Of a stretch of 39,458 nucleotides of DNA, positions 1 through 39,458 are shown one piece after another. The stretch covers positions 1 through 39,458 of IMG/VR virus record IMGVR_UViG_3300044655_000546; one strand, written 5' to 3'. This DNA is from a virus. The first letter of the stretch is position 1, and each line of letters begins with the position of its first letter. The notes beneath the pieces were generated by a model. That model was given only the letters and a program-made list of their open reading frames with translations. It ran no database searches and was not told where the DNA came from. A program made the position numbers and the translations under genes.

Positions 1-1
1 A

Positions 2-253
2 AAGATTCTGAAAGATCCCGAAGGTGTGAAGGTACCCAAGTCTGCTGCTGCAGCTTGTATGTTGGTAGCCAAGGCTTGCATGAGAATCGAGCGCGAAACC
101 TTCGCAGACTGGATGCTCTTCTGTGGACGTATGACCAAGGAGACTCAAGCGCTGTTTGCTCGGACCATCATGCGGGGTGACAAGCGAGCACTCGCGGCAA
201 CCAATAGGGAATTCGTGTCATGGGCTTCGTCGAACAGCTTCTTGTTCCAGTGA
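2..253 (+). CDS. C-terminus of probable MoxR-type AAA+ ATPase (5' truncated)
   Basis: The frame is open from the left edge, so only the last 83 codons are present and the start lies outside the window. No Walker motif is visible in this part. The tail ends ATNREFVSWASSNSFLFQ and resembles my memory of C-termini of phage AAA_5/MoxR-like ATPases, which are often followed by a VWA metallopeptidase gene. That partner type does lie downstream at 582-1751, separated by one small gene. Known role of such pairs: the ATPase remodels protein complexes with help from the VWA partner. The assignment rests on context and recalled resemblance, so it is an inference. Confidence 0.55.
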   Translation, partial: KILKDPEGVKVPKSAAAACMLVAKACMRIERETFADWMLFCGRMTKETQALFARTIMRGDKRALAATNREFVSWASSNSFLFQ

Positions 254-261
254 GGTGATGT

Positions 262-579
262 ATGAAGAAGGAAGTCTACGGCAGGCTTAGCCTGAGTTGG
301 GGTGGGAATGTCGTCCTGCCCCTTGAACAAGCACATAAGGTACAGGCGATTCTCGCTCAGTATGGGATAGGTATCGGTGATGCGTATAGGCAGGATGAAC
401 CAAACATCAAGTACATCATGGACTACAAAACTCCTGATGTGACCGTGACTTCCTTCCCTGAGTATGACTGTACCGGGCTTACACCCAAGCAAATAACAGA
501 CTGGGAACAATCCGTGCGTACCTCACAAGGAGATACGTTCCTCTCACCACAACAATTCATAGCGATACAAGGAGAATGA
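262..579 (+). CDS. hypothetical phage protein, 105 aa
   Basis: This is a soluble protein with no membrane segment, and I do not recognise its family. The start ATG at 262 is preceded by a GAGGTGAT ribosome-binding site. It lies between the putative AAA+ ATPase and the VWA metallopeptidase and overlaps the reach of the next gene's start, so it is probably co-translated with both. It may belong to the same complex, but nothing in the sequence proves that. Confidence 0.75.
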   Translation: MKKEVYGRLSLSWGGNVVLPLEQAHKVQAILAQYGIGIGDAYRQDEPNIKYIMDYKTPDVTVTSFPEYDCTGLTPKQITDWEQSVRTSQGDTFLSPQQFIAIQGE

Positions 580-581
580 CG

Positions 582-1751
582 ATGAACAAGCTGACATCAG
601 AGCAACGCGTACAGCGTGCTCATGTTCGAATGATGGCGCACAAAGCTACGGTAGCCTTCTCATCTATTCTGATGGTTGGTAGGACTGATGTGACTGAGGA
701 GTGCCCTACGGCTTACACCAATGGGCGTGATGTGACCTACGGTAAGGCGTTCGTTGAAGGGTTGGAGGACAAGGAGCTAAACGCTGTGATCCTGCATGAG
801 AATCTGCACAAGGTCTATCAGCATCACTGGCTCTGGAAACATCTGTGGAAGGAGAACGCTCGCCTTGCCAATATCTCTGCAGACTATGTGATCAACCTTG
901 AAATTTTAGACATGTCTAAAAAATACCCCGACTTCATCGAGCTTCCTAAGATAGCGCTTGTTGATGAGAAGTTTCGCGGTATGAGCACGCAAGAGGTCTT
1001 CGATAAGCTCAAGGAAGGCGGTAAGGGTCAGGACCAAGGTGGCGAGAACGGTGAGGGCGCTGAAGGGTTTGATATCCATGACTTCAGTGATCTGAGTGCT
1101 GAAGAGCAGGAGGTTCTGAGTAAGGAGATCGAGCAAGCTGTACGACAGGGTGCGCTTCTTGCAGGGAAGATGGCAGGTGATCAGCATCGCTCATTCGATG
1201 ATTTGATGAAGCCCAAGGTGGACTGGCGTGAGCAGTTGCGTGAGTTCATGTCTGCAGTGAGCACGGGTAAGGATGACTCAACATGGCGTAGACCTAGCCG
1301 ACGTTGGCTTGCGCAGGACATTTACATGCCATCAACAATCTCTGAGTCTATGGGGCCTCTGCTTGTGGCTGTAGATACGTCAGGATCTATTCAGGATAGA
1401 CAACTAGCTTCATTCCTCTCCGAGATCATCGGCATTTGCGAAAGTGTTACGCCGGAGGCATTGCACCTGATTGAAGTGGATGCTAAAGTGCAAGAACATC
1501 AAGTTTATGACCGAGAGAACTTCGGCTCCTTGATGTGCAAGCGTTCATTCAAGGGTGGTGGCGGTACGGATATGCGCCAGATCTTCTCGTTCATTGAAGA
1601 ACGGAACATCAAACCCGAGGCTGTTGTTGTCCTTACGGATGGATACACACCGTGGCCATCGTCGCTTTCTGTTCCGACGTTGTGGGCCATTACTGAGCGA
1701 GATATCACGGCTCCGGTAGGTTCGTCTGTTTACCTTGAGATTGATGCGTGA
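582..1751 (+). CDS. DUF2201-type putative metallopeptidase with VWA-like domain
   Basis: The protein has 389 residues. Near residues 72-76 lies HENLH, an HExxH zinc-metallopeptidase motif, followed by ISADYVIN, typical of the DUF2201 N-terminal domain. After a Gly/Glu-rich linker (about residues 145-170), the C-terminal half is VWA-like, with a DTSGS MIDAS motif at about residue 265 and a later LTDG. Known families of this layout pair with MoxR AAA+ ATPases, and a probable one ends at 253. Start choice: AAGGAG (569-574) sits one base from the ATG at 576 but seven bases from the ATG at 582, so 582 is preferred. The substrate is unknown. It could be an active protease or a protein-interaction adaptor that has kept the fold. 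Confidence 0.85.
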   Translation: MNKLTSEQRVQRAHVRMMAHKATVAFSSILMVGRTDVTEECPTAYTNGRDVTYGKAFVEGLEDKELNAVILHENLHKVYQHHWLWKHLWKENARLANISADYVINLEILDMSKKYPDFIELPKIALVDEKFRGMSTQEVFDKLKEGGKGQDQGGENGEGAEGFDIHDFSDLSAEEQEVLSKEIEQAVRQGALLAGKMAGDQHRSFDDLMKPKVDWREQLREFMSAVSTGKDDSTWRRPSRRWLAQDIYMPSTISESMGPLLVAVDTSGSIQDRQLASFLSEIIGICESVTPEALHLIEVDAKVQEHQVYDRENFGSLMCKRSFKGGGGTDMRQIFSFIEERNIKPEAVVVLTDGYTPWPSSLSVPTLWAITERDITAPVGSSVYLEIDA

Positions 1752-2101
1752 AGGCTTCCAAAAGATCTAAGTGGGCGTATCCGTATCACATGCTCCATGA
1801 GGTGTGCTACTACAATGGATACGGTGTAGACCATTTAGAGAAGGTGGTACATGAAGAGTACCCCAAGGAGGCCATCATGCAGTTAGAGCTAGGGCCACGT
1901 ATACGGATTGAACGCTTCGATAATGAGTATTCAATCTACGATATGTGCGATGCGACTACGAACTTTGTACGCAAACTGCCTCTATGGATGGAGGAGAGCG
2001 TATCCCTGCTACTTCTAGTTGAGTCAGGGGAAGAGGTTAAGAACGTGGGCTACCGTTACAACAGCAGTGTGTTCTACCTAGACAGACGAGGATTGCTATG
2101 A
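1748..2101 (+). CDS. hypothetical protein, 117 aa, GTG start
   Basis: The GTG start overlaps the TGA of the VWA gene (GTGA), which implies translational coupling. The protein is soluble and mixed-charge, with several Tyr residues near the N-terminus (Y12, Y21, Y22, Y25). I do not recognise a family. The next gene follows with an ATGA overlap. A position directly downstream of the VWA gene suggests co-expression with it. Confidence 0.75.
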   Translation: MKASKRSKWAYPYHMLHEVCYYNGYGVDHLEKVVHEEYPKEAIMQLELGPRIRIERFDNEYSIYDMCDATTNFVRKLPLWMEESVSLLLLVESGEEVKNVGYRYNSSVFYLDRRGLL

Positions 2102-2346
2102 CCGAAGAAGAGTCGAGCACAGAGGATCAACAGATGTATGACGCACTGAATGAGCTGTTCATTGGTATACCTGCAGACGAGGTGTTGACTATGGTTGGGC
2201 AGTTCCTCGTTGATGTCTTTACGGATGACATTCTCCCCGACAGTGGGGCGAAGAGCACGGACAGGGAGTTCCTAATGTATCTACATTGGCTTAGGCAAAT
2301 GTATGAAGTGAATAAACCTATTAACCAATCAGGAGTACTCCATTGA
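2098..2346 (+). CDS. hypothetical acidic protein, 82 aa
   Basis: The start overlaps the previous stop in an ATGA and is preceded by GAGG. The N-terminus is strongly acidic (TEEESSTEDQQ) and the rest looks helical. There is no recognisable domain. It belongs to a chain of small coupled genes that runs to position 8264. Confidence 0.7.
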   Translation: MTEEESSTEDQQMYDALNELFIGIPADEVLTMVGQFLVDVFTDDILPDSGAKSTDREFLMYLHWLRQMYEVNKPINQSGVLH

Positions 2347-2528
2347 GCGAAATAACTGAAGAGACAGCATTGTGCAAAAAGTGTGGAGAGGAGCACCGCA
2401 TTGACCGATACAGGGATCTCCACTTTTATGTTTGCCCGATTGCGAACCGAGTGCTCCTAGTGAATGACAAGGATGAGGTTGTCAGGGAGAGTCGGACGTA
2501 TGGGGAAGATGAATACGGAGAGTTCTGA
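2343..2528 (+). CDS. small putative zinc-binding protein, 61 aa, TTG start
   Basis: The start is TTG at 2343, overlapping the preceding TGA and preceded by AGGAG at a good distance. Cysteines form CKKCGEEH and later YVCP, a partial zinc-ribbon arrangement (CxxC, His, Cys). Small zinc ribbons in phages often bind host polymerase or nucleic acid, but no specific role is visible here. Confidence 0.65.
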   Translation: MSEITEETALCKKCGEEHRIDRYRDLHFYVCPIANRVLLVNDKDEVVRESRTYGEDEYGEF

Positions 2529-2728
2529 TGGGATCGCACTCATTTGCTTTTCTGCCTTTCGATTACACAAGATGCCAAGGTGAGGGATGCACAGGACGAG
2601 AACACTGTGCCCGGTATAAGCAAATAGAGAAAGACAAGGAAGTCACTGAGCCCTATCGAGGGAGCTACACAGCAACTTTGATTGATCGAGAAACCGATAG
2701 ATGCACGATGAGGATTGAACTGACATGA
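2528..2728 (+). CDS. small Cys-rich protein, 66 aa
   Basis: The ATG shares its first base with the last base of the upstream TGA, and GGAGAG lies upstream. Three cysteines and a His cluster in the segment CQGEGCTGREHC (residues about 16-27), consistent with a metal-binding knuckle. The function is unknown. It is the second of three Cys-rich small proteins in 2343-3827. Confidence 0.65.
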   Translation: MGSHSFAFLPFDYTRCQGEGCTGREHCARYKQIEKDKEVTEPYRGSYTATLIDRETDRCTMRIELT

Positions 2729-3048
2729 AGCGAATACTCTGGTCTTTGTATTTTCTGGTGGTCACGTTGCCTTGCTATTCAACGATTGTCTGGGGTCCGT
2801 ATGGAATGACCAACGTCGAGCCGACGAGCAATGGCTACACGATCACTAACCTGAATGGTGGCGGAACTACCGTCATTGAACGTAATGCTACTGGCTATAG
2901 CATTATCAGCCCGAGAGGGGTCACCGTGATTGATATGCAGGGAGAAGACCGACTGCCTCCTGTCCTACCGATCTACGATGCACCCGAGCCCTACCGAGGG
3001 GACAACAGCATGTGCTGTTCGAATCCCCCCTGCTTAAGCAACTGTTAA
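2725..3048 (+). CDS. predicted secreted protein, 107 aa, signal peptide
   Basis: The N-terminus MKRILWSLYFLVVTLPCYS is a classical signal peptide (Lys/Arg followed by about 14 hydrophobic residues). The mature part is Gly/Thr-rich with a loosely repeated strand pattern (GYTITNLNGGG, GYSIISPRG). It ends in a Cys-rich tail (CCSNPPCLSNC) that could form disulfides in the periplasm. Cys17 follows LP, which does not fit a standard lipobox. It starts an apparent envelope-directed trio with the genes at 3326 and 3407. A superinfection-exclusion role is possible but only inferred. Confidence 0.7.
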   Translation: MKRILWSLYFLVVTLPCYSTIVWGPYGMTNVEPTSNGYTITNLNGGGTTVIERNATGYSIISPRGVTVIDMQGEDRLPPVLPIYDAPEPYRGDNSMCCSNPPCLSNC

Positions 3049-3068
3049 GTTTTTATTAGGAGATGAAT

Positions 3069-3326
3069 ATGACTATCAAAATCTATACCGATATCCCTGT
3101 TCCCGCTAGCACACGAGCTGATCGTATGCGTAAGTACCCCATAGTTGAACTGCACGTTGGAGAGTGCTTCATCGTTCCTGTTGAGGAGCTTCCGCCCAAG
3201 GGGATCGGCTCCATCAGAGCTGCTGTACATGCGTATAGAAGAAGTAAGGATGCGTCAGCTAAGAGCAAGAAGTTCGTAGTTCGTGAGATCAACCACGGTG
3301 ATGTAGGCGTCTGGAGGATTGCCTAA
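3069..3326 (+). CDS. hypothetical protein, 85 aa
   Basis: TAGGAG at 3057-3062 is six bases from the ATG at 3069 and directly abuts the ATG at 3063, so 3069 is chosen. The protein is soluble and basic at its C-terminus (RRSKDASAKSKK). The family is not recognised. Its TAA shares a base with the next micro-gene's ATG. Confidence 0.7.
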   Translation: MTIKIYTDIPVPASTRADRMRKYPIVELHVGECFIVPVEELPPKGIGSIRAAVHAYRRSKDASAKSKKFVVREINHGDVGVWRIA

Positions 3327-3397
3327 TGAGTGAGCCGGAATGGGTGGCTATGCTTGTCCTTATGTTTGTTGCGTGGGCTTACCTCGCAGGTTGCTAG
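3326..3397 (+). CDS. predicted 23-aa membrane microprotein
   Basis: The reading frame starts with ATG at 3326 (overlapping the upstream TAA) and ends in TAG at 3395-3397. It follows a strong GGAGG at 3313-3317 with 8-base spacing. The product is a short acidic head (MSEPEW) followed by one hydrophobic helix ending in AYLAGC, so a single-pass membrane peptide is likely. The good ribosome-binding site and tight packing between two genes support expression, but so short a frame could also be a leader. Confidence 0.5.
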   Translation: MSEPEWVAMLVLMFVAWAYLAGC

Positions 3398-3406
3398 GAG
3401 ATTGAT

Positions 3407-3610
3407 ATGAAGAAGATTGCTAGTTTTGGTGAGTTTGTTCGTGATACGTGGGCGCTGTGGGCGCTGATGTTCAGCGGGGGTGTAGGTCTTTTGCTATATG
3501 TAACCGCCCCGCCCTCTGTAACCCTCGACGCCAAGCATTGGGAGTGCACCATGACCCGCCCGGATGGACTGGGCGCTAAGTGTTTGGAATACGTTTACAA
3601 GGGGAAATAG
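3407..3610 (+). CDS. small single-pass membrane protein, 67 aa
   Basis: TAGGAG precedes the ATG. A hydrophobic segment (about residues 17-33, ALMFSGGVGLLLYVTAP) is flanked by a short N-terminal and a longer C-terminal polar part with two Cys. Topology and function are unknown. Together with 2725-3048 and 3326-3397 it forms a cluster of envelope-directed small genes. Confidence 0.7.
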   Translation: MKKIASFGEFVRDTWALWALMFSGGVGLLLYVTAPPSVTLDAKHWECTMTRPDGLGAKCLEYVYKGK

Positions 3611-3611
3611 G

Positions 3612-3827
3612 ATGAAGGTATGCCCTGAATGCAAAGCAAAAGCCCGGCGGTTCATGGTGTTCGCGCAGAGGCAAATCAGTTATCTATCTGATGAAGAGGG
3701 TAATAGTTACGGACTGATTGATATGTACGACGAGGATACAGCATCCACAGATGCTGTTAAGTGCATGGCCTGCCTACACATTATGAGGTGGGATGACCTG
3801 ATAGAGGTAGAAGATGAACGGGAATAA
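3612..3827 (+). CDS. small putative zinc-ribbon protein, 71 aa
   Basis: The start is the ATG at 3612, one base after the upstream TAG and preceded by AAGGGGA; a longer frame beginning at 3564 would overlap the membrane gene. The sequence has CPEC near the N-terminus and CMAC about 45 residues later, the two CxxC pairs of a zinc ribbon. Its partner is unknown. It overlaps the next gene by 14 bases. Confidence 0.7.
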   Translation: MKVCPECKAKARRFMVFAQRQISYLSDEEGNSYGLIDMYDEDTASTDAVKCMACLHIMRWDDLIEVEDERE

Positions 3828-4044
3828 ACTAAAAGGTCGTCCGTTCAGGGATGAGGACATTCAGATCATTGTGGAGGAAGTCGAGTTTCTAATGAATGGT
3901 GGTTATCGTTCTAACGACAGGAAGCAAATCCTTGAAGGACTCGAAGTGGCCCTTGATGGATCGGACAGGGACGAGTGGAAACGATGGACAGGGATGCAGT
4001 TGCGTAGCGTGATTGACGATCTCTTTTATTTGGGGACACCGTGA
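3814..4044 (+). CDS. hypothetical protein, 76 aa
   Basis: This is a soluble, charged, probably helical protein. The start at 3814 has AGAGG upstream inside the previous gene. I do not recognise the family. It ends in a TGA that overlaps the next start. Confidence 0.65.
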   Translation: MNGNKLKGRPFRDEDIQIIVEEVEFLMNGGYRSNDRKQILEGLEVALDGSDRDEWKRWTGMQLRSVIDDLFYLGTP

Positions 4045-4331
4045 TGAACATCGAAGACAAAATTGATACATGGGCGGAAGAGGCAGCTAATGCTCTTAAG
4101 AAAACAGGCGGAGTGATGAGTAAGAACAATGGAGGCCCGGCGTTTCCAATAGTTGCTAGCAGTTTGGAACATGTCTGCGTTTCTGGCATGACTCTTCGAG
4201 ATTACTTTGCAGCCAAGGCGATGCAGGGGTTCGTTAATGAGCTTGGTTCTGCTGACTACGAAAAGGAGTTCGCAAAAATATCATACCTCATGGCAGATGC
4301 CATGCTCGCTGAACGGGAGAAAGATATATGA
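4044..4331 (+). CDS. conserved phage protein of the GGPAFP / GMTLRDYFAA type, 95 aa
   Basis: The segment NNGGPAFP followed by GMTLRDYFAAKAM is a hallmark of a small-protein family found in many phages of Gram-negative hosts; its function is unknown. The C-terminal half looks helical (ADAMLAEREK). The ATG at 4044 overlaps the upstream TGA. A GTG at 4041 is possible but is closer to the GGGG ribosome-binding site. Calling it a conserved phage protein is secure; a role is not. Confidence 0.75.
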   Translation: MNIEDKIDTWAEEAANALKKTGGVMSKNNGGPAFPIVASSLEHVCVSGMTLRDYFAAKAMQGFVNELGSADYEKEFAKISYLMADAMLAEREKDI

Positions 4332-4549
4332 ACGCACCGAAGAAGATCTGGTTGTCTAGGCACATGGAATGGGAGGATGTCGAAAAACAGTCGGAAGAAG
4401 ATATCGCTTATGTTCGCGAGGATACAGCCCTTGGGTTGGTTGAGGCGTTGGAGTTCGCAAAAGTTTGGACTAATCAGCGCATTTTTATACAGGCCGTGAA
4501 ACCGAAGATCGAAGCCGCGCTGAAAGCGATGGAGGAAACCAATGAATAA
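4328..4549 (+). CDS. conserved phage protein, APKKIW family, 73 aa (paralog A)
   Basis: It opens with NAPKKIWLS and contains YVRED...LVEALE, the pattern of a common phage small-protein family of unknown function. It is a paralog of the gene at 6597-6848: both start APKKIW, share a 20-base identical stretch encoding GLVEALE, and end in AALKA-EE. It is coupled to its neighbours by ATGA-type overlaps. Confidence 0.75.
   Translation: MNAPKKIWLSRHMEWEDVEKQSEEDIAYVREDTALGLVEALEFAKVWTNQRIFIQAVKPKIEAALKAMEETNE
4433..4452 (+). repeat. 20-base identical repeat within paralog A
   Basis: Identical to 6705-6724. It encodes the GLVEALE core of the APKKIW family in both paralogs. Confidence 0.85.
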
Positions 4550-4877
4550 CGACAAAGAACTCCTAGAACTCGCGGCGAAAGCGGCGGGGATTGAGATTGA
4601 GTTAGGCCATTTTGGGCCTAGCAAGTCTTTTTTCATTGTTGAAGATGGGAGACTAAAAGAACAGTGGAATCCATTAAAGGATGATGCTCAGGCTCTGCGC
4701 CTTGCTGTGAAGTTGCAAATTTATTTCATGGTTGTGCCGGAAGAAAACCAAGTCAATTCAAGGATACGAAACGGGATGCGATCTTATTGGTTAGAAAAAC
4801 TTGATGACGATCCCTATGCAGCAACTCGTAGAACCATTGTCCGTGCAGCGGCTGCGATTGGTAGGGGGATGGAATGA
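4542..4877 (+). CDS. ABA-sandwich-like phage protein, 111 aa
   Basis: The central segment WNPLKDDAQALRLAVKL matches the core signature of the small phage family often called phage ABA sandwich (usual form WNPL-DDGDALRLAVKL). Its function is unknown. The C-terminus AAIGRGME is duplicated in a 13-codon remnant at 5185-5226. GGAGGA lies five bases before the ATG. The family assignment is from memory of the motif. Confidence 0.75.
   Translation: MNNDKELLELAAKAAGIEIELGHFGPSKSFFIVEDGRLKEQWNPLKDDAQALRLAVKLQIYFMVVPEENQVNSRIRNGMRSYWLEKLDDDPYAATRRTIVRAAAAIGRGME
4857..4877 (+). repeat. direct repeat copy 1 (gene-end / ribosome-binding cassette)
   Basis: These 21 bases, ending in the TGA at 4875-4877, differ by one base from 5206-5226. 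They encode the C-terminus IGRGME and also carry the AGGGGG ribosome-binding site of the next gene. Confidence 0.8.
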
Positions 4878-5188
4878 GAAAGACAAATCTAAAAGGTCCG
4901 TGGTATGCCGTACAGCCATATGAATGTGCTGGATGGTGGGTTATAGCTACAGACCCCGAAGGAAATGACACAGTTGATGAAAGTGGGGACGGAGGTTTTG
5001 AAAAAGAAACAGCTCACCTAATCGCCGCCGCGCCTGAGATGTATGCCGAGCTTGAAGCGGCCATGAACGTGTTCAGGTTTTACCAAGGACACCATGCAGC
5101 CAAGGGTCATTCAGAGAAAGAGCAGACCAACAAGCAATACGCAGACAGGATTGCAAAAGTCTTAGCCAAAGCCAGAGGTGAAGCATGA
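4874..5188 (+). CDS. conserved phage protein, LIAAAPEMY family, 104 aa
   Basis: It contains AHLIAAAPEMYAELEAA, the hallmark of a very common phage small-protein family of unknown function. The N-terminal half (PWYAVQPY, GWWVIATDPEGN) is beta-like and the C-terminal half is helical and charged. An ATGA overlap and AGGGGG ribosome-binding site link it to the upstream gene. Confidence 0.75.
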   Translation: MRKTNLKGPWYAVQPYECAGWWVIATDPEGNDTVDESGDGGFEKETAHLIAAAPEMYAELEAAMNVFRFYQGHHAAKGHSEKEQTNKQYADRIAKVLAKARGEA

Positions 5189-5226
5189 GTAACGCAACCG
5201 CTGAGATTGGCAGGGGGATGGAATGA
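5185..5226 (+). pseudogene. 13-codon gene remnant between two genes
   Basis: A frame from ATG 5185 to TGA 5226 encodes MSNATAEIGRGME. Its last six residues and DNA match the end of the ABA-sandwich-like gene (4542-4877) in the same frame. I infer it is the fused start and end of a deleted gene copy, kept because it supplies the ribosome-binding site and overlapping start for the gene at 5223. It could also be a functional leader peptide. Confidence 0.55.
5206..5226 (+). repeat. direct repeat copy 2 (gene-end / ribosome-binding cassette)
   Basis: Matches 4857-4877 at 20 of 21 bases and precedes the ATG at 5223 in the same way as copy 1 precedes the ATG at 4874. Confidence 0.8.
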
Positions 5227-5492
5227 AATTTAGAAAGAAGCCCGTAGTGATTGAGGCTACGCAATGGTTCAAAGACGGCGATCATCCTGCTGTAAAGCGT
5301 TCACTTGGTACAACGTCATCGGCAATAAGCCCCGGAATTCTTTATCGGTCCAAGGATTTTTACGTCAAGACCCTTGAAGGAAACATGAAAGTCACCCCCG
5401 GAGACTGGATCATCACTGGAGTTAAAGGCGAACACTACCCATGCAAGCCCGACATATTCGAGGCGACCTATGAGCCTGCGGAGGAAGCATGA
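5223..5492 (+). CDS. conserved phage protein, MKFRKKPVVIEA family, 89 aa
   Basis: The N-terminus MKFRKKPVVIEATQW and the C-terminal PGDWIITGVKGEHYPCKPDIF define a widespread phage and prophage small-protein family with no established function. It is probably a compact beta-rich protein. Full length is present: the final FEATYEP is the usual end. Its start overlaps the remnant frame (ATGA). Confidence 0.8.
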   Translation: MKFRKKPVVIEATQWFKDGDHPAVKRSLGTTSSAISPGILYRSKDFYVKTLEGNMKVTPGDWIITGVKGEHYPCKPDIFEATYEPAEEA

Positions 5493-5986
5493 CTACCGCA
5501 ACCGAACTGCTGAGACGGGCGCTTGAGACTATGCAATGCACTTGCAAAAAATGCAGGGAATTAAGAGAAGACATCCGCGCTTTCCTCGCTGCCGAGTCAG
5601 AAGCGAAGCCAATGTGTGAACTTGCCAGAGCTTGCAACCTAGCGGGGATCGACTACAAGGACTTTCTTAGGATCAAAGCATATATGCCTGTCCCGTCCAT
5701 ACCCTCGCCATCAAGAATGGCCGATGGAGCTGATGCAAATCAAACGGTTTTTATCAAAAACGAGGAAGCTGATAGATCTGAGGAGGAAGAATTCCTCGCC
5801 GCCGAGCCAGAAGCGGAGCCTGTGGCGTGGGGCGAAGAATTTGAAACTGTAGAGGTAGCGTCATTTTATTTAGAGGGATGGTACACGCTTAAACTTTTGA
5901 GAGAACTTATAGATCAGATAGATAGGTTGAACGCTATGAATAAGAGGCAACTTAAGAAAGCGATGGGGAAGGCAGATGAAAAATAA
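5489..5986 (+). CDS. conserved phage protein, LAAEPEAEPVAW type, with internal 70-codon insertion
   Basis: The N-terminus (MTTATELLRRALE...DIRAFLAAE) and the phrase EAEPVAWG belong to a common phage small-protein family of unknown function. Here the family phrase occurs twice, FLAAESEAKP and FLAAEPEAEP, 70 codons apart, with unrelated sequence between (including a Pro/Ser-rich stretch). At DNA level the two copies are 29-base direct repeats with three mismatches (5582-5610, 5792-5820). I infer an in-frame insertion between repeats. A CTCKKC cysteine cluster is near the N-terminus. It overlaps the next gene by 11 bases. Confidence 0.7.
   Translation: MTTATELLRRALETMQCTCKKCRELREDIRAFLAAESEAKPMCELARACNLAGIDYKDFLRIKAYMPVPSIPSPSRMADGADANQTVFIKNEEADRSEEEEFLAAEPEAEPVAWGEEFETVEVASFYLEGWYTLKLLRELIDQIDRLNAMNKRQLKKAMGKADEK
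5582..5610 (+). repeat. 29-base imperfect direct repeat, copy 1
   Basis: Matches 5792-5820 with three mismatches, exactly 210 bases apart and in frame, inside one gene. It marks the left border of a probable insertion. Confidence 0.8.
5792..5820 (+). repeat. 29-base imperfect direct repeat, copy 2
   Basis: Right-hand partner of 5582-5610. The sequence that follows (PVAWG) is the normal continuation of this protein family. Confidence 0.8.
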
Positions 5987-6257
5987 ATATGCTGATCCTG
6001 TGGCGTGGACAAGTCAAGATGAACTGAACGCATTAGGAACAGACGTTACTTGCTATATGTATTCAGAACCAATGATAGGCGAAAACAATATCCCCCTCTA
6101 CACCAGACCTTCGCAATCAAGAAAGCCGATGACGGAGGAGGAGATTAAAGCCGAAGCACAATCGGAGAAGTTTAATCGTTGTGACGCGATAGTTTTCGCC
6201 GCTGGCATCCGTTTCGCAGAAAAGCACCACGGGATAGGAGGGGATGACAATGGGTAA
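5976..6257 (+). CDS. conserved phage protein, PVAW/PLYT type, 93 aa
   Basis: It starts MKNKYADPVAWTSQDEL and contains NIPLYTRPS then MTEEEIKA, the order seen in a common phage protein family (PVAW ... PLYT ... LTEEEI) of unknown function. Its opening CCTGTGGCGTGG block repeats a block in the preceding gene (from about 5819), so the two genes may have exchanged or inherited the same module. Confidence 0.75.
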   Translation: MKNKYADPVAWTSQDELNALGTDVTCYMYSEPMIGENNIPLYTRPSQSRKPMTEEEIKAEAQSEKFNRCDAIVFAAGIRFAEKHHGIGGDDNG

Positions 6258-6600
6258 CTACGCATACAAACATGAGGAGGACAAGATCATCAAGGAGTGG
6301 TATCCCAAGGAGGGGCTTCCCGGTGCTGTGTTGAGACTTCAACTGGCGGGGTATAAACGGACGAACGGCTCGGTAAGGCAGAGGGCACACCTGCTGAAGC
6401 TCAAGTCACCTTACTGCATGAGGAACATAGGACCGACCCTACCCCCGACCATTAGCAAATGGAACCCCAAGTGGGACGCGCCCTACGCTAAAGCCCAAGA
6501 CCTTATCAGTCAGGGAGTCACGGTATCCAATGCCTGTCGCATGGCAGGGATAGAGCGGAGTTTGTATTACACGATTCGTAAAGCGAAGGAGGGGAAATGA
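6250..6600 (+). CDS. probable DNA-binding protein with two helix-turn-helix-like regions, 116 aa
   Basis: The N-terminal part (EDKIIKEWYPKEG ... RTNGSVRQRAHLLKLK) has the Trp, Gly and RT-x-x-SV spacing of Myb/GcrA-like DNA-binding helices. The C-terminal part (GVTVSNACRMAGIERSLYYTIRK) reads as a second helix-turn-helix of the resolvase/transposase type. A regulatory or DNA-recognition role is inferred. AGGAGG at 6236-6241 favours the ATG at 6250 over 6244. It is the only clear regulator candidate in the small-gene block. Confidence 0.65.
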   Translation: MGNYAYKHEEDKIIKEWYPKEGLPGAVLRLQLAGYKRTNGSVRQRAHLLKLKSPYCMRNIGPTLPPTISKWNPKWDAPYAKAQDLISQGVTVSNACRMAGIERSLYYTIRKAKEGK

Positions 6601-6848
6601 ACGAAGCACCGAAGAAGATTTGGTATAGCTTTGAGTACGAGAAAAGAATCATTGCAGGAGCAAATGAAGAAGATACCCCATACATCCGCGCAGACCTAGT
6701 GGATGGGTTGGTTGAGGCGTTGGAAGAAATGACCGAATTGAACAGGGTCTATTGGAAGGCTATTGCTTTTGAACCCTCTGTAGGAGGAACTTTTCAAGAG
6801 GTTTTAAACAAAGCCCGAGCCGCGCTGAAAGCGTTGGAGGAAGAATGA
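6597..6848 (+). CDS. conserved phage protein, APKKIW family, 83 aa (paralog B)
   Basis: Paralog of 4328-4549. It starts NEAPKKIWYS, has YIRADLVDGLVEALEEM, the canonical family form, and ends AALKALEEE. It is ten residues longer than paralog A. Identity at the DNA level in the GLVEALE block and the AALKA end suggests recent duplication or gene conversion. The function is unknown. Confidence 0.75.
   Translation: MNEAPKKIWYSFEYEKRIIAGANEEDTPYIRADLVDGLVEALEEMTELNRVYWKAIAFEPSVGGTFQEVLNKARAALKALEEE
6705..6724 (+). repeat. 20-base identical repeat within paralog B
   Basis: Identical to 4433-4452, in the same reading frame of the paralogous gene. Confidence 0.85.
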
Positions 6849-7033
6849 GCGAAGTAAAACCCCGCAGGTTGCGCGTATCGCACGAAGATATGGAACGTAT
6901 CAACAGGTCGCTAGAAGTAGCGCGAAGGGTCGGTATGACAGAACGTGAAGCCCATGAACTGCGCAATGATCTGATTAAGATTTATGGTGAGGAGGTATCG
7001 AGTGTACGAGAGACCCGTACTGACAGCCGATGA
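6845..7033 (+). CDS. hypothetical protein, 62 aa
   Basis: A small, highly charged, helical protein (RRLRVSHEDMERINRSLEVARR). GGAGGA precedes the ATG, which overlaps the previous stop. It overlaps the next gene by about 30 bases. No family is recognised. Confidence 0.65.
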   Translation: MSEVKPRRLRVSHEDMERINRSLEVARRVGMTEREAHELRNDLIKIYGEEVSSVRETRTDSR

Positions 7034-7235
7034 GCCCAAGCTGAAGCTCGTCATGGACGAGAAGCCCCCGATGGCCTGCAAGATTTATATGGTTAGCGAG
7101 TATGGGACAGGGGTGATTGGAGATTACCATCCCGAGCTCGGGATCGTAGCGTGGGCAGAACTACCGAAGCTCAGCAAAGAGCAGAGGAAACGTATACAGG
7201 AGAAGAGAAATGGCACGCGGGCCGCTGACCAATAA
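7002..7235 (+). CDS. hypothetical protein, 77 aa, probable GTG start
   Basis: AGGAGG at 6990-6995 is six bases from the GTG at 7002 (first residues MYERPVLT), so this start is preferred over the ATG at 6984, which lies upstream of the ribosome-binding site. The C-terminus is basic (KEQRKRIQEKRNG). The family is not recognised. Confidence 0.65.
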   Translation: MYERPVLTADEPKLKLVMDEKPPMACKIYMVSEYGTGVIGDYHPELGIVAWAELPKLSKEQRKRIQEKRNGTRAADQ

Positions 7236-7518
7236 AGAAATTTTTCACGGGTTGGATAACCTACCGCTTCCTGTGGGGCACTACTCAAGAGGAGGCACCT
7301 TCGCTGAGGGCGTAGCGTATGCAGAGAGAATGCACGGCATTACGAAGTGCGAAGAACCGGAACCGGAACCAGAACCAGAGCCTATGAACGAAGAACCCGC
7401 GGCTCTTATGGCCGTACACAATTGGGGCGACGACAAGGAATTCTGGTTCAAACCACTGATGAAAGACTTGCCAGTTGGGGAGTACGAACTTTATCTAGCT
7501 GAACGGGAGGCAAAATGA
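7210..7518 (+). CDS. hypothetical protein with Glu-Pro repeat, 102 aa
   Basis: AGGAGA precedes the ATG at 7210, inside the end of the previous gene. The middle holds a short (EP)n run at about residues 48-58, encoded near 7351-7383, probably an extended rigid linker between two small domains. The C-terminal domain includes WGDDKEFWFKPL. The function is unknown. The run is a slippage-prone microrepeat and may vary in length between relatives. Confidence 0.65.
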   Translation: MARGPLTNKEIFHGLDNLPLPVGHYSRGGTFAEGVAYAERMHGITKCEEPEPEPEPEPMNEEPAALMAVHNWGDDKEFWFKPLMKDLPVGEYELYLAEREAK

Positions 7519-7784
7519 AATACGAACACACTGAAGAAGGCGTGATGATTATGAAAGACGGACTGGCATGGGGTGAAACCTATGCTGATGGACGGGAAAC
7601 GAATTACGGATGGATGGACCCTACGGCGAAGACTGTGAGGTTTACGCATAAAAGCCGTGCGGAATTTTTGCAGCATCCTACCGACGCAACATGGACTGGT
7701 AGTCATTACACCAGAGAGCTGAGCACAGGCAAGATCGTAAAGGTAAAACGTACTGTGACTGTGGAGACTGAAGATGGGAACTAA
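7515..7784 (+). CDS. hypothetical protein, 89 aa
   Basis: GGAGG lies five bases before the ATG, which overlaps the upstream stop. It appears beta-rich with several aromatic residues (GLAWGETYADG, NYGWMDP). No family is recognised. Confidence 0.65.
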   Translation: MKYEHTEEGVMIMKDGLAWGETYADGRETNYGWMDPTAKTVRFTHKSRAEFLQHPTDATWTGSHYTRELSTGKIVKVKRTVTVETEDGN

Positions 7785-8079
7785 ACACAAACACTACGAT
7801 GTGATCGTCGCGTGGGCGGCGGGTGAGGAGGTTGAATGTGAAACGCTACCGGGAGCATGGATTTCAGTGCCCTCTCATCCGGCATGGGATACAGGTATAA
7901 ATTTTCGCATCAAACCCAAGCGCGTGAAGAAAGAGGGGTGGGTGAATGTTTATCCAGATAAGTATGCGTGGCACATTACAGCGAAAACCGAATTTCATTT
8001 TAATAAAGAACACGCAGATCGTATGGCAACAAAAGATAGAGTAGCCTGCATCCGCATCGAATGGGAGGAAGAAGAATGA
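7774..8079 (+). CDS. conserved phage protein, KHxDVIxAWAxGEEVE type, 101 aa
   Basis: The opening KHKHYDVIVAWAAGEEVE followed by a Trp-containing segment and INFRIKPK resembles a small-protein family frequent in proteobacterial phages, of unknown function. It ends in EEEE. The DNA encoding this end is repeated at the end of the next gene. Confidence 0.7.
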   Translation: MGTKHKHYDVIVAWAAGEEVECETLPGAWISVPSHPAWDTGINFRIKPKRVKKEGWVNVYPDKYAWHITAKTEFHFNKEHADRMATKDRVACIRIEWEEEE

Positions 8080-8083
8080 GTAA
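8062..8083 (+). repeat. 22-base exact direct repeat, copy 1 (gene boundary)
   Basis: Identical to 8247-8268. Each copy contains a gene's last Glu codons, the GGAGG ribosome-binding site and the next gene's ATG AGT AA start, so the two copies bracket the gene 8076-8264 exactly. Confidence 0.9.
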
Positions 8084-8264
8084 ACAGGATCTCTGCGAAG
8101 TCCTCGCAGAAAACGAAATACGAGGTAAAACGCACGAAGAACTGAGGGAGTTGACGAGTGAGTACTTGTATGACGCGTTCATCGGGTACAGCAAAGACAC
8201 CCTACGAGAGATAGCCGAGAAGCACGCCATTGATATCGAAGACTTCTGGGAGGAAGAAGAATGA
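8076..8264 (+). CDS. hypothetical acidic helical protein, 62 aa
   Basis: The start ATG at 8076 follows GGAGG with seven-base spacing and overlaps the upstream stop. It is rich in Glu and helical (KTHEELRELTSEYL, KDTLREIAEKH) and ends DFWEEEE. The whole gene lies between two copies of a 22-base repeat, as expected of an exchangeable cassette. The function is unknown. Confidence 0.7.
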   Translation: MSKQDLCEVLAENEIRGKTHEELRELTSEYLYDAFIGYSKDTLREIAEKHAIDIEDFWEEEE

Positions 8265-8268
8265 GTAA
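8247..8268 (+). repeat. 22-base exact direct repeat, copy 2 (gene boundary)
   Basis: Identical to 8062-8083. It carries the ribosome-binding site and start of the TPR/glycosyltransferase-like gene. Confidence 0.9.
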
Positions 8269-9484
8269 CGAGGCCGCACGGTTGTGCGAAGAAGGATTGG
8301 AGCTGATGACCCAACATCGTTGGGAGGAAGCTGAGGAGAAGATGGAGCAAGCCCTTGACCATGACGATCAGAGTTCTGAACTCTGGTACAACCTCGGGAA
8401 GTGCAGGTTCCATCAAGATAAGTTTTACGAGGCTAAGAGTGCACTATGCGCGGCCATTAGCATACGCATGGGTGAACCATCGGAGGAAGGGATAGAGTTC
8501 CCTGTTCATGTTAAAAAATACCCGGAAGCCCACGCCCTATTAGGCTCGTGCTACTACGCACAGCATGAATTGTATAAGGCCAAAAACTGTTTCCGTGGGG
8601 CCCTGCACCCTAATAACACCCCGGAATTTAACAGAGAGTGTGAGACTGCGGCAGCTCACGCCGCACTTGCAAGTGGTAAGTATGACCGGGTTGATTGGTT
8701 TGACTATCAACAACGCCTCACTGAGCCAGACACATGGGATGGCGCTCAGTCTCTCAGAGGAAAGACCCTGCTCGTTAAGGCTGAAGGGGGGCTCGGGGAT
8801 CAGATCTTCTTCGCGCGGTATGCGGATATGTTGTGCGGTCTTGGTGCAGGGTATGCGGTGTGGGAATGCGATGAACCATTACTATCGTACTTTGACTGCG
8901 GGTTGGAAATGATAACGGAGAAGCGGGGCACTATCGTAGAGCATGACTATATGGTCCATGCAGGCTCCCTGCCGTATATTTTCGGCACGAAAATGGGAAC
9001 GATCCCTACTATGGGTGGGTGGAGTTCTCCTGATGTAGATAACCCCAAGCGTATCGGACTCGCTTGTTCGGGTAACCCCCTGCACCCTGATGATCATCAC
9101 AGATCCATACCCCTCGCGGCTTTCGAGCCTTTGTTTGCGTTAGATAAAAACTTTTACCTTATGCAGAAGGATGTCAGACATACAGACGTAGAAGCCTTCG
9201 CTTTGTCAGGGATGGAGAAACCTGAATTCACAGATGTATACGCTATGGCTCAGCGCATCGTGGAGCTTGATCTCGTCATCACAGTAGACACTATGACTGC
9301 GCACCTTGCAGGTGCTGAGGGAATCCCTACAATCCTCCTGCTTCCTTATGCCTGTGACTGGCGGTGGGGTTTGGAAGGTGATAGGACGCCTTGGTATCCG
9401 TCGATAAGGATCTTCAGACAAGGAGAGGACAGGGAGTGGGGTCCGGTAATTCAGAAAGTTGTGGAGGAGTTGAGCAATGGATGA
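8261..9484 (+). CDS. TPR protein with glycosyltransferase family 9-like C-terminal domain, 407 aa
   Basis: Residues 5-115 form TPR-like helix pairs (WEEAEEKMEQAL, LWYNLGKCRF, HALLGSCYYAQHELYKAKNCF). From about residue 168 the protein matches the TPR-linked GT9/heptosyltransferase-like fold. Signs are the GGLGDQIFFARY loop (GGLGD at 176-180), then VDTMTAHLAGAEG from about residue 342 and LLPYACDWRWGLEGDRTPWYP, a hallmark of this group in Proteobacteria. Known GT9 enzymes move sugars from nucleotide-sugar donors to LPS. In a phage it may modify a host surface glycan, virion protein or DNA base; which one is unknown. It sits between the small-gene block and the replication genes. The fold call is good, the substrate open. 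Confidence 0.85.
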   Translation: MSNEAARLCEEGLELMTQHRWEEAEEKMEQALDHDDQSSELWYNLGKCRFHQDKFYEAKSALCAAISIRMGEPSEEGIEFPVHVKKYPEAHALLGSCYYAQHELYKAKNCFRGALHPNNTPEFNRECETAAAHAALASGKYDRVDWFDYQQRLTEPDTWDGAQSLRGKTLLVKAEGGLGDQIFFARYADMLCGLGAGYAVWECDEPLLSYFDCGLEMITEKRGTIVEHDYMVHAGSLPYIFGTKMGTIPTMGGWSSPDVDNPKRIGLACSGNPLHPDDHHRSIPLAAFEPLFALDKNFYLMQKDVRHTDVEAFALSGMEKPEFTDVYAMAQRIVELDLVITVDTMTAHLAGAEGIPTILLLPYACDWRWGLEGDRTPWYPSIRIFRQGEDREWGPVIQKVVEELSNG

Positions 9485-9656
9485 ACATACACTGGAAATT
9501 TGCATTAAAGAGCTGGTCACTATCAAAGACGGTCTGAACATCTTGGCGGATAAGAAAATCATGGAGACTGGAAAGGGTGACTTCTTTCTGGACGGGCAGG
9601 TGCTAGGGCTCAACATGGCCATCGCTGCGTTGGAGGATCTGGAGAAAGAGGAATGA
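9477..9656 (+). CDS. hypothetical protein, 59 aa
   Basis: ATG 9477 to TGA 9656, with GGAGG at 9463-9467. It overlaps the upstream gene by eight bases and the nuclease gene downstream by an ATGA. The product is helical (MDEHTLEICIKELVTIKDGL ... AIAALEDLEKEE), possibly a small coiled-coil partner of the VRR-NUC protein. No family is recognised, but the tight coupling on both sides makes it a real gene. Confidence 0.7.
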   Translation: MDEHTLEICIKELVTIKDGLNILADKKIMETGKGDFFLDGQVLGLNMAIAALEDLEKEE

Positions 9657-9949
9657 CCCCCGAGGCAAAGACCAAAAAGCAGATCAAACAGATACTAGAG
9701 GAACTCAAATGCTACTACTTCATGCCACCTGCAAATGGATACGGGAGAGCTGGGATTCCAGATTTCGTTGGTTGTCTGAATGGGCGGTTTATAGCTATCG
9801 AAGCGAAGGCCGGGAAAGGAAAGACGACAGCCCTTCAAGACCGAGAGATGGAAAAGATAGAAGGATCTGGTGGCTTCGTGATGGTCGTTAATGAAAATAA
9901 TTTAGACAGTCTAAAAAGAGTATTAGAAGAATGGACCTTTACACACTAG
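9653..9949 (+). CDS. VRR-NUC domain nuclease, 98 aa
   Basis: A stand-alone VRR-NUC (PD-(D/E)XK superfamily) domain. The active-site order is visible: ANGYGRAGIPDF with D37, then IEAKAG with E50 and K52, followed by the conserved Gln (LQDRE). Family members cut branched or structured DNA, and phage versions are usually about 90-120 residues, so this is full length. It begins in an ATGA overlap with the small helical gene and overlaps the DNA polymerase start by 19 bases, consistent with a repair or replication-intermediate role. Confidence 0.9.
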   Translation: MTPEAKTKKQIKQILEELKCYYFMPPANGYGRAGIPDFVGCLNGRFIAIEAKAGKGKTTALQDREMEKIEGSGGFVMVVNENNLDSLKRVLEEWTFTH

Positions 9950-11781
9950 ACTTTGAGACCTTTTATGACAAAGAGTACTCTTTGTCTAAGAGAGATACGA
10001 CCACTCAGCGCTACGTAGACGATACGCGTTTTGAGACGATTGGCGTTGCTGTAAAGAAGAATGACGAAGAGACGGTCTGGCTCTCTGGCACGCATGAGGA
10101 GATTAGGAACTGGCTTCATTCTTTCGATTGGCGTAACTCATTTTTGCTGGCGCACAATGCGCTGTTCGATGCGACTATCCTCGCATGGCGTTTCGGAATC
10201 TATCCCAAAGTTATTCTCGACACATTGTCGATGGCCCGTGCGGTGCTCGGTATGGATGCAGGGGGCTCGCTCAAGGCGCTGGCTGAGCGATATGAGTTGG
10301 GAGTAAAGGGTGAGGAAGTCATTCATGCTATGGGTAAACGCCGCATCGACTTCGCAGAAGATGAACTGGCCCGGTATGGAGAGTACTGCAGGAACGACGT
10401 AGAGCTAACGTACGCGCTGTTCAAGAAGCTGGCGCATCGGTTCAACAAGATCGAGATTGCCCTGATCGACATGACGATCAAAATGCACGCCGACCCTCAC
10501 TTCATGCTTGATCGACAGATGCTCGAAGAGCACTTGGTTCAGGTGCGGGAGAACAAGGAAAAACTCTTGGCTGAATGCGGACTCGACAAAGAAAACCTGA
10601 TGAGTAACCAGAAGCTCGCAGAAGTGCTTGAGCAGTTTGGTGTAGAGGTCCCCAGAAAGATCAGCCTACGTACAGGCAAGGAAACATTCGCATTCGCTAA
10701 GAGTGATGAAGCGTTCAAGGCTCTGCTTGAGCATGAGGACGAGCGAGTGCAGGCCGTCATTGCGGCGAGATTAGGTGTCAAGTCAACGCTCGAAGAGAAA
10801 CGTACCGAGAAGTTTATTGATATCCACGAAGCAGGGGGTGCACTACCTGTCCCGCTCAAATACTACGGTGCCATCACAGGGCGTTGGTCAGCCATCGATG
10901 GTATCAATCTGCAGAACCTTCCGAGAGCGTCAAAGCTGAAGAAGGCAATCGTTCCCCCGCTTGGCTATAGCATCGTAGGTGCTGACTTAAGCAACATTGA
11001 ACTACGCGTAGGGCTAGCGTTCGCAGGGCAGAATGACAAGCTGAAGATGCTTGGCGAAGGGCTCGATCTATACAAGGACTTCGTGGCTCCCATCTTTAAT
11101 GTGCCCTACGACGAGGTGGATGAAGGGCAACGCTTCATCGGCAAGACATCTCAGCTTTCGCTTATTTACGGCACTGGCGCCAAAAAGTTACGCGCTGCTA
11201 TCAAGGCAGATGCCAAGTACGGTAAGGACATCGGAGAAGAGCTCGCTGAAAAAATAGTATCCACATATAGGCAGGAGTACTCTCAAGTAAAAGCAGCTTG
11301 GTACGACGCAGGGAAAGCACTGGATGCCATCAGGTTCCACGAGTATGCAGAGATCGGTCTGGGGCCTTTGACATTGAAAGTTGAGGGCACACATGGTATA
11401 AAACTCCCATCTGGGTTGTACCTCACCTATCCAGAGTTAAGGGTCTCCGAAGACGAATTAGGGCGCAAACAGTACGCATACCAGACGAGAAAAGGGAAGG
11501 TCAGCATCCACGCTGCCAAGTGCTATCAAAACGTGATTCAGGCCCTAGCGAGGTGCGTCATGGGTGAAGCGATGGTAAGGGTGCACAAAAAATATCCAGT
11601 AGCACTGACCATTCACGACGCACTGTACATAGCGGTACCGACAGAAGAAGCAGAAGAGGCTCGTCGGTTCATCATTACTGAGTTACGCAAAGCGCCTACG
11701 TGGCTCCCTGATATGCCGTTGGACGCTGAAGGTGGGATAGGAGACAACCTCTCATTTAAGATGGAAAAGCTCAAAACATGA
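9931..11781 (+). CDS. family A DNA polymerase with 3'-5' exonuclease, 616 aa
   Basis: Replicative phage PolA. The N-terminal DnaQ-like exonuclease has ExoI D7-x-E9 (LDFET), ExoII around H75-N76 and D80 (AHNALFD), and ExoIII Y152-x3-D156 (YCRND). The polymerase part has motif A GADLSNIEL (D352), motif B R401-x3-K405-x7-YG, and motif C IHDALY (H562 D563 A564). Motif C carries Ala where Pol I and T7 polymerase have Glu (HDE); both metal-binding Asp residues are kept, so activity is expected. The start is fixed by the exonuclease motif only seven residues in. The length matches compact phage PolA without a 5'-nuclease domain. Confidence 0.95.
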   Translation: MDLYTLDFETFYDKEYSLSKRDTTTQRYVDDTRFETIGVAVKKNDEETVWLSGTHEEIRNWLHSFDWRNSFLLAHNALFDATILAWRFGIYPKVILDTLSMARAVLGMDAGGSLKALAERYELGVKGEEVIHAMGKRRIDFAEDELARYGEYCRNDVELTYALFKKLAHRFNKIEIALIDMTIKMHADPHFMLDRQMLEEHLVQVRENKEKLLAECGLDKENLMSNQKLAEVLEQFGVEVPRKISLRTGKETFAFAKSDEAFKALLEHEDERVQAVIAARLGVKSTLEEKRTEKFIDIHEAGGALPVPLKYYGAITGRWSAIDGINLQNLPRASKLKKAIVPPLGYSIVGADLSNIELRVGLAFAGQNDKLKMLGEGLDLYKDFVAPIFNVPYDEVDEGQRFIGKTSQLSLIYGTGAKKLRAAIKADAKYGKDIGEELAEKIVSTYRQEYSQVKAAWYDAGKALDAIRFHEYAEIGLGPLTLKVEGTHGIKLPSGLYLTYPELRVSEDELGRKQYAYQTRKGKVSIHAAKCYQNVIQALARCVMGEAMVRVHKKYPVALTIHDALYIAVPTEEAEEARRFIITELRKAPTWLPDMPLDAEGGIGDNLSFKMEKLKT

Positions 11782-12455
11782 AAGTCCCCGCTTGGTCATA
11801 TAGCTCACTGAAGTTGTTCGATACCTGTCCTCGAAAGTACGAAGCTGAGCGTATCACCAAGGAAGTGCCCTTCACGGACAATGTGGCCACCATTTATGGG
11901 AAAGAGTTCCATCTAGCGTGTGAAGAGTTCATTCGCGATGGTAAGCCACTAGATCCGCGGTTTGAATGGATGCGGGGGAAACTTGAGACGCTGAATAAGC
12001 TACCCGGCGATAAGCATTGTGAGTTGAAGCTGGGAGTTAAGAAGGAGGATGGCAAGCTCGTTGCTTGTGACTTCTTTGATGCAGGGGTGTGGTTCAGAGG
12101 TGTTGCGGATCTCGTGATCGTTGACGGCGCCAAGGGGTATGTACTGGACTACAAGACAAGCAAGAGCTCTAAGTACGCTGATCTGAAGCAGATTGCCCTC
12201 ATGTCAGCGGCGCTGTTTCTGAAGTTTCCACAGCTAGAAAGAATTAAGGGCGCATTGCTGTTTGCCGTTGCTGAAGACCTTGTAAGAGCCGAATATACAA
12301 GGGAAAATGCTCTAAACATTTTTGCTGATCTGCATGAGACTTTAGCGCTACGTGAAGCGTCCTATTACACGAACGTATTCAATGAGAAGCCTAATGGCCT
12401 ATGCAGAAAATGGTGCGGGGTTCTCTCGTGCCCCCATAACGGAGCGAACAGGTAA
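11778..12455 (+). CDS. Cas4/RecB-like PD-(D/E)XK nuclease with Fe-S cysteines, 225 aa
   Basis: Active-site residues follow the RecB/Cas4 order: H45, D111 (GVADL), D124-x-K126 (LDYKTSKS) and Q138. Four cysteines, C17 (DTCPRKYE) and C209, C213, C218 near the C-terminus, have the arrangement of the iron-sulfur cluster in Cas4, AddB and Dna2. Known relatives are 5'-3' or end-processing ssDNA exonucleases. It is coupled to the polymerase by an ATGA overlap, so a role in recombination-dependent replication or host DNA breakdown is likely. There is no CRISPR array or Cas1 in the window, so it is not an adaptation gene here. Confidence 0.9.
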   Translation: MKVPAWSYSSLKLFDTCPRKYEAERITKEVPFTDNVATIYGKEFHLACEEFIRDGKPLDPRFEWMRGKLETLNKLPGDKHCELKLGVKKEDGKLVACDFFDAGVWFRGVADLVIVDGAKGYVLDYKTSKSSKYADLKQIALMSAALFLKFPQLERIKGALLFAVAEDLVRAEYTRENALNIFADLHETLALREASYYTNVFNEKPNGLCRKWCGVLSCPHNGANR

Positions 12456-12739
12456 TGGCTAGAGACTACAAACAAGATTGGCAGAACGAAAAGGCACGGC
12501 AGGAAAAGAACCCCAAGGTGCTGAAAGCTAAATTGGCGCGGCAGACGCTCCGGCGCAAGCTGGACAAAGATGGCGTAGCCCGCGATGGAAAAGACATTGC
12601 TCACAAGAAAGCGCTGTCAAAAGGTGGTAGCAATGGCGATGGATACTTCCTAGCCTCTAAGCACGAAAACCGCAGCTTTGCTAGAACCAGCAACCACAAG
12701 CCTAAAGCAACCTACGATAGTCCAAAGAAGAAGCGATGA
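12455..12739 (+). CDS. small basic HNH-like protein, 94 aa
   Basis: Very basic at both ends. The centre reads DIAHKKALSKGGSNGDGYFL then KHENRSF, the layout of small HNH endonucleases (D-H ... GG-x-N ... N-R), but the leading dyad is AHK instead of the usual DH/HH, so catalysis is uncertain. It may be a nuclease or a non-catalytic DNA-binding relative. Starts in a TAATG overlap with the Cas4-like gene. Confidence 0.55.
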   Translation: MARDYKQDWQNEKARQEKNPKVLKAKLARQTLRRKLDKDGVARDGKDIAHKKALSKGGSNGDGYFLASKHENRSFARTSNHKPKATYDSPKKKR

Positions 12740-12978
12740 AGGTAACACCCAAAGCAGTGCGTGACCTGTCAAAGAACTCGGGGTTTCCCGAGGAACTGAT
12801 AGAACGACACATAGATCAGCTAATCAACTTTACGTTTGCTGTAGCCAAGCGAGAGCGAAAGCAGTGCAGGCAAGTGGTTAAGAAATGGATACATGCAGAG
12901 GGCGTGATTAAGCCCGATCTTCTGACCTATTTAACGGAAGAACTAGAAAACGAAGACGAACTGTACGATATTCTTTAA
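12736..12978 (+). CDS. hypothetical protein, 80 aa
   Basis: A soluble helical protein with a basic middle (AKRERKQCRQVVKKW) and an acidic C-terminus (EELENEDELYDIL). It is coupled to the preceding gene by an ATGA. Its place between nuclease and helicase genes suggests a replication accessory role. The family is not recognised. Confidence 0.7.
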   Translation: MKVTPKAVRDLSKNSGFPEELIERHIDQLINFTFAVAKRERKQCRQVVKKWIHAEGVIKPDLLTYLTEELENEDELYDIL

Positions 12979-12986
12979 TGGGCTCT

Positions 12987-13004
12987 TCGCCTCCCTTAAG
13001 GCGA
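12987..13004 (+). other. small hairpin in the gap before the helicase gene
   Basis: A 6-bp stem (TCGCCT / AGGCGA) with a 6-base loop, not followed by a T-run, 13 bases upstream of the helicase ATG. It may influence helicase translation or be chance. It is not a terminator. Confidence 0.35.
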
Positions 13005-13017
13005 TGACGGGAAGAAC

Positions 13018-14589
13018 ATGGAAATACTTGCAGACAATGCGCTGTTAGTGCGCACAAAAAATCCGAACAAGGTCACGGAAGTCATCCAGAAGTCTAAAGT
13101 GCTGAAGGAGTACCAGACCGATAGAGGCGCTGGATATGAAGTCGCTGTGCACTGGACGTTAGGCAATGCACACATTCTGAAGAACCTTGGGTTCAAGAAG
13201 GTGCTGTCTCCTATCCTTGCAAAATATGACTGGCCCGGTATGTACAGACCCTTCAATCACCAGAGAGATACTGCATCTTTCCTGACGCTTCACAAGCGTG
13301 CATTCTGTTTGAACGCAATGGGTACTGGCAAGACGAGCGCCGTAGTCTGGGCGGCGGATTACCTGCTGAAAGAAAAGGCCATCAACCGCGTGCTGATCAT
13401 CTGCCCTCTGTCGATCATGGACTGTGCATGGAGAAACGATCTTTTCAAGACAGCTATGCACCGGCGCGTTGGTATCGCTCACGGCTCTAGGGACGCTCGA
13501 ATACAAGTGATCAACAGCAAGTCTGAGTTCGTCATCATTAACTACGATGGTGTCGAGACGGTACGTGATGAGATTGCGCAAGGTGGGTTTGATCTGATTG
13601 TGTGCGACGAAAGCACTGCGCTCAAGAATGTGAAGACTAGACGGTGGAAGTCCATCAATTCGCTGATAACTGCAAAGACATGGTTGTGGCTCCTGACAGG
13701 CACACCGGCTGCTCAAAGTCCCGAAGATGCTTATGGACAAGCTCGATTGGTTAATCCAACTGCAGTGCCTTCGTTTGCCGGAGCATGGAAAGACAAGGTC
13801 ATGTTCAAGATCAGCACCTTCAAGTGGGTGCCTCGACCTGAGTCTACGGATATTGTGTACAACGTAATGCAGCCTGCCATTCGCTACCGAACCGAGGATT
13901 GCCTAGACCTGCCAGAACAGCTCATCACGACACGCGAGTTGGAGATGACACCTCAACAGAAGAAGTACTATGAAAAGCTCCGCAAGGAGATGTTGATTCA
14001 GGCGGCGGGGGAAGAAGTCACAGCCGTCAATGCTGCAGTCAAGATGGGTAAGCTCCTGCAGATTGCATCGGGCGCAATCTATTCCGATACTGGCGAGGTG
14101 GTGGAGTTCGACTGCAAGACCAAACTGGACGAGCTATTGAATGTAGTGGAGCAGTCCTCACATAAGACACTCATATTCTGTAATTTCCGGCATTCTATCG
14201 AGATGGTGCAGGGGTTCTTAAACAAGCATGGGATCAGCAACGAAGCCATCCACGGTGGGGTTTCTGCCAAGAAGCGCACTGCTATCTTCGATGAGTTCCA
14301 GAAGAACAAAGATCCTCGGGTGCTTGTCATTCAACCACAGGCCGCAGCTCATGGTGTTACACTAACCGCCGCAAATACGGTATGCTGGTTTTCCCCGACG
14401 ACTAGCGCGGAAACCTATCTGCAGGCGAACGCCCGAGTCCATCGAGCGGGACAGAAAAACCCCTGTCTAGTAGTGCACCTGTGCTCTTCTCCGGTAGAGA
14501 AGGAATTGTACAAAGCGCTCGAAACTAGGACACTTGCGCAGAACAGTCTATTGGAACTATATAAAGGATTCTTAGGAGGATTGATATGA
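13018..14589 (+). CDS. SNF2-like superfamily 2 helicase, 523 aa
   Basis: Helicase motifs are visible in order: Walker A MGTGKTS (K105), motif II DEST (D197-T200), motif III LLTGTP, and in the second RecA fold IFCNFRHS, GGVSAKKR and motif VI Q469-x3-R473-x-HRAGQ479, the SNF2 signature. Known members translocate on double-stranded DNA; phage versions are minimal, lacking chromatin domains, and the length fits. It lies between the nuclease genes and the ssDNA-binding unit, so fork remodelling, recombination or displacement of bound proteins is likely. The codons for its last two residues overlap the -35 element of the next promoter. Confidence 0.93.
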   Translation: MEILADNALLVRTKNPNKVTEVIQKSKVLKEYQTDRGAGYEVAVHWTLGNAHILKNLGFKKVLSPILAKYDWPGMYRPFNHQRDTASFLTLHKRAFCLNAMGTGKTSAVVWAADYLLKEKAINRVLIICPLSIMDCAWRNDLFKTAMHRRVGIAHGSRDARIQVINSKSEFVIINYDGVETVRDEIAQGGFDLIVCDESTALKNVKTRRWKSINSLITAKTWLWLLTGTPAAQSPEDAYGQARLVNPTAVPSFAGAWKDKVMFKISTFKWVPRPESTDIVYNVMQPAIRYRTEDCLDLPEQLITTRELEMTPQQKKYYEKLRKEMLIQAAGEEVTAVNAAVKMGKLLQIASGAIYSDTGEVVEFDCKTKLDELLNVVEQSSHKTLIFCNFRHSIEMVQGFLNKHGISNEAIHGGVSAKKRTAIFDEFQKNKDPRVLVIQPQAAAHGVTLTAANTVCWFSPTTSAETYLQANARVHRAGQKNPCLVVHLCSSPVEKELYKALETRTLAQNSLLELYKGFLGGLI

Positions 14590-14610
14590 TTGTATGAATA
14601 CTGATATAAT
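14581..14610 (+). promoter_or_regulatory. sigma70-type promoter for the ssDNA-binding unit
   Basis: TTGATA (14581-14586) and a perfect TATAAT (14605-14610) are separated by 18 bases, one mismatch from the consensus -35. The element lies in the only sizeable gap of the plus-strand arm upstream of the convergent region, 50 bases before an ATG. It is predicted from sequence only. Confidence 0.7.
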
Positions 14611-14632
14611 AACCTTACGTCGCAGGTTGCGA
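14611..14632 (+). promoter_or_regulatory. overlapping inverted repeats just after the -10 element
   Basis: AACCT (14611-14615) pairs with AGGTT (14624-14628), and TCGCA (14620-14624) pairs with TGCGA (14628-14632). They fall at the expected transcription start and could form an operator or alternative 5' hairpins in the mRNA. Each is short and chance is possible. Confidence 0.35.
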
Positions 14633-14660
14633 TGGGAATGCGTTAACAACGGAGTTATAT

Positions 14661-15065
14661 ATGGAAACTAGACAATCCGCAGATGAATTAGCAGATGAGT
14701 TCATCAAATTACGAGACGCTAAAAAACGTCTGGACGATATCTATGAGCAAAAGAAGGAAGTGTTCGAGACTCGAATGCGTGAGATCACAAATGAGCTGAC
14801 TCTGCTCTGCGAAGAGCAAAACGCGTCGAGCATACGAACCGCCCACGGAACGATCATTCGCTCCGTAACTACTGACTACAGCACCTCAGATTGGGATGCG
14901 ATGCACAATTTGGTCATCAAGTATCAAGCACCGTACCTGCTGTGGAAGCGGATCAACAACTCCGCAATGAAAGAATTTCTGGATGCGCATCCAGAAGAGT
15001 ACCCACCGGGGCTTCGCATTGATAGCAAGTACACGGTAACTGTTAGAAGACCAACCGCACGATAG
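14661..15065 (+). CDS. coiled-coil protein upstream of ssDNA-binding protein, 134 aa
   Basis: The first 60 residues are a charged helix likely to form a coiled coil (LADEFIKLRDAKKRLDDIYEQ). The C-terminal half has YLLWKRINNSAMKEFLDAHP and a terminal PPGLRIDSKYTVTVRRP, a pattern recurrent in phage hypothetical proteins and loosely like the end of Mu Gam-type proteins. It has its own promoter and shares a unit with the probable ssDNA-binding gene, so a recombination-mediator or nuclease-inhibitor role is a reasonable but unproven inference. CGGAGT precedes the ATG. Confidence 0.75.
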   Translation: METRQSADELADEFIKLRDAKKRLDDIYEQKKEVFETRMREITNELTLLCEEQNASSIRTAHGTIIRSVTTDYSTSDWDAMHNLVIKYQAPYLLWKRINNSAMKEFLDAHPEEYPPGLRIDSKYTVTVRRPTAR

Positions 15066-15074
15066 GTGATCACT

Positions 15075-15974
15075 ATGGCGAATGAAATTACCCTTTTTAG
15101 GGATGAAAAAGATGTTGTCCTTGCTAACCCGCAGGGGCTTGATGAAATTACTAAACGCCTTCTGGGCAGTGCGAACTACAAGCGCATTTCGATCCGTGGC
15201 AAGAAGTTCAGTATGGTTGTGAATGGTAGCGTAGCAGCCAAGGCACCCGGAAGCACTCTGGATGTAGTCGTAGTGAACGCTGCTCCTGCTGTGAGCCGTC
15301 ACTGGTATTCGAAGGCTTATGACCCTAGCGCGGTAGGAATGCCGGATTGCTGGTCGAATGACGGAGTCCGTCCTGATGCACGGTCTGCAGCGCCCCAAGG
15401 AAATACTTGTGAGGCCTGTCCTAAGAATAGGGGAGGTTCTGGTACCAATGGATCACGCGCATGTAAGTTCTCTCGTAGGCTTGCCGTAATTCTGGCTAAT
15501 GATGTGGAGAACTCTGATGTCTATCAGATTCAGCTCCCGGCTGCTTCCATCTTTGGTAAGGTGCAGAACGGTAACATGCCGCTCGACGCTTACGTTAAGC
15601 AGTTGGCTGGGTACAACTACAGCATCACTCAGGTTGTTACTGAGCTGGCGTTTGATGATGACTCTGACTCTCCCAAGCTGTTCTTCCGTGCGGTACGCCG
15701 CCTGAACGAAGATGAGAAGAATGTCGCTATTATCAAGGGCACGAGCCCTGAAGCTGAAGCGGCGATTACCTTCAATCCTGCACAGATGGATATGGCTAAG
15801 AAAGCACAGGAGCCGACTCCGGCGCCACCCGCAGCAGAGAAGCCGCTGTTCCGTGAAGAGGACAAACCTGAAGTGGATGAGCCGACAGTGCGTGCCAGTA
15901 AGTCAAAAGCACCTGAGCCTAAAGACCCGGTAGACGTTGATTCAATGCTTAACGATTGGGCTGACGACGAGTGA
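15075..15974 (+). CDS. probable ssDNA-binding protein with zinc motif and acidic tail, 299 aa
   Basis: The N-terminal half is beta-rich. Four cysteines, C92, C112, C115 and C130 (CEACPKN ... ACKFSRR), suggest a zinc ribbon inserted in the fold. The C-terminal quarter is a Pro/Ala/Lys-rich linker ending in the strongly acidic MLNDWADDE, as in SSB, T7 gp2.5 and T4 gp32, where the acidic tail contacts replication partners. Proteins with this Cys pattern are common beside phage PolA genes, but I know no firm family name. The start at 15075 is five bases from AGGTGA; the GTG at 15066 lies inside that ribosome-binding site. Its own promoter and terminator fit high expression. Confidence 0.7.
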   Translation: MANEITLFRDEKDVVLANPQGLDEITKRLLGSANYKRISIRGKKFSMVVNGSVAAKAPGSTLDVVVVNAAPAVSRHWYSKAYDPSAVGMPDCWSNDGVRPDARSAAPQGNTCEACPKNRGGSGTNGSRACKFSRRLAVILANDVENSDVYQIQLPAASIFGKVQNGNMPLDAYVKQLAGYNYSITQVVTELAFDDDSDSPKLFFRAVRRLNEDEKNVAIIKGTSPEAEAAITFNPAQMDMAKKAQEPTPAPPAAEKPLFREEDKPEVDEPTVRASKSKAPEPKDPVDVDSMLNDWADDE

Positions 15975-15991
15975 TAGCATTGGGGTAACAC

Positions 15992-16015
15992 AGGGAGGTC
16001 TTAGGACCTCCCTTT
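15992..16015 (+). terminator. hairpin terminator after the ssDNA-binding unit
   Basis: A perfect 9-bp stem (AGGGAGGTC / GACCTCCCT) with a TTAG loop is followed by TT and then CC. The stem is strong but the T-tract is short, so partial termination is likely, reducing read-through into the primase-helicase gene. Confidence 0.7.
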
Positions 16016-16033
16016 CCGGTTCGAGGCGGGGAA

Positions 16034-18979
16034 ATGAAAGGACTAGAATTATTTAATAATGTACTCCCACAACATGGACTCCTCTGCATTGTTGGGCTCA
16101 TGCACGACAAGTCTGCTCCAGCCATCGTCAAGTATTTTGATCAGGGGAGTGAAGACGCAGATGAATTCATACAGGAGATGGACGAAAGCGGGAGAGAAGT
16201 CTACTTTGGTTGCGCAAGCTATCAGGACTCCTCTAAGAAAAAAGATGTGCGAAACATCCATACGCTACGTGCTTTCTATGTGGACTTAGACTGTGGTAAG
16301 GGAGATGGTGGTTACGAAACCAAGCAGGAGGCCATCAATGACCTCAATAGATTTTGTTCTGAGACGCGCTTGCCTCTGCCTACGCTTGTTGATTCAGGCA
16401 ATGGAGTGCACGCCTATTGGCCTCTAACTGAGGCTGTCGAATACAACACGTGGAAGCCTATCGCTGACGCGTTCAAGAAGTTTGTGCGACAGCACGAGCT
16501 CAAAGCTGATCCAGTCGTATCAGCAGACGGTGCCCGAATACTTCGCGTACCGGGAACGATCAATAAGAAGAGGGTGCATAAGCACCGCCCTGTGCGCTTG
16601 CGCCATACGGTGGACGCCATAGACCTTGAGACCTTTACAGGTCTGATCAGCTATATCCCTCGTGGTGCCTATACAGCACAGACTTCTGATCCTGTTATGG
16701 AAAAGCTCTTGAAGGAGAGCAACAAGTACAAGTTCAGCCGTATCTACAAAAAGAGCATTGAGACGATTGAGCGTGAAGAGGAAGTCGAGGAAGAATATGA
16801 GCAGATTGATGGCAGCAAAGCATTCCGTCTCATAAAGAAGAAGGTTACTCGAAGCGCAGGATGTCCGCAGATCGCCTATTGCGTTGCCAACAGTGAGAAT
16901 CTTGAAGAACCAATGTGGACCGCGGCGCTTTCTATCGCATGGTTCTGCGTCGATAAGATTGACGGTATTGAGATGGTCTCTCGGGGGTATCCCGGTACGG
17001 GTCCTGAAGAATGGTACGACAAGGCAAGCAAGCGCGTTGGTCCCTATCTGTGCGAAACATGGAAAGGCTTAGAACATCCGCAGCTCTGTGGCCAGTGCAT
17101 TCATAGAGGCAAGATCAGTACTCCTCTTGTTCTGGGTACTGTAATCGAACAGGCTACGCCGGAAGACAACATCATTGAAGTAAAGCACGAGACGTTAGGT
17201 GAGACCGTCACCGTCGAGCTACCTAATGAGTACCCGTTCCCTTGGATGCGCCCGAAAGCAGGGGGCGTTGCTTTAAGAGGTAAACCCGATGCGCAGGGCT
17301 CTTCTAATAACAACGACGACGATGATGACGACCCAGATGAAGTCCTAGTCTACGAACACGACTTCTGGGTTAAGCGCCGTATGTGGGACGGGAACAAGGA
17401 AATGATACTGATGGCAAGGCATTTGCCTCACGACGGATTGCTAGAGTTCTCTGCTCCTTTGTCGGATGTGTTCAAGACTGAGAAGCTCCAAGCGCTTCTG
17501 TCTGACAAAGGTATAACCGCTGCGCACCACAGTCGCAGGCTAGACTTATTAAAGAAATACATAGCAGCATGGGTTTCGAGATTGCAGAAAGAAAACAGCG
17601 CAGACAAAGCACGGTCGCAGTTCGGTTGGCAGGACAACGATACGGTGTTCGTCATTGGGTCACGAGAGATTGATAAGAACGGAGACCTCAAGTACAGCCC
17701 GATCAAGTCATCATTGGAGAAGATTGCTGATATCTATTCCAAGCGTGGGTCATTGGACGAGTGGCGGAAGATCGCCAACTACTATGCCAAGCCGGGCAAC
17801 GAAGCCCGTGCGTTCGGTTTGTTCTGCAGCTTCGGTGCTCCTCTGTACAAGTTCATTGGTGAAGGCAGCATGATCGTGCACCTGACCAATGCGGCATCGG
17901 GTGTTGGTAAGTCATCTATCCAGAAGGTAGCGCTGAGTGTTTGGGGTGATCCCCTGCGAGCCCTTCTGACAGAAAACGATACGCCCAACGCCAAGATCAA
18001 CAGGGCTGGCATTCTGCACAACATTCTGTGCGCCATTGATGAAATCACAAACATGCTGCCGGAGGCGGCGAGTCGGTTCTCTTTCGATCTGTCAGCAGGT
18101 AGAGGCAAGAACCGCTTGAAGAGCGGCGACAACGAGGAGCGTGAAAACAATACGACATGGGAAACCATCTTCCTCACCTCTGGTAACAACAGCTTGCACG
18201 ATACGTTGCGTCAGCATAAGGCGCAGGTAGAAGGTGAAATGTATCGAATCTTTGAAGCCCCAGTGCCGATAGACCGATCACTGACAAAGGCAGAGGCGGA
18301 TGAAATCTATGCGTACACCTTGCCGCACAATTACGGCCATGCGGGTGAGGAGTTCATGCGATACGTGGTGCCCAACAAGCAGGATGTCATTGAGCGGCTA
18401 CGCGAGATACAGGCACAGTACGATGAAATGATTGGTGCTGAGTCCAAGGAGCGCTTCTACTCCGCTTGCTTCGCAGCAGCTTTCGCAGGGGCCGAGATCG
18501 CAAATCGTTTGGGGTTGATCGACATTCCTATCGAGCCTGTTATGAAATGGGCCTCTGGGCTACTGGACGATACGCGAGTTGTGCTCAAGAAAGCGGTCAC
18601 TATCTCAGACGAAGCAAACTACGAGGCGGTCATTAGTGAGTATTGGAACCAGACGATTGCGCAGATCCTTGTTGTGCAGAGCGGTGAAACAGAGACGGAC
18701 GAGAACCTGCTGAACCAGCAGTCTTTAAAACCTGTCATTGGTGCTCTGAAAGGGCGCCACGAAGTGAAGACCAAACGCCTGTACTTGGCAGTGGCTGACT
18801 TTGAGAAGTGGTTACGTCTGAATCGCGTTCCCAGCCATCAGGTGGTGGAAGCATTGAAGAGCAAAGGCGTGCTCGATAAGGAAGAGTTTTTCAATCTTGG
18901 CTACGACACCAGCGCCTACAACACGGCACCTGTCAGGACCTATCGCTTTAATACGGCGAAGTTGACAAGCCCCGATTAG
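16034..18979 (+). CDS. primase-helicase: RepB-type archaeo-eukaryotic primase fused to DUF927-like ATPase, 981 aa
   Basis: The N-terminus has the three primase motifs: FYVDLD (D84, D86), SGNGVHAYW (H126) and SADGARILRVPGTIN (D165, R168). A Cys/His cluster (HPQLCGQCIHRG, about residues 349-360) could bind zinc, followed by an acidic Asn/Asp run near residues 420-436. The C-terminal ATPase has Walker A GVGKS (K626) and Walker B AIDEI (D669, E670) plus a TSGNNSL sensor-like segment, as in DUF927 helicases. Such fusions unwind DNA at the fork and make primers in one polypeptide. No separate replicative helicase or primase gene is present in the window, which fits. It is the last gene of the plus-strand arm. 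Confidence 0.92.
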   Translation: MKGLELFNNVLPQHGLLCIVGLMHDKSAPAIVKYFDQGSEDADEFIQEMDESGREVYFGCASYQDSSKKKDVRNIHTLRAFYVDLDCGKGDGGYETKQEAINDLNRFCSETRLPLPTLVDSGNGVHAYWPLTEAVEYNTWKPIADAFKKFVRQHELKADPVVSADGARILRVPGTINKKRVHKHRPVRLRHTVDAIDLETFTGLISYIPRGAYTAQTSDPVMEKLLKESNKYKFSRIYKKSIETIEREEEVEEEYEQIDGSKAFRLIKKKVTRSAGCPQIAYCVANSENLEEPMWTAALSIAWFCVDKIDGIEMVSRGYPGTGPEEWYDKASKRVGPYLCETWKGLEHPQLCGQCIHRGKISTPLVLGTVIEQATPEDNIIEVKHETLGETVTVELPNEYPFPWMRPKAGGVALRGKPDAQGSSNNNDDDDDDPDEVLVYEHDFWVKRRMWDGNKEMILMARHLPHDGLLEFSAPLSDVFKTEKLQALLSDKGITAAHHSRRLDLLKKYIAAWVSRLQKENSADKARSQFGWQDNDTVFVIGSREIDKNGDLKYSPIKSSLEKIADIYSKRGSLDEWRKIANYYAKPGNEARAFGLFCSFGAPLYKFIGEGSMIVHLTNAASGVGKSSIQKVALSVWGDPLRALLTENDTPNAKINRAGILHNILCAIDEITNMLPEAASRFSFDLSAGRGKNRLKSGDNEERENNTTWETIFLTSGNNSLHDTLRQHKAQVEGEMYRIFEAPVPIDRSLTKAEADEIYAYTLPHNYGHAGEEFMRYVVPNKQDVIERLREIQAQYDEMIGAESKERFYSACFAAAFAGAEIANRLGLIDIPIEPVMKWASGLLDDTRVVLKKAVTISDEANYEAVISEYWNQTIAQILVVQSGETETDENLLNQQSLKPVIGALKGRHEVKTKRLYLAVADFEKWLRLNRVPSHQVVEALKSKGVLDKEEFFNLGYDTSAYNTAPVRTYRFNTAKLTSPD

Positions 18980-19021
18980 CTGGTAAAGTCTAACTTCGTT
19001 CATTCATCTCCCCATAGTGCT

Positions 19022-19053
19022 GCCCCGGCTTCTCTCCTACCGGGGCCTTTTTT
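19022..19053 (+). terminator. rho-independent terminator of the plus-strand arm
   Basis: GCCCCGG (19022-19028) pairs perfectly with CCGGGGC (19040-19046) around an 11-base loop. One C separates the stem from six T (19048-19053). Read on the minus strand there is no T-tract after the hairpin, so it is efficient for plus-strand transcripts only. The T-run overlaps the stop codon of the opposing 2068-codon gene. Confidence 0.88.
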
Positions 19054-22000
19054 ATATCTCAAACCCGTACTGTCTAGCGAGGCGCACGCCTTTAGCAGCT
19101 ACGCGATTCCTGTCCTCAGTTAGCTTATCTATCCGCTGCTTCTTAACCCGAGGGTCTAGGTCCGTGCGGTTCGTAACGCGCTCGATGTTGGCAGAGAGTT
19201 CATTCATGGTATCCATGTTCTCTTTCAGAGCTTCCTTGGAGCGCATTAGATCCTTAAACTTCGGGTCATCCTTGAGCGTCTGCATCAACTGCGTATTGCC
19301 CTTGGTCCGTGCAGCGCTTTCCGTAGCTGCAAACTGTTTGACCTCTTCGTATACATCGTAGAAGTCTTCCACTGCCTTATCCTTGGCACCCTTCACTAGC
19401 ACGCCCTTAAAGAAAGGCTGATCCGCAAGAATCTTCTCCGGCTTTTCTGGCCCATTGTAGAGAGCATAATCAGATGCAACCCTAGCCAAGCCCCACACCT
19501 GCCCAAAGTACCCTTCCATCACGCGCTCCATACGATCTGGAGACAGCACCTCTGCATCAATACCCATACCGTGCAGCTCTTTCGCTACGTCCTTCATCAG
19601 TTCTCCTGCCCTGCGGTCACGCAAGTAAGGGAGCTTCTCTGAATCTCCACGGCTTTCAATCGGCGCCCAGTTGTGGAAGTCGAAGTTCATCGCCGCTTCT
19701 GCCAAAGGTTTTACAGCATAGATCATAGGGAACGGAGGAATCACCGTATCCATCACCGTCTTACCGACTTCCTTGGCCGCTCTCTTGGTGCTAATGACAC
19801 CCATGTTCGCCAGAGTGATAGCTTCTGGAATCGTCTTGAGCAGTGCACCTAATTCAAACTGGATCGGTTCTTTAATGAACGGCTGGTCCTTATCTCCAGT
19901 GGGTATTAACCAATTCGAAGCGCGATCCGTAGCCTTCAGATAATCCTCGTCATCAGACATTGCCATAGCATAGGCTGACGTATACATCGCAACCAGAGCA
20001 GCACGAGTGTAGAAAATACGCCGTTGTTCCATCGCCTCTGCCTTAGACAGACGCCCGATCTTCTCAGGAGCCATAGCTTTAGCAGCAACATGCAGACCGT
20101 TCAGCGCGGCGCCAAAGAATGGAGTCACAGCTCGCATGGTGCGAGCCAACTCAGAACGTCCCTGACGCGCAAAGTTGATGATCTCTCGGGCCTTGATTGC
20201 CGCAATGTTCTCGGCATCTTTAGGACTGAACCCTTCACTAATAGCTTGCTTGTATGCCTTGTCAGCAACGACGGCGCGTGTGGCACCGTCCACTGCTTCG
20301 TGAATTTTCTTAACCTGATCGACGCCTTTGATCACCCAACCTTTGTCCTTGCTGACGTACTTGGAGAACTCAACGGGATCAGTGATTACATCCTGTGCAG
20401 CTACGATACCTCTACGCTGGAGCTTCTCATACCACTCTGACTTGTTCGCCATGATCTTGGTGAGCTCTTTCATCGTATCGAACGGAGTGACCATACCCAC
20501 ACGAGCAACGGCGCTGGCAGTCAACGGTTCGCGCACCAACTGCCTGAACCAGAACAGAGGATTCATAACCATCACACCGCGCACAAGGTTCGAAACTTTC
20601 TTGAGCTGACGGAAGATCGGATTGACCAGAGGCTGTGCACCCATGAGAGCAAACAATGCCTGCTTGTCGTAGACCTTGTAGTACTGGGGCTCACCATTCT
20701 CCATGACCGTGAGATCAGCCTGCTCCTTATGCTTCACACGTTCCGCTGACCCTGCAACAGATAACTGTTCAGCAAAGGCTTTGTTGAGATCGTTGCGCAT
20801 CGACATCATGGTGGTCATAGCCAGATGCTTGAGTAGGTTGGCTTCAACCATGACTTCATGGAAGTGGCGCTTCTGCTGCTTGATACCCGGCTGACGCTTA
20901 GTGCTACGCATACTGCTACGGAACGCATCGACTAGTGCATGGTTCGTAGGATCGTAGAGCATACTGTCGAAGTCTTTCTGGAGTTCATTCTCCATATTCT
21001 TGTACAGCGGGATATAGTTCGGACGCGTACGGCAGAAGTCAGCGAACTCCTTATTGATTACACCGCTAGACTCAAGGTTATCGACGCACGTTCTCAGCAG
21101 GCTGTAGACGTTTTGCGCTTCGTTGGCAAGCTGTGGATCAGAGGCTTCCAAAGCCTCAGCCATTTTCACTTGTTCATCAGTAGCCCATGTGCGGCTCTCG
21201 TACTGATTCTGAAACAGCTTAGTAATTTCCTCTGCTTTACCTTCAAGGGACTCAGCCGTCTCTATGAAACTTGCCTTTTTCTTTGCATCTTTCGTGCGTC
21301 GAGCTGCGGCGCGCAGATCATCTGCCATCACTTCGTAGTTAGCAGCGGTGTCCTTTTTCTTCTGATCTTCTGCACGGATGGTGCGAGCAACCAGACCGAC
21401 GAGCATGTTGTTAAACTTTTCTGCTTTACCTGCTTCAGTAATATCGCGGTAGATACGCTCAAGAGCCACATTCGGGTTTTTCTGTACGCGGTAGGTTCCG
21501 TCACCGTTAGGCATGATAGAACCATTATGTACGGCGTCGGTCAGCAGGTTCCCTGCTTGCGCATAAGCACTTGCCACCATATCAACAGCGGCTTTGCCGT
21601 CTACCATCATGGGGCGATCTTTAGTGGCTTTACCCAGATCATCGTACATATCCAACCATTCACTGGTGAAGGAGGTTCTGCGCCCTTCTTTGAATATGTC
21701 ACGCGCTCCGTCTGCAAACTTTTGAGAAAAGCTACGCTCCCTCAGCTCACCTGCCAACCCAATTTCATCGGGCTGTTCTTTGTGCACTTCACGAGCTATC
21801 TCTTCATCGTCGGCAATCTGCTTAGCGATCTGCGGGCTAGCTTTCTTGCTAGGAAGGCCAATGCCTTCCGCTTCCGTAGTTTTAAGCAATGACTGCAGTG
21901 CTGTTTCAAGCTCTGCCAGAGCAGGTTTCATTTGAGCGAGTTCTTCAATCCTTGCCTTACGATCAGCAACGCGCTGATGGTAATCACCAAGCGCCTTTTC

Positions 22001-25000
22001 AAAAGCTATTCTGTTCTTCTCTGGAATACCAAATAGCTTGCGCATGAAGTCCGTGAATTTATTCCACAGCGTAGGCGCTTGCGGGCGCGTCGGCTCCCGT
22101 CCCATACGACGAGATGCTTCAAACTCTCTGTTCTTTTTCTCTGCTTCAGTGATTCGCTTTCCATCCGCAGTATATTCACTGAGCACTTGCCGGAATGTTG
22201 GAGAAGTCAAACCGTAAGCAAGCAGCTCGCCCGGATCTCTATTGACATTACGCGACCAGAACTCGGCCACATTTTTAGAGTCAGGCGTTGCGGAAGGATG
22301 CCGCGCCGCGTTATCAAGGGCACCGTTGATCTTGGAAGACATTAGATCGAGCTGACCTTTGACTGCCGGGTTACGCGCAATAGATCCTGTGGTTAGCCCA
22401 TGCACCATCTCGTGAGTAAGGACATGCTCAGTGAACGCATCTGGGTTGTCGCTTCTGAAAAAAACGTTAGATCCAGTAGGGCCTGTTTCTGTTACACCGT
22501 TAGCTGTACGGAATGCGTGAACGATATCTGAAGAGAGTGTGTCCCCCGTCTTAACGAAAGAAACGCCAACGTCCTTTGCATAGGGAGATTGAAGAAGCTG
22601 ATGCGCAAGATCACCCAATTCCTTATGAGTTCCATGCTGTGTATAGCGCTCAAGCAGATCCTTTCCTGTCTTAACGTCAGAGAACTTGGCTATGTCTAAA
22701 GGCAGTGCGCCTTGATCTGGATTTCTGACGACAGCGGTTTGCACTTGTGGAGCTTCAATAGCCTGCGGTACGCCCACCCCTTCCTGCGCTTGAACAGCTA
22801 CGTCTACGGGCGTGTACTCATCCAGAGTTCTACGCGTGCCCTTCTTCATGCCATACTTTTCAGCAAAGTCTTTGGCATCATCAAGCGTCTTAAAGATGTA
22901 GGAACCTCTACGCGTATTTACACGGAAGCGATTGCCTTGTTCGTAGCCACCACCCGGAGCAAAGTATTCCTGCGCTTTCTGATGGAAGTGCTTACCAAAG
23001 GCGGCTTCGTACTCACGAGACATGCCGCCTCCAGAGTCGATAGGAACGGGGCCTTTTTCTAGCGCTTTTCTATGGATAGCTTCTTCATCAAGAACGCCAT
23101 ACTGACCCTTAGCCCATGTGAAGAGCAGGGGTTCTTTAAGCGGAGCTGCTGGTGTTACCGTTTCTTGGACTTTACCTTCTGCGGTAGGCTCTTTACTGAT
23201 TTGGTCGCTGACGCGTACTCCTTCCCCACCTTCTGTGGGATACCCAATTTCTTCGCCACCTTTGGGTCGTTCGCCACCGCCTGCATCAGTCGGTTCTGGG
23301 CCTTGGATTTTGCTGGCATACGGTTCGACCTCCATCTTTAGATAATCACGAGCCATCGGCGGTAAGTCGCCGCGGGACTCCATAACATTCAACGCGTCAC
23401 GGAGCGGCAAGCTCTGCAGCTCTTCGGGGATTTCAAACGGGAGCTTAGGACGAGCCACTTCTGGCGCACCTTCAGGGACTTCTACTCCTTCATCTTCTTC
23501 CGATGCCCTAAGTTTCTGCGTACCGATCTGTGTCTTAGCCGCTTCCTGTTCTTTAATCTTCTCAAGTTCAGTCGCCTTCATATGGCGACCAGCAAGACCC
23601 GCACCTGCGCCAGTGATTGCATAGAACGGAGCGCCTTGGGCTAACGTATCCTTGTATTCTTCAAACGCACCCTTATCCCAGAGAGGTTTGTCCGTATAAG
23701 ACCGTTCAAGTACAGAAGTCGCAATATCAGCAGAGGCGCCAGCAGCTTCGGCAAGCCCTGCATTCTTAAGAGCGTTACTAACGTAACCGCCAATCTTCTG
23801 CTGCGTTGCTTCAACACCTTCCTTCGCAACCATAGCCTGAATTGCTTCACGCGAACCTAAGATAGCGTCTTCGCTAGCGGCGCGGAACAAAGGCGCAATG
23901 CGTCCCCACGGTAGAAGATTAACGGCCCCTGCTGCGGCAGCATATGGCGCGGCTTCGCCTAGTTTGAAGTCTTTACCTTCAGCTTCAGCACGTTCTTTCA
24001 GTGCACCAAGCTCCTGCGTACCCATAAGCCCAGCGGCGGTAGCAAGACCACCAACACCCGGAACAGCCATAGCAGGAAGGATAGGAACAATTCCAGCACC
24101 TGCTTGCACGAGAGGAATACCGACCTTGCGCTTGATAACACCCGCCTGTTCTTCAGTAGGCATTTCAAAGGCACCTGCGGCTTCCTTCTGCTTCTGTCGC
24201 GCCCATTCTTCAGCAGTCTTTGCGATTCCTTCAGCGCCTACGGCTTTAGCAAGTTCAGCGCCGCCCAGACCTAATTGACCCAGAGAACTCTTAAGCGCTT
24301 GCTTGCCAGCAGCGCCGAGGCTTGTGTAGTCCGGTACAGGCTCACCCTTAGCGACAGTCAGTTCAGGTGCATCACGACGAAGCGTGTGCATGATGTCTTC
24401 ATCACCCATCGTATAGGGGACGTTTATAACTTCACCCTGAACCGTTTGGAAACCACGCATAGGAATGGCATCTTCGCCGTTATCCTTCAGAATACGTGCT
24501 ACATCATCGAGCGTATGGTTAGGATCGACATTGATCGTCTCACCCGTAGAGAGAAGCACAGGCACCATAGCAGGTTGTGCAGGCTGTGCCGATGGGGCAA
24601 GGTATTGCGCAGCGGGGGAGTTAGGATTCGAAACGTCCAGCATTCCTTCTGGAGCTGCACCTTGTTCCCCATATAACCCACGAAGCTGATTGACTCGGGC
24701 TACATACTTCTGCGTTTCCTCGAAGCGTGGAATACCCCCATACTTCTTAACATTGCCTTCACCTGCGTTGTACCCAGCAAGGGCCAGAGATGGATCACCC
24801 CCAAACATATCAAGGAGGCTACGCATGTATTTAGCCTGTGCATGAGCAGAGGCAACAGGATCACTTGGGTTGGTAAGACCAAAACGCTTTGCCGTAGCAG
24901 GCATGAACTGAGCCGTACCCACAGCCCCTTTAGGAGAGATCGCGGCAGGATTGAATCCAGACTCCTGATGGGCCTGTGCCATGAGCAGATCGTACGGCAC

Positions 25001-25258
25001 GCCGTACATAGCACTCACTTCTTTATAGATAGGAGCAAGCTGAGCCGCTCTTTCCTTAGCATCTTTAGATAGTTGTGGTATCGAGCCTGTAGGGAGCGCT
25101 TCTCCACGCACTGGGCTTTCAAGCTCAGCTAAACGCGCTCGGTTCGCTGCCCGCTCTTCTTCAGTGATCGGCCTAATGCCAAGCAGCTCATCGAGCTTAG
25201 AGCTGCCTGAACCAACGGAAGTATCGAAAAGGAAATCGAGCGGATTACGCTGGCTCAT
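19052..25258 (-). CDS. giant multidomain virion protein: lytic transglycosylase, HExxH region, LPD38-like C-terminus, 2068 aa
   Basis: Residues about 70-200 form an SLT lytic transglycosylase, with catalytic E99 in AHQESGFNP and the following GTAQFMP and ALAGYNAGEG motifs. It would open peptidoglycan for DNA entry. A helical region with a hydrophobic patch (about 390-415) follows. HEMVH at 949-953 is a zinc-metallopeptidase motif in context THEMVHGLTTG. The C-terminal third has MNPLFWFRQLVREP (about 1555-1600), FFGAALNGLHVAAKAM (about 1710-1725) and downstream blocks typical of LPD38 domains of large polyvalent phage proteins. Such proteins are packaged and ejected into the host. It is last in the late arm, 12 bases after the upstream gene. 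Confidence 0.92.
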   Translation of the reverse strand: MSQRNPLDFLFDTSVGSGSSKLDELLGIRPITEEERAANRARLAELESPVRGEALPTGSIPQLSKDAKERAAQLAPIYKEVSAMYGVPYDLLMAQAHQESGFNPAAISPKGAVGTAQFMPATAKRFGLTNPSDPVASAHAQAKYMRSLLDMFGGDPSLALAGYNAGEGNVKKYGGIPRFEETQKYVARVNQLRGLYGEQGAAPEGMLDVSNPNSPAAQYLAPSAQPAQPAMVPVLLSTGETINVDPNHTLDDVARILKDNGEDAIPMRGFQTVQGEVINVPYTMGDEDIMHTLRRDAPELTVAKGEPVPDYTSLGAAGKQALKSSLGQLGLGGAELAKAVGAEGIAKTAEEWARQKQKEAAGAFEMPTEEQAGVIKRKVGIPLVQAGAGIVPILPAMAVPGVGGLATAAGLMGTQELGALKERAEAEGKDFKLGEAAPYAAAAGAVNLLPWGRIAPLFRAASEDAILGSREAIQAMVAKEGVEATQQKIGGYVSNALKNAGLAEAAGASADIATSVLERSYTDKPLWDKGAFEEYKDTLAQGAPFYAITGAGAGLAGRHMKATELEKIKEQEAAKTQIGTQKLRASEEDEGVEVPEGAPEVARPKLPFEIPEELQSLPLRDALNVMESRGDLPPMARDYLKMEVEPYASKIQGPEPTDAGGGERPKGGEEIGYPTEGGEGVRVSDQISKEPTAEGKVQETVTPAAPLKEPLLFTWAKGQYGVLDEEAIHRKALEKGPVPIDSGGGMSREYEAAFGKHFHQKAQEYFAPGGGYEQGNRFRVNTRRGSYIFKTLDDAKDFAEKYGMKKGTRRTLDEYTPVDVAVQAQEGVGVPQAIEAPQVQTAVVRNPDQGALPLDIAKFSDVKTGKDLLERYTQHGTHKELGDLAHQLLQSPYAKDVGVSFVKTGDTLSSDIVHAFRTANGVTETGPTGSNVFFRSDNPDAFTEHVLTHEMVHGLTTGSIARNPAVKGQLDLMSSKINGALDNAARHPSATPDSKNVAEFWSRNVNRDPGELLAYGLTSPTFRQVLSEYTADGKRITEAEKKNREFEASRRMGREPTRPQAPTLWNKFTDFMRKLFGIPEKNRIAFEKALGDYHQRVADRKARIEELAQMKPALAELETALQSLLKTTEAEGIGLPSKKASPQIAKQIADDEEIAREVHKEQPDEIGLAGELRERSFSQKFADGARDIFKEGRRTSFTSEWLDMYDDLGKATKDRPMMVDGKAAVDMVASAYAQAGNLLTDAVHNGSIMPNGDGTYRVQKNPNVALERIYRDITEAGKAEKFNNMLVGLVARTIRAEDQKKKDTAANYEVMADDLRAAARRTKDAKKKASFIETAESLEGKAEEITKLFQNQYESRTWATDEQVKMAEALEASDPQLANEAQNVYSLLRTCVDNLESSGVINKEFADFCRTRPNYIPLYKNMENELQKDFDSMLYDPTNHALVDAFRSSMRSTKRQPGIKQQKRHFHEVMVEANLLKHLAMTTMMSMRNDLNKAFAEQLSVAGSAERVKHKEQADLTVMENGEPQYYKVYDKQALFALMGAQPLVNPIFRQLKKVSNLVRGVMVMNPLFWFRQLVREPLTASAVARVGMVTPFDTMKELTKIMANKSEWYEKLQRRGIVAAQDVITDPVEFSKYVSKDKGWVIKGVDQVKKIHEAVDGATRAVVADKAYKQAISEGFSPKDAENIAAIKAREIINFARQGRSELARTMRAVTPFFGAALNGLHVAAKAMAPEKIGRLSKAEAMEQRRIFYTRAALVAMYTSAYAMAMSDDEDYLKATDRASNWLIPTGDKDQPFIKEPIQFELGALLKTIPEAITLANMGVISTKRAAKEVGKTVMDTVIPPFPMIYAVKPLAEAAMNFDFHNWAPIESRGDSEKLPYLRDRRAGELMKDVAKELHGMGIDAEVLSPDRMERVMEGYFGQVWGLARVASDYALYNGPEKPEKILADQPFFKGVLVKGAKDKAVEDFYDVYEEVKQFAATESAARTKGNTQLMQTLKDDPKFKDLMRSKEALKENMDTMNELSANIERVTNRTDLDPRVKKQRIDKLTEDRNRVAAKGVRLARQYGFEI

Positions 25259-25270
25259 TGACTAGCCCTA

Positions 25271-27160
25271 TTACTGTGGTGAAGACCCCGTAAGTTTACC
25301 ACCTATGATAGATCGACCTGTAGGGGTAGCACCACCACCTAGTCCAGACTGCTGTTGCTGTGCTTGACCTGCGCCTAACCCACCTCCTGTAGCGGCAACG
25401 ATGCTATTGAGCGCCGCTAAGTAATGCTTTTGCGTTCTGCGTTCAAGTTCTCCTTCTGGAGGTGTAGCACCAATGTATTCATCCTTGATCTCCTTCGCGG
25501 CTTGCTCTCTAGCCTGATTCCAAGCCGTCAGCTTCTGCCCTTCAGTTACATCACCTTTCTGCCCAGACATGATCTGAGAACGTAGGAGCTTGCCTTCTTC
25601 CGAACGGAGTAGTCGATCTAGTGCACTTTCAGAACGCTCCCCGGCTACGCGCTCAGCACTAAGCAGCTTGGCCTTGTCTCTCATAAGATCGAAGTACTCC
25701 TTAGCCGCAGTGCGCTGTAGGTCAGCAGGCTGGTCAGCGTATGCACGCTCAATATCAAGCGCTTTGCGTTGGATATCTTCTTCGGAGCCAATGCCTTTCT
25801 GATAGCCACCCAGCGCTTGTAGCGCCGCCGAACCTAATGCGAATCGACCACCATAAGGGTTGCTCAGACCACCAGCAAGGCCACCAAGCACAGACTGCAG
25901 GATCGTAGAAGTACGCGCGTTGCTTTCGAGATCTGCCAACTTCTTGGCAATCTCAGGGTCCATCTTCTTCTCGCCATACAGGCTCTTGATGTAATCAACC
26001 ATTTCTTTGCCTTGGTCCAGACCACCCAGACCTTGCGCTTCTGAATCCGGTGTGACTGCAGCAGAAGGGACATCCGTCTTAGCTTCTTTGAAGGGTTTAT
26101 ATAGATTGGTGCCTTCGTCGAGAACTCGTGTGCTAGCCTTAACTTCAGTCTTATCGTGGGATTTGGGTTTCCAAGTAGATTTTTCGGGGTTCTCAAAGGA
26201 AGTTCTAACCGCTTTCTCAACCGCAGATTCTTTTTTGGGAGCCGCCTTACTTAGATCGTAATCAATAGCACCTGTGGTTTCTCCAGCCTGCTCGCCGCTG
26301 CCACCCAACCATGTCGGCATCTCTCGCTGCCAGTCTTCTGAGAACGCCGCTTGATTTTTTGGATCAGCAATGATGTCGCCTACTTCATACAAGGTCGACG
26401 CATACATAATCGGGTTAGCCGCTCTAAACAATGACCCTGCCGTCTTACCATATTTGAGTAACGGATCTACTACTTTACCTACACCTCCTTTTAGCTTAGA
26501 TGCAATACCCGCTTCTAGCTCGGCTGGGGAAATTTCTTTACCCAAAAACTTCTTGAGCAAGTCCATCTTAGATGGCGCTTCACGCGGTGCACCTTCAATA
26601 AACGAACCCATAGGGCCATAGTCCGTAGGCATAGCACGAGGCGTAGCACCGGGACCTTCAATAAATGAACCCATCTCGCCATAAGGAAGATCTTCAGCCG
26701 CTCCGAGCATGAGAGACATGATGTCCTTCCCTTTAGAAAACCCGCGCACCTCACCGCCATCAGCAAAGTGACTTTGGATTGCTTCGATTACATCGGGAGG
26801 GAGGACGTTACCACCATCGGCAAAAGATACAAGACCACCGCCCGCCATCATCTGCTGCGGCATCTCTTCAGGAGCGCCCATCTGGGGAGCCATAGGAAGG
26901 CCCGTATCCATCTGACTCATGATTCCTTGAGATGCCATCTTCTGAATGATGTTAGGCTGAGGCCCCTGCTGCTGCAGTGCAGTCATGGCTTTCTGTGCTT
27001 CCTGCTGACTCTGCTGAGCCGCTGCCGCCGCTAGACCCCTAAGACCTACAGGTTGACCCTGAGCTGCTGCTTGGAGGATCTGATTCGTCGCATTGGGGTT
27101 AGCCTTCAGCGCGTTGTAAGCGGTATCAAGAAACCGTGCGGGTTTGTTCTGGTCCATCAT
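25271..27160 (-). CDS. probable internal virion protein with FADGG motifs, 629 aa
   Basis: The N-terminus is Ala/Gln-rich and helical. Near residues 105-140 it has SFADGGNV and HFADGGEV, two copies of a motif shared with neighbouring virion genes. A near-exact short repeat MGSFIEG occurs twice around residues 160-190. A long charged helical region follows, and the C-terminus is Gly/Gln-rich. No enzyme motif is visible. Its place directly before the giant ejected protein suggests an internal or ejected virion component. AGAGGG is seven bases before the ATG at 27160. Confidence 0.75.
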   Translation of the reverse strand: MMDQNKPARFLDTAYNALKANPNATNQILQAAAQGQPVGLRGLAAAAAQQSQQEAQKAMTALQQQGPQPNIIQKMASQGIMSQMDTGLPMAPQMGAPEEMPQQMMAGGGLVSFADGGNVLPPDVIEAIQSHFADGGEVRGFSKGKDIMSLMLGAAEDLPYGEMGSFIEGPGATPRAMPTDYGPMGSFIEGAPREAPSKMDLLKKFLGKEISPAELEAGIASKLKGGVGKVVDPLLKYGKTAGSLFRAANPIMYASTLYEVGDIIADPKNQAAFSEDWQREMPTWLGGSGEQAGETTGAIDYDLSKAAPKKESAVEKAVRTSFENPEKSTWKPKSHDKTEVKASTRVLDEGTNLYKPFKEAKTDVPSAAVTPDSEAQGLGGLDQGKEMVDYIKSLYGEKKMDPEIAKKLADLESNARTSTILQSVLGGLAGGLSNPYGGRFALGSAALQALGGYQKGIGSEEDIQRKALDIERAYADQPADLQRTAAKEYFDLMRDKAKLLSAERVAGERSESALDRLLRSEEGKLLRSQIMSGQKGDVTEGQKLTAWNQAREQAAKEIKDEYIGATPPEGELERRTQKHYLAALNSIVAATGGGLGAGQAQQQQSGLGGGATPTGRSIIGGKLTGSSPQ

Positions 27161-27162
27161 GT

Positions 27163-27175
27163 CGATACCCTCTTA
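27163..27175 (-). repeat. 13-base late-gene junction repeat, copy 1
   Basis: TAAGAGGGTATCG on the minus strand, two bases before the ATG at 27160. It fuses the stop codon of the upstream gene to the ribosome-binding site of the next, and is identical to 29182-29194. Confidence 0.85.
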
Positions 27176-29179
27176 GCCCGGAAGTCTGTTCGTTGTTTGC
27201 GTGCCCTGCTGTCCCGCCGCTCCCATGATCAGGTTAGTCGGTCCTTGATAAGCATTGCCCATACCACCCCACCAATTCATACCTGTCTGCTGTTTGGCAT
27301 TAGCCGCCTGTTGGGCAATGTTCTGCACCGTCTGCCCCGCTGCGCCCCAAAGCTGAGGAATGTTCTGCTGAGCACCCCAAGTACTGACACCCAGACCACC
27401 AAGACCCTGACCCATCTGCCCTGCCTGATTAAGCGCCTGCAGATTAAGACCCTGACCCGTAAGGCCCGCTTGTTGATTCTGAATGCCCGCCTGCAGATTT
27501 GCCTGCTGGTTGGCTAAGGCCGCTTGCTGCGCAAGCTGCGCGTTCTGCATCGCTGTGTTGTAGTCTACTTGTTGATTGCCCTGTTGAGCCGCAAGCTGCT
27601 GGGCGACATAATTGTTATATGCCGTGTTCTGCGACTGAGCGTTGAACTGGGACTCTGCATTTTGGGCCACCTGATTCTGCTGTGCGGCAGTGAGCTGCCC
27701 ACCATACGACTGCATTGCCGCTTGGAGCGCGTTGTTCACATACTGACTACGCTGTTGGTTGAGGGCCTGCTGGTTAGCCATAGCCGTCTGCTGCGCTGCC
27801 GAAAGATTAGCCTGCCCTGCTTGAAGACCCAGACCCTGCTCAGCAGAGAACTGCCCCATGCCAGACTGGTAGGCTTGCTGGAGACCCTGAGCCTCGATAT
27901 CTCCCAAACGCTGAGCCTGAGCCCTGCGCGCTTCAGAGCGTTCCAAAGCATTGCGAGATCCGCCATAAGCACCTGCTCCAACCGCCTGTGCATCAAGACG
28001 CGCCATCTGCTTAGCAAAATCTCGGTTGGCTTCACGCTTTTGGATGTCTACGACATTCTGCATATACGGGCTCATGTACTGAGCCGCAGTGCCCTGATCC
28101 GTCCAAGACTTTGGCCCCTGCATCTGGTTGAGCTGCGCCTGCGCCGCTTCGTAGTTCCGCACGTTGGCTTCGGTAGGTGCCTGCATCATTGCTGCCTGCA
28201 TTCTTTCTACTTGTGCCTGTTGTGCCTGAACATCCCGAATGCTACCGCGAGCGATATTGGCAGCTTCTACGTTTTGAGCGGTTACCTGCTGTGGTGTGTA
28301 CCCCGCCTGATCCATTAGCCTGCTGGCAGCGGAAGACATGATGCCCGCGCCTTCTCCGATGGTCTCTGGGGCTTTGCTTGCGGCACGGAGCTGGTCTAGT
28401 GCTTGCTGATAAATGGGATTGGTAATACCCCCATAAAGTTGATCTTTCTTGGCCGCTTCTTCGCCAGCGAAAAATGGAACCTCTTGGGTCATTGCCTGAG
28501 ACAACGGCACTGCGGGTGGCGCGGCTTTATCTGCCTGCTGCTTTTTATAGGTGTCCGCGGTCTTGCTCACCAGATTGGCAATCGTTGGATTCTTAGGCGT
28601 GCCGGTGCCGGTATCAGAATAAGGAGAGACGTTAAGCCCTGAGTTCTTTTCAATCGTATTCAGACGATCAATCTGCTTCTGCGTGACTTTCCCATCCTGA
28701 ATGGCTTGGCTGATGTTCTTGACATACCGCTGCTGCTGAGATGTCAGCGCTTTGACCTTTCCGGCTTCCGCATACCCACGAGGTTTAGCAAGGCTCATCA
28801 GCCCACCCTGCGCGGCTCCCTTCTTAGGCTCCTTGCCCGTATCTGAAGGGTTGGTATATTCAGGAATCGTCCCCGCTTCAGGTGATCTGGGGATAGGCGC
28901 CATCGGCATCGAAGTACCCTGCCGCATTGCTTGAATATAGGGTGTCAGGTCCTGCCCCTGCGGTACGCCAAACGCTTCGTACATTGAAGACCATGAAGGA
29001 CGAGTAGTCATCCCCTCAATCATTTTGGCCTGAGCCCCTGCCTGACGAGAGAGCGCCTGAAAAGGAGAGTACTCGGAGGAGTCTTTGTTAAACCCCAACA
29101 GCGCTTCGTACTTGGGCTTTAACTCCGTTGATGACTTAACTTCTTGATAAGGAGAAAGAGCTGCTGCTTGACCGCCCAT
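27173..29179 (-). CDS. Gln/Ala-rich probable virion protein, 668 aa
   Basis: The N-terminal 150 residues are mixed, with QGGLMSLAKPRGYAEAGKV resembling the FADGG motifs of the neighbouring genes. The C-terminal 400 residues are extremely Gln/Ala/Asn-rich helices (AQQAALANQQANLQAG and similar), probably a long coiled rod. No catalytic motif is visible. Low-complexity proteins like this near ejection proteins are usually internal or tail-associated virion parts (inference). The CTG-rich opposite strand produces long spurious reading frames that are not genes. Confidence 0.75.
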   Translation of the reverse strand: MGGQAAALSPYQEVKSSTELKPKYEALLGFNKDSSEYSPFQALSRQAGAQAKMIEGMTTRPSWSSMYEAFGVPQGQDLTPYIQAMRQGTSMPMAPIPRSPEAGTIPEYTNPSDTGKEPKKGAAQGGLMSLAKPRGYAEAGKVKALTSQQQRYVKNISQAIQDGKVTQKQIDRLNTIEKNSGLNVSPYSDTGTGTPKNPTIANLVSKTADTYKKQQADKAAPPAVPLSQAMTQEVPFFAGEEAAKKDQLYGGITNPIYQQALDQLRAASKAPETIGEGAGIMSSAASRLMDQAGYTPQQVTAQNVEAANIARGSIRDVQAQQAQVERMQAAMMQAPTEANVRNYEAAQAQLNQMQGPKSWTDQGTAAQYMSPYMQNVVDIQKREANRDFAKQMARLDAQAVGAGAYGGSRNALERSEARRAQAQRLGDIEAQGLQQAYQSGMGQFSAEQGLGLQAGQANLSAAQQTAMANQQALNQQRSQYVNNALQAAMQSYGGQLTAAQQNQVAQNAESQFNAQSQNTAYNNYVAQQLAAQQGNQQVDYNTAMQNAQLAQQAALANQQANLQAGIQNQQAGLTGQGLNLQALNQAGQMGQGLGGLGVSTWGAQQNIPQLWGAAGQTVQNIAQQAANAKQQTGMNWWGGMGNAYQGPTNLIMGAAGQQGTQTTNRLPG

Positions 29180-29181
29180 AA

Positions 29182-29194
29182 CGATACCCTCTTA
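29182..29194 (-). repeat. 13-base late-gene junction repeat, copy 2
   Basis: Identical to 27163-27175 and at the same two-base distance from the following ATG (29179), again including the upstream stop codon. Confidence 0.85.
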
Positions 29195-29599
29195 AATCTC
29201 TAACTGAATGGTGTTTGACTTTTTAATGGCACCAAATCGTGCCGCCATGCGCACTAGCGAATCGCGTACTGAGCCTTCCATACAGGTAGCCCCGTTACTA
29301 CGGAGGATATCGCTAAACTGCGAAAAATTTTCTGGGGTAAGTATACCCTTACCGCCAATGGTTGTGATAAATGCCACGCGATGATTGATGCGATTGAAGA
29401 AGTGCAGAGTCACCGCTCCATGCACCGCATTGTCCTCATCCACCACTACCAAGAGCTTCCAAACGCCATTAACACAATACGACTTGGTCTCTTCGAGCGT
29501 TATGTCTCCGCCACTATGCGGAATCGCAGATGCGATAAAGCCCTCAACCGAGGGCCAGACCATATTGACGTATTGTAACGGTACCTCTTGGACAATCAT
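29192..29599 (-). CDS. GNAT-fold-like phage protein, 135 aa
   Basis: Pattern: VWPSVEGFIASAIPHSGGDITLEETKS, then NGVWKLLVVVDEDNAVHGAVTLHFF, a strand pair, and a C-terminal SLVRMAARFG helix. This strand/helix order resembles a family of small phage proteins with a GNAT acetyltransferase-like fold found among virion genes, though the acetyl-CoA loop is not obvious. It may be structural rather than catalytic. The start overlaps the upstream stop (ATGA). Confidence 0.6.
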   Translation of the reverse strand: MIVQEVPLQYVNMVWPSVEGFIASAIPHSGGDITLEETKSYCVNGVWKLLVVVDEDNAVHGAVTLHFFNRINHRVAFITTIGGKGILTPENFSQFSDILRSNGATCMEGSVRDSLVRMAARFGAIKKSNTIQLEI

Positions 29600-30255
29600 G
29601 AAACGCCAAAGAACTCATCGAGGAACTGCGCCCCCGCCTTGGTCGAACCATTACCCATTGCACTGACAATATCCGCAGGGAGAATGAAATCCCCATCGTG
29701 CAGATCTACACTGCCACCCGCCGCTAGACCCCAAGTTTGAGAGCCGAGTTCTTTGGCTTGCTTTGCTTCCTGTTGAGTTCTAAGTGCCGTGTCTGTAGCA
29801 GAAGGGGCAGAATACCCAGAACCCATCATGCCACCAATACCTTGAATAGCCGGAGCTACAGCCGCTTTCGCTACTTCCGTTCCTACAGTACCCAACGTAG
29901 ATCCAAGACCACCCGTAGCCGCCGTAGGGGCTATACCAAACATAGGATCAAGTACGGCTGTACCCGTAGATGCTGCTGTACCAGTACCTGCACCTGCTAA
30001 AGACCCAAGGCCCCCAGTCAGACCACCACCCAGTGCTCCAAACATAGCACCTTTACCGGGATCACTACCCATAGCGGCGGAACCCGCAGCGCCTAACCCA
30101 GAACCTACAAGCGCCCCAGTACCAATAGTCCCAAGCGCACTAGCAACACCCGTCGAAGCGCCCAGAGCGGTAGCCCCCGCAGCGATGCCGCCACTAACAG
30201 CCCCCAACCCCGTTCCGATAGCGGAACCTATTGCGCCAAGAATTGCGAAGCTCAT
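29596..30255 (-). CDS. Gly/Ala-rich hydrophobic virion-associated protein, 219 aa
   Basis: Residues 1-150 are almost entirely Gly, Ala, Ser, Thr and Leu in glycine-zipper-like stretches (GSAIGTGLGAVSGGIAAGAT), compatible with membrane insertion or packing. The C-terminus turns polar: LAAGGSVDLHDGDFILPADIVSAMG, resembling the GG-V ... DGEYVIP motif of the 397-aa gene upstream. A role as a small ejected, membrane-active virion protein is inferred from composition and position. Confidence 0.7.
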   Translation of the reverse strand: MSFAILGAIGSAIGTGLGAVSGGIAAGATALGASTGVASALGTIGTGALVGSGLGAAGSAAMGSDPGKGAMFGALGGGLTGGLGSLAGAGTGTAASTGTAVLDPMFGIAPTAATGGLGSTLGTVGTEVAKAAVAPAIQGIGGMMGSGYSAPSATDTALRTQQEAKQAKELGSQTWGLAAGGSVDLHDGDFILPADIVSAMGNGSTKAGAQFLDEFFGVS

Positions 30256-30683
30256 ACAGCCTCCAACAAGTTTTCATACTGCTGCATACTATCACAAACC
30301 AACGCTTTTCTTACGGTTTCCAAGGACTTATCCTCATCCTCGTAGGTATGCACCGTAAGCCATTCCGTATCGGTAACCGCATAGACTGCGCGTTGTGTTC
30401 CGGGTTTTGTAATGAATACTGAAGGGGCCATGACATCGTGCCGATCCCCTAACTCGTCTACGACAACGCAGTGGCCTTTAAGAGCAACCGTAACGTGCTC
30501 GGATTTATGCACCGCGGTAACCACCGTAGCCCCTGCTTGAACAAAAATACGACGAGCGTACTGCGTGGGTGTGAAGTAATGCTCCAAGGGGAACTCAACC
30601 TGTTCTAACTCTCCTGAGTTAATCGAGCTCTCCATGCTCTGCTTGAGCTTGGCGATATGCGCACCCCTGACGAGATCGTTCAC
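30252..30683 (-). CDS. cupin-like protein, 143 aa, GTG start
   Basis: The core YARRIFVQAGATVVTAVHKSEH, VALKGHCVVVD, and APSVFITKPGTQRAVYAV is the two-motif beta pattern of a cupin barrel, with His residues in the first motif (H65, H69 region). In phages such cupins occur among virion genes with unknown function. The GTG start at 30683 overlaps the upstream stop (GTGA), and the end overlaps the next gene. Confidence 0.75.
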   Translation of the reverse strand: MNDLVRGAHIAKLKQSMESSINSGELEQVEFPLEHYFTPTQYARRIFVQAGATVVTAVHKSEHVTVALKGHCVVVDELGDRHDVMAPSVFITKPGTQRAVYAVTDTEWLTVHTYEDEDKSLETVRKALVCDSMQQYENLLEAV

Positions 30684-31873
30684 GCTTTGACTCCTGATAG
30701 CGTTTTGATGAATTCCCTTTGCGCGGCACCCTGCACGATCTGCTTGCCTTTTTTGGCATGAGCTGCAGCTCGGACTTTAGTCATCATACGCTTTAGCTTA
30801 TCTGGACCGTACTTAGCAGCGATCTCTTTAGGAATGACGTACTCCCCATCAGCAACTCTGACTTCTTCTTTACCTGAAATGTTGGCGGGGATATCGTCAC
30901 TTTGACCGTCACCGGGACCATCAATCAACCCACCGCGAGCATAGGTATCACCGTAGTCCTGTACGACTTCCCGCCGTTGCGGTGTTGCTGCAGCGTAAGG
31001 CTGCGCCTTTGGGATAAGACCCTGCGGGTGCATCGTTTCACCCATCGGTTGGAGGTTGATATAGCCCCCCTGCGCCATCCCCTGCTTAATCCCCGGTTGA
31101 AGTGCGGCGAGACCGCCTTCTCTTTGAATCTGTTCTTGAGCCCATGCAGGGAAATGCACGCTGATCTGAGGATTAGCCAAACCCACTTCAACAGGACCGC
31201 CGTCAGCGTAACCCCAAGCAGAGCGACTAAAGCGACGAGCGTTCTGAGCGTCCATCATATTTTTAAGGACCTGCTGTTGTTGACGCTGTTGTCCTTGATC
31301 TTGTGTGTCCTGATTGGCGCCATACGCTGATCCTAAGAAGAATCCACCTGCAAGCGGTTCGTAGTTTTCCTTGAGGAACTGGGTGTAGTCCTTGAAGCCG
31401 GAGGATTGCGGCGGAGGTGGGGTAGGAGAAATGGGTTGAGCTGCAGGTTGTTGAATATTTGGCACCTGCTGAATAGATGCCGCGCCAATTCCCGGAATAG
31501 GTTTAGCAGCATAAGATGACAGATTATAATCCATAGCAACGGGCGGCGGAGCCGCTATCTGTCCACCCTGCGGAGCTCCGGCGCTTTGATTCATTCCGAA
31601 CATCTGAGAAATCTGAGGGGCGTTATAACCGCCGACGCCACCACCAACCCCACCCGTCAATGCGCCGCTAAGCGCACCGGATTTACCACCCGTCAAAGCA
31701 CCAAGACCTGCGCCCACTGCCGCGCCAGATAAAGCACCGACTGTAGTCTGCGTAATTTCCTTGAGGAGTTGGTCTTCCACCGCACTGCTTGCGATGTCTC
31801 CCATGATCCCGCCTACGGCTGGTGTTGCTACGCTGGTAACCAGATTGCCTAAGATGCCTTCGAGTCCGTACAT
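30680..31873 (-). CDS. Gly-rich virion-associated protein with YADGG and DGEYVIP motifs, 397 aa
   Basis: The N-terminal 100 residues form glycine-zipper-like hydrophobic runs (GALSGAAVGAGLGALTGG). The middle is Pro/Gln-rich. GYADGGPV (about residues 220-227) repeats the motif of the 629-aa gene, and near residue 314 GGLIDGPGDGQSDDIPA continues to VADGEYVIPKEI, a motif I recognise in many phage structural proteins. The C-terminus is basic. It is probably an internal or ejected virion protein; the exact role is unknown. Confidence 0.75.
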   Translation of the reverse strand: MYGLEGILGNLVTSVATPAVGGIMGDIASSAVEDQLLKEITQTTVGALSGAAVGAGLGALTGGKSGALSGALTGGVGGGVGGYNAPQISQMFGMNQSAGAPQGGQIAAPPPVAMDYNLSSYAAKPIPGIGAASIQQVPNIQQPAAQPISPTPPPPQSSGFKDYTQFLKENYEPLAGGFFLGSAYGANQDTQDQGQQRQQQQVLKNMMDAQNARRFSRSAWGYADGGPVEVGLANPQISVHFPAWAQEQIQREGGLAALQPGIKQGMAQGGYINLQPMGETMHPQGLIPKAQPYAAATPQRREVVQDYGDTYARGGLIDGPGDGQSDDIPANISGKEEVRVADGEYVIPKEIAAKYGPDKLKRMMTKVRAAAHAKKGKQIVQGAAQREFIKTLSGVKA

Positions 31874-31882
31874 GTCTTTATC

Positions 31883-32125
31883 CTACGGTACGATTTTAAG
31901 TACGTTGCCTGCGCCAGCATCGCGCCAGACAGAGCCTGATGGCAACCCCGTTGCCGAAGTGGGGAGATCAGAGAGTGTCAAAGTAGCTCCCGCAATGGCC
32001 CCCGGATTCGCGTGCTGCTGCATATAGTAATTCAACTGCCGCACGATCATATTCAGGTATTGAACATCATACTCTAGCGGGGCCAGCGAAAGGACGGGAT
32101 CTGGGACATTGTTCCTATTAGCCAT
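31883..32125 (-). CDS. conserved small phage protein, 80 aa
   Basis: The start ATG at 32125 overlaps the upstream stop as TAATG, preceded by GGAGAGG; a longer frame to 32179 would run into the 870-aa gene. The C-terminus LPSGSVWRDAGAGNVLKIVP closely resembles a recurrent C-terminal phrase in small virion-cluster proteins of podovirus-like phages. The function is unknown. Confidence 0.7.
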   Translation of the reverse strand: MANRNNVPDPVLSLAPLEYDVQYLNMIVRQLNYYMQQHANPGAIAGATLTLSDLPTSATGLPSGSVWRDAGAGNVLKIVP

Positions 32126-34737
32126 TAGCCTCTCCGCCCGTCGGGCTGTATACGCAGGCGCGGCACGCCGAGCTGCCATTTGACATCGAGATCATTACTC
32201 CCGATACGGAATGCTACCTGCCTTGCTCTAAGCCTGATCCACGCCTGATTCGTGTAATTATAGACCTGCGTAGTGACCTCGGAGCTTGCGACAACCTCGG
32301 AATCGGATGTGCGGAAATTGCCTTGACCCGGATAATCACGCCCTGAAATCGTCATCGTCACATACGGTGCCGGGACAATCGAACCAATGAAGTCTACGTC
32401 AGGAATAATGCGCGTCACAAACGCAAGGCTGTTGCCTTCGCCCAAGTCAAAGTCGGCGCTTTCAATGTAGGCATTCATCGGGATCGGTGGGTTCACCGCC
32501 GCATCGTTCAGCCCCGTCTCGTGATAGAGAATGTTCCCCGCACCCTGCCCGCCAATGATCGTCAGCGTATCGCCCAGTGTGTAGTTGATCCCCGGCTGAG
32601 AAATCGTGACACTGGTGATCTCACCATCATTGTTCAAAGCCACAACAAATGAGCAGTTGGCTCCCGAACCGCCTACAGCGATGACTGAAGAAGAGGAAGG
32701 TGCTTTCGTGTACTGCCCACCGTCGATGATATCGACACCCGTAATGGCCCCCGTAGAGGAAACCCCGGTGACTTCAAGCACCGCTGCGCGGTTGTATGCG
32801 GCAATCGGCACGCCCTGAATATGAGACCCCATCCACGCAGAGCGTAGAAGCTGCCCGTAATACCAGAGCTTTTCCAGATAGTTGTAGACCACGTAGCGAT
32901 CATTGTACGTAGACCCGGACGACGGGTAGTACCACCAGACCTCGTTGTACTTTTCATTCTGCCCAGCATAAATCTGCTGAAGCTGCTCGGTGTTGATATC
33001 GTCGAAAATGTACTGACGAAGCGAGCAAGGCAGTGTATCCACACGCCCAGAGTACGCATAGAACTTGTCCTGCCCCATCCAGTAGGTGATGTTGTTCGCC
33101 GTGACCACCGAGTTGGCAGAGGAGATCGTGATGTCCGTCGCCAGAGGCGTAAACCCAAAGACGTAAGGCGGCCCCAGATACCGCATGGAGTACAGCGAAG
33201 AATCCGTCCAGATCAGATATTCCTGCCGTGTGGCCTCTACCGTGATGATCGAGCTGCCTGAAGAGAGTCTGTAGCTACCCGCCGTGTTCGTTGCAGAAGG
33301 TAACCATGTGGCCGGATCTTCCTGACTGCACCATGAAATAAACATGGGGTCTTGCTGTGTTGGCGACGTAGCCAACCAGTCGTTGGTACCAAAGGCCACA
33401 ATATGCCGTTCTTCCGTGACCAGAACATTTGACGCAACATAAGGTGCATAGCCATCCGCACCGGGGTAATCCAGCAAATCCAAAGCACGGGCTGTAACCT
33501 GACCGCCACCTGAAAGACTGGTACCGGGGTCCCAATAATAAACGCCGCCGCCATCCGGGTTGAACACCAGCATCTGACCGTAGTTGTCAGAACTCCAAAG
33601 ACGCAGATACTCGCGGAAGCCCTGTACCGTATCGGAGAGCGTAATACCTGTGTTCCATCCTCTGGCATTGGCAACGCTGTACTGAAGACCTGTGACGTCG
33701 CGCCCAGACAAATGATCCGTCGCCATCGTATCGCCAAACCCACGAGTGCACCCCGTCAAGCTGGTGCCTGTCTTGCCTGAGTATTGAATCCACTCTGCTT
33801 CGATATAGACGTACCCAGAAGCTGCAAAGGCGCTCGCATCCGTAACCGGAATGGTTGTTGCCGAACTATTGATATCCGCCGTTGTGGTCGTAAGACCTGC
33901 ACCTGTAGCTTGACTTACCCATGTCCCTACACCCCAACCATTACCGAAGATGTTAACGTCACCGCCGATAGTGAGCTGGAAGAACGCATGTGCCGGAGCA
34001 TTACCCCCACCCGCGGTGGTTGAAGTCGATTGAACCCCTGTATCAACGGCAATATAGTTGGTCGCAACGCCGACAACTTGGAATTCTGTATTGAGCTCTG
34101 CGGCAGTATAGGGACCGAAGGCCGTCAAATCTTCAAGGGTGACATAGTCACCGGGTCCTGCACCATTCGATACGCTGTTGATTGCTACGTAGGTACTGGT
34201 GATCGTGGTTGACGACGTATGCGTAGCAGGTGTCGTGTTGTTGTAGCCTCGAATGCAGCCGGAGAGCGTCGTGCCGGAGGCCGTAGCAACGTAGATATCT
34301 TCAGATCCAATCGTAATGACATAAGGCGCTGCGCGAGTAAACGCCGTACCGGAAGACACCGTGATAGACGTTGCTGTGTCGCTGATCGTCGCCGCCAAAG
34401 ACCCATAGATAGGGTAGACAGGATCGGTAGGGAGGGTGGAGTCCAACCGAATCGGCGTGATGTCATAGTAGCTGCCACCGACCTGAACGTAGTACTTGAG
34501 GTTTGTACCAATTCCAAGAATGAAATATCCCGACAGCGAGACCCATTCAATCAGGTTACGGCAGGTGCCCAGAAAATACCCAGACCCATTGATGACCCAA
34601 CCACCAACAATTTCAGGTGAACCCGAGCGGAAGCGCACCAAGTTACATGAGTACCAGCCCCCTTCGTTAGCCAAATCTGTGCTTTCCCGCGAGACACCGG
34701 GGCGCATCTGAATTTTTTGAAGGACTGGTTCGGTCAT
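32125..34737 (-). CDS. P22 gp10-like structural protein with two inserted beta modules, 870 aa
   Basis: The N-terminus (IQMRPGVSRESTDL, GGWYSCNLVRFRSGSPEIVGGW) and propeller-like blocks (GGVYYWDPGT, VVYNYLEKLWYYGQ, ending in KWQLGVPRLRIQ) resemble the family containing P22 gp10, which seals the portal and tail. Two about 54-residue modules, residues 119-173 and 290-343, repeat one pattern: T-x-I-x-V, an F/A turn, then GT-x-L-x-GC-x-RG and a TxATxH-like end. These recur in other phage surface proteins. A further beta module (VSSTGAITGVDIIDGGQYTKAP) follows. Structural role likely; the gp10 link is by pattern only. Confidence 0.7.
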   Translation of the reverse strand: MTEPVLQKIQMRPGVSRESTDLANEGGWYSCNLVRFRSGSPEIVGGWVINGSGYFLGTCRNLIEWVSLSGYFILGIGTNLKYYVQVGGSYYDITPIRLDSTLPTDPVYPIYGSLAATISDTATSITVSSGTAFTRAAPYVITIGSEDIYVATASGTTLSGCIRGYNNTTPATHTSSTTITSTYVAINSVSNGAGPGDYVTLEDLTAFGPYTAAELNTEFQVVGVATNYIAVDTGVQSTSTTAGGGNAPAHAFFQLTIGGDVNIFGNGWGVGTWVSQATGAGLTTTTADINSSATTIPVTDASAFAASGYVYIEAEWIQYSGKTGTSLTGCTRGFGDTMATDHLSGRDVTGLQYSVANARGWNTGITLSDTVQGFREYLRLWSSDNYGQMLVFNPDGGGVYYWDPGTSLSGGGQVTARALDLLDYPGADGYAPYVASNVLVTEERHIVAFGTNDWLATSPTQQDPMFISWCSQEDPATWLPSATNTAGSYRLSSGSSIITVEATRQEYLIWTDSSLYSMRYLGPPYVFGFTPLATDITISSANSVVTANNITYWMGQDKFYAYSGRVDTLPCSLRQYIFDDINTEQLQQIYAGQNEKYNEVWWYYPSSGSTYNDRYVVYNYLEKLWYYGQLLRSAWMGSHIQGVPIAAYNRAAVLEVTGVSSTGAITGVDIIDGGQYTKAPSSSSVIAVGGSGANCSFVVALNNDGEITSVTISQPGINYTLGDTLTIIGGQGAGNILYHETGLNDAAVNPPIPMNAYIESADFDLGEGNSLAFVTRIIPDVDFIGSIVPAPYVTMTISGRDYPGQGNFRTSDSEVVASSEVTTQVYNYTNQAWIRLRARQVAFRIGSNDLDVKWQLGVPRLRIQPDGRRG

Positions 34738-35063
34738 GGTTTCACCTCAAGCACCTTGATCTCGGGGTGGACTTCTTTCACAGTTGCTAGAAGCACCTGC
34801 TGGCTCACGGTATTGGCCTTGACCATCTCATTCTTGAAATCAGCAATGTTCGCGCTGGTCTGTCGCTGCATACCGGAATTTTCTACGAGCAGGCGAGGAA
34901 GCCAAAACATACCGCACTCCCACCGATCTTCGGTGAGCATCTCTCCCGTATTGATGTCATAACCTCGAACCGGCGTGTACCACGCACAGCGATGCAAAGC
35001 ACCATCCTTTGCTTCTTCGCATTTAGATCCGAGAGGGCAAAATGTTTTAACTTCAAGTGCCAT
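34734..35063 (-). CDS. Cys-rich hypothetical protein, 109 aa
   Basis: The N-terminal 60 residues have Cys at about 9, 15, 26 and 50 (FCPLGSKCEEA, HRCAWY, WECGMFW) and several Trp, consistent with a small metal-binding module. The C-terminal half is a plain helix. It lies between tail genes with an ATGA overlap downstream. The family is seen in related phages, but its function is unknown to me. Confidence 0.65.
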   Translation of the reverse strand: MALEVKTFCPLGSKCEEAKDGALHRCAWYTPVRGYDINTGEMLTEDRWECGMFWLPRLLVENSGMQRQTSANIADFKNEMVKANTVSQQVLLATVKEVHPEIKVLEVKP

Positions 35064-35065
35064 GC

Positions 35066-36187
35066 TTAATCCTTGGAGGCGATGATGATATCGAGATACT
35101 GTACCGCAAGATTGATGGCTGAGCCTGTGAAAGATCCTGATCCTGTGAACCCGTGAGTGTGTGTTTGACCGCTACCCGTACTACCCGTATTTAAAACATA
35201 GTTGAACGCTGCTCCGCTACCTACAGCATTCAGCACGGTGCCGGGAGAGTTACCTGTACAAACAAAACCATTACCAAACGCATTATGCGAGTGGGAGGGA
35301 AGCTGAGCTTCTGTCAAAGCGGTACCGCCTACGGTACCCGAGACACTCACTGAACCTGAAGGCGTTTGAGAAGCAAAAGCCGTTGTGAACCCTACCGAAC
35401 CCCCTGTACCCCCGCCGCCACCGCTTACGATGCGCATGGCATAGTTATTATAAGTTGTCACCTGAGTCCAACCCGCAGGAGGCGAAGCCTGCGCAAACAG
35501 CATTTTCGTCGTAGAAGGAATTCCCGCGCCGCCCGCTACGGTGTCTACATAAGCCTTTGTTGCCGCATCGGCGCTCGATGTCGGCGTAGCCATGTTCGTA
35601 ATTTTATTCGTCGTGCCCATGTTAATGGCACCGGACATTGTCCCGCCCGCTTTGGGGAGATAGCTGCCAAGCAGCGTATTGACTGCACCGACTGTGGTGG
35701 CATCTGTGGAATTGGTGGGGGTGCCTGAGATGGTGACGGTGTCGGCTGTGATGGTATTGGCTGTAAACGCATCTGCCGCGTTGCTGCCCTCAAAAAAGTC
35801 CGTGCCGTCCGTATAGACTAACTTGGCGGTACCCGCAGGGATAGCCACCGATACAGGAGAACCCGATGCCGCCGTGACAATCTCGATATCCGAAGAAGCT
35901 GAGTTGTCTACGATATAAACCTTGGAGACATTGGCCGGAGTAATGATACTCCGCGTTACCCCCGCAGAACCCGTCGCTACAATCACCATCGCTCGGGCTT
36001 GGTCAAAGGCACCGTTAAGGGCCGTCAGCGTCTTGTTGCTCGCGGAGATATCAATCTCCACAATGCCGGTCAGAGCTTCTTCAATCAGCGTACCGAGGTT
36101 GGTATTGGTCGTGTTACCCCAAGTGCTTGCCTGTTCACCCGAGGATATGAGTTCAAGCCGGAGATTGGAACTGTAGGTCGAAGACAT
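35066..36187 (-). CDS. tail fibre protein with collar-type C-terminal domain, 373 aa
   Basis: The N-terminus (LRLELISSGEQASTWGNTTNTNLGTLIEEA) is a typical phage tail-fibre attachment region. The middle has the fibre phrase YLPKAGGTMSGAINMG and ATKAYVDT. The C-terminus (about 225-373) is a phage tail collar / microcystin-type domain: PPAGWTQV, LPSHSHNAF, TGSGQTHTHGFTG, ending in NLAVQYLDIIIASKD. The clustered His (HSH, HTH) typically bind metal at the receptor tip. It is probably a host-range determinant. The start is preceded by TAAGAGG fused to the upstream stop. Confidence 0.9.
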   Translation of the reverse strand: MSSTYSSNLRLELISSGEQASTWGNTTNTNLGTLIEEALTGIVEIDISASNKTLTALNGAFDQARAMVIVATGSAGVTRSIITPANVSKVYIVDNSASSDIEIVTAASGSPVSVAIPAGTAKLVYTDGTDFFEGSNAADAFTANTITADTVTISGTPTNSTDATTVGAVNTLLGSYLPKAGGTMSGAINMGTTNKITNMATPTSSADAATKAYVDTVAGGAGIPSTTKMLFAQASPPAGWTQVTTYNNYAMRIVSGGGGGTGGSVGFTTAFASQTPSGSVSVSGTVGGTALTEAQLPSHSHNAFGNGFVCTGNSPGTVLNAVGSGAAFNYVLNTGSTGSGQTHTHGFTGSGSFTGSAINLAVQYLDIIIASKD

Positions 36188-36196
36188 TGTGGCCTC

Positions 36197-37063
36197 TTAG
36201 GTCTGTACGTTCTTCCAGCTTGTGCTGGTCGATGTGGTTACATTACCCCAAGCCGATCCGGGGAATTTACGAATAGGTGGCAGGGGCTGCGGCAATGCAC
36301 ACAAGGGCTGCGTAGCAATCGCGAAATCATCTCCATACACCAGCTCGTCATACGCAATTTCAGTCCACACCCCATCGCAGTGATTAGGACAGGTGCCCGG
36401 CTGTACCGTGGGAATGATCTTCCAAAGCCGCAACTCATTGAGCGTAGTATAGATTGTCTGAGAACCCGCAACAAGAACGACATCCGTTATGAGCGATACG
36501 GAATTCTCTGTAAGAGAAAGGCTCTGCGAGGCTGCGGTGAGATTGACCCCAAGAGAAAGGGAGACACTGTTCAGTGTCGATGTCAGCACCTGAGAAGTCA
36601 GGTCGATCTGGTTGTTCGTACTCAGTGTGACTGAGTTCTCCGTGAGGAGAAGCACCTGCGAAGCCAGCGTCGCGTTTACGCTCGTGGACAGAGCCACGCC
36701 ATTCAGCGTCAGAGACAGTGTTTGGCTATCAAAGGTCGGAGGTTGTACCTCGATGGAGACCGAGTTCTCGGTCAGCGTTAGGCTTTGCGAAGCTAGCGTA
36801 GCGTCCACCCCGGTGGACAGCGTGACCCCGTTCAGGGTCAGGAATAGAGGCTGACCTGCGACCTCGATGACATCGTCATCGCTGATAAGTACAGAGTTCT
36901 CTGTGAGGAGAAGGGTTTGAGAACCCAGCGGGATCGTTTGTCCCGTAGATAGAGTGACGCTATTCAGCGTCAGGGAGATGGTTTGTGAGGCGAGTGTTAC
37001 CTCAGCATTGATCTGCCCGAGCGAAGCTAGGGGCGCATCCGCAATAGGATAGAACCCCAGCAT
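36197..37063 (-). CDS. virion protein with nine alternating 22-residue repeats, 288 aa
   Basis: After a short head (MLGFYPIADAPLAS, common in phage structural proteins), residues 26-222 form nine tandem repeats of about 22 residues. Odd repeats read SQ-x-(L/I)-x3-LN-(S/G/E)-V/L and even repeats SQ-x-L-x-LTENSV, so the true unit is a 44-residue pair. The spacing and the alternation of hydrophobic residues suggest a beta-solenoid or stacked beta-hairpin rod. The tail (CPNHCDGVWTEIAYDELVYGDDF) is a small Cys-containing cap. Its place beside tail fibres suggests a fibre, spike or decoration. The repeat number may vary by recombination. Confidence 0.75.
   Translation of the reverse strand: MLGFYPIADAPLASLGQINAEVTLASQTISLTLNSVTLSTGQTIPLGSQTLLLTENSVLISDDDVIEVAGQPLFLTLNGVTLSTGVDATLASQSLTLTENSVSIEVQPPTFDSQTLSLTLNGVALSTSVNATLASQVLLLTENSVTLSTNNQIDLTSQVLTSTLNSVSLSLGVNLTAASQSLSLTENSVSLITDVVLVAGSQTIYTTLNELRLWKIIPTVQPGTCPNHCDGVWTEIAYDELVYGDDFAIATQPLCALPQPLPPIRKFPGSAWGNVTTSTSTSWKNVQT
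36398..36988 (-). repeat. tandem repeat region, about 66-base units alternating in two types
   Basis: DNA encoding residues 26-222 of the preceding protein: nine units of 63-66 bases, conserved mainly in the SQ and LTLN/LTEN segments and diverged elsewhere. In-frame change in copy number would keep the gene open. Confidence 0.85.
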
Positions 37064-37069
37064 TTTTGC

Positions 37070-37246
37070 TTACTTCTTTTCGCGAAGAACGAACAGAATC
37101 AGACCTGATACACCAACACCCGCCGCAGAAATCTGCTTGACCAGCTCAGGATCAAGTGCGTAACCCGCAGCAGACAGCATGGCTGTGAGCCCCAAATAGG
37201 TGGTTGGTTCTTTAAGCCGATCTAAAAACCAAGAAAGGAATGTCAT
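37070..37246 (-). CDS. holin-like small membrane protein, 58 aa
   Basis: The frame runs from ATG 37246 to TAA 37070. Two hydrophobic segments (about residues 15-30 and 41-54, VGVSGLILFVL) are separated by a short polar turn (DPELVKQ), and the C-terminus is REKK, a holin-like layout. It follows the endolysin gene with a TAATG overlap, the expected lysis-cassette context. Sequence families of holins are diverse, so the call rests on topology and neighbourhood. Confidence 0.7.
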   Translation of the reverse strand: MTFLSWFLDRLKEPTTYLGLTAMLSAAGYALDPELVKQISAAGVGVSGLILFVLREKK

Positions 37247-37668
37247 TATTTTCTCCCGATTTCGAAATGTGGTCCATCTGGAAAGGTTTTGGACAACTCT
37301 ACTTTACCATCTTTGAACTCTGTCTCCGAGAGATTCTTCCATGTGCCTCCCCACCGCACTTCAGTGCGGAGTTGCTTCGCGGCTTCTTTCACCGCTTCGG
37401 CCAGAGGGTAGTAATGCTTCCAGTCCCATGAGACTTTGTTGTCCACAATAGGAGCCAGATCGACTGCATCCCCAGTCAGGTGCCGTGAATTCATGGTTTT
37501 GGATGCGCCCTTCTCTACGAGGTAGGCTTGACGCTCTTTGGTTCGAAGACCTTCCACTACGATGAAATCAATCGGCGTGATTTGAATCGCACGCTTGACC
37601 ACCTGCACCAGTGCAGGATTGACCCCTTCGAGGCGGCGTAACGATTTCTGACTGAGGATGAAGCCCAT
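37246..37668 (-). CDS. endolysin, M15 peptidase (L-alanyl-D-glutamate peptidase type), 140 aa
   Basis: A single-domain VanY/M15 metallopeptidase. Zinc ligands are visible as H63 and D70 in SRHLTGDAVDL and H134 in DGPHFEI, and VEGLRTKERQ is the usual upstream substrate-loop segment. These enzymes cut the peptide stem of peptidoglycan. The length fits short endolysins of phages infecting Gram-negative hosts, without a binding domain or signal peptide, so it would need the adjacent holin to reach the wall. It is coupled to the holin-like gene. Confidence 0.92.
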   Translation of the reverse strand: MGFILSQKSLRRLEGVNPALVQVVKRAIQITPIDFIVVEGLRTKERQAYLVEKGASKTMNSRHLTGDAVDLAPIVDNKVSWDWKHYYPLAEAVKEAAKQLRTEVRWGGTWKNLSETEFKDGKVELSKTFPDGPHFEIGRK

Positions 37669-37672
37669 GGTT

Positions 37673-37831
37673 TTACTCTTCTACTGGAGCTTCTGCTGCC
37701 GGGGGGACCTGCCCTTCGGCTTCCTTCTGGATGGCATTGATCAGCGGGAATACCTGCTCATACGGCTGCTTACCAAGGAAACCCATGATGGCATTGACGA
37801 GATCCAGAGACAGAGTGATTTTGTTTTCCAC
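37673..37831 (-). CDS. conserved small protein, LSLDLVNAIMGFLG type, 52 aa
   Basis: The frame starts at GTG 37831 (an in-frame TAA lies five codons upstream, so GTG is forced) after AGGA, and ends in TAA at 37673-37675. Sequence: ENKITLSLDLVNAIMGFLGKQPYEQVFPLI, then an acidic Pro/Ala tail. This helix pattern recurs in small phage proteins beside lysis or tail genes, with unknown function. It is not clearly a membrane protein and no spanin features are seen. Confidence 0.7.
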   Translation of the reverse strand: MENKITLSLDLVNAIMGFLGKQPYEQVFPLINAIQKEAEGQVPPAAEAPVEE

Positions 37832-37843
37832 AGTTTTTTCCTG

Positions 37844-38191
37844 TTAGTTTTCGGAAACAGGAGTCTGCCACGGAAGCGGCGGCGTGACAATCGGAGGATC
37901 AATCTGGTTCTGGATCTGCGTATCAATGCCAACATAGATCGCCGCGACCTGTTCTGCACCCAGTGCATCCTGAGTCCACTGAATGACTTCAGCTTCGGTT
38001 AGGTCTGCATAGGGGATGTAGTTGGGCTTGTCTGCATTCACCGCAAATGAAACGGTTGAGTAAACCTGACCTGAGAAAGTCCCATCCGTGCCAGTGCAGG
38101 ACCAGTGAGAAGTCACAACGTAATCCGTCTTTCCATCCACATCAGGGATGCAGTCAAGAGCAGAAATCGTCCAAGTGTATGTGTTCGACAT
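37844..38191 (-). CDS. DUF7936-type phage protein, 115 aa
   Basis: The opening YTWTISALDCIPDVDGKTDYVVTSHW, the segment GQVYSTVSFAV and the end QIDPPIVTPPLPW are the signature of a conserved phage protein (DUF7936) found near tail fibres and lysis genes. Its function is unknown; the predicted beta-rich first half suggests a small structural or fibre-associated protein. The start overlaps the upstream stop as TAATG. Confidence 0.8.
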   Translation of the reverse strand: MSNTYTWTISALDCIPDVDGKTDYVVTSHWSCTGTDGTFSGQVYSTVSFAVNADKPNYIPYADLTEAEVIQWTQDALGAEQVAAIYVGIDTQIQNQIDPPIVTPPLPWQTPVSEN

Positions 38192-39327
38192 TAGTTAATC
38201 CTCTTTTTGAGTTCGTTGAGTTCTGCTTTCAAGTCGGAGACTTGGCTAGAGAGTTCTTGGACGGCTTTGACCAACCTTGGGGTGAGCTTACCGAAATCAA
38301 CGCCCATCATTTCTTCTGGGTCAGCAGGGGCGCTCACAGCTTCTGGAACAACTTCTAAAAGCTCTTGGGCAATATAACCATAGTCAACGTGTGACCCATC
38401 TGCTTTCCAGTCGAATGAACGAACCTTGATGGCATTGACGGAATCTAGTGCGCCGGGAGCGTCTGCGATGTTTTCCTTGAGGCGTTGATCTGATGTAATG
38501 TTATAGAGAACACCTGTTGTGCCGTTCTGGGTGATTGAACCAATCCGTGTACCGTTGTAGTAAAAAGCAGAATATGGAACGCCGCTAGATGTGCCGTTTG
38601 TATGGCCGATCCATTGCTCAGCAGCGCCTCCAGCAGGGTAAATAATCAACCCACCAGCAGTTACATTGCTCGTCGTCCCAACCAACAAATTCCCACTCGC
38701 ATCCAGCGTCATCGCCTGAGTGAAGGAGATTGCGTTTCCTGCTGTGCCGGATGGGGCGTTGTACCAAGCGTGCATACCCCCGTTTTGGATGTACCAAGAT
38801 GCCGCTCTTGAATTTATGTATCTCCATGTGCCGCCAGAATCAACGTATCCGTTTGCCGCGATATTCGGAGTCGGATCAAGACCCCCAGCCACGTAAGCGG
38901 CAAAAGTACCACCGGGCATCTGTATCGCCTTGAACGAAACGTCAGTTCTCCAAGCACTCGGCGTAACACCCAAGCCAAGGTTGCCGGAGGAGTCGAGGCG
39001 TAGCCTTTCCGTACTTCCAGTACTCCAACCCAGAGTATTCGTCGTAGGGAGATACATCCCATTCGCCGGAGCCGTCGAGCCTGTGACCGTGACGCGAGTG
39101 AATGCGCCCGTGTTCGGAGTCGTTGATCCTATCGGCGGCGGTGTCGCAAATGCTGTGGTCGATGCCGTGTAGGTGACAACGTAATCAGCGATGTTGACTA
39201 GATTGGTGAAGCACGGAATGAACCGAGTACGCCAACCGCCGTTACGGAGGCCAGTGGTTGCGTTATCGTCATCTGTGACCGTCGAGCCATCGCCCCCAAT
39301 GGCGGTTGGAAAAGTAACTGAACTCAT
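38191..39327 (-). CDS. tail fibre with S74 intramolecular chaperone, 378 aa
   Basis: The N-terminal 60 residues are an attachment region. The shaft carries repeated fibre phrases (RLRLDSSGNLGLGVTPSAW, MTLDASGNLLVGTTS). From about residue 272 a peptidase S74 chaperone follows: ITSDQRLKENI holds S279 and K284, the self-cleavage dyad. Then come RSFDWKADGSHVDYGYIAQE and a C-terminal coiled coil (VQELSSQVSDLKAELNELKKR). In this family the chaperone drives fibre trimerisation and is then removed. It is a second fibre, distinct from the collar-type one. AAGGAG precedes the ATG. Confidence 0.92.
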   Translation of the reverse strand: MSSVTFPTAIGGDGSTVTDDDNATTGLRNGGWRTRFIPCFTNLVNIADYVVTYTASTTAFATPPPIGSTTPNTGAFTRVTVTGSTAPANGMYLPTTNTLGWSTGSTERLRLDSSGNLGLGVTPSAWRTDVSFKAIQMPGGTFAAYVAGGLDPTPNIAANGYVDSGGTWRYINSRAASWYIQNGGMHAWYNAPSGTAGNAISFTQAMTLDASGNLLVGTTSNVTAGGLIIYPAGGAAEQWIGHTNGTSSGVPYSAFYYNGTRIGSITQNGTTGVLYNITSDQRLKENIADAPGALDSVNAIKVRSFDWKADGSHVDYGYIAQELLEVVPEAVSAPADPEEMMGVDFGKLTPRLVKAVQELSSQVSDLKAELNELKKRIN

Positions 39328-39458
39328 AATAGCTCCTTGATTTCGTAGCCCGTCTGGTAACGTGTGGCATAGGGCTGGTCGATTGCTGATAACGCTCGGA
39401 TTCGTCCGAGGAATGCTCGCCTGTGTAGGTTGATTGCGTCAGAAGGATCCCAGACGTA
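39324..39458 (-). CDS. 3' end of a tail-associated gene (5' part outside window)
   Basis: The minus-strand frame is open from the right edge for 44 codons and stops in a TGA overlapping the fibre start (ATGA). The sequence ends AIDQPYATRYQTGYEIKELL, a C-terminus I associate with phage tail-cluster proteins of unknown function. Only the tail of the gene is visible, so the product cannot be named. Confidence 0.65.
   Translation of the reverse strand, partial: YVWDPSDAINLHRRAFLGRIRALSAIDQPYATRYQTGYEIKELL

Follow-up and report, generated by a model that had tools for sequence, protein, structure and literature searches.

Tag-bearing genes in the tail and ejection region

The analyzed window (39,458 nucleotides of viral DNA) encodes, on the minus strand to which all coordinates below refer, an 870-a.a. 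gp10-like "stabilization" (nozzle) protein (32125–34737), a 397-a.a. protein in the slot after the nozzle gene (30680–31873), and proteins of 219 (29596–30255), 668 (27173–29179), 629 (25271–27160) and 2068 a.a. (19052–25258), the last with transglycosylase (SLT) and LPD38 domains. The 397- and 219-a.a. proteins have weak Gly-zippers in their N-terminal parts. The neighborhood, in the window as in its relatives, is that of a P22-like ejection module (gp7, gp20 and gp16), with DNA-ejection and transglycosylase genes coming after a gp10-like nozzle gene, and four of the five submitted relatives of the 668 slot matched PHROG 4287, "DNA ejection protein". Unlike in the P22 type, the transglycosylase resides in the last gene of the window's module, and we know of no tag of the kind described below in P22 itself. 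From gene order and family names, we infer that the tag carriers are located in the virion. In phiM5, internal virion proteins are marked as detected in the particle proteome, and its genes in the corresponding region do not carry the tag. In DSL-LC04, a "DNA transfer protein" is annotated.

The window holds four matches of the pattern [FY]A[DE][GA]G.V, all within three adjoining late genes and none in the remainder of the 47-ORF set, whereas amino-acid shuffles of the 47 selected ORFs gave a mean of 0.004 matches and a maximum of 1 (500 shuffles). The peptides quoted in the sequence-only reading were all found where it had placed them. In the 629-a.a. gene, the tandem tag MAGGGLVSFADGGNV (26804–26848, residues 105–119) ends in FADGGNV (residues 113–119), and FADGGEV, followed by RGF, lies at 26747–26767 (residues 132–138). 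The 397-a.a. gene carries YADGGPV (31190–31210, residues 222–228) after a predicted helix (187–219), as well as an additional tag-like MAQGGYI (31058–31078, residues 266–272). YAEAGKV in the 668-a.a. gene (28754–28774, residues 136–142), which follows AAQGGLMSL, is a degenerate copy with AG in place of GG. A degenerate DNA pattern of the tag hit only these four sites in the 39,458 bases and its reversed control hit none; since the four copies use different codons, the recurrence is at the level of the peptide, not of the DNA. The flanks of the tags are rich in Q, A and G.

A second segment, GG-V followed by DG(E/D)(Y/F)(V/I)(I/L)P, had been proposed for two of the genes, and it is indeed present in the 397-a.a. 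gene (residues 314–348) and the 219-a.a. gene (about 180–193). It is contained in a longer, hook-like module, YARGGLIDGPGDGQSDDIPANI...ADGEYVIPKEIAAKYG..., which spans residues 311–371 of the 397-a.a. protein (30761–30943), and a short form of the module, LAAGGSVDLHDGDFILPADIVSAMGNGSTKAGAQFLDEFFGVS, makes up the C-terminus of the 219-a.a. protein (29599–29727, residues 177–219). The module consensus is GG.[IV].GPG.G.SD.IPA...ADGEFVVPA.

The tag is restricted to a few slots among relatives

We collected relatives with the 870-a.a. gp10-like protein as the query, collapsed the loci at 80% identity of this protein (81 to 34), and excluded the copies of the window (L001–L004) from the ORF sets. 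The gene order is kept across the 34 dereplicated relatives, in which tag enrichment is limited to the 397/219 and 629 slots, where it is strong, and the 668 slot, where it is weak; the nozzle (870), transglycosylase (2068) and upstream genes showed no enrichment. Thus, the tag is not equally frequent in other proteins, and a single short motif is common to otherwise dissimilar late proteins, as had been suggested from the window. The strict tag is rare in the 668 slot (2 of 28 proteins, with 2 matches versus 0.28 in shuffles, shuffle maximum 3). The link of this slot to the tag is weak. The reversed motif was not enriched in the relatives' slots. A loose tag pattern also matches an acetyltransferase-like 135 slot (7/23), where it seems to hit a segment conserved in the acetyltransferase fold, ...LGG[RK]L[VI]..., that has no relation to the tag.

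The motif discovery that the sequence-only reading had advised gave [TG]GG[IL]VA[FL]A[GD]GG in 21 of the 22 proteins given for the 629 slot, a motif that the window's tandem tag fits; 3 of 25 proteins in this slot, each longer than 1100 a.a., had been left out, as had sequences of 300 a.a. or less from the 397 set. Peptide patterns found no close relatives of the 629-a.a. protein itself; its slot was traced by gene order. In two of the five submitted relatives of this slot, a transglycosylase-like domain directly follows the tag. The 629-slot matrix, built with the window excluded, transferred to the 397/219 slots (13/42 versus 0.7 expected) and the 668 slot (7/28 versus 0.5), and gave 0/26 in the 2068 slot, 0/34 in the 870 slot and 8/248 versus 4.1 expected in upstream genes.

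The tag is very widespread. In IMG/VR, a double-tag DNA pattern matched 84 times, over 80 loci; 83 of the matches were in the frame of an ORF, and the window's gene module was present in 69 of the 80 loci. Among nine submitted double-tag proteins, picked mainly from the other loci (80 − 69), five matched tape-measure PHROGs. At E ≤ 0.001, the sequence module was absent from 7 of 12 cultured or complete relatives, indicating that some lineages can do without the element. Cultured carriers include DSL-LC04 and LKA5. Among the isolates, long gp10-like proteins go with the presence of the module; the short ones probably represent one lineage, and hence we make no claim from this.

The tag and the module belong to tape-measure proteins

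A module profile, A3 (44 rows), built without any tape-measure proteins, was compared with 177,635 PDB sequences. At E ≤ 1, it matched only two of them, both tape-measure proteins: those of Douge (2.9e-8, two copies) and JBD30 (0.006). The JBD30/Douge-type hook signature, A.GG.[IV].GPG.G.SD.IPA...GE[FY]V, was recovered in this search and in alignment A4. In tape-measure proteins, [FY]A.GG.[IV] comes first and is followed by GPG.G.SD.IPA, then, after a short turn, by GE[FY]V, a helix and FA.GG.V, and the same tag-module-tag arrangement is found in tape-measure proteins of bacterial prophages, whose hosts belong to several phyla. In 77 prophage ORFs (3 of 80 genome loci yielded no module ORF), A.GG preceded the module in 64 and followed it in 51, compared with 249 of 2958 control windows. 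The tag and the GG-V...DGEYVIP segment are parts of one tape-measure module, a relation that the sequence-only reading had missed.

The A5 set comprises 42 of the 77 prophage ORFs (600–1300 a.a.) and was selected by GPG.G.SD.I, so only columns outside this pattern, such as the second tag, are independent. A matrix of this unselected second tag ranked the tag sites of the 629-, 397- and 668-a.a. proteins first in their own proteins: FADGGEV was the best site, with a score reached by none of 500 shuffles; p was 0.012 for YADGGPV and 0.038 for YAEAGKV.

The 397-a.a. protein itself was rejected as a full-length member of a tape-measure family: its only match was phrog_167 (E 0.0053), over residues 17–196 and outside the module, and the Pfam and NCBIfam scan gave no tape-measure match. 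A calcium-binding (RTX-like) reading, prompted by one relative annotated as "calcium-binding protein", was also rejected, since many tape-measure proteins have T in place of the D of GDG. Across the accessible, mostly non-subscription literature on ejection proteins and on the motifs and hooks of tape-measure proteins, no title or abstract opening describes the tag.

Comparison with proposed and solved tape-measure anchors

In JBD30, the module starts at G1022 of FASGGHIKGPGTGTSDSIP and coincides with residues 1022–1066 of the tape-measure protein, for which its authors propose, from a prediction, a hook that serves as an anchor and consists of two helices and a short hairpin, preceded by an unstructured stretch (PMC11445458). 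A second ATGGQI lies after the module. The JBD30 protein differs in being a single chain of 1158 a.a. from a long tail, with a terminal coiled coil after the module, whereas in the window the elements are divided among several shorter proteins encoded in a P22-like module, and the 397-a.a. protein closes with the hook-like element. The AlphaFold2 model of the 397-a.a. protein has a low-confidence hairpin (329–332/336–339), a helix at 349–371 (confidence about 81–87) and another at 383–392, with the tags in low-confidence stretches; in a second model, the helices are present and the hairpin is absent (mean pLDDT of the two, 52.7 and 69.4). Foldseek searches of the PDB with both models gave no convincing match.

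Gp16 of mycobacteriophage Douge, as well as proteins of other actinophages, likewise carries the module, in two copies in Douge (about 962–1008 and 1410–1451); Douge differs as a siphophage with a 1699-a.a. protein, the solved part of which (1658–1699) does not contain the module. Only terminal residues beyond the module are built in the Douge, JBD30 and lambda structures, and none of the structures examined shows the tag or the module bound to a partner.

The T5 tape-measure protein pb2 is cut after R1127, and the 43 residues before the cut are modeled in the crevice of the opened hub (PMC10038345). A tag-like AEGG begins at 1128, directly after the cut; the built residues precede and exclude it. 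By eye only, AEGG...GEHGTEVVTPM resembles the window's elements, at a junction before the C-terminal muralytic part. Against the module profile, neither T5 pb2 (52 of 300 shuffles scored equally high) nor lambda gpH (26 of 300) was above chance; both were rejected as statistical matches and are kept as leads by eye. Lambda gpH has FATGG near residues 733–737 and YATGG near 779–783.

A possible tether in the exit channel

We propose, with a probability of roughly one half, that several ejection proteins of a short-tailed phage are tethered in the exit channel by the hook module of tape-measure proteins and its tags, which are distributed among them. The tag is a short linear element of the tape-measure module, the parts of which are split over adjoining genes: individual tags and, close to the C-terminus, a complete module in the 397-a.a. 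protein, a short module in the 219-a.a. protein, tandem tags in the 629-a.a. protein and a degenerate tag in the 668-a.a. protein. These flexible segments may bind a protein in the wall of the exit channel (nozzle or hub), with strand addition as the probable mode, as described for the T5 tape-measure residues in the opened hub. The ejected proteins would thereby stay attached and aligned with the channel, and their membrane-active and wall-cutting parts could exit ahead of the DNA. A binding tag remains the best of the three functions first suggested for the motif, the others being a packaging signal and a protease site.

Podovirus ejection proteins diverge so fast that the parts they have in common are easily missed. 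The sharing with tape-measure proteins, which is well supported, hints that short- and long-tailed phages hold injected proteins in place similarly. A recognizable shared element can point to candidate ejected proteins in uncultivated phages even where homology is missing, and opens the anchoring idea for JBD30 and T5 to deletion tests in laboratory phages. More tentatively, tag-module-tag might be a general exit-channel tether of tailed phages, present in long-tail tape-measure proteins and many short-tailed ejection proteins and exchanged or split in evolution, in which case the 397-slot protein would retain the end of a tape-measure protein that serves as the anchor and lack the ruler.

The tags and modules might instead associate with one another and so join the different ejection proteins in a single trans-envelope channel, with no separate receptor. 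The presence of the element on several partners of one complex, also in tandem, and the trimers that tape-measure proteins are described as forming are consistent with such like-with-like assembly, but the 2068-a.a. partner has no tag, and the docked T5 stretch beside the tag-like AEGG binds the hub; we regard it as rather unlikely.

Less probable again is a protease that cuts in the tag or next to it while the tail matures or during ejection. Lambda gpH is shortened at its C-terminus, and such a cut is in line with this and with the position of the T5 cut right before A-E-G-G. However, the tags have no conserved basic residue before them, the slot proteins that were scanned gave no match to a protease family, and the JBD30 authors found no peptidase motif, with the cut at 1066 being only predicted (PMC11445458). 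A cut and an anchor could coexist.

The element is improbable as a procapsid packaging signal read by the scaffold or portal. Podovirus ejection proteins are packaged in the head, and small proteins encoded upstream of a gp4-like gene (gp4-like by our reading of the sequence) bear a related tag, YAKGG[SK]V. Against a signal of this kind, tape-measure proteins, which become part of tails, also have the tag and module, and the 2068-a.a. transglycosylase, which would need packaging too, carries neither.

Hardly more promising, and slightly less so than packaging, is a host envelope factor bound after ejection. The lambda tape-measure protein is described as associating with ManYZ and SNIPE at the inner membrane, but the tape-measure positions named in that work (lambda 304, Bas14 100–150) are far from the module, and the occurrence of the module in prophages across several host phyla makes a single host partner unlikely.

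Finally, convergence of Gly/Ala-rich linkers on such strings, which the Q/A/G-rich flanks might suggest, is very improbable, chance, composition and DNA-level repetition being ruled out by the shuffles, the lack of enrichment of the reversed motif, the differing codons and the 83 of 84 DNA-pattern matches that lie in frame.

Recurrence and distribution of the tag

The sequence-only reading had proposed that one short motif, [FY]A[DE][GA]G.V (the tag), recurs in neighbouring virion proteins, and all of the peptides it quoted are present in the window. The recurrence was confirmed among 47 selected ORFs, where the strict motif occurs four times in three genes, as compared with a mean of 0.004 and a maximum of 1 in 500 shuffles. 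At the DNA level, the degenerate pattern of the motif matches only these four sites, on the coding strand, in the 39,458-base window, and the reversed control pattern gave 0 matches there. Since the copies are encoded by different codons, a DNA-level element is unlikely.

With the 870-aa protein as query, IMG/VR yielded 454 relatives, from which 80 loci were kept. The late genes, named here by protein length, follow a single order across the relatives (870, 98, 397, 143, 219, 135, 668, 629-slot, 2068), and smaller genes such as 143 and 219 are absent from many of them. The 870-aa protein itself, a neighbour of the tag genes, is of the gp10-like stabilization type (phrog_3287, 'virion structural protein'; relatives annotated 'stabilization protein'). 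In PHROGs searches, four of the five submitted relatives at the 668 position (slot) matched 'DNA ejection protein', two of five from the 629 slot had a transglycosylase-like domain immediately after the tag, and 11/42 from both slots together matched the ejection family. One 668-slot protein (L022:6162-9380) contains LEVAKVNYGGQLT four times at a spacing of 55 residues. The 2068-aa ejection protein (19052-25258) combines SLT and LPD38 domains with a zincin-like HEMVHG stretch, spotted by eye, and may thus be a multi-enzyme injected protein.

Across 34 dereplicated loci, equal frequency of the pattern [FYLM]A[DEQNKHRS]GG.[VIL] in other proteins, the outcome that had been set as speaking against the tag, was not seen: 32 matches fell in 22 of the 42 proteins of the 397/219 slots (shuffle mean 0.6), as compared with 2 in 248 upstream proteins (0.7). 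The 629 slot had 14 matches in 11 of 25 proteins (0.1), the 668 slot 2 in 28 proteins (0.3), the 2068 slot 1 in 26 (0.2) and the 870 slot none in 34; the reversed motif showed no enrichment in the same sets. Motif discovery, performed with a small purpose-written script instead of MEME, ranked the tag-like [TG]GG[IL]VA[FL]A[GD]GG first in the 629 slot (>8 bits in 21/22 proteins given), and different motifs first in the 668 and 870 slots. A matrix of 19 629-slot sites, excluding the window, with success defined as beating all 60 shuffles, transferred to 13/42 proteins of the 397/219 slots (0.7 expected) and 7/28 of the 668 slot (0.5 expected), with 8/248 upstream (4.1 expected), 0/26 in the 2068 slot and 0/34 in the 870 slot.

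A tape-measure module carried by several proteins

The GG-V...DGEYVIP segments fall inside a stretch conserved among the relatives, GG.L..GPGDG.SD.IPA.I.....ARLADGEFVVPA..VS.LGNGS..AG...L (the module). The 143-aa protein (30252-30683), lying between both module carriers, shows similarity to tail fibre adhesin families (phrog_24280) and, weakly, to cupins. A tblastn search with the 62 module residues of the window retrieved 634 phage records at E ≤ 10, and 60 rows sampled at even steps were annotated as tape measure (40), hypothetical (5), 'coil containing' (5), endolysin (3), tail protein or tail component (3), lysozyme (1) and 'phage protein' (1), or were unannotated (2). The A3 profile, comprising 44 rows from loci of this gene module without any tape-measure protein, gave two matches at E ≤ 1 among 177,635 PDB sequences, both tape-measure proteins of long-tailed phages: Douge gp16 (2.9e-8, two module copies) and JBD30 gp46 (0.006). 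T5 and lambda did not match the module profile above chance. In JBD30, the module falls on a proposed anchor that starts at residue 1022, where GGHIKGPGTGTSDSIP has its first G: the JBD30 authors predict that residues 1022-1066, after an unstructured stretch, form a hook made up of two helices and one short hairpin, and they speculate that this hook anchors the tape-measure protein in the baseplate (PMC11445458). AlphaFold2 predicted a hairpin (329-339) and helices (349-371 and 383-392) in the 397-aa protein, with the tags at low confidence; a second model, of the module alone, retained the helices and lacked the hairpin.

The A4 module profile, run against bacterial genomes, picked out 80 loci spread over several phyla. 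In 77 of these, an ORF contains the module, which usually lies towards the end of a long reading frame. In 64 of these 77 ORFs, A.GG is found ≤12 residues before the module, and in 51 it is found 35-95 residues after the module, as compared with 249/2958 windows taken as controls from other parts of these proteins. Forty-two aligned proteins (mean column identity 12%), which match tape-measure families (the commonest in 34/42), share A.GGLI.GPGTGTSDSIPA.LSNGE.V...N.G..P.FA.GG.V, of which only the part outside GPG.G.SD.I, the pattern used to pick the loci, is independent evidence. A second-tag matrix from bacterial tape-measure proteins, with success defined as beating all 100 shuffles, was matched by 9/42 proteins of the 397/219 slots (0.4 expected), 8/25 of the 629 slot (0.2), 1/28 of the 668 slot (0.3), 1/26 of the 2068 slot, 0/34 of the 870 slot and 4/248 upstream (2.5). 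In the window, its top-ranked sites are FADGGEV for the 629-aa protein (0/500 shuffles reach its score), YADGGPV for the 397-aa protein (p 0.012) and YAEAGKV for the 668-aa protein (p 0.038), with nothing found in the 219-, 870- and 2068-aa proteins. This result is the most direct link of the motif to tape-measure proteins. Judged by these similarities, a single tape-measure module comprises both the tag and the DGEYVIP segment, and in this short-tailed phage group it is borne by several neighbouring proteins. We found no description of such sharing in the open-access papers searched.

Possible role of the tag

The earlier idea of a shared binding tag is plausible on these comparisons, with the addition that tag and DGEYVIP segment now share one module. 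We favour an anchoring role, in which the tags would add a strand to a partner lining the channel and so dock there, because the carriers occupy ejection or tail-channel slots, the module lies at the proposed anchor, and T5 offers a parallel in hub docking. In T5, the 43 residues that immediately precede the R1127 cut were modelled, once the hub had opened, in a crevice between its subunits, apparently running on as a strand beside a hub hairpin (PMC10038345). A tag-like AEGG begins at 1128 in T5, right after this cut. Binding of tags or modules like with like is an unlikely alternative to docking, and we consider it still less probable that the tag is a processing site. In the structures of Douge, JBD30 and lambda, only the ends beyond the module were built, and the tag itself is seen in no structure.

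Spread across viruses

Searching IMG/VR for the double tag at the DNA level, without further condition, gave at least 84 matches in at least 80 loci; 83 of the 84 are in frame of an ORF, and 69/80 loci contain members of the same gene module, among the matches listed. Nine double-tag proteins submitted to PHROGs, eight from the remaining loci and one (L141) from a locus holding a member of that gene module, matched tape-measure families (5), families of unknown function (1) or nothing (3). Twelve cultured or complete relatives, each with a gp10-like gene or a module match, were also examined: A3 matched five at E ≤ 0.001 (DSL-LC04, 023Pt_psg01, MW202675, LKA5 and HTVC023P) and not the other seven. 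Tags are present in DSL-LC04, MinM2, LKA5 and 023Pt_psg01, and were not seen in the same slots of CRP-902, phiM5, OH, MW202879 and CV-1-33. As only some of the 12 have tags or module, the element is common, not universal.

Pseudomonas phage LKA5 gp57 (720 aa, L211:7962-10124) has FADGGRVRGPGTGTSDD N-terminally and a second FADGGVV at 121, with a giant gene directly after. In MW202675, the protein just upstream of the acetyltransferase (L213:8091-8684, 197 aa as called) has the ...YVIPA/P... module twice. The 759-aa protein of DSL-LC04 near the 397 position (L210:15704-17983) is annotated 'tail tape measure protein', a label possibly due solely to the module. In prophages of Nitrosospira and other betaproteobacteria (L228:5047-6261, L238:5071-6186), the protein with the module is 371-404 aa long and belongs to phrog_8003 (virion structural protein); in L238, the module is near a phrog_511 internal virion protein. 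Small proteins upstream of a putative gp4-like gene (L015:1472-2700, L024:219-1321) end in [CG]YAKGGSV..SASSRGDGCATKGHTKGR or similar; these endings make up another family of tags, which YA.GG.V links to the first.

Follow-up and report, generated by a model that had tools for sequence, protein, structure and literature searches.

In SU10, the nozzle tryptophans W839, W847 and W857 hold the short fibre in a pseudo-threefold manner, each contacting Ile24 of one fibre chain (PMC9509320). The spacings of these tryptophans, 8 and 10, were verified in the sequence (GPIWSDFQEITWDDPSIKELVW). Nozzles of the P22/LUZ24-like lineage have been reported to be common in marine metagenomes (PMC10386132). For most uncultured phages, the mounting of fibres on the tail is obscure, and the proteins of the family described below are annotated as hypothetical.

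The present locus lies in a viral DNA stretch of 39,458 nucleotides (IMG/VR record IMGVR_UViG_3300044655_000546), the whole of which is hereafter called the window. One gene of the window encodes a protein of tandem 22-residue repeats that ends in a series of tryptophan motifs. With moderate confidence, we propose that this protein is a length-adjustable stalk associated with the tail fibre, which would dock the adjacent fibre in a podovirus of the P22 gp10/LUZ24 lineage.

The repeat gene and its neighbours

The repeat gene is complete (36197..37063, minus strand) and encodes 288 aa from an ATG start. Its dN/dS against three relatives of 97, 84 and 70% identity (L001-L003) is about 0.08-0.18, and purifying selection acts on this open reading frame. 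The earlier note had placed the gene between a holin-like gene and a tail fibre, and this placement was confirmed: a holin-like ORF of 58 aa (37070-37246) lies upstream, and a tail-fibre gene follows 9 bp downstream. The latter gene (35066..36187, minus strand; 373 aa) would encode the docking partner. Residues 1-192 of its product match phrog_31104, and residues 198-346 match PDB 9nxk, 'Tail fibers protein', with E=1.4e-6. A second fibre of 378 aa, encoded at 38191-39327 on the minus strand, carries an S74 intramolecular chaperone domain at its end. The phage therefore carries at least two fibre types.

The gene at 32125..34737 on the minus strand encodes a P22 gp10-like nozzle (tail tubular protein B) of 870 aa. 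It matches PDB 9nwi (E=7.4e-15), the nozzle proteins 8zkm/8zkk and phrog_3287 (E=6e-69), and its gene sets the repeat-gene locus within a podovirus tail module. The window also encodes, at 19052-25258 on the minus strand, an internal virion protein of 2068 aa that starts with an SLT transglycosylase domain and ends with an LPD38 domain.

Period and alternation of the repeats

The 288-aa protein begins with a motif, MLGFYPIADAPLAS (residues 1-14; 37022..37063, minus strand), which is identical or nearly identical in relatives and common to the distant family, and which we regard as a candidate anchor. Nine tandem units follow, starting at residues 26, 48, 70, 92, 113, 135, 157, 179 and 201. The eight spacings are 22, 22, 22, 21, 22, 22, 22 and 22, i.e. 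22 aa seven times and 21 aa once. On the minus strand, the first four units occupy 36923..36988 (residues 26-47), 36857..36922 (residues 48-69), 36791..36856 (residues 70-91) and 36728..36790, the fourth being the one of 21 aa and bearing the landmark VQPPTFDSQ. The next four occupy 36662..36727 (residues 113-134), 36596..36661 (residues 135-156), 36530..36595 (residues 157-178) and 36464..36529 (residues 179-200), also on the minus strand. Unit 9 (36425..36463, minus strand) is degenerate (SQTIYTTLNELRLW) and merges into the C-terminal domain (36200..36424, minus strand), the proposed fibre dock, which contains four W-x-x-[IV] motifs (W214, W233, W272 and W283).

The consensus of the units is S-Q-x-L-x-L-T-[L/E]-N-[S/G]-V-x-L-S-x(8). 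Hydrophobic columns are invariant at unit positions 4, 6, 11 and 13, and Asn-Ser/Gly separates the two pairs. The i,i+2 columns 4/6 and 11/13 flank an N-[SG] turn, a pattern that two short beta strands on either side of a tight turn would give. Tandem Repeats Finder detected no DNA tandem repeat in the gene, and the 22-aa repeats are therefore old and maintained at the protein level.

The earlier note had described nine tandem repeats that alternate strictly between two types, and this description holds for the window protein. Position 8 of the nine units reads LELELELEL, so that odd units are of the L type and even units of the E type, and the self-similarity of the protein is far above chance. 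The alternation is real but shallow. The L and E types are essentially one residue apart, and the signal at lag 22 (z=9.9 against shuffles) is at least as strong as that at lag 44 (z=8.5). When the L/E column was left out, the odd/even grouping of the protein units ranked only 17th of the 126 possible 5/4 splits. In the DNA of the units, the same grouping ranked first of 126, also with the L/E codon left out. This rank suggests that pairs of units were duplicated in the past, and the L/E alternation is a local sequence feature and a quirk of the lineage, probably a residue of such duplication.

The relatives show how quickly the alternation is lost. At 97% identity, the position-8 series is still LELELELEL (L001), while it is LELELELLL at 84% (L002) and LELELLLLL at 70% (L003). 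At about 45% identity, the series are LPLQLLQ (L005), LLLLLLLQ (L006) and nearly all L (L010). The landmark VQPPTFDSQ is kept in these six relatives and has the form VDPPTF in L018, and the number of units preceding VQPPTFDSQ among the relatives is 3, 5 or 6. The length of the array therefore changes by whole units, as the earlier note had supposed in calling it adjustable, and the alternation is not conserved.

These results bear on the further claims of the earlier note that the true period is 44 residues and that the alternation implies two non-equivalent faces or strands. Under this reading, the protein would be a beta-solenoid rod, an adhesin or decoration, with a true 44-residue unit and two repeat types forming two faces. 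The strict alternation in the window protein and L001 and the first rank of the alternation at the DNA level speak for such a rod, and so does lag 44 in a handful of distant members, where it scores slightly above lag 22. The alternation, however, is broken at 84% identity and gone at about 45%, and outside the L/E column it has the low protein-level rank given above. In L018, the series is EEEEQEQQQQL, with E or Q in every unit except the last. Relatives without alternation are of the kind that the earlier note itself had named as telling against its claim. The series of L002, L003, L006/L010 and L018, together with the lag analysis, rule out a strict 44-residue two-type repeat. The two-face reading as a whole is largely refuted by the non-alternating relatives, and we consider it highly improbable. 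What survives of the earlier proposal of an adjustable, fibre- or adhesin-like protein is a set of fibre-associated beta-type repeats of variable length next to a tail fibre; the two faces and the 44-residue unit do not. In four distant members with 23-aa repeats (L087, L088, L096 and L059), the top lag is 46, and paired units may exist there too.

A wider family and its C-terminal tryptophans

The earlier note did not recognise the repeat as a named family, and none was matched in Pfam, PHROGs, NCBIfam or the PDB sequences. The window protein gave no match in Pfam, PHROGs or NCBIfam, and the PDB, searched with the protein sequence and with a repeat profile, gave nothing meaningful. A tblastn search against cultured phages also gave nothing; when relaxed to E values up to 10, it returned MW202473 alone. 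A profile search of genome contigs found no prophage relatives, and the N-terminal motif gave a single match in such contigs, in one Chloroflexi MAG. Literature searches found this repeat family described nowhere.

Close relatives were taken from IMG/VR contigs, and distant members were collected by a pattern scan with the N-terminal motif M[LF]GFxPIAxxP[LI]A, which found 119 stretches in viral contigs. The plan of the family consists of the N-terminal motif, an array with a period of 20-23 residues and, often, C-terminal W-x-x-[I/V/Q] motifs. The window protein carries the N-terminal motif (MLGFYPIADAPLA) and shows all three family traits, i.e. the motif, a 20-23-residue array and a tryptophan series with a fibre gene next to it. 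Almost every member scores highest at a lag of 20-23 or at twice that value, with a mode of 22, and the spacing is almost free of indels, L011 having 24 successive units at exactly 22. The array sequences differ greatly among the members (SQSLTLTxNSV, GVSATGSVGTVTV, SGSFTLTGQ and TQTHALTATxITTG types). Members without an array also exist (L079, L097 and L098; 55 aa, both ends present). These proteins form a broad, unnamed phage protein family that is absent from Pfam, PHROGs, NCBIfam and the PDB sequences.

An HMM of the SQ-type repeat gave suggestive in-register matches to the GV-type array (E=0.004) and to the MW202473 array (E=4.6e-4), column-permuted controls for the latter being far lower. 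The same HMM gave no linkage to SGF-type arrays, for which permuted controls scored above it. A single origin for all arrays is therefore not claimed. GV-type repeats were also seen in gp53 of CRP-901 (L164) and in L024 (1-648), in a protein adjoining genes for the tail adaptor/tail tubular protein A. Some phages may therefore possess two repeat-stalk genes.

The fold of the array was examined by AlphaFold2. The full-length window protein was predicted as mostly beta with a pLDDT of 36. Six repeats with a 23-row repeat-shifted alignment gave a better model, also mostly beta, with a pLDDT of 50; this model has a few long strands and shows no solenoid. Both predictions are of low confidence and neither is usable. 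A beta-solenoid or beta-helix fibre, which the period of 22 and the strand-like hydrophobic columns would allow, could thus not be demonstrated. A Foldseek search with the six-repeat model against viral models gave no match at E<=0.001.

It is worth noting that the low pLDDT values would also be explained if the repeats were a flexible, largely disordered spacer of low complexity, in which only the two ends of the protein matter. The strong divergence of the array sequences and the 55-aa members, which keep both ends and have no array, agree with this interpretation. On the other hand, the 20-23-residue period is kept across unrelated arrays with hardly any indels, the hydrophobic columns alternate, and the repeats are under purifying selection, with the dN/dS given above. 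None of these three features is needed by a disordered spacer, and they therefore count against it. We consider such a spacer unlikely.

The synteny of the family was analyzed in 84 distinct complete loci, 78 of which have a readable next gene. In 39 of the 84, the locus includes a nozzle homologue, which lies 0.4-3.4 kb downstream in almost every case. The fibre N-terminal signature WG..N is present in the next gene of 43 of the 78 loci, as compared with 69 of all 1676 ORFs of these loci.

The C-terminal tryptophan motifs, on which the earlier note did not remark, are probably the functional end of the protein. Tryptophan makes up 3.3% of the tails (last 75 residues) of the family members and 0.2% of the repeat bodies, a 15-fold difference. 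The distances between successive tryptophans in these last 75 aa are exactly 10 or 11 in 88 of 112 cases, as against 7.5 expected. A W-x-x-[IVQ] series is present in 32 of the 34 members with a fibre gene next to them and in none of the 14 with a BppU-like gene; among all non-fibre neighbours, it is present in 9 of 29 (p=1.2e-7 against the fibre neighbours). The fibre/BppU association is partly confounded with phage lineage, and after clustering of the neighbour genes the counts are 8 of 9 (fibre) and 0 of 7 (p=0.0014).

In an independent retrieval, viral contigs were scanned with the tryptophan motif alone (WTEQ-10 and WTxI-11), and the plan of the family was found again. All 48 WTEQ-10 matches lie at ORF C-termini; a fibre gene follows in 32 of 47, and 41 of the 43 scorable bodies have a period of 20-24. 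For WTxI-11, the motif is C-terminal in 49 ORFs, in a few of them clearly by chance, and 32 of the 49 are followed by a fibre gene. The N-termini of the ORFs retrieved in this way are mostly of the GFxPIA, YG or WG type.

The four tryptophans of the window protein are spaced by 19, 39 and 11 and do not form a clean 11-mer series. In two short relatives, L035 and L130, the four tryptophans are spaced by 11, 11 and 11, and the window series corresponds to this four-motif series with insertions between motifs 1 and 2 and between motifs 2 and 3. Distant relatives (L006/L154 and L010/L148) have a glycine-rich accessory domain of about 75 aa in the putative dock region, between the second and third tryptophan motifs, which resembles residues 654-702 of the window nozzle (41% over 51 aa, E=0.001).

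The proposed stalk and known tail systems

The tryptophans spaced by 10-11 residues, their location at the end of the protein, the gene position just before the fibre and the dock of SU10 together led us to propose a stalk with a C-terminal fibre dock. A virion location, an elongated beta fold and fibre docking are what we infer from these data. In the proposed mechanism, the N-terminal motif (MLGFxPIAxxPLA) would act as an anchor or a tip, either bound to the hub as an adaptor or directed outward. The 22-residue beta-type units would build an elongated shaft, whose length would depend on how many units it has. The tryptophan motifs at the C-terminus would dock the N-terminus of the trimeric fibre encoded immediately downstream, and by analogy with SU10 each fibre chain would be met by one tryptophan motif in pseudo-threefold fashion. 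The exact period, as in the 24 units of L011, and the hydrophobic columns fit beta strands and argue for this stalk, as do the synteny with fibre and nozzle genes, the tryptophan data and the array of MW202473, described below. Against it stand the pLDDT values of 36 and 50 with no significant fold match, the irregular tryptophan spacings of the window protein, the SU10 spacings of 8 and 10, which are located on a different protein, and a tryptophan copy number that ranges from 1 to 7 across the family and is not fixed at three. The partial confounding of the fibre/BppU association with lineage and the lack of a mark in the particle proteome for phiM5_18, described below, also stand against it.

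More tentatively, we suggest that stalks of this kind form a widespread class, in which an aromatic/glycine anchor, an adjustable beta array of 20-23-residue period and a multi-tryptophan dock would grip a trimeric fibre pseudo-threefold. The array sequence would be free to drift while the period stays. If so, this would be a general modular method of fibre mounting, overlooked because repeats defeat family profiles. The three-part signature would then help to recognise fibres, and the proteins that mount them, in many phages from the environment, and the dock offers a testable rule for the way in which one polypeptide chain engages a fibre trimer.

The array of the podovirus MW202473 belongs to a protein annotated as tail tubular protein A (UOF77207.1; MW202473.1, L013, 8083-10341). 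About 14 N-terminal units of 22 aa in this protein show the pattern x-L-x-L-T-x-x-x-V-x-L of the window protein. They differ from the window array in their fusion to phrog_394, the domain of tail tubular protein A, and in having neither the tryptophan motifs nor the MLGF motif. Since the array precedes the tail tubular protein A domain, such arrays would be located on the tail with their C-terminal side at the hub. This arrangement would also suit a distal adhesin, attached by its C-terminus, with the shaft running outward from the fibre base and an N-terminal tip on the host surface. DB2 gp11, in which the array follows a different and longer N-terminal region and a tryptophan series stands at the C-terminus, is likewise consistent with an adhesin. 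The N-terminal motif, however, is a short one that even distant phages conserve to a high degree, whereas a host-binding tip would be expected to diversify. An adhesin of this kind seems quite unlikely to us.

In the cultured Sinorhizobium phage phiM5, phiM5_18 (ARV77520.1) resembles the window protein in its place before a WG..N fibre gene, its aromatic-glycine N-terminus and its three C-terminal tryptophan motifs spaced by about 10 residues. It differs in the YG-type N-terminal motif and the body sequence, so that the likeness is one of architecture and position. In the phiM5 particle proteome, phiM5_18 is not marked as detected, and the products of neighbouring genes are. This record, and the position of the gene directly upstream of the fibre, would be expected of an assembly factor or chaperone outside the virion, co-expressed with the fibre. 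Tandem beta-type repeats of variable number suit an architectural part better, and a similar array is joined to tail tubular protein A in MW202473. Furthermore, K and R are absent from the window protein as far as residue 211, and most of such a protein would therefore be missed by trypsin-based proteomics. We regard an assembly factor as decidedly unlikely.

Roseobacter phage CRP-6 gp57, Pelagibacter phage HTVC023P gp68 and DSL-LC04 WJZ48131.1, proteins of cultured phages that are annotated as hypothetical, show all or part of the three-part plan. Their repeat sequences differ from those of the window protein, and CRP-6 gp57, which adjoins a BppU-like gene, lacks the tryptophan series.

The proposed stalk can also be compared with SU10. 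There, a loop of the nozzle carries the tryptophans, whereas here they form the C-terminal end of another protein, the repeat protein; the window nozzle is encoded by its own gene, so that the series is not part of an SU10-type nozzle loop. The motifs found here have the form W-x-x-[I/V/Q] with a spacing of 10 or 11 in 1-7 copies, and the resemblance is a likeness without demonstrated sequence homology. The 'fibre dock loop' of the SU10 nozzle gp17, which receives the short tail fibre gp16, nevertheless shares with the present system tryptophans about 8-11 residues apart. Both are podovirus systems with a nozzle, an adjacent fibre gene and a trimeric fibre with H-x-H pairs at its tip (PMC9509320).
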